Shown: positions 1 through 64,000 of the stretch, one piece after another
Position numbering within the stretch: position 1 is the first letter of the stretch
How the letters are laid out: the number at the start of each line of letters is the position of its first letter
Assembly: GCF_963675165.1 (NCBI RefSeq)
Contig: NC_087390.1
Coordinates: 3,548,001-3,612,000 of the forward strand
Direction of reading: 5' to 3'
Length of the DNA: 64,000 bases
Origin: Halichondria panicea
Lineage: Eukaryota; Porifera; Demospongiae; Suberitida; Halichondriidae
Program-made: the position numbers and the translations under genes
Notes under the pieces: generated by a model
What the model saw: the letters and a program-made list of their open reading frames with translations, nothing else
The model's database searches: none
What the model was told of the DNA's origin: nothing

Positions 1-11
1 ATTATTATTAC

Positions 12-507
12 CAAGAGTTCATTAGGAGGAGTATGCAACTCCACTTAAAACCGTAGTAGGCATTCTGTCCAACCTACGTCACAACCACATGCTGTTGTAT
101 AAACTGTGATTAGGAAATTTGCAATGACAATTAGTAATGATTATCATTGATGGTTTCTAGTCTGGCCCCAGACCACTCCCTTGCACATGTGCCAGGGAGA
201 GGGTCGAGTCACTTTTCTTGGTTCAGATGTCAAAACTTAACATCTCCATGCAATCAGATTTGCAAGAATGCAATTAAACTGTCACATGATTCCACCTCAC
301 AGATCTAGAGGAGGTCGGTAGTACTTGACCTTTGTCATTTTAAAACTATGCCAGTAGGCAATGGCTAACTTAAATTTCGATATACAAACGCCTTGTACCT
401 GAAGTGGCTATGGTTACAATAGTGAGTATTTGTGACGTAGGTCAGACAGAATGCCTCCTGTGTCTATATAGTCATTGGAGTTGCGTACTCTTCCTAATAA
501 ACTCTTG
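12..507. mobile_element. Non-autonomous inverted-repeat element with 7-bp target duplication
   Basis: The two ends are inverted copies of about 32 bp beginning CAAGAGTTCATTAGGAGGAG (right end CAAGAGTTTATTAGGAAGAG). The flanks TTATTAC (5-11) and ATATTAC (508-514) agree at 6 of 7 bases, as expected for an aged 7-bp target-site duplication. No coding capacity is visible. The ends resemble the elements at 22351-22616 and 33184-33437, which also have 7-bp duplications, so I treat the three as one family. Confidence 0.72.
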
Positions 508-547
508 ATATTACATATGGCGATCGAAATAATATTTATTCGTAAAG

Positions 548-790
548 TTTGAGCGCGGATAGCTCAACTAAAGATTTTATTTTCGAGGATAGAAGTCTTT
601 CAATACCGAAAAGTAAAAAGGAATTCCCAAATTTTCAAGGTACAAAATTTTCGCGATTTGAGGTGAATCCGCGAAAACCTCGAACATTTTGTGCTTCGAA
701 AATAACCCGCTATACATGCAGTATACATGTAGGTTATATAGTACGTGTTCCTCAGCCCTAGCTTACATGATCTAACTAATGTTGACCTAG
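548..790. repeat. Decayed element of the CCGTATAGCGGG terminal-repeat group
   Basis: This block is closely matched at 22085-22320 and 58139-58374, beside the same receptor exon in each copy. It has the phrases GATAGCTCAA, CGAGGATAGA and CGAAAATAACCCGCTATAC that recur in the TA-flanked elements at 18466 and 27138. Only one terminus is recognisable, so it is a remnant. Confidence 0.55.
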
Positions 791-843
791 AGCTCTTTCA
801 CAGTACAGCTAGTACACATGTGCAATGAAGAAACAATCATTAC

Positions 844-1349
844 CACAGTCTAAGTAGATTTTAGAACAGTTGCGATTATTTGGTTGGACGAAGGGGCATC
901 TCAGGTTATTTGGCTGCCACAAGTCACCTCGGAGAACCAGGGATCAACATCACTATACCCCCAGACTTCCCTAAAGTGCATAGGAAAATATGTATAATTT
1001 GCCACACAAACAAGTAACAACTTGAAAACACTTCACGTACATGAAATTAGATAGTGGGGGGGGGGGGGGGGGGGGGTATACACTGTACATATGGCTAATA
1101 ACATTATTATGAGAAAGTTTAAAAGTTTAATTCTCATTACAACATGATAATCTTACTGATATTTCCCATTATCATATCCAAGTTGTTGGCACATGGTGGT
1201 AAGAGTTGTTCGATCAACCTGATCATCACATATGGTCCCCCATTTAGCTCGCAGATCAGGGCCTCTGGAGTACACCAGCAATAGAGGCACCCCTTGCAAA
1301 CTTTTATCCCGGTCTAGGCATAAGTCCCCTAATGATGGGTTCACTTCTC
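844..1349 (-). pseudogene. SRCR receptor A0, 5' part, frameshifted
   Basis: Two exons of an SRCR domain, paralogous to exons 1-2 of the other receptors here. Exon 1 (1349 to 1157) encodes the first half of the domain, with GDLCLDRDKS, AKWGTICDDQ and MCQQLGYDN, and ends at a GTAAGA donor. Exon 2 (970 to 844) starts well (VWGYSDVDPWFSEVTCGSQ). It then lacks about 13 bp present in A2 between the CGSQ codons and the CP codons, so the frame hits TGA at 901-903. The expected exon length is 140 nt; this one is 127 nt, which cannot keep phase. The 3' exons would lie beyond the left edge. The gene is probably dead, or encodes a truncated domain. The lesion differs from the one in A2/B2, so it arose independently. 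Exon assignment is firm; loss of function is inferred. Confidence 0.8.
1056..1076 (+). repeat. 21-nt G homopolymer
   Basis: An uninterrupted run of 21 G lies in the intron between the two A0 exons (a C run on the sense strand). The paralogous introns at 22890-22910 and 58945-58965 have only a short C run. Homopolymers of this length are error-prone in sequencing. Confidence 0.9.
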
Positions 1350-1759
1350 CTGCAAAAATAACACCAGTAGTACAGTGCTGAGATGTAATATACCGGTACG
1401 TACACCACCAAAATGCAGCACCGTCTAGTCCACTAGGGGCACTATACACGGTCTCAAATAGTTGCATCCTAAACTGAGGTAAAAACGTAGCCACCCTGTA
1501 GAATAGAAGTTTGAAAATACATACCTTAAGCCTCCAACCCTCAAAATATATGAGACTTGGACCTAAAACGAACTCCTATATTTTTTAGATCTATTTTATG
1601 GCCATGAGGTATCTATGTGCTGGTAGTAGAATGACGTACATCACTACTGTCGTAGTAAGGTGATAACAGGGCTAAAAAATAACACTTCAGAGAGGCGCAT
1701 GTTAGGCCACCATTAAAAAGAGAAAGACACTAAAAAAGAAATACCGGAAATGAAGTTTA

Positions 1760-2184
1760 ATAATGGGCATGGCATATTATAACAAGATCCAATTTGCTGG
1801 TGGGGGTACCACACATAACTAGAGCACTGATTAGTGCTATAACCCTCGGCTGTTGACAATCTACAATAAATGTAGGTATGAAAACTGGCTGAGCAGCAAG
1901 TAACAAGCAATAAAAGAGTTAGGACTTAGTGACCTTATTCCATCATTGTTCCTCTGATTATTCCTTGATCCTTGGTAGGGGATGACTTCAGCTGTAAATA
2001 CGTGCCTCGAATAAAGGCTGCGTGTAGCTAGCAACGCCCATCTACCATCCAATGTGCAAGTTCATGCAAGTTTCTTAGTTTTATTATGTGAAGGCTATAT
2101 ATTCATGCTGTAAACGCAGTGCTATGATATCCAAAGCAGACTCAAACAAACTAGAGGACATGATAATTATTGTTAATAATACTT
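1760..2184. other. Receptor 5'-flank segment shared by A0, A2 and B2
   Basis: Contiguous here, the segment recurs at 23590-23900 plus 25080-25190 and again in copy B; a shortened third version lies at 25740-25900. The shared block includes AAAGGCTGCGTGTAGCTAGC and GTAAACGCAGTGCTATGATA. Its place just upstream of receptor exon 1 suggests promoter or 5' exon sequence. Two 2-bp indels near 1805-1830 offset each other relative to A2, leaving a minus-strand frame open in both. I cannot show that it is coding. Confidence 0.5.
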
Positions 2185-2295
2185 ATTGCAAGTGAGAAGA
2201 CAAAAGACAAAAGACAAAACAAAAAAACAAACCAAGAAAAAACAACAAAAACATGTGACATAATTTTATAAAGTTCCTGGGTGAAAACACATGTT

Positions 2296-3615
2296 TCAGA
2301 CCGATAGCACCCGGCCTTCTTGAGTTGCTAGGTCAATAGTGCCAGTGTCTAAGGCCTTCCATGGTGTGGTGGTGGTGAATGACTTCCTAGAGCCTCTGAT
2401 GCACATAATCTCTGATTTTATGAGGGAGAAATTTAGCCTACACCTCATCCAATTCAGAGTTGTGCTGTATGTTTTGTCCTGTTTCTCTGCCAGCATTGAA
2501 GCTAGTTTCTTGTAGACAATATCTGCAGCCGGACCCATACCTCCAGCAGCAGAGAAAACCAAAGGCGTAAACGATCCATGTTCGACTTCTCTTACACGCT
2601 GTTCATAAGCTCTCTTCTTCTCCATCTCGTTTCTTCTGTAGCTCTGGGCCATGGTGGAGCGGCGATAGGTAGGTGCGTACGGGTTGAAGACCCTGACATC
2701 AAAAAATGCACTCTGTCTATCGTTGCTCCAGAAGCTCTGGGCCACAACATCAAGGCGAGCCCCATCCTCGCGGTTGGTTGTCCTAAGTTGGAACTGCTCT
2801 TCCGTCACAGGCTGTAAGGTTGGTTCAATACCCACATCTGGACATACTTCGCTCATAAGATTTGCTGTGATGTTGCGTATTTCATTATGTCTTATTGTTG
2901 GAAATCCTCCCCTAGAGCAGCTGAGTGCATGCTCTACTGTGAAGTGAAGTCCACAGACACAGTGAGAGGGTAGGTTCTGAGGCCACCAGCCGTACCTGAG
3001 GCAAAGAGCATCTCTGAAGGCTCCCTTGTGTAGCATGAAACCATGCTCTGCAATAGGCAGCGCTGTTATCCAGCTTGAGGTACCTTTCTCTGAGCATATT
3101 CCAACCATTTTTTTCAAATTGTTTGGTAGTTCTTCATTTAGCTCACTTGCTGTCCTGGCTTCCATCTGTCGGCGGAATTTTTTGGCATTGTTCCTCAGTC
3201 TGGCTTGCTCTTGCTTCATTGTAGATTCGTATATATCGGATTGGTCAAGTATCAGGCTGACTAGTGGTGCTGAGATTGACATGCTCATCGTGAACTGACC
3301 AGGGCTTGTTTCACACGGGTTTGCTATACCAAGTCCCCCATGGCGGGCTGGGAGTGCCATTATCTGTCTTTCCAGATCACCAAAGGCATTCTGTCCAGTC
3401 AATTTTGGCAAAAAGACTGTCCTTATTGTTTCTTCTAGTGGCTTAAGGAGGTTAGCAATGCCTGGAGTGGTTCGAGCCAAATATGTCCATTTACTAGTGA
3501 AACCATGTGTGAAAGCAGCGAAAGCACTGTGAGGTTGGGTGGTGGCTATTGAAGAGAGGCTTTTCAGTTCTTCTACCCAGGTGTCAACCTTCTGTTGTTC
3601 CTGAATGCAAACTGC
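2296..3615 (-). pseudogene. Retroelement ORF, C-terminal part with zinc-finger and restriction-like nuclease motifs
   Basis: One frame is open for about 440 codons from just after an in-frame TAA (3616-3618) down to a stop at 2296; no ATG opens it, so the 5' end is missing. In order it shows FTSKWTYLARTTPG and LPARHGGLGIANP, phrases I recognise from the region after the palm/thumb of reverse transcriptases in many invertebrate retroelement proteins. Next come a Cys/His cluster (CVCG, FTVEHALSC, then a His) and a segment with RLDVVAQSFW and FFDVRVFNP. The last resembles a PD-(D/E)XK restriction-like endonuclease of non-LTR elements. An A/T-rich 3' tail runs to about 2185, where similarity to the receptor flank resumes. 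I infer a 5'-truncated retrotransposon insertion. The exact clade is not resolved. Confidence 0.75.
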
Positions 3616-4087
3616 TTACGTAATGTAGGCAGTCTGCAATCTGATTGGTGCTGCATGTTTTTCTGCAGCAAGAACGAATGCTAGATAGGGCTGCAACCCG
3701 TCTCCCTTTTTGGAGACGGGCCACGCCCATCTAGCTGCTGACCAATACAAAGGCAGACATAGACACATAATTTTAATTAGAGCCTCTGCAGCAGTTCAGG
3801 TAGGGGTCCCTTGATGTCTATAGCTATTAACTCGCTTTCTCTGCTAAGAGAGCAAAGCTAATCTGAGAGTTCTGTGCAGCCGCCATGTAAATTTTCGGGA
3901 GGTTGTCCTCAAAAATTTTTTAGGACATAATGCGATGACGTCAATGCAACTGCTGTATATATAAAAGTCGTGATTTATGTTGATGAATGTACACAAGTCC
4001 AAACGTACACAAGACCATAAGAAAACTAAGTATGCATGGGTACAAACACAGATGACATTAAAACAAGTATATATATGTAGTGTCAGT
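3616..4087. other. Intergenic spacer, 3' of receptor A1
   Basis: No gene is visible. A short hairpin (CGTCTCC, five-base loop, GGAGACG) lies near 3700-3720, and a CAATCTGATTGG motif (3638-3649) also occurs near 8950 and, inverted, near 27650. Unlike the 3' flanks of A2, B1 and B2 there is no MORN2-derived exon here. Confidence 0.5.
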
Positions 4088-6916
4088 TCAGTTCTGACGT
4101 TCGTCATGGTTGTGTAATTGTTGCCGTTCATCAGGATTTCCCTCAGGACGACATCGTTTACGGCAATAATAACAACAACAGCACACCAAAACTACGCCTA
4201 TCACGATTATGATGACCAGTAATAGTATACCAGTCAAGCTATATGTGATCCACTTATAAGGAGGGCCTAGGGTACCTGCACAGACAGAGTGTTATGGTTT
4301 TCATAAGCAGTCTACTAATTCACAATCATTATTATGACTTATTATGTATGTCATGATAAATACGTTACGAACCTTACTCATACATACATGTATAATTATG
4401 CCCAAAGAGCTACATGTGTACATGTACCGGGATATGTGTACATCGAACATGTATACAAGATTATTATGTACAAAGTCATCATTATTTTTGCTTTGTACGA
4501 ATATTTATTTACGTATGACCATTGTTGTATGGAGTGATACTGTATAAGGTCAATACATGTGTAATGATGTACGTTATCATAACTTGATCTCTGTTAGCTC
4601 ACCTGCACAACTGTTAGGTTTCCTATAATCTGAGATCTGACACAACTCTTTGTCTCCTTCCGAATAATGACCCAAATCCTCCTTGTTTAGATCAAAAACT
4701 GTAGTATATCAGAGCAATATAAAATTAGTTGTATAGAAAATAGTTAGATACAGATTGAATTACCGGGTAGAATGACAATTAATTAGCTTACCCTGTGAGC
4801 AGCCTTCATAATAATCACTCGTATTAATTTGGTGTTTGTTTTTATACTCATGTATGTATGTCATGATTGTGCGGTCGGCCTATGTTAGCTTTAGGTACGT
4901 GCATGTGTGAACATGTATATGTACTTGTGGTAGAAACAGCACAAAACAAATCCTAAATAATGTCTCTGATTGAGGCTATTAAGATAATTAACTTACAGCA
5001 TTGCAAAACAATACCGTCCTCAAACAAGCAAGTATTTACGCTACACTGGTGAGTAGGCTTGGTGAAACAACAGCTGAAACAAGGCTCAGAAGAGTCTATA
5101 CAATCTCTCGTGTTGTTGCTGGTAAGCCAAGCATTGTGGTAGAGATTTGCGCTGTGTGTGTGTGCAAGGTGTGCATACACGTACATGTATAAGTAGGGTG
5201 GTTGGGAGGGGAAATCACTACATTATCATTAATGCATGTTTCAATTAACGCTATGGTTTGACCCTGTGTTAAGCAACAACAACTAGCTCCTCCAAAACTT
5301 GGGCTACACATCAACATGCATTGTACAGGGTATGGATTATCGCACTCAAATTAAGTAGTACTACAATACTTACTGAGGATAAGAAGTGTTCGAATTCTTT
5401 GCAGTGGTGATATGGTTAGGGTTTGCTTCAGTGTACCCCATCTGCCTACATACTGAGTCAGCAGCATTGCGTGTGAATGGTTGTGTTTTGTTCTGAGCAA
5501 TAACACCCCACGTATCGTGCATGTATATGAGTACCAGTCCAAAGGAAACTTGATAACCTGCAGCGAGCTGTCCTGTAAACACATACATGTAGGTCATTGT
5601 TGTACGCCTTTCAAGTTTGTTACTGTTCCCCAAAAAGGGTTCATAAATTAATATGCGATTTTTGACAGACATAAGAGGTAAGTATTTAATGGGAGGAGTC
5701 CTAGTTTGGATACCATACTGGTTATATAACTAGCTCTTATACCTGGAGCAGTATTCTCGGGATGTAGTAGTAACACTTGTCCAATGTAACCTTCATTTGG
5801 CACCTTGTTCCAGCTTTCATCAGGTCCTAACATGTGGATGAATGTCAGTAAGCATGCAGGCACAGATATAACTTTATTACCTACCCGCAATACATTCAAG
5901 GCACATATACACGTACATTGTAAATTTCAATCTTTGAAGTTCAGTATTGTAAGCAATATTTAGTCATTTCGTGGATAATACTTTCTTGGTTGCTGCTTGC
6001 ACTGCAGGTAAAGATAGGCAAGGTCGCTTCATTCGTGGGTAAATATTCGTGGCCAGACCTTCAACCACGAATGTTTTGCCCCACAAAAATTACCCGCTAT
6101 ACGGTATGTAATTTATTTTCGAGGCACCAAATTTTTGCGAATTGCTCACACTAAACATTTCACAGATATTGTTTTTGAGGATAGAGGTTCAAATAACTAC
6201 ATGCACTTACAGTAGAGAGGTCTTTTGGAAGTAAACAATGATTTTCGAGGTTCGAGATAAAACTGCAAAAATGTTGTGCCAAAATAACCCACTGTCTATG
6301 ATAGTGTTCCTCGGCCCTTTGGCATAACTATGTTGAGCTAGAGCTCTTTCACTGAGTAATTGGTACCAGTATACATGTACATGTGCATTGAAACAATCAT
6401 TACCACAGTGTAAGTAGAGTTTAGAACAGCCGAGTTCATTTGGATTTGGTGGGTTGGTGTTGCATCTCAGAATATTTGTTTTTTTGCTGTCACACATCAC
6501 CTTGGTGAACCAGGGGTCAATACCATTCTTATCCCAGTGTACCCTAAAGTGCATAGGAAAATTTCTGCACAAACAAGTGACAACTTTTCATTAAATAGCC
6601 ATAAATAATTATATGCCCTCCCCCCCCACTACACACACAGTGACACATACACCGTATAATGGATATAACTTTAAAATAAATAATTATGAGAAAGTCATTG
6701 CAACATGATCATCTTACTTTATACTAGAATATTCCACATCATATCCAAGTTGTTGGCACATGGTGGTAACAGTTGCTTTATCAGCCTCATCATCACATAT
6801 GGTCCCCCATTTAGCTGGCTGAAGGTTGCCTATGTAGTACACCAGCAATAGAGGCGTCCCTTGCAAACTGTTATTCCGGTCTAGGCATAAGTCCCCTATT
6901 GATGGGTTCGCTTTTT
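4088..6916 (-). CDS. SRCR receptor A1, type I membrane protein, exons 1-7 intact
   Basis: Seven exons in consistent phase: 6916-6718, 6543-6404, 5826-5743, 5557-5374, 5151-4997, 4698-4603 and 4275-4088, about 348 codons in total. Exons 1-2 form SRCR domain 1 (WGTICDDEAD, MCQQLGYDV, then DPWFTKVMC and CSKLYLHC). Exons 3-5 form SRCR domain 2 (WNKVPNEGY, VCRQMGYT, FEDGIVLQC). Exon 6 is a linker with ELCQISDYR. Exon 7 encodes a helix (TGILLLVIIIVIGVVLV), a CCCC run and a short basic tail (YYCRKRCR) ending at TGA 4088-4090. SRCR proteins are typically adhesion or innate-recognition receptors; the ligand is unknown. The signal-peptide exon was not found; it must end in phase 1 upstream of 6916. No stop or frameshift was seen. 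Neighbouring paralogues are A0, A2, B1 and B2. Confidence 0.87.
5990..6330. mobile_element. Two abutting TA-type inverted-repeat elements in A1 intron 2
   Basis: One element runs into the palindromic junction near 6095-6110, where its end reads ACCCGCTATACGG. A second starts there and ends near 6290 with GAGATAAAACTGC and AAAATAACCC. Copy B (about 41930-42290) keeps the full junction of two head-to-head CCGTATAGCGGG ends; copy A has lost about 16 bp there. Confidence 0.55.
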
Positions 6917-7102
6917 CTGCAAAAATAACACCAGTAGTACAGTGCTGAGATGTACGTACACACTAGTAGGAGCACTATAATTATATACACGGTCTCAAAA
7001 TAATAGATGCACACTAAACTGCATGAAGGTCAAAACGTAGCCACCCTGTACAGTAGACTCGATTCCAATCCGCTTGAAAATACGTACCTAAGCGGCCTGG
7101 TA

Positions 7103-7777
7103 TACATTGTATGCGCATGCGCGTACATTACCCCAAAAAGGGGGTAATCCGTGTATTTGTGGATACTGTCAGTAAAATAAACCGTATACTATTTTGTATT
7201 CTGAAGTTGTAGTCTACATAGAAGAAAGATGATAGAATCCTTACACCCTTTATTGTATCAAGCCAAGTCTCTACTTAACGACACCCTACACTGTAGGGCT
7301 ACAGATGATATAGGAAAGGCATGATGTGTTCCTGTGGGTCCCCTGATGAGGCTGTGGTAATATGAACCAGGCAAGTCTTCTGCTACCAAATCTTGCCTTT
7401 ATGTTCGACAAGAAGTCATTGCTGAAGATAAAGAAGCTAATGATCACTCCTGGAAGCTTTTAATAAGCTTTAACTCGACACTCAGGAAGTTATTCACTCA
7501 GGATCTACTGATGTATTAAAGAGTCCACTACTCTTTCTAGCTGGCATGTCTGGGATCGAGGCCTTCTTGAACTGCCTCTTTTGATAAACAGAGCTAGAAG
7601 AAGCAACACTGCTGCAGCATAATTATTCTAGTGTCTCTGAACGCTACCATTGTGGTTATGAATATTTTACCTAACCACATGGTCATACGTATTCTTCCTT
7701 TTTGTAATTTCATCCATTTTTTACAATTTGTATGATGAAATTGCTGTCAATTATTTCGCGCATGCGCATACAAAGTA
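7103..7777. mobile_element. TA-flanked inverted-repeat element with decayed coding-like interior
   Basis: Ends are TACATTGTATGCGCATGCGC and its inverse TACTTTGTATGCGCATGCGC, each next to TA, as for Tc1/mariner-type insertion. The interior reads protein-like in patches on the plus strand (MIESLHPLLYQAKSLLND from 7228, then LLFLAGMSG in another frame) but is broken by stops and frame changes. The source protein is not recognised. Confidence 0.6.
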
Positions 7778-7975
7778 TACCTGTGCAGGATGGGCATACC
7801 TAGATCTACTAACTATTCTTCTCGAATTTTACCCATAATTTATATTATTATTTTTGTTAAGTTACTTAGATTTACTAACTTGTGCTTCATGTATAACTCT
7901 CTACTCGTTTGTACTTACTTCACCCACTCGTTTGGCCATAAAGGCTGTTGTTGCTCAAAAAAAAAAAAAAAAAGT

Positions 7976-8010
7976 ATACCAGGCCGCCTTTCTCTTCGCG
8001 GCCTGGAATC
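7976..8010. repeat. GGCCTGGAATCGAGGCTA hairpin micro-repeat
   Basis: CCAGGCCGC and GCGGCCTGGAATCGAGGCTA face each other around a short loop. Variants of the hairpin also lie near 10253, 13998, 20785, 30053, 35463, 36785 and 37318. It sits directly after an A-run that differs in length between copies A and B. Confidence 0.7.
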
Positions 8011-8658
8011 GAGGCTAGGCCTCCACTAGATGCAAATAGGTGAGACCTGGACTTCAATTAACCACCTAAATCGAAGTTTTATAGCATGTAGACTCTGGTA
8101 GTAAAATAACACCACTACCATACCTGCAGAATACCTCCAGGAAAACATTTATTTTTTAGTGTGAATCTATGTAGCTATACAGGTTGTTACAGATGCTGTT
8201 GGTCTCTGTGGTACTACTGTGAAATAGTGTGATAGTGGTGTAGATGTGTATATTGCAATAATTATGGGGCGTATGATGTACGTACTATTAGTGCACTGGA
8301 ACTTGTGCAGTGAATATGGAAGTCTAACGCCCACAAATCATTTTCTGGTTAAGCACGCTAAATTGAGCGTTCGTGACTTAGGCCACACCAAATTTATCCT
8401 ATGTTTCAAAGACTTTTAATCCTCAAAAACAGACCAGGGTGGCAGGTCAATAAATTGATGAATATCGTTATGAGAGTCATAATTAAGACACCACAAAAAG
8501 TCACTTTTATTTTTTGGCATTATGCAAAAATACATGTATGACCCAGAAAATCTGTGAAACATAAGTGGTGTGGCCTTTATAATAATAGCAAGTAAGAGCC
8601 AGCTTTGCAAATGTAGCTAGAGTAAAAAATGTGATACTGATAGCTAGATTCGTTTTCA

Positions 8659-8672
8659 GGGGGGGGGGGGGG
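8659..8672 (+). repeat. G homopolymer (14 in copy A, 13 in copy B)
   Basis: A run of 14 G; the copy B equivalent at 44622-44634 has 13. It is one of the few differences between the copies in this stretch. Confidence 0.85.
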
Positions 8673-8749
8673 CAGGGGGAAGCTTTCCCCACCAGTCTGC
8701 AAATTAAATTCAAAACTAGTGAGAACGTACCCGGTACCCAAGAATCTAC

Positions 8750-9044
8750 CTAGACGGGCGTCACCGCACTCCCTGAAGGAGGATGGGAACCAAGCCTATC
8801 TATAGTTTTGTTCTGGCTGTTACGCAATAGCATTATTATTTTTAAGCAGGTGTTAGCCAATAGCGATGAATATCACTTGTGTTGGCCACGCCTCTCAGCG
8901 TGTGCAAAATTCGCACGTGGTAAAGTTAAGTGGGTGTGATCAAATACTGCAATCTGATTGGAGCCGGTGGAAAACAAAACTGTAGATAAGCTTGGGTCCC
9001 GTCCTCCTTCCGTACAACGGTCAAGGGCGGCGACGCCCGTCTAG
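8750..9044. mobile_element. 295-bp inverted-repeat element
   Basis: Ends CTAGACGGGCGTC and GACGCCCGTCTAG; the inner arms match for about 70 bp with small gaps (GGAGGATGGGAACCAAGC against GCTTGGGTCCCGTCCTCC). No coding capacity. The target duplication is not clear. Confidence 0.65.
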
Positions 9045-9527
9045 GTTTAGGATCTACCATCTTACTATAACTAGGAGCATGCACAGCATGTTTGGGGTGA
9101 GCGTGCGCGAATTGTGTATCTGGGTTATATGATTTCCAAGAAAGCGTTTGAGTCGCAGTGTGTAATTGCAAATGAGTCTTGCCCATGCAGTTGCACTGAC
9201 GAAATATTTTTAGGCTGTTGCCTGCTTTACTATGGTGATAGCTCCAGCCCAGAAATCAGCATGCAGGATGATAGATTCCACCTTATCTAACAAGGTAGGC
9301 TTTCCTGAACTGCTCTAACACTGAAGTTGCATCCAACAATGAGATAGATTAGACTGATCAAACGTATTGTATCTATAAAACGTATCAATATGCCCAACAT
9401 TTTACACAGCATGGGGAAAGGTGTGTCTGTACAAACTAACAGGAGGAGCAAGGTTAGGGGGAAGGAGATTATTATCACAATACTGTTTCTTGCTGGACAA
9501 CATAATTATCATGTACTGTGAAGTAAG
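9045..9527. other. Spacer without recognised gene
   Basis: No supported gene. A minus-strand frame with a hydrophobic start (9478-9287) begins only at GTG and is not supported by splice context. Confidence 0.4.
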
Positions 9528-9800
9528 CTGCTCTGACCTGTGAGGGTACCTGTGTGACCTCAACAGTCTCCACCTGAGCTGCTCTGACCTGCTGTAGTGT
9601 CTGGTCTCTGTGCTGTCCTGTTGAGCTAGCTTGGTTCATTAATTATCTGTATACACAAGTAGTGATCTGTGACCTATCCTTGCAAATAAGTTGCTGTGAC
9701 CTCCTGCAGGCGTGCCTGTGTGATCTCAGGCTCAGAAGGTCCCCATCTGAGCTCCTCTGACCTGCTGTAGGCTTGCCTGTGGTCTCAAGAGTCTCTGTGT
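9528..9800. repeat. Degenerate minisatellite, CTGCTCTGACCTG-type units
   Basis: The phrases GCTCTGACCTG, GCCTGTGTGA and AGTCTCCACCTGAG recur four to five times at roughly 60-70-bp spacing. The copy in B (45490-45762) is the same length. Confidence 0.7.
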
Positions 9801-10303
9801 GTCTTGTCTAGTCTTCGTTGCTGAGTACAAGTGTAGCTAGCTCTTGTGGCCATGCGCAGCTTTCACGTGAAAGTTGGTAAAAGGTCACGAGTACAAAAAA
9901 CAAAGATCGTGCAGTGGATTTCAGTAAACCATAACTTTGTCGAAAGCTTTTTTGAAACCCGACAGACAGACAGACAGACACACACGTACACGTACGTACA
10001 CATCTAGTTGAGCGTTGGTTGGACTCCGCCCAACTAGTACACATCGACACACAAAATAGCAACGTTCATTACTAGGATCGGAAGGGACTCGCTTCGCTCA
10101 CCCCAAATATTGCATTCTGAAAAGTTAAAATAACAACTCACCTTCACAAAGTGTATTTGAGTGGTTTATGAGAAGTAGAAAGATTGTAATGATCTCCAAT
10201 ACACTCGTCGCGTCATGTTCAATTTGTAATGACACTCTGACTTTGTTGATGTTCTAGCCTCGATTCCAGGCCGCTAATTGTTTAGGCCTTGAGAAGGAGG
10301 CTA

Positions 10304-10691
10304 CCGTATATCTTCTAATTTATCGGACAGCAAAAAATAATTATTTTGGAAATTGTCCGGGTATAATTGGAATGCGAAGTGTCCGGAATAATTAGAACAA
10401 GCAAGCAGCTGCATGCGAGCTAGCTAAGTTTAATAGAACAAGGTACGACTGAATATTTGCACTAACTATCTAAAACTAGCTACTCAAAGCTACTCAAAGC
10501 TATCTAACTGCAGCACTCCAAGTCTTACTTGCCGTCTATGAATGGTAACTCAACTTTTCAAGGTATTGTCCGGATATTTAGAACAAATGTAATATTAAAG
10601 TACTGGAGTGTCCGTTGTATTAGAACAACAAAAATTGCCCAAAAGAGTGTCCGGGTAATTAGAAGTGTCCGATAAATTAGAAGATATACGG
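10304..10691. mobile_element. TA-flanked element with repeated internal GTCCGG motifs
   Basis: Termini CCGTATATCTTCTAATTTAT and its inverse lie between TA dinucleotides (10302-10303, 10692-10693). Inside, the motif GTCCGGNNNAATTAGAA recurs about six times in either form, as in elements with multiple subterminal transposase sites. Copies A and B differ by three small indels here. Confidence 0.75.
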
Positions 10692-10754
10692 TATTGATGT
10701 TCGAGTTCAGGCTAGGCAGCCTCGAGACCAGCCGTTTGTTATCAGAGGGGTTAA

Positions 10755-11525
10755 CCAGACATACAAAAGAAAGGGGATTGGAAACGAAATTTTTACGAAA
10801 TTTTTGCGTGAAGCATTCCGCGTTATAGGGCATGGCTAAAACTACAAAGGATTATATTTATAGTCAGCATGCTCACTACCTGTCTTGACTGCTCTACAAT
10901 GTGCTGTACATAGAAACAGTGAAATTGATCATTTTTAATGTTGATTTTTCTAAAAAGTAAAGAGAATTTAGCTCTAAAAAGTCGACTAAGCCATGCAGCC
11001 ACTATTACTAGACAAATAAATGCTATGCAAGAAGAAATAGCCTTTACTATGAAGTCGTAGGAGGGACAGGCCCGTGGTGTGTCTAAAAGTATACTAAAGC
11101 AGTTTGAAGGACTATACTGCAAACGTTTATGAACAGTACAGCTTATTTATAGCATGAAGCCATTCTATGTAGCACTTAGATACATAATAACCAAGTCAAA
11201 CAATGTCCTTTGCTGTTTTGACTTCACAGGAGGGACAGAGAAAAGTTGACATAGAGTAATTCAATCAAAAAAATTGGAAACAGAGTAAAGACAACGGACT
11301 TAGAGCTTGTCAGTGGTATAAGCTTACTTCTCTCAAGTATCTCCCAGGCCCTGAGTGATCTCTAGTGGATAGGAGAGCTAGAAACCAGGGATACAAAACC
11401 GTAGCGCAGTCCTCCATGTAATTATTTGCGAGCGCAATAATTACACGGAGTGCTTCACCGGATGTCAGTCCTTTTACATAGGGCGTGGGCGGTCGTTTCC
11501 AATCCCCTTTCTTTTGTATCTCTGG
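10755..11525. mobile_element. 771-bp element of the GGGGATTGGAAACG family, 5-bp target duplication
   Basis: Ends CCAGACATACAAAAGAAAGG and CCAGAGATACAAAAGAAAGG are inverted, flanked by GTTAA (10750-10754) and TTTAA (11526-11530), 4 of 5 matching. The inner GGGGATTGGAAACGA is shared with the elements at 19330 and 27793. The open frames inside are not supported as genes. Confidence 0.7.
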
Positions 11526-11552
11526 TTTAACGTACGCACTACATGTACACAT

Positions 11553-12050
11553 CAGAGGAGGTACGACATGCAGGAGCAGTAATTGGAAATTAATTGGCAA
11601 TTTTTGCTGAGTCAGCAAATACGTTCAAAATACGTTCAGATACAGAAAACTCAGCGTTTGTAGAGTCCTATGGCTAATAAAAACAACAGGCAGCAATTGC
11701 AAGACTACTTCTATGTAGCTACAGATAGCCTGTTAGTTCTCAGGTATAAGGTCACTGCATTGAACATCAACGTAGCTACATATATTTGTTGACTCGACAT
11801 GTAGGGCAATTACTATTACATAACAATCACGTGCTACGAATATTGTCAAGTCAGCAAAATATGTGTAGCTACGTTGATGCTCAATGCATGCAGTGACCTT
11901 GTACCTGAGAACTAACAGGCTAGCTACATAGAAGTGATCTTGCAATTGCTGCTTGTTGTTTTATTAGTCATAGGACTCTACAAACACTGAGTTTTCTGTC
12001 CAATCATCATCAATCACATCTAATTGCTCCTGCATGTCGTACCTCCTCTG
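11553..12050. mobile_element. Foldback element, nearly full-length palindrome
   Basis: Ends CAGAGGAGGTACGACATGCA and its exact inverse; arms of about 230 bp pair through almost the whole element around a centre near 11800. Flanks TGTACACAT and GGTACACAA match at 7 of 9. The terminal CAGAGGAGG is shared with the elements at 21292 and 28433. Copy B (47542-48026) has lost 11 bp of the right terminus. Confidence 0.78.
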
Positions 12051-12643
12051 GGTACACAAGGTGCAATCCTCGCTCAGCATTAAATTTTGCTTGGCTTATA
12101 TGACGTTAATTTAAATTAATGTCTTTTGTTGCAATGAATGTAATGATCGGCACGTAGGTTTGTGTATTTAGTGACAGTCGTAAATTAGTAGATCTAGCTA
12201 GATCTGTTGCGATATAGACTCGCAAGCCGTCACTGCTGCATGGCGAACAGTAGACTTGTCAAACTCTGTGTAGAGACTCGTATTCGCACAGTCAGCAATA
12301 CTGTAGAGTGGGAAATTTTGTGTTTTTCGAGGGCAGAGCAGTAACGCGAAAATTAAAACCGGGGCAAACTGTTTACCGTAACGTTAACTATAGCTCTTTG
12401 ATGGCTGCAATATCCAGTATATATAGTCTCGCTTGTGCATTGGAGTGTTATTAGGACTCTGGAGGTCCTTTTATAGAGCTGCGACCTGTAGTATAAGTCA
12501 GATATACCACACCTACTCGGAGATAAGCACCCTGTATATCCTCCTCGTATAGGTGTGATATATCCTAAAAGTGTGATTCAAAGGCTTAAACTTGGGTGTG
12601 TTACTCTGTATTAATTCAGCCATAATGTGCTATCCTTTTGTAG
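12051..12643. other. Spacer with solo repeat ends and duplicated MORN2 intron sequence
   Basis: At 12217-12300 lies one end of the TAGACTCGCAAGCC family (complete copy at 24723-25015). At 12311-12363 is a fragment also present at 35668-35725. From 12466 onward the sequence matches 38862-38960, the last intron of MORN2. Confidence 0.7.
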
Positions 12644-12761
12644 GATTAGTGGCAATGGTGAATTTAATGACAGTGCAGGGAGAACCTGGATTGGAGAGCG
12701 TTCTATGGACTCTAAAACTATAACTAAATCTAAAACTGTCATGTTCAATTTTGACACGTAG
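12644..12761 (+). pseudogene. Orphan copy of the last MORN2 exon
   Basis: Preceded by the intact acceptor TTTTGTAG, the segment reads RISGNGEFNDSAGRTWIGE, matching the final MORN2 exon at 39028-39127. The C-terminus is changed: small indels near 12710 shift the frame so it runs on to TAG at 12759-12761. No other MORN2 exon lies within 10 kb upstream on this strand. It sits tail-to-tail with a receptor gene, as real MORN2 does with B1. Confidence 0.88.
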
Positions 12762-13779
12762 TTATGTTTTTATGATTATTTTAATGATGTGTGCTGATCA
12801 AACATGCAGTACGTACGTATGTAACCAGGCCACTAGTTGTTAAGGGCAAATCGTATGTCATTTATATAGCTATAATTATACTGCAGCTGATCAATGAGAT
12901 GCGAAGGTGCATAGACATTGGACACCGTATTAATTATTATTACGTATGCATGTATGTGAAAAACAGCACAAATCACTACCAATTTAGAGTCCGACTATAA
13001 TGTGTACAGTACTAATCAGCAAAATCAACAAAAGTCATTGGTGAATACCATGAGTCCATAAAAGTTCAGTTTTAACACAGATGACATTAAAAACAAGTGG
13101 TGACAGTTTAATTCTAATTATTAAGGTTATTAGCGACTAACGGCTGCTGATCGGGATTTACCTCTACACGAAGTGCTAATTTATGTTTACGGTAAATTTT
13201 GTAACAGCATAGTATCACTACAATTGTGATCAAAAGTAATGCTCCACTGACAATAGCCAAGACAATTGTGATCGCCTCATAATCAGGAGGGCTTGGGGTG
13301 CCTGGGCTGCCTGGGGTGCCTGGGGTAGGGGTACCTGCACAGACAGAGAGTTATGGTTATACTGATACGTATTATTGCTTTTTAATAAGTGCTGACATCA
13401 GCGTTTTACATTCAAATTGCACAGGAAGCGACTCATTATCAAGTGTGCAGATATTTTTCCATATCGCATACATCCAGAAGTATAATTGCACACTTGTTAT
13501 TCACTAGGAAGTGATTCTTAATTGGAATGAAACGTTTTCAGCAGTGAGAGAACAAGAAAAACAATAATTTACACACTTGTGATCATGCAATGCAATGTTT
13601 ATCAGTCTCTTTTCATGTTTTCTGATGCTCTAAATTTTGCAGTGAGGCTGAGGGTCATGAGGTTGTCAGTGTTCAGTTTAGCAGTCATATTAACAAGAGG
13701 CATCAGTATTGGGAATGAATAGCCTCGTTCCCAGGCCTTACTTTTTCTTGCTGTTGTCATCGAGGGGTCCGCAACGGCC

Positions 13780-13935
13780 AGGAATCTCGTATAAAATTTT
13801 TGGAATCTCAACTGAAATCTTGAAATCTCACTTGGAATCTTGAAATCTTGTGGAATCTTTGGAATCTTGTGGAATCTCTGGAATCCCTTGGAATCTCTGA
13901 AATCTCTTGGAATCTCTGAAATCTTGTGGAATGTT
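13780..13935. repeat. TGGAATCTT/C tandem repeat
   Basis: About 14 degenerate 9-12-bp units of GGAATCTCT / GAAATCTTG type. Copy A has about 18 bp more than copy B, so the unit number varies. Confidence 0.8.
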
Positions 13936-13997
13936 AATGAGATACCCGTAAATGTATATAAATAATTCGTATACTTCGCCGTAGATTATTATTGAGG

Positions 13998-14036
13998 TTG
14001 CAGTAGCCTCGAGACCAGGCCGATTATCGAGGCTGC
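13998..14036. repeat. GCCTCGA hairpin micro-repeat
   Basis: GCAGTAGCCTCGAGACC is followed by GGCCGATTATCGAGGCTGC, a diverged member of the hairpin family noted at 7976. Confidence 0.5.
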
Positions 14037-14189
14037 GGTTGCAGGCTCAGCTGCTATTTACATCTCTCTCTCTATGAGAATCCTCCTCATAGCAGCTCTG
14101 TGTGCAGATTATAGACGATTCCTAAAGAGATTAAGGTGAGTTTAACCAGCATAATAATAATTATTATTAAGTCATGAAAATTTGTATAC

Positions 14190-14625
14190 AGGCTGAACAG
14201 CAAAGTGATGACAAAGCTCTCCCAAAATCAGCTCCAAACTGCCCACTCTTAATGCCGAGAGTGAGCTTATGGTTGAGTGAATCTGATGCAGTACCAGCGT
14301 AATAATTTATAGTTGAAAGTTGCATAATTATATATAGATCTATGCATCACAGGACGGACGAAGCGAGGGACAAGGCTCCAAGTCCAAACTGTCCACTCTT
14401 AATGAGAGTGAGCTTATGGTGGTATGCAGTACCAGCGTAATAATTGTTGTCATGAAGTTTGTATATGCATCACAGGATGGACGAAGCGAGGGACAAGGCT
14501 CCCCTTCTCATCTTAATGGTAGTGAGCTTATTGTGCCGGTGAGTCTGACCTGCAGTATACCAGTGTACCAGTGTACATGAAAAATTGTAATTATGCATCA
14601 CAGGATGGACAAAGCGAGGGACGTA
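14190..14625. repeat. Minisatellite with units of about 120 bp
   Basis: The phrases CACTCTTAATG, GAGTGAGCTTATGG, CAGTACCAGCGTAATAAT and GCATCACAGGATGGACGAAG recur in order three to four times. The array ends exactly where a 0.9-kb repeat of 12760-13700 begins (14622), so it marks a duplication joint. Confidence 0.75.
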
Positions 14626-15560
14626 GTTATGTTTTTATGATTATTTTAATGATGTGTGCATGCTGATCAAACATGCAGTACGTACGTAACCAGGCCGATC
14701 AATGAGATGTGAAGGTGCATAGACATTGGACATCGTATTAACTTATTATTAGGTACGCATGTATGTGAAAAACAGCACAAATCACTACCAATTTAGAGTC
14801 CGACTATAATTATGTGTACAGTACTAATCAGCAAAAAATCAACAAAAGTCATTGGTGAATACCATGAGTCCATAAGTTCAGTTTTAACACAGATGACATT
14901 AAAAACAAGTGGTGATAGTTTAATTCTAATTAAGGTTATTAGGGACTAATGGCTGCTGATCGGGATTTACCACTACACGAAGTGCTACTTTATATTTACG
15001 GTAAATTATGCAACAGCATGGTATCACTACAATTGTGATCAAAAGTAATGCTCCACTGACAAAAGCCAAGACACTAATTGTGATCGCCTCATAATCAGGA
15101 GGGCTTGGGGTTGGGGTGCCTGGGGTACCTGGGGTAGGGGTACCTGCACAGACAGAGTTATGGTTATACTTATACGTATTATTGCTTTTTAATAAGTGCT
15201 GACATCAGCATTTTACATTCAAATTGCACAGGAAGCGACTCATCATCAAGTGTGCAGATATTTTTCCATATCGCACATGCATCCGGAAGTATAATTGCAC
15301 ACTTGTTATTCACTAGGAAGTGATTCTTAATTAGAATATGAAACGTTTTCAGCAGTGAGAGAACAAGAAAAACAATAATTTACACACTTGTGATCATGCA
15401 ATGCAATGTTTATCAGTCTCTTTTCATGTGTTCTGATGCTCTCTGATGCTCTTTTGCAGTGAGGCTGAGGGTCATGAGGTTGTCAGTGTTCAGTTTAGCA
15501 GTCATATTTAACAACAGGCATCAGTGTTGGGAATGAGTAGCCTCGTTCCCAGGCCTTACT
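14622..15560. repeat. Local duplication of the receptor tail-exon segment
   Basis: Matches 12760-13760 in the same direction, covering tail exon 7 and its flanks. Relative to copy B (50588 on), copy A lacks 81 bp after 14696; B keeps them at 50663-50743. Confidence 0.85.
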
Positions 15561-18325
15561 TTTTCTTGCTGTTGTCATTGTTCATCCATATAAATCGAGG
15601 TAGAAGACAAAATGAGGCAGCAAAGAAAGAAATGTGCGTACAATTAAGAAAAGTAAGGCCTGGTTTGGGAAATCGCGTGATCCACAAGGATTTTTATGAA
15701 CGTGGGCGATATGTAGCCCACAATCGTGACGTAAGGTATTCTCCCACGCATTCAGACTGTACTGAGACAACCACCAAGCTAGTCTCGAATACCAGGATGA
15801 TTACATTCCTGACTGACAGAACGTTCTGCCCAGAGTCACCAGACGGTTCTCTCCCGCCCACACTTACAATGAGAACCGGCTGGTATTCGAGACTAGCTGT
15901 GCTGCAAGTCAGATCAGGGAACCAGCGTGGCCAGATCTAGTGGCTTCTTACTAGATGATATAATGACTAGATCTAGCATTTAGAAAGACACAAGAAACAT
16001 AAGGTGGTGATTGTCTAAACACACAATCTAGACTAGTAGTCTAGTAGATCTAGCTAAGCCTAAGGTATAGCTAGCTAGTGCTGGCAAACTTCCAGTTCCA
16101 AGTCCATGTCCAGCTTGCTGCTAGCAAAGTTTTATCATAGATCACCTCTAATCTATGGTTTTATTAGTCATAGATCTCTACGTGGGCAGTCCAACATCTC
16201 CAGCACTGCATGCCCACGCTCATTTTTACCCTTCTACATGTACCTTTGCACGACTTCCCGATACAGGCTCTCCTTTTTCCTAACTCTACGTCTATTTCTT
16301 TCTTTATTCCTCCAATTAATACCGTATTTTATCTCATTGAACGATTAATACAGTATTTTATCTTATTGAATGATTGTGATAAGGCCAGGAACAGAGAAAA
16401 GAAAAAGGAGAGCCTGTGTAGAGGCTAGGGAATGAGTGCTTTGAGCGGAATATTGCACATGTAGAAGTGTACTGCACCACCATGCATTTAAGCCTGTTCA
16501 GGCTTTTGTAAGTCGTTTTTTCTTCAAAACGGTTGTCACTTTTCTTTTGCTATAGCGGTCCATGTTTCCTCTTCTGATACACTGGAGCATGATAGAAAGC
16601 AAGCACATGTTGTTTATCCTTCAGAACTATCCATTTTCAAAACGGGTTGCTGGTTGTCAACGTTTTTCTTGTCTTTTTTCTTGTCTGTTCTCTACAAAAT
16701 CTTTTAGTAGCCTTCTGCAAGCTCTCCTGGTGTTCTAGAGTCTTATTTCTTTGTCTTTTAGCCGTTTTCTTTCTCTTAAACTCGTCTTCAACTGGGAGAA
16801 CTCAATTTTGTTGCTACACATCCTTCTGGTTGACAAAGCAACCGCATGCAGCGCATGTGCAGATTCAATGCATTTTGGTTGCTAAGCAATAAATGCATTA
16901 TCCCATGGATACTGATGATTATCACGAGTCTGTGCCAGTAACTGCACGAGTGCCTGCATTAGTATCCATAGGATAATATCATTATTATTATTATTATAAA
17001 GAGTCCAATAATCACAATTATGACTGCATGTGTATAATTATCATGATAATTATGCCTCGAGTTATAGCTACTGTATATATGGAATGAAAACACCACGGGT
17101 GCTGATACCTCGGTGGAGGTGTCAAAGCTACATAACATAAGAAGCTACTAGCTATAATTATAGCTTACACATAACACACAATAATCATGATGAACATTTT
17201 TCATTAATTGCAGGAAACTCAAAAAGTAGGATATGATCGATATGATTGTTGTTAAAATACCAGAAAGTCCAAGTCTAAAATTAATGGCTGCTGCATCAGC
17301 AGCTAGAGCATTAGCAGTTAAAGCATTGTAGCTCTCTTCTCACTCTTGCAGCTACCAATAGTTAATTAGCGTTCTAGTGTACAGCTAACACTAAGTAGAG
17401 TAGCAACACTCCATGGACAAGTTTTTCTACGCACTTTTCTGAAAAAGCTGCAAGCTGCAATGGCATTCCAAGTAACTAGGCATATTAAACTCGAGAACCA
17501 AGCATTATTAAGGTTACGGTAAACAGTTTGCTCATGAATATTCATGATTTTCTTATAATGATTTTTGTGAAACTATAAATGCCATGAGAGAAGTTTGAAG
17601 CACATACATGATAAATATATCGTTGTATCAATCTGTATGACAAGTATCAATCTTCAAACATCTTTCAGTGGAAGCTCTGAGCGATCATCAAGTTACTAGA
17701 AACAACACAAAACTAGTAGTCATTTTAAGCTTCCAAAAACATTTCTAGCTCTGTGTTCTTGGTCTTATATGATGCTTCTTACCATTCTGGAGGGCGTGTA
17801 GAAGCGTTTTTTTCTTTCCAGGCCAACAAACTCTCACAAAATAATAATATGTAGACTAACTCCACTTAAAATGGCAGCCAGAGCCAAGGAAAACAGCCTC
17901 TTGTGAGCTTTCAGTAGCCTTTTTTCAAAATATCTCTTCTACACGCCCTGCATATAGTGAAGCTACAGTAGACTGTACCTAAGCTTTATAGTAAAAATGT
18001 CTATTCGAGCCATGAAATGACTACTGCGTTTCAGCTGGACTTCCAGCTCATTCTAGCTGGAAAAGATCACTAGATCTAGCTCATGAATAATTAATGAGCA
18101 AACGGTTGACCGTAACCTTAATTTTGTAAATTAATCCATGACTAAAAGCTTATAAAAACTCTTACTTGTACTTTATTGATCCTTGAGCAGCTGTAGCAGT
18201 CTACACAGACAGACGTACACAACCATATACATCGCTTGCGCATGGGCACCGAGGCATAATAATTACATGATTTTGAACAGGGAAAAAATGACAATATGGA
18301 TCTCTGTCAGTCCACTATTGCTCAC
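15150..18325. other. Receptor A2 intron 6, transposon-derived
   Basis: No exon recognised. Besides the TTAA element it holds inverted pairs at 15778-15800/15880-15900 (CTAGTCTCGAATACCAG and its inverse) and at 16905-16975 (ATTATCCCATGGATAC against GTATCCATAGGATAAT). The plus-strand frame 15524-15940 crosses such a hairpin and reads like repeat translation. Confidence 0.55.
17512..18117. mobile_element. 606-bp element flanked by TTAA
   Basis: Termini GGTTACGGTAAACAGTTTGC and, inverted, GGTTACGGTCAACCGTTTGC sit directly inside TTAA (17508-17511 and 18118-18121). TTAA duplication is typical of piggyBac and Kolobok superfamilies. An inner inverted pair (GGGCGTGTAGAAG near 17788, CTTCTACACGCCC near 17938) suggests a second hairpin. 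No transposase. Confidence 0.75.
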
Positions 18326-18465
18326 CTGTACAGATAGGTTGCCTATAACCTGTGATCTGACACAACTCTTCGTTTCCTTCCGAATAAATAGGCGAGTCCT
18401 CTTTGCTTTTATCAAACACTGTAGTACATGTATCAGAGCAATGCAATAATGTAAAATTAATGGTA

Positions 18466-18631
18466 CCGTATAGCGGGTAGTTTTCGTTGGTGAACATTTT
18501 TGTACGAACGACCCATCGTATTATTAATTTTCGTACAGCTCAGAATCACTGTGTTGAATCTATTGCGGTAGAAGTGTGTTTGTATGATATATGCTCTTCA
18601 ACGAAATCTACGAAAATAACCCGCTATACGG
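18466..18631. mobile_element. 166-bp TA-flanked element, CCGTATAGCGGG family
   Basis: Termini CCGTATAGCGGGTAGTTTTC and its near inverse GAAAATAACCCGCTATACGG lie between TA dinucleotides. It sits 47 bp upstream of receptor exon 6. Confidence 0.8.
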
Positions 18632-19329
18632 TAACAATGATACAGAATTACCGGGTAGTATGAAAAAATAATACCCTTCATAATAATCACTTGAAGTACA
18701 TGCACTGTAACAATCACGATATATAAATACATGCATGAGTGAAATATAAACAAACACCAAATACAAGTGATCAGATGCTTCACAGGGTATATATAGCCTA
18801 ATTAATTACTCCAAGTTAGCTATAGGAACATGTAGTCTACATGTACTTGTGGTTTGCTGAATCCATTTTGCAAAGTAATTTTGTGGCAGAAACACAGAAA
18901 AACAAATCCCGAACAATGACTTTGATTGAGGCTATTAAGATAACTAACTTACAGCATTTCAAAACGATACCGTCCTCAAACAAACAAGTATCTACGCTAC
19001 ACAAGGGAGTAGTAGGCCAGCTGAAACAACAGCTGAAACAAGGCTCAGAAGTAACCATACAATCGCTCGTGTGGATGCTGCGAAGCCAAGCGTTGTGTTG
19101 GAGACTTGTGCTGTGTACGTGTGTGCAAGATGTACGTGCATGCATACATATAAGTAGAGACGGGAGGGGAAATCACTAGTAACTAATGTTTCAGAAAGTA
19201 ATTATAGTTTGGTCCTGTGTTAATTGGAGTTAAGCAACAACAGCTAGCTCCTCCAAAACTTGGGCTACACATCGAAGATTTAAACATGCACTGTACAGGT
19301 GGATCATTGCTTACTCCAATTAAGTTACA

Positions 19330-20412
19330 CCATAGATAGAGTATAGAGAGGGATTGGAAACGGAAGTACCCTCGAAGTACTGCCATCCGTGTATCTCCGC
19401 GGTTTAATCGAGGCTTACTTTTTAACACGAGGGCTAACATGAATAATTCATGAGAATTGTTTTGCTCTCTGTAAGAAGTTCATGAGCAGTTCTGCTGCTA
19501 AACATCAACTTTCATCTCATACTCGAGGCCATTTGGGACACAGGACTCTATTTAGTTACACAGCCTTAGCTATATCATAGGTTCTATAGGAACACAAGCA
19601 TGAAAAACGCTCTGTGTACCTCTAGCTACTTCACGACAATCGAGATTATATTTTCTTCGTTTCCAATTGATACCTACTACAGTACTTTTCAAGTAGGTTG
19701 AATCATTCAAAGTTGAATGTTGAAGTGAGTACTCACACCACTAAACCACAAAACAAAGCTGATCATGATTATGATCTTCAGATACCCACAAGCTTCATAA
19801 TTATGTACAAATGTATGTGTATCTTTGCTTGAACTTCTCCTAAGTAAGTGCTTAGATTTTCAAAGAGTATCTGTAGCACTGTTACGGATTCAACATAGGA
19901 TGAGGACCATGCCTTTAATTTGCTACTTTGGCTCGACATCTCCACTTCTCCCGAACAAATGCTCTATTCTTTTACAGTACTTTTGCCAATGTACATTAAT
20001 TCTCTTACTTGGTTTGCTTAAGTAGTGTAGCAACACTCTGCACCTCAAGTCATTTGAATATGCATCTAGATGAACACCCACACATTATTATCATGCATGG
20101 GCATCATCACACTGACAGGCTGTGACAGCCACCTACAGTTGTATCAGCTTTGTGGTTTAGTGGTGTGAGTACTCACTTCAACATTCAACTTCAACCGACT
20201 TGAAAAGTACTGTATATTATATCAGGGGGCATGTGATTCAGTAATGGGGGTAGCTCTGAGATGTATGCATTGGACACAATAAGTTTCCCGGGCTTTTGCG
20301 GGAGTTATAAAGAGATACACGGATGGTCACGTACAGAGCCACTACGTAGACTTCATTGTAAAACATCACGTGAATCACTTCCGTTTCCAATCCCTCTCTA
20401 CTCTATCTATGG
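19330..20412. mobile_element. GGATTGGAAACG-family element, 5-bp duplication, hosting a nested insert
   Basis: Ends CCATAGATAGAGTATAGAGA and CCATAGATAGAGTAGAGAGG (inverted), with TTACA on both sides (19325-19329, 20413-20417). The interior matches 27793-28296 apart from the nested element. It lies in A2 intron 4. Confidence 0.82.
19680..20212. mobile_element. Nested 533-bp TA-flanked element
   Basis: Ends CAGTACTTTTCAAGTAGGTT and CAGTACTTTTCAAGTCGGTT (inverted) with long arms (TTGAATGTTGAAGTGAGTAC shared), between TA dinucleotides. The related element at 27793-28296 has the unoccupied site at 28111-28112, so the insertion is directly shown. Confidence 0.85.
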
Positions 20413-20784
20413 TTACACTATACTATACACCACTTCATGCATGTACTATACTACTAAACACAAACAGACAACTTACGGATCATAGTGAGAGTTTGAATTC
20501 TTTGCAGTGGTGATATGGTCAGCTTCAGTGTACCCCATCTGCCTGCATACTGAGTTAGCAGCATTGAGTGTGAATGGTTGTGTTGGGTCCTGAGTAATAA
20601 TACCCCACGAACTATAGCCATTACGGTACATGTAAATGAGCACCAGTCCAAACGAAACTTGATGACCTACATTGAGAAAAACTGTCCTGTGAAGTTGTTA
20701 AAACCATATGTCATTATTTTACTATTGCAGGCCTTTCAAGTATGATACTGTAACAGTTCCCTAAGAAGAGTCTGGTTGAATATT

Positions 20785-20845
20785 AGCCTCGATCCCAGCC
20801 CCTCTCGTCTTTGTCAATTGAGAGCGACCTGGAATCGAGGCTAGT
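20785..20845. repeat. GCCTCGAT hairpin micro-repeat
   Basis: GCCTCGATCCCAG at the left faces CTGGAATCGAGGCTAG at the right around a roughly 30-bp spacer. Lies in A2 intron 3. Confidence 0.65.
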
Positions 20846-21242
20846 TGAATATGCCATTGGGTTTTTGACAGACATAAAAGAGGCAATTAAGTTGTTAATG
20901 GGAGGAGTCCTAGCTTGGATAACTACATAACCCTTTATACCTGGAGCAGTATTCTTGGGATGTAGTAGCAGCACTTGTCCAATGTAACCTTCATTTGGCA
21001 CCTTGTTCCAGCTTTCATCAGATCCTAACATGTGCATGAATGTACACGTACAGTAAGCATGCAGGCACAGATATAACTTTATCACCTCCCCACAATAATT
21101 ATTTGTGAATAGGCAAGCCGTAATACACGTACATTCCAATCTTTGAAGTTCACAAAGCCATACAGAAGAGATTCACATACAATATGCTACACGTTACATG
21201 TAGGAGCTAGTAAAGGCTAGGACCCGAATAGTGGCCTGTGTA

Positions 21243-22030
21243 TATTACTATTATGCCTCGAGGCGTAGCCGCACGAGGGATACGATAAAGCCAGAGGAGG
21301 TCGGACATCACTTGAACTTTCACTAATTATGACCTTTTAATGACATTCCAGGCCAAATTGCTTTTCGTTTTTGCTGACTCAGCAATAGAACACGACTGGA
21401 TCTAGCTAGAATGGCGGTCCAGTAACCATCACAGACACCAAACACAACTATTTGTCAACAGATTCAGCGACAGAAAGCGTGCAAAAACATTATCTCATAA
21501 ATTAGTCGCCCTCTATATAACATAGACTCGTGATTAGGCCGCCCAACTTTTAGAGGGCGGCTAAAATATGAAACTAGCTGAAGTGCAGTAGCAGTTACTG
21601 CTGAGTCAGCAAAGCAATTTGGCCTGGAATGTCATTAAAAGGTCATAATAATTAGTGAAATTTCAAGTGATGTCCGACCTCCTCTGCGGTAAAACTGACT
21701 GTGTGTGTGTGTATTCCAGCAGTAACTGCTCAACGGTTGCAATGCGACGAAAACTAACAGCTTCTATAGGCTTCTAGCCACGTTCTCTTGGATTTTGATT
21801 CGTGGATTAGCAAACTAAAGCTTCCTTCTCGAGTTATGGCTAGTTTGACTCACATTGAAGGCTGTTGCAGTCTCTTCAGAATCTTTCATAGCATCATCTG
21901 TCCGCACAAACTTTCTATTCAACATATGAGTTAGCCTTGCACTAAAGCGCTAGCTTTTTGTTAGCTACAATACTCAGAAAATATCTGTTAAAACAGCTAG
22001 CTAGCAGTAGCCATTTGTGAAATTGATCTC
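21243..22030. repeat. Left arm of a large inverted pair around A2 exons 1-2
   Basis: Begins ATTATGCCTCGAGGCGTAGC and ends near GCTAGCTAGCAGTAGCCATT. Its inverse is 24380-25072. Without the element at 21292-21686 the arm is about 395 bp and matches the other closely. Confidence 0.85.
21292..21686. mobile_element. CAGAGGAGG-family element with 9-bp duplication, inside the left arm
   Basis: Ends CAGAGGAGGTCGGACATCAC and its inverse; long arms with TTTTGCTGACTCAGCA. Flanks CGATAAAGC and CGGTAAAAC match at 7 of 9; the other arm has the empty site CGGTAAAGC. The size of the duplication points to a Mutator-like origin. Confidence 0.82.
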
Positions 22031-22350
22031 TATACACTGAACTACAGATCCTAGAAGAATCAATTTTCTTCTTTCTTTAGTTTGAGGCACTAAATTTTCG
22101 CGGATAGCTCAAACTAAAGATTTTATTTTTGAGGATAGAGGTCTTTCAATACCGAAAAGTAAAAAGGAATTCCCAAATTTTGAAGGCACTAGATTTGAGG
22201 TAAATCCGCGAAAACCTCAAACATTTTGTGCCTCGAAAATAACCCACTATACATGCAGTATACATGTAGGTAATAGTGTTCCTCAACCCTTACTAACGTT
22301 GACCTAGAGCTCTTTCACTCAATAATTGACATAATAATATTATGTGCAAT

Positions 22351-22616
22351 CAGGAGTGTATGAAGAGGAGTATGCGACTCACACGCACATTCCATTCTAC
22401 ATCCCAGACTGATTCCGTCACTAACACTTGTAGTTGTGTAAACTGTTAGCCATGAATAAAATTAAATGTTGGCTGGAGGTACAAACCACAACAGACCATG
22501 TGCGTGTATGCTGATATCATTTTAACCACTACACTGGCGTGGTATGACATACTCATACCGGAATTTGGTTTACACTACAACTGCTACAGTTGGATACTCC
22601 TCTTCATACACTCCTG
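22351..22616. mobile_element. 266-bp element with exact 7-bp duplication
   Basis: Ends CAGGAGTGTATGAAGAGGAG and CAGGAGTGTATGAAGAGGAG (inverted), flanked by GTGCAAT on both sides (22344-22350, 22617-22623). The paralogue A0 has the empty site at about 818-828. Only about 25 bp separate it from exon 2 of A2. Confidence 0.88.
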
Positions 22617-24379
22617 GTGCAATGAAGAAACAATCATTACCACAGTGTAATTATTACCAGTGTAAGTAGATTTTAGAACAGTTGGGATTATTTGCTCGGA
22701 TGAAGGGGCATCTCAGAATATTTTGAGTTGTTTGGCTGCCACAAGTCACCTCAGAGAACCAGGGATCAACATCATTATACCCCCAGATATACCTAAAGTG
22801 CATAGGAAAATATGTATAATTTGCCGCACAAACAAGTGACAATTTAATTGAAAACACTTCACATTATTAAACAGCCATACGTACAAGTGTATACCTCCCC
22901 CCACTATCAAGCTATAAGTTTGAAAGTTTAATTCTCATTACAACATAATAATATTACCGATATTTCGTATCATCATATCCAAGTTGTTGGCACATGGTGG
23001 TAAGAGCTGTTCCATCAACCTGATCATCACATATGGTTCCCCATTTAGGTGGCTGATCAAGGCTGTCTGTGTAGTACACCAGCAATAGAGGCACGTCCCC
23101 TTGTAAAGTTTTATTCTGCTCCAGGCACAAGTCCCCTACTGATGGGGTAGCTTTTTCTACAAAAATAACATCAGTAGTACAGTGTTGAGATGTAATATAC
23201 CGGTACGTACACCACCAAAATGCAGCACCGTCTAGTCCACTAGTATGGGCACTACACGGTCTCAAATAGTTGCATCCTAAACTGAGGTAAAAACGTAGCC
23301 ACCCTGTAGAATAGAGGCTTGAAAATACATACCTTTAAGCGGCCTGGCCTCCAAATAGATGCAACCCTCAAAATATATGAGGCTTGGACCTACAACTTCT
23401 ATATTTTTTAGATCCAATTTATGGCCATAAGGTATCTATGTGCTGGTAGTAGAATGACGTACATCACTAATGTACCGTAGTAATGTGATAACAAGGCTAA
23501 CAAATAACACTTCAGAGAGGCGCATGTTAGGCCACCATTAAAAAGAGAAAGACACTAAAAAAGAAATAACGGAAATGAAGTTTAATAATGGGCATACATG
23601 GCATATTATAACAAGATCCAATTTGCTGGTGGGTACCACACATAACTATAGAGCACTGATTAGTGCTATAACCCTCGGCTGTTGACAATCTACAATAAAT
23701 GTACGCATGAAAGCTGGCTAAGCAGCAAGTAACAAGCAATAAAAGAGTTAGGACTTAGTAACCTTATCCATCATTGTTCCTCTGATTATTCCTTAGTAGG
23801 ATGACTTCAGCTGTAAATACGTGCCTCAAATAAAGGCTGCGTGTAGCTAGCAACGCCCATCTACCATCCAACGTGCAAGTTCATGCAAGTTTCTTAGTTT
23901 TACAAAGCTTTAACATCAAAATCTATCACTACTAAACTAACTAGTGTTCAAGCTGGCGCTGTGCTAATGCCTCTCGCCATGTTTTTGCTTTCGCTCAAAA
24001 GTATTATAGTGTTATATTAGTTTCTATAATGAATTTTATATTAAAGGTAGCTTATCTATATAAAGTCACTGAGAAGAAAAGACTTATTTATATGCATCTA
24101 TTGTTGTTATTATTTATTGTATTATGTGGCTTACCAGGACCTCAAGAAAGAAGAAAATTATCCAGTTCAGTGTATATAATATCTAAGAAGAAAAGATCTG
24201 TGTACATGCATATTGTTATCTATATTGTTATATGATAGTGTTTTGTGACTTACCAGGCCCTCAAGACAAAGATGATTCTGCCAGGATCTAGATCTGGATC
24301 TTGGATATTATTTCTCACATGGGGAATGAGCGCGCATGCGCATTACATCCACAGGAATAATTAAAGGGTATGTCCAAAG

Positions 24380-25072
24380 AGATCAAAAATAATGGCTACT
24401 GCTAGCTAGCTAGCTGTTTTAACAGATATTTTCTGAGTATTGTAGCTAACAAAAAGCTAGCGCTTTAGTGCAAGGCTAACTCATATGTTGAATAGAAAGT
24501 TTATGCAGACAGATGATGCTATGAAAGATTCTGAAGAGACTGCAACAGCCTTCAATGTGAGTCAAACTAGCCATAACTCGAGAAAGAAGCTTTAGTTTGC
24601 TAATCCACGAATCAAAATCCAAGAGAACGTGGCTAGAAGCCTATAGAAGCTGTTAGTTTTCGTCGCATTGCAACCGTTGAGCAGTTGCTGGAATACACAC
24701 ACAGACACACACACACACAGTCTAGACTCGCAAGCCGTCACTGTTGCAGGCGAACAGTAGACTGGTCAAACTCCGTGTAGAGACTCATGTTGCACAGTCA
24801 GCATATCAGATAAGATTCTAAGTGGCTGCGGTTTTCGTGACGTCACTATACTGCTGTGCTACGTAGAGTTTTCTAGTGATACGTCACTATCAACGATCTT
24901 GCGGTAACCGCATGCGGTTAGTTGCCACAAATATCGTGGCAAACCTTACACGAGTCTCTACACGGAGTTTGACCAGTCTACTGTTCGCTTGCAACAGTGA
25001 CGGCTTGCGAGTCTACACACAGTCAGCTTTACCGTATCCCTTGTGCGGCTACGCCTCGAGGCATAATAACTT
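24380..25072. repeat. Right arm of the large inverted pair
   Basis: Inverse of 21243-22030. Interrupted by the element at 24723-25015. Copy A0 lacks this arm: 2080-2090 there is contiguous. Confidence 0.85.
24723..25015. mobile_element. TAGACTCGCAAGCC element with exact 9-bp duplication, inside the right arm
   Basis: About 64-bp inverted ends start TAGACTCGCAAGCCGTCACT. The flank CACACAGTC is exact on both sides (24714-24722, 25016-25024). The left arm preserves the unoccupied site. Solo ends of this family lie at 12217-12300 and 35263-35330. Confidence 0.88.
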
Positions 25073-26472
25073 AATTATTATGTGAAGGCTATATATTCAT
25101 ACTGTAAACGCAGTGCTATGATATCCAAAGCAGACTCAAACAAACTAGAGGTGCAAACTTTGGCTGGTGACATGATAATTATTGTTAAAGCCAATAGGAT
25201 TGGCACTAGATCTACTGCTGTAGCTTTTAGCATGCATTTTCCACATATTTTCTCCTATGTTTATATCTCACCAGGGAAGGATCACATCTGAAAACTGACT
25301 GCACAGCTAGTTTCTAGAGCTATTCTTTTGTATGATAGGCTCGGGAACAAATTGGAGTTATGCTCTCACCCGCTTTCTTGTTTCTACGCTTTTGGTGTTT
25401 CCTCTGGCCAATCCTAGCAATTTTTCACGTTACATATGTTTTTGTGGGTCTTGTAATAAAGAGTGATATACAATACACAATAAATAATAAATGCAGTGTA
25501 TATGACTGAGCTGTCTAGCACAGCAACTCAGGACCAATAAACACTGGAGGCATGCCAAAGCATTTGAGAACATGAACATTATTTTGAGAACAGAGTTTTG
25601 GAGGTACATGAGACATGCACTGTGGACTAGGATCACAGCAAAGAAGTCTGGAGTCTTAGAAGTATCATGTATGGCTCCTGGAGTCCTAGAGTCAGCAAAA
25701 AAAGCTTTCCAAAACAAAACCATAATTGTGATAATTGCCCCGAATAAAGGCCGCGTGTAGCTAGCTATGCAGACAACGTGCAAGTTCAATTTTATTTGAC
25801 AACGAAGCTTTAATTCAAAGTCTGCCACTATTGAACTTGTTGTGTGAAAGCTATCCATGCTGTAAACGCAGCGCTGTGGCATCCATGTGAGCAGGCTCAG
25901 AAATTATAAACAGACAGACAGACAGACCAGACGACTACTATAACCCGCTGGCCGGGACATGGCCTCGGATTAACGAACAAACACAACGACTACTCTCGTA
26001 GTGACCACGCGCCTCGGGTTGATAACTTATATGTACTATCCCGGTGTATCACCAGGAGCAGATTACCATATGCAAACTTTGCGAGGGTTGATCAATTCAC
26101 AACAATAAAATCCGCAAAACATATTAAATACACACGATCCTTGCCAGAATACAATAGTTAGATCGCAAAGGGTCAACTTTTCTGCTGATTTGGCTCATTT
26201 GCAAAGGTTTTTCACATTCTAGTAATACAGTAGCTAAATCTTGCATTACTGCTCAGATACTGTACTTTATTGAATCAGTCTATAATCACCATTACATTGT
26301 TTGAAAGTACTACAGAGATGTACAGTAACAAAACTGTAAAGCTACTCTCTTCTCTTTTAGTGTGAACCGGCGGACCTCACACTAAAAGGGAAATGTAACA
26401 TTCTTAAAAGTTACTGGTGCTGTTAGTCTCTGTGGTACTTTCAAACAGCTAGTGTGATAATGGTGTAGATAT

Positions 26473-26765
26473 CAGTGGCGTAGCCAGGATTTTGGGAAGG
26501 GCAGGGCTCAAATCGGTTGAGCAGGTGCTGAATAACATGACATTTTACCTAAAAAAAGGTCATCACCTTTCCTCAACAGTCAGCATGCGCATTACATGGC
26601 CCTGCCCACATTTTAAAGCCATTGAATTCTAGTAACTATGCATGCAGTGCAGTGCAGTGCAGAATAGATTGACAGATTACGGAGATTCAAGCTGAGTTGG
26701 AGTTGATGGAGCACAAAAGGGGGGGGGGCTCTAGCCCCGTCAGCCCCCCTCTGTCTACGCCACTG
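26473..26765. mobile_element. CAGTGGCGTAGCC element with 5-bp duplication
   Basis: Ends CAGTGGCGTAGCCAGGATTT and CAGTGGCGTAGACAGAGGGG (inverted); GATAT flanks both sides. Termini of the type GTGGCGTAGC are common in short hAT-like elements of many animals, by general knowledge. No transposase. Confidence 0.82.
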
Positions 26766-27792
26766 GATATGTATTATTACAGTGACTAAATATGCAAAAC
26801 ACCTGTAGATACGGTATTTCTTTTTTAGTGTTTTTCTGTTTTACCTAACAGGCATATCCCAAAAAAGGAGTTTAGTCCGAGCTTGCACTTACAATGTATG
26901 TGCTACAGCTAGCCTAGTGTAGAGTCCCAATCCTGAGGATCATAATTGACAGTTCTCGGTTTTTGGCTTCTGTATTTCATAGCTGCACTCAACAGTCATA
27001 ATTATATAGTACATGCAGCCATCAAATCTAAATACGAGTGATTAATAGCACTATTATTGAACTATTATGTACTATTAGTGCACTGGAACTCGAGCAGTGA
27101 AGCTGTGCTATTCATAGCGATCACGTCCGGACAAGTACCGTATAGCGAGTTATCTTCAAGGCACTAAATTTTCGCGAATTGCCCAAACAAAATGTTTTCG
27201 AGGATAGCCGGTTCAAATGACCACACCCCTACAGTAATACCGATGTATACCGATTTTTGAGGTACATTGTGTTTCTGGGTCAATCCTCGAAAACCTTGAA
27301 AATAACCAGCTACATATGTATACGGTAATTAATTGCAAGTGGCTTGTTTTCGAATAACGGCCGCAGATAAAACTGCAAAAACTGCATTAAATTGTATAAC
27401 TAAGGGCGTTTCTAGAAAATGAAGCGAAGGGTGTTAACAAATACTTGAACACCCTGCATTAATTAGGGCATGCCTTTATGAAAGTCTAACGCCATGAATC
27501 ATTTGCTGGTTACGCATGCTAAATTGTTCGTGACTTTACAAGAGCCAGCGTTGCAAGTGGTTTGGGCCTAGTTGGGCGGAGTCCAACCAACTGCGTGGGG
27601 TTGGGCACCACTCCAATCTGGGTTTTGTTCCACTGCAGAAATGTTGCAGCCCAATCAGATTGCAGAGTTCAAGTGCTGAAGGCGTGGCTCATTAATGAAC
27701 GAGTCAGTAACTAGTAATTCTCTTTAGTCAAATCAAAATGCAACAATAGTAGACAAGCCAGCTTGATCCAGGAACACACCAGGTCAGTTAGA
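26766..27792. other. Transposon-rich flank, partly duplicated at 8.1-9.0 kb
   Basis: ACTATTAGTGCACTGGAAC (27071) and AAGTCTAACGCC (27483) also occur at 8286 and 8310, marking the older A1/A2 duplication. The stretch 27548-27633 is inverted again at 28858-28935. Confidence 0.6.
27138..27325. mobile_element. TA-flanked element, CCGTATAGCGGG family
   Basis: Left end CCGTATAGCGAGTTATCTTC; right end, inverted, CCGTATACATATGTAGCTGG. Both abut TA. More diverged than the copy at 18466. Confidence 0.65.
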
Positions 27793-28296
27793 GCATAGAT
27801 AGAGTAAAGAGAGATTGGAAACGGAAGTACGCTCGAAATACCATCCGTGTATCTTAACACGAGGGCTAAACATGAATAATTCATGAGAATTGTTTTGTTC
27901 TCTGTAAAAAGTCCACGAGCAGTTCTGCTGCTAAACATCAACTTTCTCTAATACTTGAGGCCATTTGGGACACAGGACACTATTTAGTTACAAAGCCTTA
28001 GCTATATCAAAGGTACTATAGGAACACAAGCATGAAAAAGCGCTCTGTGTACCTCTAGCTACTTCACGACAATCGAGATTATATTTTCTTTGTTTCCAAT
28101 TGATACCTACTATCAGGGGGCATGTGATTCAGTAATGGGGGTAGCTCTGAGATGTATGCTTTGCACAATAAGTTTCCCGGGCTTTTGTGGGAGTTATGAG
28201 GAGATACACGGATGGTCCAGAGCCACTACGTAGACTTCATTGTAAAACATCACGTGAATCACTTCCGTTTCCAATCCCTCTTTACTCTATCTATGG
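27793..28296. mobile_element. 504-bp GGATTGGAAACG-family element
   Basis: Flanked by TTAGA (27788-27792 and 28297-28301), ends CATAGATAGAGTAAAGAGAG and CATAGATAGAGTAAAGAGGG (inverted). Supplies the empty site for the insert at 19680-20212. Confidence 0.85.
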
Positions 28297-28432
28297 TTAG
28301 AGCTAGTGGCATGCAAAAGTGACTCTTGTAGCAGCATTCTAACTGAGCTTTGAGGTTACCGCCCACTAGCACTTGGGATTAATCATTTCATGCTTAGCCA
28401 CACCCTAAAGCTAAGTACCAGTGGAACAAAAC

Positions 28433-28860
28433 CAGAGGAGGTCGGACATCACTTGAACTTTCACTAATTATGACCTTTTAATCACATTCCAGGCCAAATT
28501 GCTTTTCGTTTTTGCTGACTTAGCAGTAGCGTCTACTGTACTTCTGCTAGTCTCTATTTTAGCCGCCCTCTAAAAGTTGGGCGGCCTAATCACAAGTATA
28601 TGTTATAGAGGGCGACTGATTTATGAGACAATATTTCTGCACGGTTTTTGTCGCTGAATCTGTTGACAGCTAGTTGTGTTTGGTGTCTATGATGGTTACT
28701 GGACCTAACCCTATCAGCACATAATAGCCATACTAGCTAGATCCGCCTATATCTAGTCATGTTCTACTGCTGAGTCAGCAAAAACGAAAAGCAATTTGGC
28801 CTGGAATGTCATTAAAAGGTTATAATTAGTGAAAGTTCAAGTGATGTCCGACCTCCTCTG
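28433..28860. mobile_element. CAGAGGAGG-family element with exact 9-bp duplication
   Basis: Perfect inverted ends CAGAGGAGGTCGGACATCAC; GAACAAAAC flanks both sides (28424-28432, 28861-28869). It has no copy B counterpart in the window, which ends before that point. Same family as 21292-21686. Confidence 0.9.
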
Positions 28861-29456
28861 GAACAAAACCCAGATTGGAGTGGTGCCCAACCCTACGCAG
28901 TTGGTTGAAATCCGCCCAACTAGTTTGGGCCTGGGTACAACTAGATCTAGTTTGCACATTAAATTCAAAACTAGAGAAGGTCTACCATGTACCATACATC
29001 TGACATCTAGTAAAAAAATCATTCATTTAATAAATATATTAATATAATGGGATTGAATTTGCATTCTAAGAAGCTAGAAGTAAAAGAAACAACTGACCTT
29101 TACATAGTAGTGTATTGGAGTGGTTTATGAGAAGAAGAAGGATTGCAACGATCTCCAATATGTTCACATGCACACTTGTCATGTTCTAGTCATAGATATG
29201 TTCTAGTTCTGCGTTCTGTTAATTTCAGTTTCACCGGCTTTTAATTTTGTTGATGTCCAGTGCAGGGAGAACACACCTTCTTCAAAATAACGCTACACCC
29301 CTTCATAGATGCAGAAGGCAAGGATGGCATGGCCTCCACTAGCACTATCTATAGCTATGGCATGGCAGTGATGTGAACAGTGAATCTAGGATCAAGGAGT
29401 ACACTTATATTACCAGACTGTACTATACCCGTAACCGTACAGTACAAGTGGTTGGG
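28861..29456 (+). promoter_or_regulatory. 5' flank of CNTLN, partly duplicated at 10.1 kb
   Basis: TGGTTTATGAGAAG and GATCTCCAATA (29131-29161) also occur at 10162-10203, upstream of receptor A1. So the older receptor duplication took CNTLN upstream sequence with it. No core promoter motif could be identified. Confidence 0.45.
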
Positions 29457-32400
29457 ATGGATTGTGAAGATGTGCAAGCACTAAAATTAGACCACCACCG
29501 CTTGTGTGAAGAGTTGGCCCACTGCAAGGTTCACCAAAAGTGTTGTGTGCATGTCTGTTGTTTGATTGGGGGTGTGTCAGCATTATATATCCCTCTAATC
29601 CCTCTAATCATGATGAAGATGACCTCTTCGAAGCTTAACATGACATGCTTTGTCGGTTGATATCTTAAAATGAATCCATTTACGTCTAGTCTCTCACCCA
29701 ACTTCTGGAAGTTTATATAAGATACTGCTCAGTACTACCGTTTTGATTCGATACGTGCATGCACTTTATTTGAATTGTCTTGATTCAGGCCGACAAAGAA
29801 TTCGTGTGGTCGCTATGGAAACAGTTGCAAAAGAAGTCTCCTGATCTGACTGCAGCTGTTGATATGGTCACCACAAGGTACGTGCACGTAATTCCTGATG
29901 AGATGACTCACAAGCATAATTATTATACTAGCTCTCACCGTATTTAACAACAGGTACCCTAGACAATTTTCTGATCTCTAAATGCAGTGACTACTGCGTT
30001 GCCACTTTTTTTTTATGTCCCATCGTAAATAGTGGTTAAAATATAGCCACCTAGCCTCGATTCTAGGCCATTTGAAACAATATTAAGCAGCCTGGAATCG
30101 AGGCTAGTAGAGTATTAACGTCGACCAACCTTCAATTAGATTCAACTCTCTAAATACACGACACAAGGACTTCAACCTCCCTCGAACCAAATTTGAAGGG
30201 CGACTTCTTAAATTTATAATGGCCAATTGGCCTGCACGTTTTATGAATTACAACACTTTTTTACCTTTATTTCAACCTCGTTGGACGTGAAAGACATCTC
30301 TTTCTGTCAGTTGTTGTATAAATAGTACTGCATGCCATGAAGACAAGCTTAAATTTGCTGGCAGCTACGTACGTACTGTTTTCTTTGCAGAGAAAAGTTA
30401 AAGCGAGAACAAGAAGGCAAAGAAATTGTTCTGTTAATGTCAGGAAAGGATGAGGAAATTTCATCTCTGAGAAAGGTGCTTCTTGACACATATACATGCA
30501 TGTACTGTACTGATGTCTGTGGTGTTCTAACAGAGTATAGAGGACAGTGTTCAGAAGGAAACTCATGTCTCATCGCAGTAAGTACATGTGTACATTGCAT
30601 ACTTTTAGTACGCCATCGAACTATATATGTGACAGGCTCTGGGAAAACAGACCAATTGGCGCAAGCTATAATTTTTGCGATCTATATACCAGATGATAGA
30701 GCAAAGAATTGCCTACGCATTGATGTGTTTAGTTTGCACATACCTCGTTCCATGCCTGAGTTATGCGCGTTGGAAACTCTAAGTTGTAAAACAGCAGTAT
30801 TGAGAAACGCCCACTCAAAGATTGCTAAATTGGGAAAAGTAAGGTAATGGTGGCTGCTTAGACAAAGCGCTTTGGTGGAAAGAATTGGATTCAGAGCATC
30901 AGATTTTGCAGAGAGGTAGTAGAAAGACTATAGATAACTATAATCCAAGAAAAAAAATTATGAGATTATACACTGTAGTCTATAAATCTGGCTATTGCTC
31001 AATGCCAATATCTGCTCCAATTGGTCTGTTTTCCCAGAGCCTGTCACATATCGTATCCATTATTCCACAGACTACAAGCGGCTGAGTCAAAGTATGTCTC
31101 AGCTCTAGAAGAAGTTAAAAGTCTGCAGGCAGCTGTACAACAACAACTGGCGTCCAATAGAGAGGTGTTGATACTCCGTGTCATGTGATTTGATGTGCTT
31201 CATAATTCACAACTACAGTAGAACGGGATACATACATGTGTTTGTACAATTTACTAATGTACATGTCACCTTCACCATGATTATTGTTGTGTACAGATGA
31301 TGGCAGTAAATGTCGCTCTGAGGAAGAAATGTTCCACTCTGGAGAAGTCTGAACAAGACGGTACATCGTTATAATAGTTATTGTATTGTACATGTACAAC
31401 ACTACTGTGAGGAAACCGCTCATAGTGATATTTTTCGGCTCGTTATAATTATCGATTACTGAGTGACTGAACTTTTGAGAGTTGACCCTTATACAGCAGC
31501 AGATTGTTTGCACAACACAGAGGAAAAACTGTCTGGAGAAGACTCAATGCTGGCCAAGAGAGTGAGAGCAGTGGAGGCAGAGCTGGCTGAGTCAGAGCAG
31601 AGGGTGGCCACTTTATCTTCTGCTGTGAGTTTGAGTTACTGGCTTGCAGTGCTTTAATAATTATTGTGCAGTTGTCTGTGAATGAAAACAGATACAAGCA
31701 TGTGCAAAATGAACTTTCTAAAACAAATAATATTAATCGAGAGCAAAAGGAGAAGCTCAAACTAAGGTACTAATACGTTTTTACATACACATTGTACGTA
31801 CATTACATGTATGATATATACACACAACTTAACGTATTCCATGTTATTAGCAGGTTTGTACGGTAGAGCCTCCAAGTGTGGAGCAACAATCCTGTCCTTC
31901 ATAATTATTATTGAGGTGGCCTCGGGCCGTGTACATGTACACACTGCAGAGAGTGTATCTAGACCACTGTATAATTTTAGACTCCCTATTCGATGCTCTA
32001 CAGACATAATAATTATTTTGTGAGTATAATTTTGGTCGGACAGAATCTTGTGTACATCTGCAGCCAGAAGGAGCTTCAAAAACTGAGGAGCACTCACTGT
32101 GAGGAGGAGAAGAGCCAAAGGAAATCAGAGGTGCGTGATGACAAAGTGGTGATGATGCTTGAGAGAACAGAGGTTGAGCTCTTTGAGACAAAGTCTCAAT
32201 TGAAAGTAAAGGTGAGTGCTAGCTAGCTAGTACTTACATTTGAGTTTAGATCATTAATTATGGACAATGCATTGTACGTAAGCAGACACTGTACATGTAT
32301 ATGGAAGAATTCAGAGTTGGATTGACTGCCTACGTACGGTGCTTTGGGCCACACCAAGGGAAAATATTTACATCTACCAAATAGCATTTGCCTTGCTCCT

Positions 32401-34673
32401 ATTTTTTACACAGTGTCAAATGTGTTATCTGATTCACAAGTTGATTCATGAAGACAACTCCTTCCCTCCCCCACACACACACTCCCTATGTAAAGGCGGA
32501 AGAGCTGCAGTGCCTTCGTTGCTCCCATGATAAACGTTTGGAGCGAATGAAGTGGCTAAAGACAAACTACAACCTGGCCGTGGAGCAGATTAAAACCTAT
32601 GAAACCAAAAGGCAAGTATTATACATACATGTACATCGTGACAATGATATAATTTTTTTTAATGTAAAGTTTTACGTATTGTAAGGCTATCTATAGGCTC
32701 ATGAGCTAAATTTACACCTTGAGGGAGTTAGATATACATGTAGGTGTATTTACTGTCTGTATAAGCTGTGAGTTTAAATCAAGTGTACACCTGAACCATT
32801 ACACATACATTGTACATGTACATATGGAAAAATGTACCGTGGGAAGGTAATTTTTGAGGGACTAAAATTAGTGAATTTTGTCGATTAATGTGTTGATGGT
32901 ACGAAGCATTATATACTAATTTTGGGCTGCCATTTATTAACTGGCCTGACTCAACAAACAATCTGTATCTTTAATTATTGAGATCTCCCCAGTGGTCCTA
33001 GAGATGTGCGTAGAACTGGACGTAGACGGAGACACTCTGAGAGTGCTCTCAAGCATAAAGACAGTCGACTAGTATGGAATGAGTTAACACAGTACAAGTC
33101 GCTCTGTCAGCAAATGGAACATGACCTGTGAGTGCTTGAGAGTTTAATGCCACACTGTGTCATTAAATGGTACAATGTATAATCAAGGGCGTATGAAGAG
33201 AAGAGGGCATGCATGCAACTACAATCTATCCTATTACAAATGGGTGGCGGTTTATGTACAAATGGGCGGGGGTTATGTCTAAAAATAGTATTGCAGTGCA
33301 CTTTATACTCTTTATTCCCTAGTGGGCGGTGGCTAAATCATGTCTAAATATAGCATATCCTGCTGACTCATCAATAATACGACGCATACACAGTATACAT
33401 TGTGAGTTGCATGCCCTCTTCTCTTCATACACCCTTGGTATAATTATGTAGTTTTGGCGGAGCCGCTTTGATTAAAGATTAAAGTTGTAGCCACCTTTGT
33501 AGAGACATGTACATGTATATTGAAACATCGTAATAATTATATGTTCCTTCTGATACTAACATTTACTAAAAGTTCCTATTGTAACTTGAAAAGTTGTCAT
33601 TTATAGGAAGGTAACTTTCACTTCACTGCATGCATATAAGAGTTCTGCTTAAGGAGGAGAGAGACGTTTTACTGACAAAATGCTCCCGGAACCAGACCAC
33701 CATCTTTGACTTGAGAGCCTGTCTGCAACACGAGAAAGATGGTGATGTGATAAATATACATGTACAGTACATGTACAGTACGTACAATAATTATATCACA
33801 TACTGTACATGTGTGTGCTTTTGAATTTGAATGTGCTACGTACATGTATAGTTTTATGTGCAAATAAATAATTTCATGATTGACTGTACATGTAGATCTT
33901 GAGAGGAAGGTTGCAGCAATTGCAATGCTTGAAGGCTCTGTTGAGAGTTTCACTCTTCAAGAACAACAGGTACGTATGTAGTACATTGTACGTACATGTA
34001 CACGTACTAGTGTATATACAGCTTATCACCTGCTTGCTAATAATTACTGTTTTGTGTACATAGACCATCAGGTCATGTGGGTGCATACATATTTTTATGC
34101 ACCCACCCCATCATTTTTATAATCATTGCGTATGAAATGCTGCTACTTATACTTGTATAGGTTGATGAGCTACAGCACTGTGTGGATTGCCTGGAAACAG
34201 AAAAGAAGCAGCTTTTAACAAAAAACATGTATGCGACGTACATGTGCATGTGCATATAATAGCCTACATAGCTGTCTTCATTGTACACCTAATAAATGCC
34301 AACTGCTCTTACACTTGTATACAGCAATGAAAGGGCTACTTGTTCATGTACGTACACTGTACATGTATTCTATATCAGTTTTGCTTTTTTTCCTGTCACT
34401 AGTGTTCTGGAGAAGCAGTGTGCTGTGTTCTATCAGGAGAGGATTGCTCTAGAATCCACCATTATACAAATGCAACACGAGCTCTCACGGAAGAACATCA
34501 AAGGATTGTGCAAAGCTACTATGACTGAAGCAGCTCTACACTCCCCCTCAATTGACTGCAATCAGTCACCTACCAAATACCAACCTTCTTCAAAAACTAA
34601 GCTTTCATTCCCCACACACAGTCAAAAGTTATACAACCCTCCCATTCTCAATCTAAGCCCCTGTTTACGGTAA
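29457..34673 (+). CDS. CNTLN: Centlein-like coiled-coil centrosomal protein, 15 exons
   Basis: Exons 29457-29528, 29789-29877, 30391-30475, 30534-30577, 31071-31164, 31297-31360, 31521-31624, 31672-31766, 32064-32211, 32496-32611, 32993-33127, 33641-33741, 33896-33969, 34161-34228 and 34403-34673 total 1560 nt, giving 519 residues with every phase consistent. Near residue 26 is KEFVWSLWKQLQ, the conserved N-terminal block of centlein; WLKTNYNLAVEQIK and VWNELTQYK match a second conserved block. Most of the rest is heptad-like coiled coil rich in E, K, Q and L; the last 60 residues are Ser/Pro-rich. Vertebrate centlein links centrioles (C-Nap1/Cep68 cohesion), and the same role at centrioles is inferred. 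The protein is well under half the vertebrate length. Start ATG 29457 is the first giving a clean frame; the exon 1 donor (GTTCAC) is weak, so the N-terminus is less sure. Intron 10 uses a GC donor. Confidence 0.9.
30053..30109. repeat. GCCTCGATTCTAGGCC hairpin micro-repeat in CNTLN intron 2
   Basis: TAGCCTCGATTCTAGGCC and, inverted, CTAGCCTCGATTCCAGGCTG flank an 18-bp loop. Confidence 0.75.
30620..31055. mobile_element. Inverted-repeat element in CNTLN intron 4
   Basis: ATATGTGACAGGCTCTGGGA (left) and its exact inverse near 31030-31050, continuing as AAACAGACCAATTGG. The target duplication could not be settled because the outer bases are themselves palindromic. A frame of about 100 codons inside has no recognised domain. 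Confidence 0.72.
33184..33437. mobile_element. 254-bp element with exact 7-bp duplication in CNTLN intron 11
   Basis: Ends CAAGGGCGTATGAAGAGAAG and CAAGGGTGTATGAAGAGAAG (inverted); GTATAAT on both sides (33177-33183, 33438-33444). Confidence 0.88.
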
Positions 34674-34749
34674 TTTATATTATGTATTTTCGTCAGTGGA
34701 TATGAAGTCATCAAATAATGGGATAATGGGTAATGAAGGACTCCCTCCC

Positions 34750-35145
34750 TCATCGGGGTCGAGCTAGTATTCTCATCTGAAACAAGTATGCAACTAACAG
34801 TGGCCTAATAAACTCCTCCTGAAGAACTGGAATTTCTATTCCTTTCTTAACAGTTACAAGGTCTTCAATAGTTCCTCCAAATCCTTCTTCATCAGTAAGA
34901 ACAGAAATAGCTGCTGCACCTCCAGATTCATATTCCTTGGCAAGTGAGAGAGCATTCAGATTGACGTTAATATCTCCTTTAGAGGGTGACTTTCTCTTGA
35001 TCTCACCGATCACAGATAGTCCTGGTTTTTGGAGAGCTTTCAAGAAAGAATTTGAGTTAGTTCTCTCTTGGTATGGTACACATATCCCCTTTATTTCTTC
35101 TTTCTTTTTAGAAACAATTCTCAAGAAAATTGTCCATTTTCCCAT
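34750..35145 (-). pseudogene. trpC: Fragment of bacterial-type indole-3-glycerol-phosphate synthase
   Basis: The frame reads IVSKKKEEI near residue 10, GEIKRKSPSKG near 47, GGAAAISVLTDE near 75 and PVLQEEF near 106. These are the N-terminal helix, the first catalytic strand (Glu and Lys of EIKR, phosphate-binding SPSKG), the second strand, and the third strand of TrpC, a TIM-barrel enzyme of tryptophan synthesis. In the family the third strand normally has PVLRKDF with the general-acid lysine; here Glu replaces it. Similarity stops after about 110 of the usual 250-260 residues, where a stop follows. Animals lack this pathway, so horizontal transfer from a bacterium is inferred. It lies 76 bp from the CNTLN stop, convergent with it, and its start codon overlaps a 10-bp-arm palindrome (35144-35174). 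Probably a dead fragment. Confidence 0.8.
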
Positions 35146-35219
35146 AGATACTATATGTAATTTATAGTATCTATGATTTTCCTACAGACAGCTATTATGC
35201 CAGGTGCGTATGCTATGGA

Positions 35220-36435
35220 GTCGTAAATTAGTATATCTAGCTAGATCTGTTGCGGTATAGACTAGCAAGCCTTCACTGTTGCACGGCGAACAGTAGACTT
35301 GTCAAACTCCGTGTAGAGACTTGTGTTTGCACAGTACCGCACTTATTCGATTTAAAGCGACACTTTTACAAAGCCAGATGTCGTTTCTTTTGGAGGTTGA
35401 AAAATTATGTTGAAGTCCTGGTGTCGCATATTTAGAGGGTCACATCTATAAACTGGAGGTTACTCGATTATAGGCCGCTTAAATTACATTGTTTTTTGCG
35501 GCCTAGAAATCGAGGCTGAGGTTTGACCTCTATTTAGGATGCGACATAAAAAAATAATTGTGAACGTCGCAGTCGCTACTTTTAGAGGTCAGAAAATTGG
35601 GAAAGATCGAGGGTGTCGCATATTTGGAGGGTCGCTTTAAATTGAATAAGTACAGTAATCCATATAGCGGGAAATTTTCACGTTTTCAAGGGCAGAGCAG
35701 TAACGCGAAAATTAAAACCGAGATAAACTCCTGCGCACTGGTATTTCACATGCAAAGCTATTGGTGGGTGTGGTTTCCTGGCATTGAACCGCGAATATTA
35801 GAACCCACGAAAATGTTTGCTGAGGGCTCTGGATCCAAATAGCCAAATAGCGAAAATGTGCACCCCCTTTTCTTGCTTGAATACCAGTGATCATTGTAGA
35901 TTAGATCTGTGTAGTCTAGCTCATTCTTAATACTCAGCTTGCAACTTCCAAGGAAGTGGGTCTTAAAGCGGCACACAATATAATTTATAATAATTATGCT
36001 TACAATCAATTTGCATAGCATGCGGAATAGCAGACCATCTAGTTTTAGACTTTTTTGAAGCTGAAGAGCAAGATTACTTACAAGAAAAACAAAAACAAAA
36101 ATTATACAAAAAGCATAAGTCAAATCCATTGGTGGGATGGTCTTGATGGCGCGACCACGGGAGGACCGGGAGCCTCGAACACATTGTATAGCAGATCTGA
36201 GCAGACTATATACTTATTGAATGTATAGTACTTCATGCATTCTACTATGTACCATAATTATAGCAGAAATGTTCGTGGGGGGTTCTAATATTCGCGTTTC
36301 AATGCCAGGAACCACACCCACCAATAGGTTTCCATGTGAAATACGAGTGCGTGGGAGTTTAATCCCAGTTTTAATTTTCGCGCTGTCTGCCCTCGAAAAA
36401 CGCTAAATTTTGCACCTCACAAAAATTTCCGTATG
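35220..36435. mobile_element. Cluster of inverted-repeat elements between trpC fragment and MORN2
   Basis: 35220-35335 is a solo end of the TAGACTCGCAAGCC family. 35337-35655 is a TA-flanked element with ends CCGCACTTATTCGATTTAAA and CTGTACTTATTCAATTTAAA (inverted); it carries a GCCTCGATTTCTAGGCC-type hairpin (35463-35517). 35663-35825 and 36258-36432 are inverse arms (AATTTTCGCG, CCACCAATAG) of a further element. Confidence 0.7.
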
Positions 36436-36580
36436 TCATTATAGTTGATATAGCAACCATGACCAAAAAGCTACACTGATTGGACTATAAAACAGTTGAC
36501 CTAAGTATTTTCTTAAATATCATTACGGTATAATTATACATATTATAATTATATACATTTTTACCGTATCTTGTTAATAG

Positions 36581-39127
36581 GAAAGTCTCGGGCTAAGCAG
36601 CGTGAATCGAAAGCTGGAGGTGAGGTCATTTGTGTGCCGTCATTGTGTACGGTAACGCTAGTTGCTAACAATTACACAATTACATGACTGTGTACATGCA
36701 GGCACTAAGAAGCTGACGGACAGTTATATATTCCCTGATGGTGAAAAATACGGTAAAAGGATGATGTAATTGTTGTGGGACGTGTAGCCTCGAATCCAGG
36801 CCGATTAAATTCGGCCTGGAATATAATCTTTTTTATTGCATGTGTAATTAATCATAGGCGTGGTCCATACGCGCCCATGTACTATCTACTAGGTATATGA
36901 AGCTTTGTATGTAGCCTAGCTAGCTAGCTGTGGCCCTCTATGGTATTGTCGAGAAGGCTTGCACACTAGTCTGAAACCAGAAGAGGCTCTCATCTACCTC
37001 TATAATGGTTGGATGGTCGTGTGATGTTTTGAACTTGGTTTCTGTACAAATGAGAGCTTCTTCTGGCTTTAGACTAGTGTGCAAGCCTTCTCGACAACAC
37101 CATAGAGGGCCACAGCTAGCTAGCAAGCCTTCTCGACAACGCAATAGAGAGCATAAGCCACAATTTCACAGGAGACAAGTATTTGTTAAAATTAATACGG
37201 AAAGAAACTAGTAACAAACTAGTTTACGGTATAATTTTACAAAGGTTTACTATAAAGTATACGAGTTACCCGATTCTGGGTAACTCAGTTCGCGCATGTG
37301 CACTATCACCCATGCAATAGAGACCAGGCCGTATTTTAATCGGCCTGGTCTCGTGGCTATGGGATGTGTTGAAATGTAGAATCACAATCACTTGATGAAT
37401 GGGAATCTAACTCTAAGAGCATACATATATCAGTCATTCAATCGAAATAATTAGTTTCTAGTACTACGTAGGTTCATGCTGTTCCAACTGCATAATTATG
37501 TACGTTGGTAGCTTTTTCGAGTTTCTATGTCAACCAGCACTATCTTTAGCATGAAATTTCGGCTTTTCCGTTGTTATACCTTGTGACGTACTGCTACAAG
37601 TATATAGACTAGAGGATGAGTACCTCATATACACTTCATTTCCCCAGTTGGAGAGTATGTTGACTATGGCAATGGTGTGATCGAAAGGAATGGTGAGGGT
37701 ACACACAGCTTTGCCAGTGGACTAGTGTACAAGGGAACCTGGAGCAAAGACAAAATGAATGGAACTGGTACAATACGATATTGAAGTGCATGAAAGTGCA
37801 ACGGTCTACATGTTATGTGTACTAACATGATGCTTATATGATACTTGCTCAAGATAATTATGATTACTGATAAAGTATCAATTAGTGCTGTCGTCTCTGG
37901 TCATTCTCTCTGTTTCTTCAGGTGAGCTGATTCATCCCAATGACTGCACATACAAGGTGTACAATACTACTCACTGTAGCTACAGGAAGACACTGCGCAG
38001 TGCAGGAAATTTGTAACGAAATGCATTCATGATAAATTAATAACAACATCTGTGGTTCCTATGAGATTCTGGCATACTGATACTGATACTGATTTGATTA
38101 ACTGTTAGTGTACGCTGATTTACACACACACACGTACAACTATAGGGCACATTTATTGAGAATGAGTACCATGGCAGTGGTGTATTTCAGTGGCCGGATG
38201 GATCTATGTTCACTGGACAATTCACCAGCAACAGGTACAGTCATAGACTCATAGTCGCAGTGGACGGTATTAATTTTAAAGTATCTGCTATGCACCTATG
38301 CAAGCTATAATAATTAATAACATGCCACGAAAAGTGTTGTATAAAAAAATCGTCTGTACATGTTGCAACGAACCCCCAGCATATAAAGTGCAAAGGCCAG
38401 TCCATCCCAAGAGCAATTGGAGTGTGCACAAAATTAATAACCCGTCAACAAAATCTATCATACTTACATGTACGTACGTCACCACCTAATTTATTTCATT
38501 GGTCAACAGCTGCAAGATAACATACAGCCCCAGGGCATGCACAGACTTCGAGGTGTTTTTCTAGTTTTTTCATTAATTGTCCAAGAAAAGTAAGTAAACA
38601 GAAATGAGCCATGCTTGACGGTACTAAGACTCTAAAGCGACGGCAGAACCACGGAAGCTGCTCTACAACAAGGTGGCTACAGTCTGACGAGAAGAACTTG
38701 CAACTGCGGCGAGGGACGTCAAACACAATGCTTGGACCTAGAGCATCTGTAGAAGAAGTTGTGTTGCTTAATTAGCTTTTTGACGGTTGCAAAATCCGGC
38801 TAGTCTCATTCTTTTTGCGGTATGCACCGTGCATTGAGTGTTGCTAGCCAGTAGGAGAGGTCCTTTTATAGAGCTGCGGTAACGTGGTATAAGTCAGATA
38901 TACCACACCTACTCGGAAGATAAGCACCCTGTATATCCTCCTCGTATAGGTGTGGTATATCCAATTTGGAGTGTTGTTCCTCTGTATTAATTCAGCCATA
39001 ATTATGATGCTATATATCATTTTGTAGAATTAGTGGCAATGGTGAATTTAAGGACAGTGCAGGGAGAACCTGGATTGGAGAGTGTTCTATGGACTCTAAG
39101 ACTCTACTAAATTTAAAGCTGTCATAA
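36581..39127 (+). CDS. MORN2: MORN-repeat protein, MORN2-like
   Basis: Six exons in consistent phase: 36581-36619, 36702-36752, 37648-37767, 37922-37956, 38146-38234 and 39028-39127 (434 nt, 144 codons). A first exon with the start codon, ending in phase 1, was not found upstream. MORN repeats are visible: DGEKYVGEYVDYGNGVIERN, LVYKGTWSKDKMNGTGELI, TYKGTFIENEYHGSGVFQWP, then MFTGQFTSNRISGNGEF and TWIGE. The end LLNLKLS matches the way vertebrate MORN2 ends, which makes orthology likely. MORN2 proteins are small, found in ciliated cells, testis and phagocytic cells; the role here is inferred only from the family. It is tail-to-tail with receptor B1, 524 bp from stop to stop. Its last exon and intron were copied beside A2 and B2. 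Confidence 0.88.
36785..36826. repeat. GCCTCGAATCCAGGCCG hairpin micro-repeat in MORN2 intron
   Basis: AGCCTCGAATCCAGGCCGA and TCGGCCTGGAAT pair around a short A/T loop. A near relative with the sequence GAGACCAGGCCG lies at 37318-37357. Confidence 0.7.
36919..37123. repeat. Strong hairpin with arms of about 75 bp in MORN2 intron
   Basis: AGCTGTGGCCCTCTATGGTA and GAGAAGGCTTGCACACTAGT on the left recur inverted on the right with few mismatches around a loop of about 55 bp. Part of the right arm (CCTTCTCGACAAC) is repeated once more just after it. Confidence 0.8.
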
Positions 39128-39651
39128 TAATTATGTCAGTAAATTAACTTTGTCACGTAACTGTTGATTACAATTATTAATGATTTTAATGGTGTGTGCT
39201 TATTGCAGATCTTAGCAAACATGCTCTGCAGTAAACCAGGCCACTGTTTATAAAATATGGGCAAATCATATTTCTATATACCCAAGTTGCTGCATGGTCA
39301 TGCATGGCTAGTATAATACCGAATAAGATGCGAAGGGTATAATTATATACATGGACAGTCACACCGTACAGAATTATGAGGATGCATGCATGTGAAAACA
39401 GCACAAATTCTCTTACCATGCACAGATACATTATAGTCCGACTGGTAATAATGGTGATGATTTTGTTGAGAACAGTATAGTCCTTGAGTTTAACCCAGCA
39501 AAATTAAATTTGATACAGATCAAAATTATATACAAAAGTCATGATTATGCTCGTACATGAGTCCATATATAAAAGAAAACTAACTAGATTATGCATGCGT
39601 ATAGGTATAATTATATAAACACAAATGACATGAAAACAAGTAAGTGTCAGT

Positions 39652-42600
39652 TCAGTTTTGACGTTGGTCAAGGTTATTAGGGAGTAATGGCTGCTGTTCA
39701 GGATTTCCCATTGGACGACGACGTTTATAGCAACAACAGTACACCAACACCACGAGTATCGCAGTTATGATGATCAGTAATAGTACACTACTGACACCAA
39801 CCAAGGAAAATGTGATCGACTCATAAGGAGGGCCTGCACAAACAGAGTGTTATAATTACGGTTACCTTATCATAAGCAGTCAGTCCACTATAATCACAAT
39901 AATTATTATAATTTATTATGTATGTTAATGATGGTCATGATCATTACGTTACGAACCTTATTCATAATAATAGTGTTACATGCATAATCGCATGTTGTCC
40001 TATTATTCACTGTGATTCGTACAGTGATTAATCACGTATCAGTAATTGCACGTCGTCAAGGCAGTAATTGCACATCGTCATTAACGATGTGCAATATTAT
40101 TACTGCCTTGACGACCGAACGTTCGAATAACGGCCGCGGCTAATTTTTTACTGAAACTGCAGCTAAAAATGTCCTGCATCACAAACGATTAACAATCAAT
40201 AGCATGGCTACTCATGCAATAAGGGATTAATAGCACTCATAATAAGCACTGGCAAGGTTAATAGCACTCGGCCACGCCTTGTTACTCGTGCTATTAATCC
40301 CATATTGCACTCTTAGCCATACTACTAATTATGCACAGAGAGCAGCTACATGTGTACATGTACCGGTATGTGTACATTGAACATGTATACATAAGAGTGA
40401 CATATAATTATTATTATGTACAAAGTCATCACTTTGCTTCGTGCAAATAATTATTTACATATGACCATTGTTGTATGGAGTGAATGACTACTGATACAAT
40501 ACTGATACAATATTGATCTGTCAGCTCACCTGCACAACTGTTAGGTTTCCGATAATCTGAGATCTGACACAACTCTTTGTCTCCTTTTGAATAATATTTC
40601 ATATCCTCCTTGTTTAGATCAAAAACTGTAGTATATCAGAGCAATATAAAATTATTTGTATAGAAAATGGTTAGATGTGAACTACTGGGTATTATAGCTA
40701 GCATGACAATTAATTAGCTTACCGAGCAGCCTTCATAATAATCACTCGTATTAATTTTGTGTTTGTTTTTATACTCAAGCATGTATGTCATGATTGTAAC
40801 GGTATATACAAGTACTCAATATTACATGGTCAGCCCAAGTTAGCTTTACGTACATGCATGTCTGAACATGTATTTGTACTTGTGGTAGAAACACAGCACA
40901 AAACAAATCCTAAACAATGTCTCTGATTGAGGCTATTAAGATAATTAACTTACAGCATTGCAAAACGATACCTTCCTCAAACAAACAAGTATCTACGCTA
41001 CACTGGTGAGTAGGCTTGGTGAAACAACAGCTGAAACAAGGCTCAGAAGAGTCTATACAATCTCTCGTGTTGTTGCTGGTAAGCCAAGCATTGTGGTAGA
41101 GATTTGCGCTGTGTGTGTGTGCAAGGTGTGCATACACGTACATGTATAAGTAGGGTGGTTATGAGGGGAAATCACTACATTATCATTAATGCATGTTTCA
41201 ATTAATGCTATGGTTTGACCCTGTATTAATTGGGTTAAGAGCAACAACAACTAGCTCCTCCAAAACTTGGGCTACACATCAACATGCATTGTACAGGGTA
41301 TGGATTATCGCACTCAAATTAAGTCGCACTACAATACTTACTGAGGATAAGAAGTGTTTGAATTCTTTGCTGTGGTGATATGGTTAGGGTTTGCTTCAGT
41401 GTACCCCATCTGCCTGCATACTGAGTCAGCAGCATTGCGTGTGAATGGTTGTGTTTTGTTCTGAGCAATAACACCCCACGTATCGTGCATGTATATGAGT
41501 ACCAGTCCAAAGGAAACTTGATAACCTGCAGCGAGCTGTCCTGTAAACACATACATGTAGGTCATTGTTGTACGCCTTTCAATTTGTTACTGTTCCCCAA
41601 AAAGGGTTCATAAATTAATATGCGATTTTTAACAGACATAAGAGGTAAGTATTTAACGGGAGGAGTCCTAGTTTGGATACCATACTGGTTAATAACTAGC
41701 TCTTATACCTGGAGCAGTATTCTCGGGATGTAGTAGTAACACTTGTCCAATGTAACCTTCATTTGGCACCTTGTTCCAGCTTTCATCAGGTCCTAACATG
41801 TGCATGAATGTCAGTAAGCATGCAGGCACAGATATAACTTTATTACCTACCCGCAATACATTCAAGGCACATATACACATACATCAATCTTTGAAGTTCA
41901 GTATTGTAAGCAATATTTCGTGGATAATACTTTCTTGGTTGCTGCTTGCACTGCAGGTAAAGGTAGGCAAGGTCGCTTCATTCGTGGGTAAATATTCATG
42001 GCCAGACCTTCAACCACAAATGTTTTGCCCCACGAAAATTACCCGCTATACGGTATATACCGTATAGCGGGTAATTTATTTTCGAGGCACCAAATTTTTG
42101 CGAATTGCTAAAACTAAACATTTCACAGATATTGTTTTTGAGGATAGAGGTTCAAATAACTACATGCACTTACAGTAGAGAGGTCTTTGGAAGTAAACAA
42201 TGATTTTCGAGGTTTGAGATAAAACTGCAAAAATGTTGTGCCAAAATAACCCACTGTCTATGATAGTGTTCCTCGGCCCTTTGGCATAACTATGTTGAGC
42301 TAGAGCTCTTTCACTGAGTAATTGGTACCAGTATACATGTACATGTGCATTGAAACAATCATTACCACAGTGTAAGTAGAGTTTAGAACAGCCGAGTTCA
42401 TTTGGATTTGGTGGGATGGTGTTGCATCTCAGAATATTTGTTTTTTTGCTGTCACACATCACCTTGGTGAACCAGGGGTCAATACCATTCTTATCCCAGT
42501 GTACCCTAAAGTGCATAGGAAAATTTCTGCACAAACAAGTGACAACTTTTCATTAAATAGCCATAAATAATTATATGCCCTCCCCCCCCACTACACACAC

Positions 42601-42878
42601 AGTGACACATACACCGTATAATGGATATAACTTTAAAATAAATAATTATGAGAAAGTCATTGCAACATGATCATCTTACTTTATACTAGAATATTCCACA
42701 TCATATCCAAGTTGTTGGCACATGGTGGTAACAGTTGCTTTATCAGCCTCATCATCACATATGGTCCCCCATTTAGCTGGCTGAAGGTTGCCTATGTAGT
42801 ACACCAGCAATAGAGGCGTCCCTTGAAAACTGTTATTCCGGTCTAGGCATAAGTCCCCTATTGATGGGTTCGCTTTTT
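39652..42878 (-). CDS. SRCR receptor B1, type I membrane protein, exons 1-7 intact
   Basis: Exons 42878-42680, 42505-42366, 41792-41709, 41525-41342, 41108-40954, 40625-40530 and 39833-39652 have the same lengths as A1 except the last. Exons 1-5 are near-identical to A1 (two SRCR domains with WGTICDDEAD, DPWFTKVMC, VCRQMGYT, FEDGIVLQC). The tail exon is clearly diverged: helix VLLLIIITAILVVLVYCCCY, basic KRRR, then EQQPLLPNN. EQQPLL fits the acidic dileucine pattern [DE]XXXL[LI] used for endocytic sorting; A1 lacks it. No stop or frameshift was found. The signal-peptide exon is again missing from my model. Intron 6 holds an insertion of about 330 bp absent from A1. Confidence 0.87.
39990..40320. 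repeat. B1-specific insertion made of two hairpins
   Basis: The first hairpin pairs GTCGTCAAGGCAGTAATTGC (40052) with its inverse near 40110. The second pairs TGCAATAAGGGATTAATAGC (40217) with GCTATTAATCCCATATTGCA near 40308. The corresponding place in A1 (near 4390) is contiguous. Confidence 0.75.
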
Positions 42879-43064
42879 CTGCAAAAATAACACCAGTAGT
42901 ACAGTGCTGAGATGTACGTACACACTAGTAGGAGCACTATAATTATATACACGGTCTCAAAATAATAGATGCACACTAAACTGCATGAAGGTCAAAACGT
43001 AGCCGCCCTGTACAGTAGACTCGATTCCAATCCGCTTGAAAATACGTACCTAAGCGGCCTGGTA

Positions 43065-43739
43065 TACATTGTATGCGCATGCGCGTACATTACCCCAAAA
43101 AGGGGGTAATCCGTGTATTTGTGGATACTGTCAGTAAAATAAACCGTATACTATTTTGTATTCTGAAGTTGTAGTCTACATAGAAGAAAGATGATAGAAT
43201 CCTTACACCCTTTATTGTATCAAGCCAAGTCTCTACTTAACGACACCCTACACTGTAAGGCTACAGATGATATAGGAAAGGCATGATGTGTTCCTGTGGG
43301 TCCCCTGATGAGGCTGTGGTAATATGAACCAGGCAAGTCTTCTGCTACCAAATCTTGCCTTTATGTTCGACAAGAAGTCATTGCTGAAGATAAAGAAGCT
43401 AATGATCACTCCTGGAAGCTTTTAATAAGCTTTAACTCGACACTCAGGAAGTTATTCACTCAGGATCTACTGATGTATTAAAGAGTCCACTACTCTTTCT
43501 AGCTGGCATGTCTGGGATCGAGGCCTTCTTGAACTGCCTCTTTTGATAAACAGAGCTAGAAGAAGCAACACTGCTGCAGCATAATTATTCTAGTGTCTCT
43601 GAACGCTACCATTGTGGTTATGAATATTTTACCTAACCACATGGTCATACGTATTCTTCCTTTTTGTAATTTCATCCATTTTTTACAATTTGTATGATGA
43701 AATTGCTGTCAATTATTTCGCGCATGCGCATACAAAGTA
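43065..43739. mobile_element. TA-flanked element, copy B of 7103-7777
   Basis: Same termini and TA flanks, offset 35,962. Confidence 0.6.
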
Positions 43740-44711
43740 TACCTGTGCAGGATGGGCATACCTAGATCTACTAACTATTCTTCTCGAATTTTACCCATAA
43801 TTTATATTATTATTTTTGTTAAGTTACTTAGATTTACTAACTTGTGCTTCATGTATAACTCTCTACTCGTTTGTACTTACTTCACCCACTCGTTTGGCCA
43901 TAAAGGCTGTTGTTGCTCAAAAAAAAAAAAAAAAAAGTATACCAGGCCGCCTTTCTCTTCGCGGCCTGGAATCGAGGCTAGGCCTCCACTAGATGCAAAT
44001 AGGTGAGACCTGGACTTCAATTAACCACCTAAATCGAAGTTTTATAGCATGTAGACTCTGGTAGTAAAATAACACCACTACCATACCTGCAGAATACCTC
44101 CAGGAAAATATTTATTTTTTAGTGTGAATCTATGTAGCTATACAGGTTGTTACAGATGCTGTTGGTCTCTGTGGTACTACTGTGAAATAGTGTGATAGTG
44201 GTGTAGATGTGTATATTGCAATAATTATGGGGCGTATGATGTACGTACTATTAGTGCACTGGAACTTGTGCAGTGAATATGGAAGTCTAACGCCCACAAA
44301 TCATTTTCTGGTTAAGCACGCTAAATTGAGCGTTCGTGACTTAGGCCACACCAAATTTATCCTATGTTTCAAAGACTTTTAATCCTCAAAAACAGACCAG
44401 GGTGGCAGGTCAATAAATTGATGAATATCGTTATGAGAGTCATAATTAAGACACCACAAAAAGTCACTTTTATTTTTTGGCATTATGCAAAAATACATGT
44501 ATGACCCAGAAAATCTGTGAAACATAAGTGGTGTGGCCTTTATAATAATAGCAAGTAAGAGCCAGCTTTGCAAATGTAGCTAGAGTAAAAAATGTGATAC
44601 TGATAGCTAGATTCGTTTTCAGGGGGGGGGGGGGCAGGGGGAAGCTTTCCCCACCAGTCTGCAAATTAAATTCAAAACTAGTGAGAACGTACCCGGTACC
44701 CAAGAATCTAC

Positions 44712-45006
44712 CTAGACGGGCGTCACCGCACTCCCTGAAGGAGGATGGGAACCAAGCCTATCTATAGTTTTGTTCTGGCTGTTACGCAATAGCATTATTA
44801 TTTTTAAGCAGGTGTTAGCCAATAGCGATGAATATCACTTGTGTTGGCCACGCCTCTCAGCGTGTGCAAAATTCGCACGTGGTAAAGTTAAGTGGGTGTG
44901 ATCAAATACTGCAATCTGATTGGAGCCGGTGGAAAACAAAACTGTAGATAAGCTTGGGTCCCGTCCTCCTTCCGTACAACGGTCAAGGGCGGCGACGCCC
45001 GTCTAG
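44712..45006. mobile_element. Inverted-repeat element, copy B of 8750-9044
   Basis: Ends CTAGACGGGCGTC in inverse orientation, offset 35,962. Confidence 0.65.
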
Positions 45007-46265
45007 GTTTAGGATCTACCATCTTACTATAACTAGGAGCATGCACAGCATGTTTGGGGTGAGCGTGCGCGAATTGTGTATCTGGGTTATATGATTTCCA
45101 AGAAAGCGTTTGAGTCGCAGTGTGTAATTGCAAATGAGTCTTGCCCATGCAGTTGCACTGACGAAATATTTTTAGGCTGTTGCCTGCTTTACTATGGTGA
45201 TAGCTCCAGCCCAGAAATCAGCATGCAGGATGATAGATTCCACCTTATCTAACAAGGTAGGCTTTCCTGAACTGCTCTAACACTGAAGTTGCATCCAACA
45301 ATGAGATAGATTAGACTGATCAAACGTATTGTATCTATAAAACGTATCAATATGCCCAACATTTTACACAGCATGGGGAAAGGTGTGTCTGTACAAACTA
45401 ACAGGAGGAGCAAGGTTAGGGGGAAGGAGATTATTATCACAATACTGTTTCTTGCTGGACAACATAATTATCATGTACTGTGAAGTAAGCTGCTCTGACC
45501 TGTGAGGGTACCTGTGTGACCTCAACAGTCTCCACCTGAGCTGCTCTGACCTGCTGTAGTGTCTGGTCTCTGTGCTGTCCTGTTGAGCTAGCTTGGTTCA
45601 TTAATTATCTGTATACACAAGTAGTGATCTGTGACCTATCCTTGCAAATAAGTTGCTGTGACCTCCTGCAGGCGTGCCTGTGTGATCTCAGGCTCAGAAG
45701 GTCCCCATCTGAGCTCCTCTGACCTGCTGTAGGCTTGCCTGTGGTCTCAAGAGTCTCTGTGTGTCTTGTCTAGTCTTCGTTGCTGAGTACAAGTGTAGCT
45801 AGCTCTTGTGGCCATGCGCAGCTTTCACGTGAAAGTTGGTAAAAGGTCACGAGTACAAAAAACAAAGATCGTGCAGTGGATTTCAGTAAACCATAACTTT
45901 GTCGAAAGCTTTTTTGAAACCCGACAGACAGACAGACAGACACACACGTACACGTACGTACACATCTAGTTGAGCGTTGGTTGGACTCCGCCCAACTAGT
46001 ACACATCGACACACAAAATAGCAACGTTCATTACTAGGATCGGAAGGGACTCGCTTCGCTCACCCCAAATATTGCATTCTGAAAAGTTAAAATAACAACT
46101 CACCTTCACAAAGTGTATTTGAGTGGTTTATGAGAAGTAGAAAGATTGTAATGATCTCCAATACACTCGTCGCGTCATGTTCAATTTGTAATGACACTCT
46201 GACTTTGTTGATGTTCTAGCCTCGATTCCAGGCCGCTAATTGTTTAGGCCTTGAGAAGGAGGCTA

Positions 46266-46669
46266 CCGTATATCTTCTAATTTATCGGACAGCAAAAAAT
46301 AATTATTTTGGAAATTGTCCGGGTATAATTGGAACAGATTTTTATAGAGCATGCGAAGTGTCCGGAATAATTAGAACAAGCAAGCAGCTGCATGCGAGCT
46401 AGCTAAGTTTAATAGAACAAGGTACGACTGAATAGTTGCACTAACTATCTAAAACTAGCTACTCAAAGCTATCTAACTGCAGCACTCCAAGTCTTACTTG
46501 CCGTCTAGTACGTCTATGAATGGTAACTCAACTTTTCAAGGTATTGTCCGGATATTTAGAACAAATGTAATATTAAAGTACTGGAGTGTCCGTTGTATTA
46601 GAACAACAAAAATTGCCCAAAAGAGTGTCCGGGTAATTAGAAGTGTCCGATAAATTAGAAGATATACGG
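46266..46669. mobile_element. GTCCGG-motif element, copy B of 10304-10691
   Basis: TA-flanked. It is 16 bp longer than copy A after three indels, one of which is a 10-bp tandem unit lost here. Confidence 0.75.
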
Positions 46670-46732
46670 TATTGATGTTCGAGTTCAGGCTAGGCAGCCT
46701 CGAGACCAGCCGTTTGTTATCAGAGGGGTTAA

Positions 46733-47503
46733 CCAGACATACAAAAGAAAGGGGATTGGAAACGAAATTTGTACGAAATTTTTGCGTGAAGCATTCCGCG
46801 TTATAGGGCATGGCTAAAACTACAAAGGATTATATTTATAGTCAGCATGCTCACTACCTGTCTTGACTGCTCTACAATGTGCTGTACATAGAAACAGTGA
46901 AATTGATCATTTTTAATGTTGATTTTTCTAAAAAGTAAAGAGAATTTAGCTCTAAAAAGTCGACTAAGCCATGCAGCCACTATTACTAGACAAATAAATG
47001 CTATGCAAGAAGAAATAGCCTTTACTATGAAGTCATAGGAGGGACAGGCCCGTGGTGTGTCTAAAAGTATACTAAAGCAGTTTGAAGGACTATACTGCAA
47101 ACGTTTATGAACAGTACAGCTTATTTATAGCATGAAGCCATTCTATGTAGCACTTAGATACATAATAACCAAGTCAAACAATGTCCTTTGCTGTTTTGAC
47201 TTCACAGGAGGGACAGAGAAAAGTTGACATAGAGTAATTCAATCAAAAAAATTGGAAACAGAGTAAAGACAACGGACTTAGAGCTTGTCAGTGGTATAAG
47301 CTTACTTCTCTCAAGTATCTCCCAGGCCCTGAGTGATCTCTAGTGGATAGGAGAGCTAGAAACCAGGGATACAAAACCGTAGCGCAGTCCTCCATGTAAT
47401 TATTTGCGAGCGCAATAATTACACGGAGTGCTTCACTGGATGTCAGTCCTTTTACATAGGGCGTGGGCGGTCGTTTCCAATCCCCTTTCTTTTGTATCTC
47501 TGG
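46733..47503. mobile_element. GGATTGGAAACG-family element, copy B of 10755-11525
   Basis: Same ends; length unchanged. Confidence 0.7.
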
Positions 47504-47541
47504 TTTAACGTACGCCATACGTACGCACTACATGTACACAT

Positions 47542-48026
47542 CAGAGGAGGTACGACATGCAGGAGCAGTAATTGGAAATTAATTGGCAATTTTTGCTGAG
47601 TCAGCAAATACGTTCAAAATACGTTCAGATACAGAAAACTCAGCGTTTGTAGAGTCCTATGGCTAATAAAAACAACAGGCAGCAATTGCAAGACTACTTC
47701 TATGTAGCTACAGATAGCCTGTTAGTTCTCAGGTATAAGGTCACTGCATTGAACATCAACGTAGCTACATATATTTGTTGACTCGACATGTAGGGCAATT
47801 ACTATTACATAACAATCACGTGCTACGAATATTGTCAAGTCAGCAAAATATGTGTAGCTACGTTGATGCTCAATGCATGCAGTGACCTTATACCTGAGAA
47901 CTAACAGGCTAGCTACATAGAAGTGATCTTGCAATTGCTGCTTGTTGTTTTATTAGTCATAGGACTCTACAAACACTGAGTTTTCTGTCCAATCATCATC
48001 AATCACATCTAATTGCTCCTCCTCTG
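47542..48026. mobile_element. Foldback element, copy B of 11553-12050
   Basis: Palindromic as in copy A, but the right terminus has lost 11 bp, so the ends no longer match. Confidence 0.75.
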
Positions 48027-48619
48027 GGTACACAAGGTGCAATCCTCGCTCAGCATTAAATTTTGCTTGGCTTATATGACGTTAATTTAAATTAATGTCT
48101 TTTGTTGCAATGAATGTAATGATCGGCACGTAGGTTTGTGTATTTAGTGACAGTCGTAAATTAGTAGATCTAGCTAGATCTGTTGCGATATAGACTCGCA
48201 AGCCGTCACTGCTGCATGGCGAACAGTAGACTTGTCAAACTCTGTGTAGAGACTCGTATTCGCACAGTCAGCAATACTGTAGAGTGGGAAATTTTGTGTT
48301 TTTCGAGGGCAGAGCAGTAACGCGAAAATTAAAACCGGGGCAAACTGTTTACCGTAACGTTAACTATAGCTCTTTGATGGCTGCAATATCCAGTATATAT
48401 AGTCTCGCTTGTGCATTGGAGTGTTATTAGGACTCTGGAGGTCCTTTTATAGAGCTGCGACCTGTAGTATAAGTCAGATATACCACACCTACTCGGAGAT
48501 AAGCACCCTGTATATCCTCCTCGTATAGGTGTGATATATCCTAAAAGTGTGATTCAAAGGCTTAAACTTGGGTGTGTTACTCTGTATTAATTCAGCCATA
48601 ATGTGCTATCCTTTTGTAG

Positions 48620-48737
48620 GATTAGTGGCAATGGTGAATTTAATGACAGTGCAGAGAGAACCTGGATTGGAGAGCGTTCTATGGACTCTAAAACTATAAC
48701 TAAATCTAAAACTGTCATGTTCAATTTTGACACGTAG
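48620..48737 (+). pseudogene. Orphan MORN2 last exon, copy B
   Basis: As at 12644-12761, with one coding change: GCA GAG in place of GCA GGG (Gly to Glu) near 48654. Acceptor TTTTGTAG kept. Confidence 0.87.
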
Positions 48738-49759
48738 TTATGTTTTTATGATTATTTTAATGATGTGTGCTGATCAAACATGCAGTACGTACGTACGTAA
48801 CCAGGCCACTAGTTGTTAAGGGCAAATCGTATGTCATTTATATAGCTATAATTATACTGCAGCTGATCAATGAGATGCGAAGGTGCATAGACATTGGACA
48901 CCGTATTAATTATTATTACGTATGCATGTATGTGAAAAACAGCACAAATCACTACCAATTTAGAGTCCGACTATAATGTGTACAGTACTAATCAGCAAAA
49001 TCAACAAAAGTCATTGGTGAATACCATGAGTCCATAAAAGTTCAGTTTAACACAGATGACATTAAAAACAAGTGGTGACAGTTTAATTCTAATTATTAAG
49101 GTTATTAGCGACTAACGGCTGCTGATCGGGATTTACCTCTACACGAAGTGCTAATTTATGTTTACGGTAAATTTTGTAACAGCATAGTATCACTACAATT
49201 GTGATCAAAAGTAATGCTCCACTGACAATAGCCAAGACAATTGTGATCGCCTCATAATCAGGAGGGCTTGGGGTGCCTGGGCTGCCTGGGGTGCCTGGGG
49301 TAGGGGTACCTGCACAGACAGAGAGTTATGGTTATACTGATACGTATTATTGCTTTTTAATAAGTGCTGACATCAGCGTTTTACATTCAAATTGCACAGG
49401 AAGCGACTCATTATCAAGTGTGCAGATATTTTTCCATATCGCATACATCCAGAAGTATAATTGCACACTTGTTATTCACTAGGAAGTGATTCTTAATTGG
49501 AATGAAACGTTTTCAGCAGTGAGAGAACAAGAAAAACAATAATTTACACACTTGTGATCATGCAATGTAATGTTTATCAGTCTCTTTTCATGTTTTCTGA
49601 TGCTCTCTGATGCTCTAAATTTTGCAGTGAGGCTGAGGGTCATGAGGTTGTCAGTGTTCAGTTTAGCAGTCATATTAACAAGAGGCTTCAGTATTGGGAA
49701 TGAATAGCCTCGTTCCCAGGCCTTACTTTTTCTTGCTGTTGTCATCGAGGGGTCCGCAA

Positions 49760-49900
49760 CGGCCAGGAATCTCGTACAAAATTTTTGGAATCTCAACTGA
49801 AATCTTGAAATCTCACTTGGAATCTTGAAATCTTGTGGAATCTCTGGAATCCCTTGGAATCTCTGAAATCTCTTGGAATCTCTGAAATCTTGTGGAATGT
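49760..49900. repeat. TGGAATCTC tandem repeat, copy B
   Basis: About 18 bp shorter than 13780-13935. Confidence 0.8.
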
Positions 49901-52900
49901 TAATGAGATACCCGTAAATGTATATAAATAATTCGTATACTTCGCCGTAGATTATTATTGAGGTTGCAGTAGCCTCGAGACCAGGCCGATTATCGAGGCT
50001 GCGGTTGCAGGCTCAGCTGCTATTTACATCTCTCTCTCTATGAGAATCCTCCTCATAGCAGCTCTGTGTGCAGATTATAGACGATTCCTAAAGAGATTAA
50101 GGTGAGTTTAACCAGCATAATAATAATAATTATTAAGTCATGAAAATTTGTATACAGGCTGAACAGCAAAGTGATGACAAAGCTCTCCCAAAATCAGCTC
50201 CAAACTGCCCACTCTTAATGCCGAGAGTGAGCTTATGGTTGAGTGAATCTGATGCAGTACCAGCGTAATAATTTATAGTTGAAAGTTGCATAATTATATA
50301 TAGATCTATGCATCACAGGACGGACGAAGCGAGGGACAAGGCTCCAAGTCCAAACTGTCCACTCTTAATGAGAGTGAGCTTATGGTGGTATGCAGTACCA
50401 GCGTAATAATTGTTGTCATGAAGTTTGTATATGCATCACAGGATGGACGAAGCGAGGGACAAGGCTCCCCTTCTCATCTTAATGGTAGTGAGCTTATTGT
50501 GCCGGTGAGTCTGACCTGCAGTATACCAGTGTACCAGTGTACATGAAAAATTGTAATTATGCATCACAGGATGGACAAAGCGAGGGACGTAGTTATGTTT
50601 TTATGATTATTTTAATGATGTGTGCATGCTGATCAAACATGCAGTACGTACGTAACCAGGCCACTAGTTGTTAAGGGCAAATCGTATTTCTATAATTAGT
50701 TGGTGGTCATATATAATTATATAGCTATAATTATACTGCAGCTGATCAATGAGATGTGAAGGTGCATAGACATTGGACATCGTATTAACTTATTATTAGG
50801 TACGCATGTATGTGAAAAACAGCACAAATCACTACCAATTTAGAGTCCGACTATAATTATGTGTACAGTACTAATCAGCAAAAAATCAACAAAAGTCATT
50901 GGTGAATACCATGAGTCCATAAGTTCAGTTTTAACACAGATGACATTAAAAACAAGTGGTGATAGTTTAATTCTAATTAAGGTTATTAGGGACTAATGGC
51001 TGCTGATCGGGATTTACCACTACACGAAGTGCTACTTTATATTTACGGTAAATTATGCAACAGCATGGTATCACTACAATTGTGATCAAAAGTAATGCTC
51101 CACTGACAAAAGCCAAGACACTAATTGTGATCGCCTCATAATCAGGAGGGCTTGGGGTTGGGGTGCCTGGGGTGCCTGGGGTACCTGGGGTAGGGGTACC
51201 TGCACAGACAGAGTTATGGTTATACTTATACGTATTATTGCTTTTTAATAAGTGCTGACATCAGCATTTTACATTCAAATTGCACAGGAAGCGACTCATC
51301 ATCAAGTGTGCAGATATTTTTCCATATCGCACATGCATCCGGAAGTATAATTGCACACTTGTTATTCACTAGGAAGTGATTCTTAATTAGAATATGAAAC
51401 GTTTTCAGCAGTGAGAGAACAAGAAAAACAATAATTTACACACTTGTGATCATGCAATGCAATGTTTATCAGTCTCTTTTCATGTTTTCTGATGCTCTCT
51501 GATGCTCTTTTGCAGTGAGGCTGAGGGTCATGAGGTTGTCAGTGTTCAGTTTAGCAGTCATATTTAACAACAGGCATCAGTGTTGGGAATGAGTAGCCTC
51601 GTTCCCAGGCCTTACTTTTTCTTGCTGTTGTCATTGTTCATCCATATAAATCGAGGTAGAAGACAAAATGAGGCAGCAAAGAAAGAAATGTGCGTACAAT
51701 TAAGAAAAGTAAGGCCTGGTTTGGGAAATCGTGTGATCCACAAGGATTTTTATGAACGTGGGCGATATGTAGCCCACAATCGTGACGTAAGGTATTCTCC
51801 CACGCATTCAGACTGTACTGAGACAACCACCAAGCTAGTCTCGAATACCAGGATGATTACATTCCTGACTGACAGAACGTTCTGCCCAGAGTCACCAGAC
51901 GGTTCTCTCCCGCCCACACTTACAATGAGAACCGGCTGGTATTCGAGACTAGCTGTGCTGCAAGTCAGATCAGGGAACCAGCGTGGCCAGATCTAGTGGC
52001 TTCTTACTAGATGATTATAATGACTAGATCTAGCATTTAGAAAGACACAAGAAACATAAGGTGGTGATTGTCTAAACACACAATCTAGACTAGTAGTCTA
52101 GTAGATCTAGCTAAGCCTAAGGTATAGCTAGCTAGTGCTGGCAAACTTCCAGTTCCAAGTCCATGTCCAGCTTGCTGCTAGCAAAGTTTTATCATAGATC
52201 ACCTCTAATCTATGGTTTTATTAGTCATAGATCTCTACGTGGGCAGTCCAACATCTCCAGCACTGCATGCCCACGCTCATTTTTACCCTTCTACATGTAC
52301 CTTCGCACGACTTCCCGATACAGGCTCTCCTTTTTCCTAACTCTACGTCTATTTCTTTCTTTATTCCTCCAATTAATATCGTATTTTATCTCATTGAACG
52401 ATTAATACAGTATTTTATCTTATTGAATGATTGTGATAAGGCCAGGAACAGAGAAAAGAAAAAGGAGAGCCTGTGTAGAGGCTAGGGAATGAGTGCTTTG
52501 AGCGGAATATTGCACATGTAGAAGTGTACTGCACCACCATGCATTTAAGCTTGTTCAGGCTTTTGTAAGTCGTTTTTTCTTCAAAACGGTTGTCACTTTT
52601 CTTTTGCTATAGCGGTCCATGTTTCCTCTTCTGATACACTGGAGCATGATAGAAAGCAAGCACATGTTGTTTATCCTTCAGAACTATCCATTTTCAAAAC
52701 GGGTTGCTGGTTGTCAACGTTTTTCTTGTCTTTTTTCTTGTCTGTTCTCTACAAAATCTTTTAGTAGCCTTCTGCAAGCTCTCCTGGTGTTCTAGAGTCT
52801 TATTTCTTTGTCTTTTAGCCGTTTTCTTTCTCTTAAACTCGTCTTCAACTGGGAGAACTCAATTTTGTTGCTACACATCCTTCTGGTTGACAAAGCAACC

Positions 52901-53564
52901 GCATGCAGCGCATGTGCAGATTCAATGCATTTTGGTTGCTAAGCAATAAATGCATTATCCCATGGATACTGATGATTATCACGAGTCTGTGCCAGTAACT
53001 GCACGAGTGCCTGCATTAGTATCCATAGGATAATATCATTATTATTATTATTATAAAGAGTCCAATAATCACAATTATGACTGCATGTGTATAATTATCA
53101 TGATAATTATGCCTCGAGTTATAGCTACTGTATATATGGAATGAAAACACCACGGGTGCTGATACCTCGGTGGAGGTGTCAAAGCTACATAACATAAGAA
53201 GCTACTAGCTATAATTATAGCTTACACATAACACACAATAATCATGATGAACATTTTTCATTAATTGCAGGAAACTCAAAAAGTAGGATATGATCGATAT
53301 GATTGTTGTTAAAATACCAGAAAGTCCAAGTCTAAAATTAATGGCTGCTGCATCAGCAGCTAGAGCATTAGCAGTTAAAGCATTGTAGCTCTCTTCTCAC
53401 TCTTGCAGCTACCAATAGTTAGCGTTCTAGTGTACAGCTAACACTAAGTAGAGTAGCAACACTCCATGGACAAGTTTTTCTACGCACTTTTCTGAAAAAG
53501 CTGCAAGCTGCAATGGCATTCCAAGTAACTAGGCATATTAAACTCGAGAACCAAGCATTATTAA

Positions 53565-54170
53565 GGTTACGGTAAACAGTTTGCTCATGAATATTCATGA
53601 TTTTCTTATAATGATTTTTGTGAAACTATAAATGCCATGAGAGAAGTTTGAAGCACATACATGATAAATATATCGTTGTATCAATCTGTATGACAAGTAT
53701 CAATCTTCAAACATCTTTCAGTGGAAGCTCTGAGCGATCATCAAGTTACTAGAAACAACACAAAACTAGTAGTCATTTTAAGCTTCCAAAAACATTTCTA
53801 GCTCTGTGTTCTTGGTCTTATATGATGCTTCTTACCATTCTGGAGGGCGTGTAGAAGCGTTTTTTTCTTTCCAGGCCAACAAACTCTCACAAAATAATAA
53901 TATGTAGACTAACTCCACTTAAAATGGCAGCCAGAGCCAAGGAAAACAGCCTCTTGTGAGCTTTCAGTAGCCTTTTTTCAAAATATCTCTTCTACACGCC
54001 CTGCATATAGTGAAGCTACAGTAGACTGTACCTAAGCTTTATAGTAAAAATGTCTATTCGAGCCATGAAATGACTACTGCGTTTCAGCTGGACTTCCAGC
54101 TCATTCTAGCTGGAAAAGATCACTAGATCTAGCTCATGAATAATTAATGAGCAAACGGTTGACCGTAACC
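53565..54170. mobile_element. TTAA-flanked element, copy B of 17512-18117
   Basis: Same length and TTAA flanks. Confidence 0.75.
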
Positions 54171-54519
54171 TTAATTTTGTAAATTAATCCATGACTAAAA
54201 GCTTATAAAAACTCTTACTTGTACTTTATTGATCCTTGAGCAGCTGTAGCAGTCTACACAGACAGACGTACACAACCATATACATCGCTTGCGCATGGGC
54301 ACCGAGGCATAATAATTACATGATTTTGAACAGGGAAAAAATGACAATAATGGATCTCTGTCAGTCCACTATTGCTCACCTGTACAGATAGGTTGCCTAT
54401 AACCTGTGATCTGACACAACTCTTCGTTTCCTTCCGAATAAATAGGCGAGTCCTCTTTGCTTTTATCAAACACTGTAGTACATGTATCAGAGCAATGCAA
54501 TAATGTAAAATTAATGGTA

Positions 54520-54685
54520 CCGTATAGCGGGTAGTTTTCGTTGGTGAACATTTTTGTACGAACGACCCATCGTATTATTAATTTTCGTACAGCTCAGAAT
54601 CACTGTGTTGAATCTATTGCGGTAGAAGTGTGTTTGTATGATATATGCTCTTCAACGAAATCTACGAAAATAACCCGCTATACGG
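54520..54685. mobile_element. CCGTATAGCGGG element, copy B of 18466-18631
   Basis: TA-flanked, next to receptor exon 6. Confidence 0.8.
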
Positions 54686-55383
54686 TAACAATGATACAGA
54701 ATTACCGGGTAGTATGAAAAAATAATACCCTTCATAATAATCACTTGAAGTACATGCACTGTAACAATCACGATATATAAATACATGCATGAGTGAAATA
54801 TAAACAAACACCAAATACAAGTGATCAGATGCTTCACAGGGTATATATAGCCTAATTAATTACTCCAAGTTAGCTATAGGAACATGTAGTCTACATGTAC
54901 TTGTGGTTTGCTGAATCCATTTTGCAAAGTAATTTTGTGGCAGAAACGCAGAAAAACAAATCCCAAACAATGACTTTGATTGAGGCTATTAAGATAACTA
55001 ACTTACAGCATTTCAAAACGATACCGTCCTCAAACAAACAAGTATCTACGCTACACAAGGGAGTAGTAGGCCAGCTGAAACAACAGCTGAAACAAGGCTC
55101 AGAAGTAACCATACAATCGCTCGTGTGGATGCTGCGAAGCCAAGCGTTGTGTTGGAGACTTGTGCTGTGTACGTGTGTGCAAGATGTACGTGCATGCATA
55201 CATATAAGTAGAGACGGGAGGGGAAATCACTAGTAACTAATGTTTCAGAAAGTAATTATAGTTTGGTCCTGTGTTAATTGGAGTTAAGCAACAACAGCTA
55301 GCTCCTCCAAAACTTGGGCTACACATCGAAGATTTAAACATGCACTGTACAGGTGGATCATTGCTTACTCCAATTAAGTTACA

Positions 55384-56466
55384 CCATAGATAGAGTATAG
55401 AGAGGGATTGGAAACGGAAGTACCCTCGAAGTACTGCCATCCGTGTATCTCCGCGGTTTAATCGAGGCTTACTTTTTAACACGAGGGCTAACATGAATAA
55501 TTCATGAGAATTGTTTTGCTCTCTGTAAGAAGTTCATGAGCAGTTCTGCTGCTAAACATCAACTTTCATCTCATACTCGAGGCCATTTGGGACACAGGAC
55601 TCTATTTAGTTACACAGCCTTAGCTATATCATAGGTTCTATAGGAACACAAGCATGAAAAACGCTCTGTGTACCTCTAGCTACTTCACGACAATCGAGAT
55701 TATATTTTCTTCGTTTCCAATTGATACCTACTACAGTACTTTTCAAGTAGGTTGAATCATTCAAAGTTGAATGTTGAAGTGAGTACTCACACCACTAAAC
55801 CACAAAACAAAGCTGATCATGATTATGATCTTCAGATACCCACAAGCTTCATAATTATGTACAAATGTATGTGTATCTTTGCTTGAACTTCTCCTAAGTA
55901 AGTGCTTAGATTTTCAAAGAGTATCTGTAGCACTGTTACGGATTCAACATAGGATGAGGACCATGCCTTTAATTTGCTACTTTGGCTCGACATCTCCACT
56001 TCTCCCGAACAAATGCTCTATTCTTTTACAGTACTTTTGCCAATGTACATTAATTCTCTTACTTGGTTTGCTTAAGTAGTGTAGCAACACTCTGCACCTC
56101 AAGTCATTTGAATATGCATCTAGATGAACACCCACACATTATTATCATGCATGGGCATCATCACACTGACAGGCTGTGACAGCCACCTACAGTTGTATCA
56201 GCTTTGTGGTTTAGTGGTGTGAGTACTCACTTCAACATTCAACTTCAACCGACTTGAAAAGTACTGTATATTATATCAGGGGGCATGTGATTCAGTAATG
56301 GGGGTAGCTCTGAGATGTATGCATTGGACACAATAAGTTTCCCGGGCTTTTGCGGGAGTTATAAAGAGATACACGGATGGTCACGTACAGAGCCACTACG
56401 TAGACTTCATTGTAAAACATCACGTGAATCACTTCCGTTTCCAATCCCTCTCTACTCTATCTATGG
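55384..56466. mobile_element. 5-bp-duplication element with nested insert, copy B of 19330-20412
   Basis: The nested TA element occupies 55734-56266. Both insertions therefore predate the large duplication. Confidence 0.82.
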
Positions 56467-57345
56467 TTACACTATACTATACACCACTTCATGCATGTAC
56501 TATACTACTAAACACAAACAGACAACTTACGGATCATAGTGAGAGTTTGAATTCTTTGCAGTGGTGATATGGTCAGCTTCAGTGTACCCCATCTGCCTGC
56601 ATACTGAGTTAGCAGCATTGAGTGTGAATGGTTGTGTTGGGTCCTGAGTAATAATACCCCACGAACTATAGCCATTACGGTACATGTAAATGAGCACCAG
56701 TCCAAACGAAACTTGATGACCTACATTGAGAAAAACTGTCCTGTGAAGTTGTTAAAACCATATGTCATTATTTTACTATTGCAGGCCTTTCAAGTATGAT
56801 ACTGTAACAGTTCCCTAAGAAGAGTCTGGTTGAATATTAGCCTCGATCCCAGCCCCTCTCGTCTTTGTCAATTGAGAGCGACCTGGAATCGAGGCTAGTT
56901 GAATATGCCATTGGGTTTTTGACAGACATAAAAGAGGCAATTAAGTTGTTAATGGGAGGAGTCCTAGCTTGGATAACTACATAACCCTTTATACCTGGAG
57001 CAGTATTCTTGGGATGTAGTAGCAGCACTTGTCCAATGTAACCTTCATTTGGCACCTTGTTCCAGCTTTCATCAGATCCTAACATGTGCATGAATGTACA
57101 CGTACAGTAAGCATGCAGGCACAGATATAACTTTATCACCTCCCCACAATAATTATTTGTGAATAGGCAAGCCGTAATACACGTACATTCCAATCTTTGA
57201 AGTTCACAAAGCCATACAGAAGAGATTCACATACAATATGCTACACGTTACATGTAGGAGCTAGTAAAGGCTAGGACCCGAATAGTGGCCTGTGTATATT
57301 ACTATTATGCCTCGAGGCGTAGCCGCACGAGGGATACGATAAAGC

Positions 57346-57740
57346 CAGAGGAGGTCGGACATCACTTGAACTTTCACTAATTATGACCTTTTAATGACAT
57401 TCCAGGCCAAATTGCTTTTCGTTTTTGCTGACTCAGCAATAGAACACGACTGGATCTAGCTAGAATGGCGGTCCAGTAACCATCACAGACACCAAACACA
57501 ACTATTTGTCAACAGATTCAGCGACAGAAAGCGTGCAAAAACATTATCTCATAAATTAGTCGCCCTCTATATAACATAGACTCGTGATTAGGCCGCCCAA
57601 CTTTTAGAGGGCGGCTAAAATATGAAACTAGCTGAAGTGCAGTAGCAGTTACTGCTGAGTCAGCAAAGCAATTTGGCCTGGAATGTCATTAAAAGGTCAT
57701 AATAATTAGTGAAATTTCAAGTGATGTCCGACCTCCTCTG
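57346..57740. mobile_element. CAGAGGAGG element, copy B of 21292-21686
   Basis: Inside the left inverted arm (57297-58084), as in copy A. Confidence 0.82.
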
Positions 57741-58404
57741 CGGTAAAACTGACTGTGTGTGTGTGTATTCCAGCAGTAACTGCTCAACGGTTGCAATGCG
57801 ACGAAAACTAACAGCTTCTATAGGCTTCTAGCCACGTTCTCTTGGATTTTGATTCGTGGATTAGCAAACTAAAGCTTCCTTCTCGAGTTATGGCTAGTTT
57901 GACTCACATTGAAGGCTGTTGCAGTCTCTTCAGAATCTTTCATAGCATCATCTGTCCGCACAAACTTTCTATTCAACATATGAGTTAGCCTTGCACTAAA
58001 GCGCTAGCTTTTTGTTAGCTACAATACTCAGAAAATATCTGTTAAAACAGCTAGCTAGCAGTAGCCATTTGTGAAATTGATCTCTATACACTGAACTACA
58101 GATCCTAGAAGAATCAATTTTCTTCTTTCTTTAGTTTGAGGCACTAAATTTTCGCGGATAGCTCAAACTAAAGATTTTATTTTTGAGGATAGAGGTCTTT
58201 CAATACCGAAAAGTAAAAAGGAATTCCCAAATTTTGAAGGCACTAGATTTGAGGTAAATCCGCGAAAACCTCAAACATTTTGTGCCTCGAAAATAACCCA
58301 CTATACATGCAGTATACATGTAGGTAATAGTGTTCCTCAACCCTTACTAACGTTGACCTAGAGCTCTTTCACTCAATAATTGACATAATAATATTATGTG
58401 CAAT

Positions 58405-58670
58405 CAGGAGTGTATGAAGAGGAGTATGCGACTCACACGCACATTCCATTCTACATCCCAGACTGATTCCGTCACTAACACTTGTAGTTGTGTAAACTGT
58501 TAGCCATGAATAAAATTAAATGTTGGCTGGAGGTACAAACCACAACAGACCATGTGCGTGTATGCTGATATCATTTTAACCACTACACTGGCGTGGTATG
58601 ACATACTCATACCGGAATTTGGTTTACACTACAACTGCTACAGTTGGATACTCCTCTTCATACACTCCTG
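58405..58670. mobile_element. 7-bp-duplication element, copy B of 22351-22616
   Basis: GTGCAAT on both sides as in copy A. Confidence 0.87.
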
Positions 58671-60776
58671 GTGCAATGAAGAAACAATCATTACCACAGT
58701 GTAATTATTACCAGTGTAAGTAGATTTTAGAACAGTTGGGATTATTTGCTCGGATGAAGGGGCATCTCAGAATATTTTGAGTTGTTTGGCTGCCACAAGT
58801 CACCTCAGAGAACCAGGGATCAACATCATTATACCCCCAGATATACCTAAAGTGCATAGGAAAATATGTATAATTTGCCGCACAAACAAGTGACAATTTA
58901 ATTGAAAACACTTCACATTATTAAACAGCCATACGTACAAGTGTATACCTCCCCCCACTATCAAGCTATAAGTTTGAAAGTTTAATTCTCATTACAACAT
59001 AATAATATTACCGATATTTCGTATCATCATATCCAAGTTGTTGGCACATGGTGGTAAGAGCTGTTCCATCAACCTGATCATCACATATGGTTCCCCATTT
59101 AGGTGGCTGATCAAGGCTGTCTGTGTAGTACACCAGCAATAGAGGCACGTCCCCTTGTAAAGTTTTATTCTGCTCCAGGCACAAGTCCCCTACTGATGGG
59201 GTAGCTTTTTCTACAAAAATAACATCAGTAGTACAGTGTTGAGATGTAATATACCGGTACGTACACCACCAAAATGCAGCACCGTCTAGTCCACTAGTAT
59301 GGGCACTACACGGTCTCAAATAGTTGCATCCTAAACTGAGGTAAAAACGTAGCCACCCTGTAGAATAGAGGCTTGAAAATACATACCTTTAAGCGGCCTG
59401 GCCTCCAAATAGATGCAACCCTCAAAATATATGAGGCTTGGACCTACAACTTCTATATTTTTTAGATCCAATTTATGGCCATAAGGTATCTATGTGCTGG
59501 TAGTAGAATGACGTACATCACTAATGTACCGTAGTAATGTGATAACAAGGCTAACAAATAACACTTCAGAGAGGCGCATGTTAGGCCACCATTAAAAAGA
59601 GAAAGACACTAAAAAAGAAATAACGGAAATGAAGTTTAATAATGGGCATACATGGCATATTATAACAAGATCCAATTTGCTGGTGGGTACCACACATAAC
59701 TATAGAGCACTGATTAGTGCTATAACCCTCGGCTGTTGACAATCTACAATAAATGTACGCATGAAAGCTGGCTAAGCAGCAAGTAACAAGCAATAAAAGA
59801 GTTAGGACTTAGTAACCTTATCCATCATTGTTCCTCTGATTATTCCTTAGTAGGATGACTTCAGCTGTAAATACGTGCCTCAAATAAAGGCTGCGTGTAG
59901 CTAGCAACGCCCATCTACCATCCAACGTGCAAGTTCATGCAAGTTTCTTAGTTTTACAAAGCTTTAACATCAAAATCTATCACTACTAAACTAACTAGTG
60001 TTCAAGCTGGCGCTGTGCTAATGCCTCTCGCCATGTTTTTGCTTTCGCTCAAAAGTATTATAGTGTTATATTAGTTTCTATAATGAATTTTATATTAAAG
60101 GTAGCTTATCTATATAAAGTCACTGAGAAGAAAAGACTTATTTATATGCATCTATTGTTGTTATTATTTATTGTATTATGTGGCTTACCAGGACCTCAAG
60201 AAAGAAGAAAATTATCCAGTTCAGTGTATATAATATCTAAGAAGAAAAGATCTGTGTACATGCATATTGTTATCTATATTGTTATATGATAGTGTTTTGT
60301 GACTTACCAGGCCCTCAAGACAAAGATGATTCTGCCAGGATCTAGATCTGGATCTTGGATATTATTTCTCACATGGGGAATGAGCGCGCATGCGCATTAC
60401 ATCCACAGGAATAATTAAAGGGTATGTCCAAAGAGATCAAAAATAATGGCTACTGCTAGCTAGCTAGCTGTTTTAACAGATATTTTCTGAGTATTGTAGC
60501 TAACAAAAAGCTAGCGCTTTAGTGCAAGGCTAACTCATATGTTGAATAGAAAGTTTATGCAGACAGATGATGCTATGAAAGATTCTGAAGAGACTGCAAC
60601 AGCCTTCAATGTGAGTCAAACTAGCCATAACTCGAGAAAGAAGCTTTAGTTTGCTAATCCACGAATCAAAATCCAAGAGAACGTGGCTAGAAGCCTATAG
60701 AAGCTGTTAGTTTTCGTCGCATTGCAACCGTTGAGCAGTTGCTGGAATACACACACAGACACACACACACACAGTC

Positions 60777-61069
60777 TAGACTCGCAAGCCGTCACTGTTG
60801 CAGGCGAACAGTAGACTGGTCAAACTCCGTGTAGAGACTCATGTTGCACAGTCAGCATATCAGATAAGATTCTAAGTGGCTGCGGTTTTCGTGACGTCAC
60901 TATACTGCTGTGCTACGTAGAGTTTTCTAGTGATACGTCACTATCAACGATCTTGCGGTAACCGCATGCGGTTAGTTGCCACAAATATCGTGGCAAACCT
61001 TACACGAGTCTCTACACGGAGTTTGACCAGTCTACTGTTCGCTTGCAACAGTGACGGCTTGCGAGTCTA
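60777..61069. mobile_element. 9-bp-duplication element, copy B of 24723-25015
   Basis: Inside the right inverted arm (60434-61126); CACACAGTC on both sides. Confidence 0.87.
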
Positions 61070-62526
61070 CACACAGTCAGCTTTACCGTATCCCTTGTGC
61101 GGCTACGCCTCGAGGCATAATAACTTAATTATTATGTGAAGGCTATATATTCATACTGTAAACGCAGTGCTATGATATCCAAAGCAGACTCAAACAAACT
61201 AGAGGTGCAAACTTTGGCTGGTGACATGATAATTATTGTTAAAGCCAATAGGATTGGCACTAGATCTACTGCTGTAGCTTTTAGCATGCATTTTCCACAT
61301 ATTTTCTCCTATGTTTATATCTCACCAGGGAAGGATCACATCTGAAAACTGACTGCACAGCTAGTTTCTAGAGCTATTCTTTTGTATGATAGGCTCGGGA
61401 ACAAATTGGAGTTATGCTCTCACCCGCTTTCTTGTTTCTACGCTTTTGGTGTTTCCTCTGGCCAATCCTAGCAATTTTTCACGTTACATATGTTTTTGTG
61501 GGTCTTGTAATAAAGAGTGATATACAATACACAATAAATAATAAATGCAGTGTATATGACTGAGCTGTCTAGCACAGCAACTCAGGACCAATAAACACTG
61601 GAGGCATGCCAAAGCATTTGAGAACATGAACATTATTTTGAGAACAGAGTTTTGGAGGTACATGAGACATGCACTGTGGACTAGGATCACAGCAAAGAAG
61701 TCTGGAGTCTTAGAAGTATCATGTATGGCTCCTGGAGTCCTAGAGTCAGCAAAAAAAGCTTTCCAAAACAAAACCATAATTGTGATAATTGCCCCGAATA
61801 AAGGCCGCGTGTAGCTAGCTATGCAGACAACGTGCAAGTTCAATTTTATTTGACAACGAAGCTTTAATTCAAAGTCTGCCACTATTGAACTTGTTGTGTG
61901 AAAGCTATCCATGCTGTAAACGCAGCGCTGTGGCATCCATGTGAGCAGGCTCAGAAATTATAAACAGACAGACAGACAGACCAGACGACTACTATAACCC
62001 GCTGGCCGGGACATGGCCTCGGATTAACGAACAAACACAATGACTACTCTCGTAGTGACCACGCGCCTCGGGTTGATAACTTATATGTACTATCCCGGTG
62101 TATCACCAGGAGCAGATTACCATATGCAAACTTTGCGAGGGTTGATCAATTCACAACAATAAAATCCGCAAAACATATTAAATACACACGATCCTTGCCA
62201 GAATACAATAGTTAGATCGCAAAGGGTCAACTTTTCTGCTGATTTGGCTCATTTGCAAAGGTTTTTCACATTCTAGTAATACAGTAGCTAAATCTTGCAT
62301 TACTGCTCAGATACTGTACTTTATTGAATCAGTCTATAATCACCATTACATTGTTTGAAAGTACTACAGAGATGTACAGTAACAAAACTGTAAAGCTACT
62401 CTCTTCTCTTTTAGTGTGAACCGGCGGACCTCACACTAAAAGGGAAATGTAACATTCTTAAAAGTTACTGGTGCTGTTAGTCTCTGTGGTACTTTCAAAC
62501 AGCTAGTGTGATAATGGTGTAGATAT

Positions 62527-62819
62527 CAGTGGCGTAGCCAGGATTTTGGGAAGGGCAGGGCTCAAATCGGTTGAGCAGGTGCTGAATAACATGACATTTT
62601 ACCTAAAAAAAGGTCATCACCTTTCCTCAACAGTCAGCATGCGCATTACATGGCCCTGCCCACATTTTAAAGCCATTGAATTCTAGTAACTATGCATGCA
62701 GTGCAGTGCAGTGCAGAATAGATTGACAGATTACGGAGATTCAAGCTGAGTTGGAGTTGATGGAGCACAAAAGGGGGGGGGGCTCTAGCCCCGTCAGCCC
62801 CCCTCTGTCTACGCCACTG
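62527..62819. mobile_element. CAGTGGCGTAGCC element, copy B of 26473-26765
   Basis: GATAT flanks kept. Confidence 0.82.
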
Positions 62820-63191
62820 GATATGTATTATTACAGTGACTAAATATGCAAAACACCTGTAGATACGGTATTTCTTTTTTAGTGTTTTTCTGTTTTACCT
62901 AACAGGCATATCCCAAAAAAGGAGTTTAGTCCGAGCTTGCACTTACAATGTATGTGCTACAGCTAACCTAGTGTAGAGTCCCAATCCTGAGGATCATAAT
63001 TGACAGTTCTCGGTTTTTGGCTTCTGTATTTCATAGCTGCACTCAACAGTCATAATTATATAGTACATGCAGCCATCAAATCTAAATACGAGTGATTAAT
63101 AGCACTATTATTGAACTATTATGTACTATTAGTGCACTGGAACTCGAGCAGTGAAGCTGTGCTATTCATAGCGATCACGTCCGGACAAGTA

Positions 63192-63379
63192 CCGTATAGC
63201 GAGTTATCTTCAAGGCACTAAATTTTCGCGAATTGCCCAAACAAAATGTTTTCGAGGATAGCCGATTCAAATGACCACACCCCTACAGTAATACCGATGT
63301 ATACCGATTTTTGAGGTACATTGTGTTTCTGGGTCAATCCTCGAAAACCTTGAAAATAACCAGCTACATATGTATACGG
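63192..63379. mobile_element. CCGTATAGCGGG element, copy B of 27138-27325
   Basis: TA-flanked; a few base changes from copy A. Confidence 0.63.
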
Positions 63380-63847
63380 TAATTAATTGCAAGTGGCTTG
63401 TTTTCGAATAACGGCCGCAGATAAAACTGCAAAAACTGCATTAAATTGTATAACTAAGGGCGTTTCTAGAAAATGAAGCGAAGGGTGTTAACAAATACTT
63501 GAACACCGTGCATTAATTAGGGCATGCCTTTTATGAAAGTCTAACGCCATGAATCATTTGCTGGTTACGTATGCTAAATTGTTCGTGACTTTACAAGAGC
63601 CAGCGTTGCAAGTGGTTTGGGCCTAGTTGGGCGGAGTCCAACCAACTGCGTGGGGTTGGGCACCACTCCAATCTGGGTTTTGTTCCACTGCAGAAATGTT
63701 GCAGCCCAATCAGATTGCAGAGTTCAAGTGCTGAAGGCGTGGCTCATTAATGAACGAGTCAGTAACTAGTAATTCTCTTTAGTCAAATCAAAATGCAACA
63801 ATAGTAGACAAGCCAGCTTGATCCAGGAACACACTAGGTCAGTTAGA

Positions 63848-64000
63848 GCATAGATAGAGTAAAGAGAGATTGGAAACGGAAGTACCCTCGAAATACCATC
63901 CGTGTATCTTAACACGAGGGCTAAACATGAATAATTCATGAGAATTGTTTTGTTCTCTGTAAAAAGTCCACGAGCAGTTCTGCTGCTAAACATCAACTTT
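63848..64000. mobile_element. GGATTGGAAACG-family element, cut by window end
   Basis: Left part of the copy B equivalent of 27793-28296, after TTAGA. Confidence 0.75.

Follow-up and report, generated by a model that had tools for sequence, protein, structure and literature searches.

Intact trpC, probably acquired from a chlamydia, and its truncated duplicate on one animal contig

On the minus strand of the window (the whole 64,000-nucleotide stretch that was analyzed), positions 34750-35181 hold a 143-amino-acid open frame with no internal stops. The frame corresponds to the first ~45% of TrpC, indole-3-glycerol phosphate synthase (IGPS). Specifically, it matches the IGPS profile PF00218 at E 1.6e-24 with 86.9 bits, above the curated cut-off of 27 for membership in the family, and IGPS chains are its top solved relatives (E 8.6e-18). 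Judged by these scores, the match to the profile is far beyond chance. The TrpC motifs named in the original prediction, EIKRKSPSKG and GGAAAISVLTDE, are both present. The prediction also held that the second half of TrpC is missing and that Glu occupies the position of the general-acid Lys, and both statements are borne out. Homology spans only 34806-35142 and covers positions 18-118 of 254 in the profile, short of a complete (beta-alpha)8 barrel, and the catalytic Lys of the xKxF motif, Lys108, is replaced by Glu. The codon, checked in the letters, is GAG (34816-34818, minus strand); the aligned codon in the intact copy described below is AAA.

Alignment and PF00218 together define this feature, trpC' (34806-35142, minus strand), as a partial duplicate of the 5' part of an intact trpC, retaining about 111 of 250 codons. 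The original trpC start codon lies at 35135-35137 on the minus strand, as placed by alignment and translation and checked in the letters, and a 2-bp deletion falls 19 bases past it, at about 35118/35119. When translation is read from the original ATG, the deletion leads to a stop after nine residues; the 143-amino-acid frame is entered from upstream of that codon. At the other end, the alignment with intact trpC stops at about 34806, which we take as the duplication breakpoint. The remaining tail of the frame (34750-34805, minus strand) is non-homologous to trpC, and the parent gene runs on to codon 250. A perfect inverted repeat with 13-bp arms and a 7-bp loop (35143-35175) lies between the start codons of trpC' and of the neighboring gene, MORN'. 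It has one copy in the window and sits in the shortened gap between the two genes.

When the entire genome (131.5 Mb, 39 contigs) is searched in six frames with PF00218, two places only emerge, the window fragment and an intact trpC. The intact gene occupies C14:3527509-3528261 (PF00218 match C14:3527524-3528231), on the window's own 6.5-Mb contig and on the fragment's strand, separated from the fragment by 54,544 bases. It is intronless and stop-free and encodes a full-length protein of 250 amino acids that matches the IGPS profile from position 7 to 254 of 254 with 255.5 bits. Aligned to solved IGPS enzymes over residues 15-248 or 32-247, the protein keeps the catalytic positions. The fragment matches the 5' part of this gene (L003 4429-4767) at 325 of 339 aligned positions (96%), the differences being 12 substitutions and the one 2-bp deletion. 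All 12 substitutions between the trpC copies (34806-35142) are transitions, versus 73 of 102 in the flanking blocks.

The direction of some of these changes can be assigned. The intact copy has Lys at residue 108, as do all five of the nearest chlamydial proteins, so the change to Glu belongs to the fragment. Codons 26 and 97 show the reverse: there the fragment has the residue of all five chlamydial proteins (Arg and Val, respectively), so it is the parent that changed. The earlier idea of horizontal transfer followed by decay divides in two: transfer stands, with a chlamydial source most likely from the tree described below, and decay of the transferred gene does not, since a complete copy with its catalytic residues kept lies 54.5 kb away. 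By the comparison of the two copies, what has decayed is a partial duplicate of the transferred gene, while the transferred gene itself is intact. That the fragment is instead what decay has left of the transferred gene, no functional copy surviving, we regard as extremely improbable. The fragment is indeed broken as described, but the intact, stop-free, full-length copy on the same contig already refutes this reading unless that copy is an assembly error, and the homology of both copies runs on into the neighboring gene.

At the parent locus, trpC lies head-to-head with a MORN-repeat gene, 177 bp separating the two start codons, of which the MORN one is putative. On its other side, trpC lies tail-to-tail with intron-split exons of weak similarity to the C-terminal domain of squalene-hopene cyclase. 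Three of four tested stretches of these cyclase-like exons match, at E 0.0007-0.008, under Pfam's cut-off; by eye, we take the gene to be lanosterol synthase. The window repeats the parent's order: trpC', 59 bp, and then a second copy of the head-to-head MORN-repeat gene. This copy, MORN' (35197-39127, plus strand, putative start 35197), is supported by collinear blocks with L003 and L131 and by MORN matches, of which those at 37620-37781 and 38146-38307 are above Pfam's cut-off. Collinear blocks between the window and the parent locus run through the MORN gene to about 39836, and further blocks, at 40450-42916, are 70-82% identical to sequence lying downstream of the parent locus.

The trpC'-MORN' block is itself bracketed by a tandem duplication. 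Unit A (4393-34665) ends just before the block and matches 40326-64000, on to L130:6284; unit B (40326-64000, continuing to about C14:3618284) starts just after the block. A look past the window for a further trpC fragment gave none: unit B homology ends at L130:6284, and L003 and L130 share no match of at least 150 bp. The ~30-kb tandem duplication holds SRCR-like receptor exons that score below Pfam's cut-off. Identity between units A and B starts at 97.1% (first 10 kb), rises to 99.8% in the 13 kb that follow, and is 99.0% and 93.6% past the window; given this unevenness, the copies may have been partly homogenized. Within the window there is also a 439-amino-acid open frame at 2296-3615 on the minus strand with no Pfam matches, which by eye presumably resembles part of a retroelement protein.

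Because trpC' sits at the edge of the duplicated block that carries the MORN gene, the duplication breakpoint most likely fell inside trpC. A duplicated block that starts inside trpC in turn explains why half of the gene is missing and only the first ~111 codons are in the new copy. The order of the duplication events we infer from these limits. As read from the sequence, the window feature is a duplication-breakpoint pseudogene, predicted to be unable by itself to make an active enzyme.

Could the fragment nonetheless have acquired a role? The original prediction had offered a remnant with a new use as an alternative to decay, and such a use would require the short frame, begun at a new upstream ATG, to specify a partial-barrel protein or a coding exon. 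The 143-amino-acid open frame has survived, and the fragment shows just one indel. The flanks predict 8.4 (P 0.002), or 4.2 with constraint on the parent alone (P 0.08); these expectations come from flanks that aligned and may be biased for that reason. There are also fewer non-synonymous than synonymous differences per site between trpC' and its parent (six of each; pN 0.024, pS 0.080). Yet the catalytic lysine and the second half of the barrel are gone, the original start is out of frame, and substitutions stand at the same level in the fragment (12 of 337, 3.56%) as in the aligned flanking blocks (102 of 2,735, 3.73%). A low pN/pS ratio, moreover, is also expected with only the parent constrained, and it here rests on six and six changes. 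Counts this small agree with neutrality of the fragment next to a parent under constraint, and would also tolerate weak constraint on the fragment. We judge a new use very improbable: it finds no positive support, though the indel shortage leaves room for weak constraint. In itself the fragment is unremarkable debris, but the intact bacterial gene is a genuine acquisition and of interest.

The source of the intact gene was sought among bacterial genomes. A scan of genome_contigs (84,980 species) with intact TrpC gave at least 482 relatives from 589 candidate stretches. Among the best 80 of these, the closest is the Simkaniaceae metagenome-assembled genome M30B1, at 55% identity, with the other 79 at 40-50%; the best non-chlamydial rows among the matches listed are at 41-50%. 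A search of Chlamydiota matched intact TrpC in 40 of 232 genomes at E 0.001 or better. In five of the 232 (M30B1, that is L006, and L088-L091), identity is 58-63%; in the other matching genomes it is 53% or lower. M30B1 appears in a paper on a meromictic lake (PMC8382752).

Phylogeny places the animal protein in the same company. Loci were cut for 30 of the 41 Chlamydiota matches, leaving out the 11 weakest. The first tree held 111 TrpC rows, with L086, L087, L092, L113, L119, and L120 excluded as repeats of genomes already included, and a careful tree was reduced to 59 of these: the animal row, the full set of 30 chlamydial rows, and 28 others picked by hand. In the 59-row tree, animal TrpC and the five Simkaniaceae-like rows form a six-row clade with 100/100 support, and animal TrpC groups with all 30 chlamydial rows at 99/95. 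Approximately unbiased (AU) tests reject neither a position of animal TrpC just outside the 30 chlamydial rows (p 0.385) nor one with the other 25 chlamydial rows (p 0.35). We thus leave the exact donor group unfixed and claim a chlamydial source. From this tree, in which one animal genome stands with no other eukaryotic TrpC among the rows, the most likely source of trpC is chlamydial, from the Simkaniaceae-like cluster.

Two other origins have to be weighed. One is vertical inheritance of trpC from a protist ancestor of animals. Late tryptophan-pathway genes are kept in choanoflagellates, according to PMC4339202, and the trees hold no eukaryotic TrpC besides the animal row; but the protein groups with a single Chlamydiota cluster at 100/100 and 58-63% identity, and we consider vertical descent very unlikely. 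The other is bacterial contamination or a chimeric assembly. Such bacteria do occur in sponges and other marine animals (PMC9666466). Against this stand two diverged copies in one 6.5-Mb contig, each by genes that recur at both places, and the absence of any N in the 9-10 kb stretches read. The original prediction had reasoned that near-identity to contaminant bacteria would speak against transfer; no such near-identity is found among the matches listed, the closest bacterial one reaching just 63%. The gene lies in that contig beside intron-split cyclase-like and MORN-repeat exons, which are host genes. We find contamination scarcely credible at all, and a bacterium-to-animal transfer is the reading that we carry forward.

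Intact trpC is not the only step of tryptophan synthesis in this genome. The one match to phosphoribosylanthranilate isomerase (PRAI), trpF, lies on contig 17 at C17:2437863-2438462 (L005 4346-5065, minus strand; E 9.2e-41), in a full-length, stop-free frame of 239 amino acids that aligns to solved PRAI enzymes. Its product is 29-32% identical to the TrpFs encoded beside trpC in L006, L008, and L088-L091 and up to 39% identical to those of other bacteria. In a viral_contigs scan for trpF, three pattern matches were returned, with no relative among them. A quick tree of 104 rows (again with L086, L087, L092, L113, L119, and L120 excluded as genome repeats) gives a Rhizobium plasmid row as sister to animal TrpF with support 96. 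A careful tree of 57 of the 104 rows, in which 12 were barred (10 flagged as long or of odd composition, two by choice) and others thinned by hand, has no well-supported set that holds the animal row, and the Rhizobium plasmid row is outside its five nearest. The TrpF branch is very long (2.24), and a test fails to reject TrpF as a neighbor of the 26 chlamydial TrpF rows taken together (p 0.263). Vertical inheritance of trpF is possible. A shared operon origin of trpC and trpF was also considered: a tree in which TrpF joins the five Simkaniaceae-like rows can be rejected (p 0.034).

A complete pathway, with trpE, trpD, trpB, and trpA besides trpC and trpF, is not found. Profile searches of the whole genome gave no matches for trpA (PF00290), trpB (TIGR00263, TIGR01415), trpD (PF00591, TIGR01245), or the trpE N-terminal domain (PF04715), negatives that leave room for a gene concealed in masked stretches or gaps. 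Applied as a control, this method recovers kynureninase as nine exon-sized pieces on contig 9 (C9:6171148-6175992). Each piece is below the model's cut-off, and the model also matches in nine of 14 control genomes; the strongest piece nevertheless aligns with solved kynureninases at E 1e-36. Stretches of the kynureninase profile repeat, which suggests two copies side by side. Since an exon-split kynureninase is detected, the method does not as a rule overlook short exons. Kynureninase can release anthranilate, which immediately precedes PRA in the pathway.

Taken as a whole, we hold it very probable that a chlamydial trpC was acquired and kept intact as a host gene, and that the window fragment is a pseudogene made by duplication. 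The history would run as follows. An animal ancestor would have taken up trpC from a Simkaniaceae-like chlamydia, an event that the well-supported tree, with its one animal genome, points to. It would then have settled as a stable host gene without introns, head-to-head with a MORN-repeat gene, the state that is seen directly today. Later, to go by the limits of homology, a local duplication would have copied a block from inside trpC through the MORN gene. The new copy would have kept the first ~111 codons and subsequently lost 2 bp past the start codon and the catalytic lysine, losses that are seen directly. To judge from its conserved residues and open frame, intact TrpC most likely still works as an IGPS, turning CdRP into indole-3-glycerol phosphate (IGP). 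On the same grounds, host TrpF, converting PRA to CdRP, could form with TrpC a two-step segment from PRA to IGP. The notion, which we put forward tentatively and think rather doubtful, is that the host runs a middle segment of the pathway: TrpF and chlamydial TrpC would make IGP, anthranilate would come from the host's own kynureninase, and the ends of the pathway would be contributed by symbionts or by unrecognized host enzymes, such that kynurenine is recycled to tryptophan or indole products.

A suspected dead fragment has thus turned into evidence for an intact gene, probably chlamydial, in an animal nuclear genome, accompanied by a second intact step of the same pathway, trpF, of separate origin. 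What now calls for explanation is the retention of trpC and trpF by an animal. Gene content, with the SRCR-like exons below Pfam's cut-off, and the small genome suggest that this animal is a sponge. Sponge-associated Simkaniaceae are reported to encode synthesis of aromatic amino acids, tryptophan among them, more frequently than related lineages (PMC9666466); if the host is indeed a sponge, donor and recipient are plausible partners, and aromatic amino-acid exchange in the holobiont becomes testable gene by gene. Among the titles and abstract openings listed in searches of the open literature, none reports a transfer of trpC or trpF to an animal, and the main text of PMC4784904, on prokaryotic genes in Amphimedon, contains none of the five tryptophan-related terms looked for.

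Three known systems offer comparisons. The closest is the TrpC of the Simkaniaceae-like Chlamydiota (L006, L088-L091), which clusters with the animal protein at 100/100 and 58-63% identity and shares its catalytic Lys. In these bacteria, the gene lies between trpD and trpF (L006, L088, L090; the trpD being what we take, by eye, the neighboring gene to be), whereas the animal's trpC is alone among host genes and has a second, truncated copy. Transfers of bacterial amino-acid synthesis genes into, for example, whiteflies and other sap-feeding insects (PMC4607527, PMC5157087) likewise place an intact biosynthetic gene in an animal genome, with bacteria that have the pathway alongside. Unlike those cases, the probable donor here is chlamydial, and the pathway lacks steps both before and after those retained. 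Finally, the fragment resembles the pseudogenes left at the edges of tandem and segmental duplications, in that its truncation falls together with the end of a duplicated block that runs through the neighboring gene; it differs from them in that the truncated gene is a bacterial acquisition.
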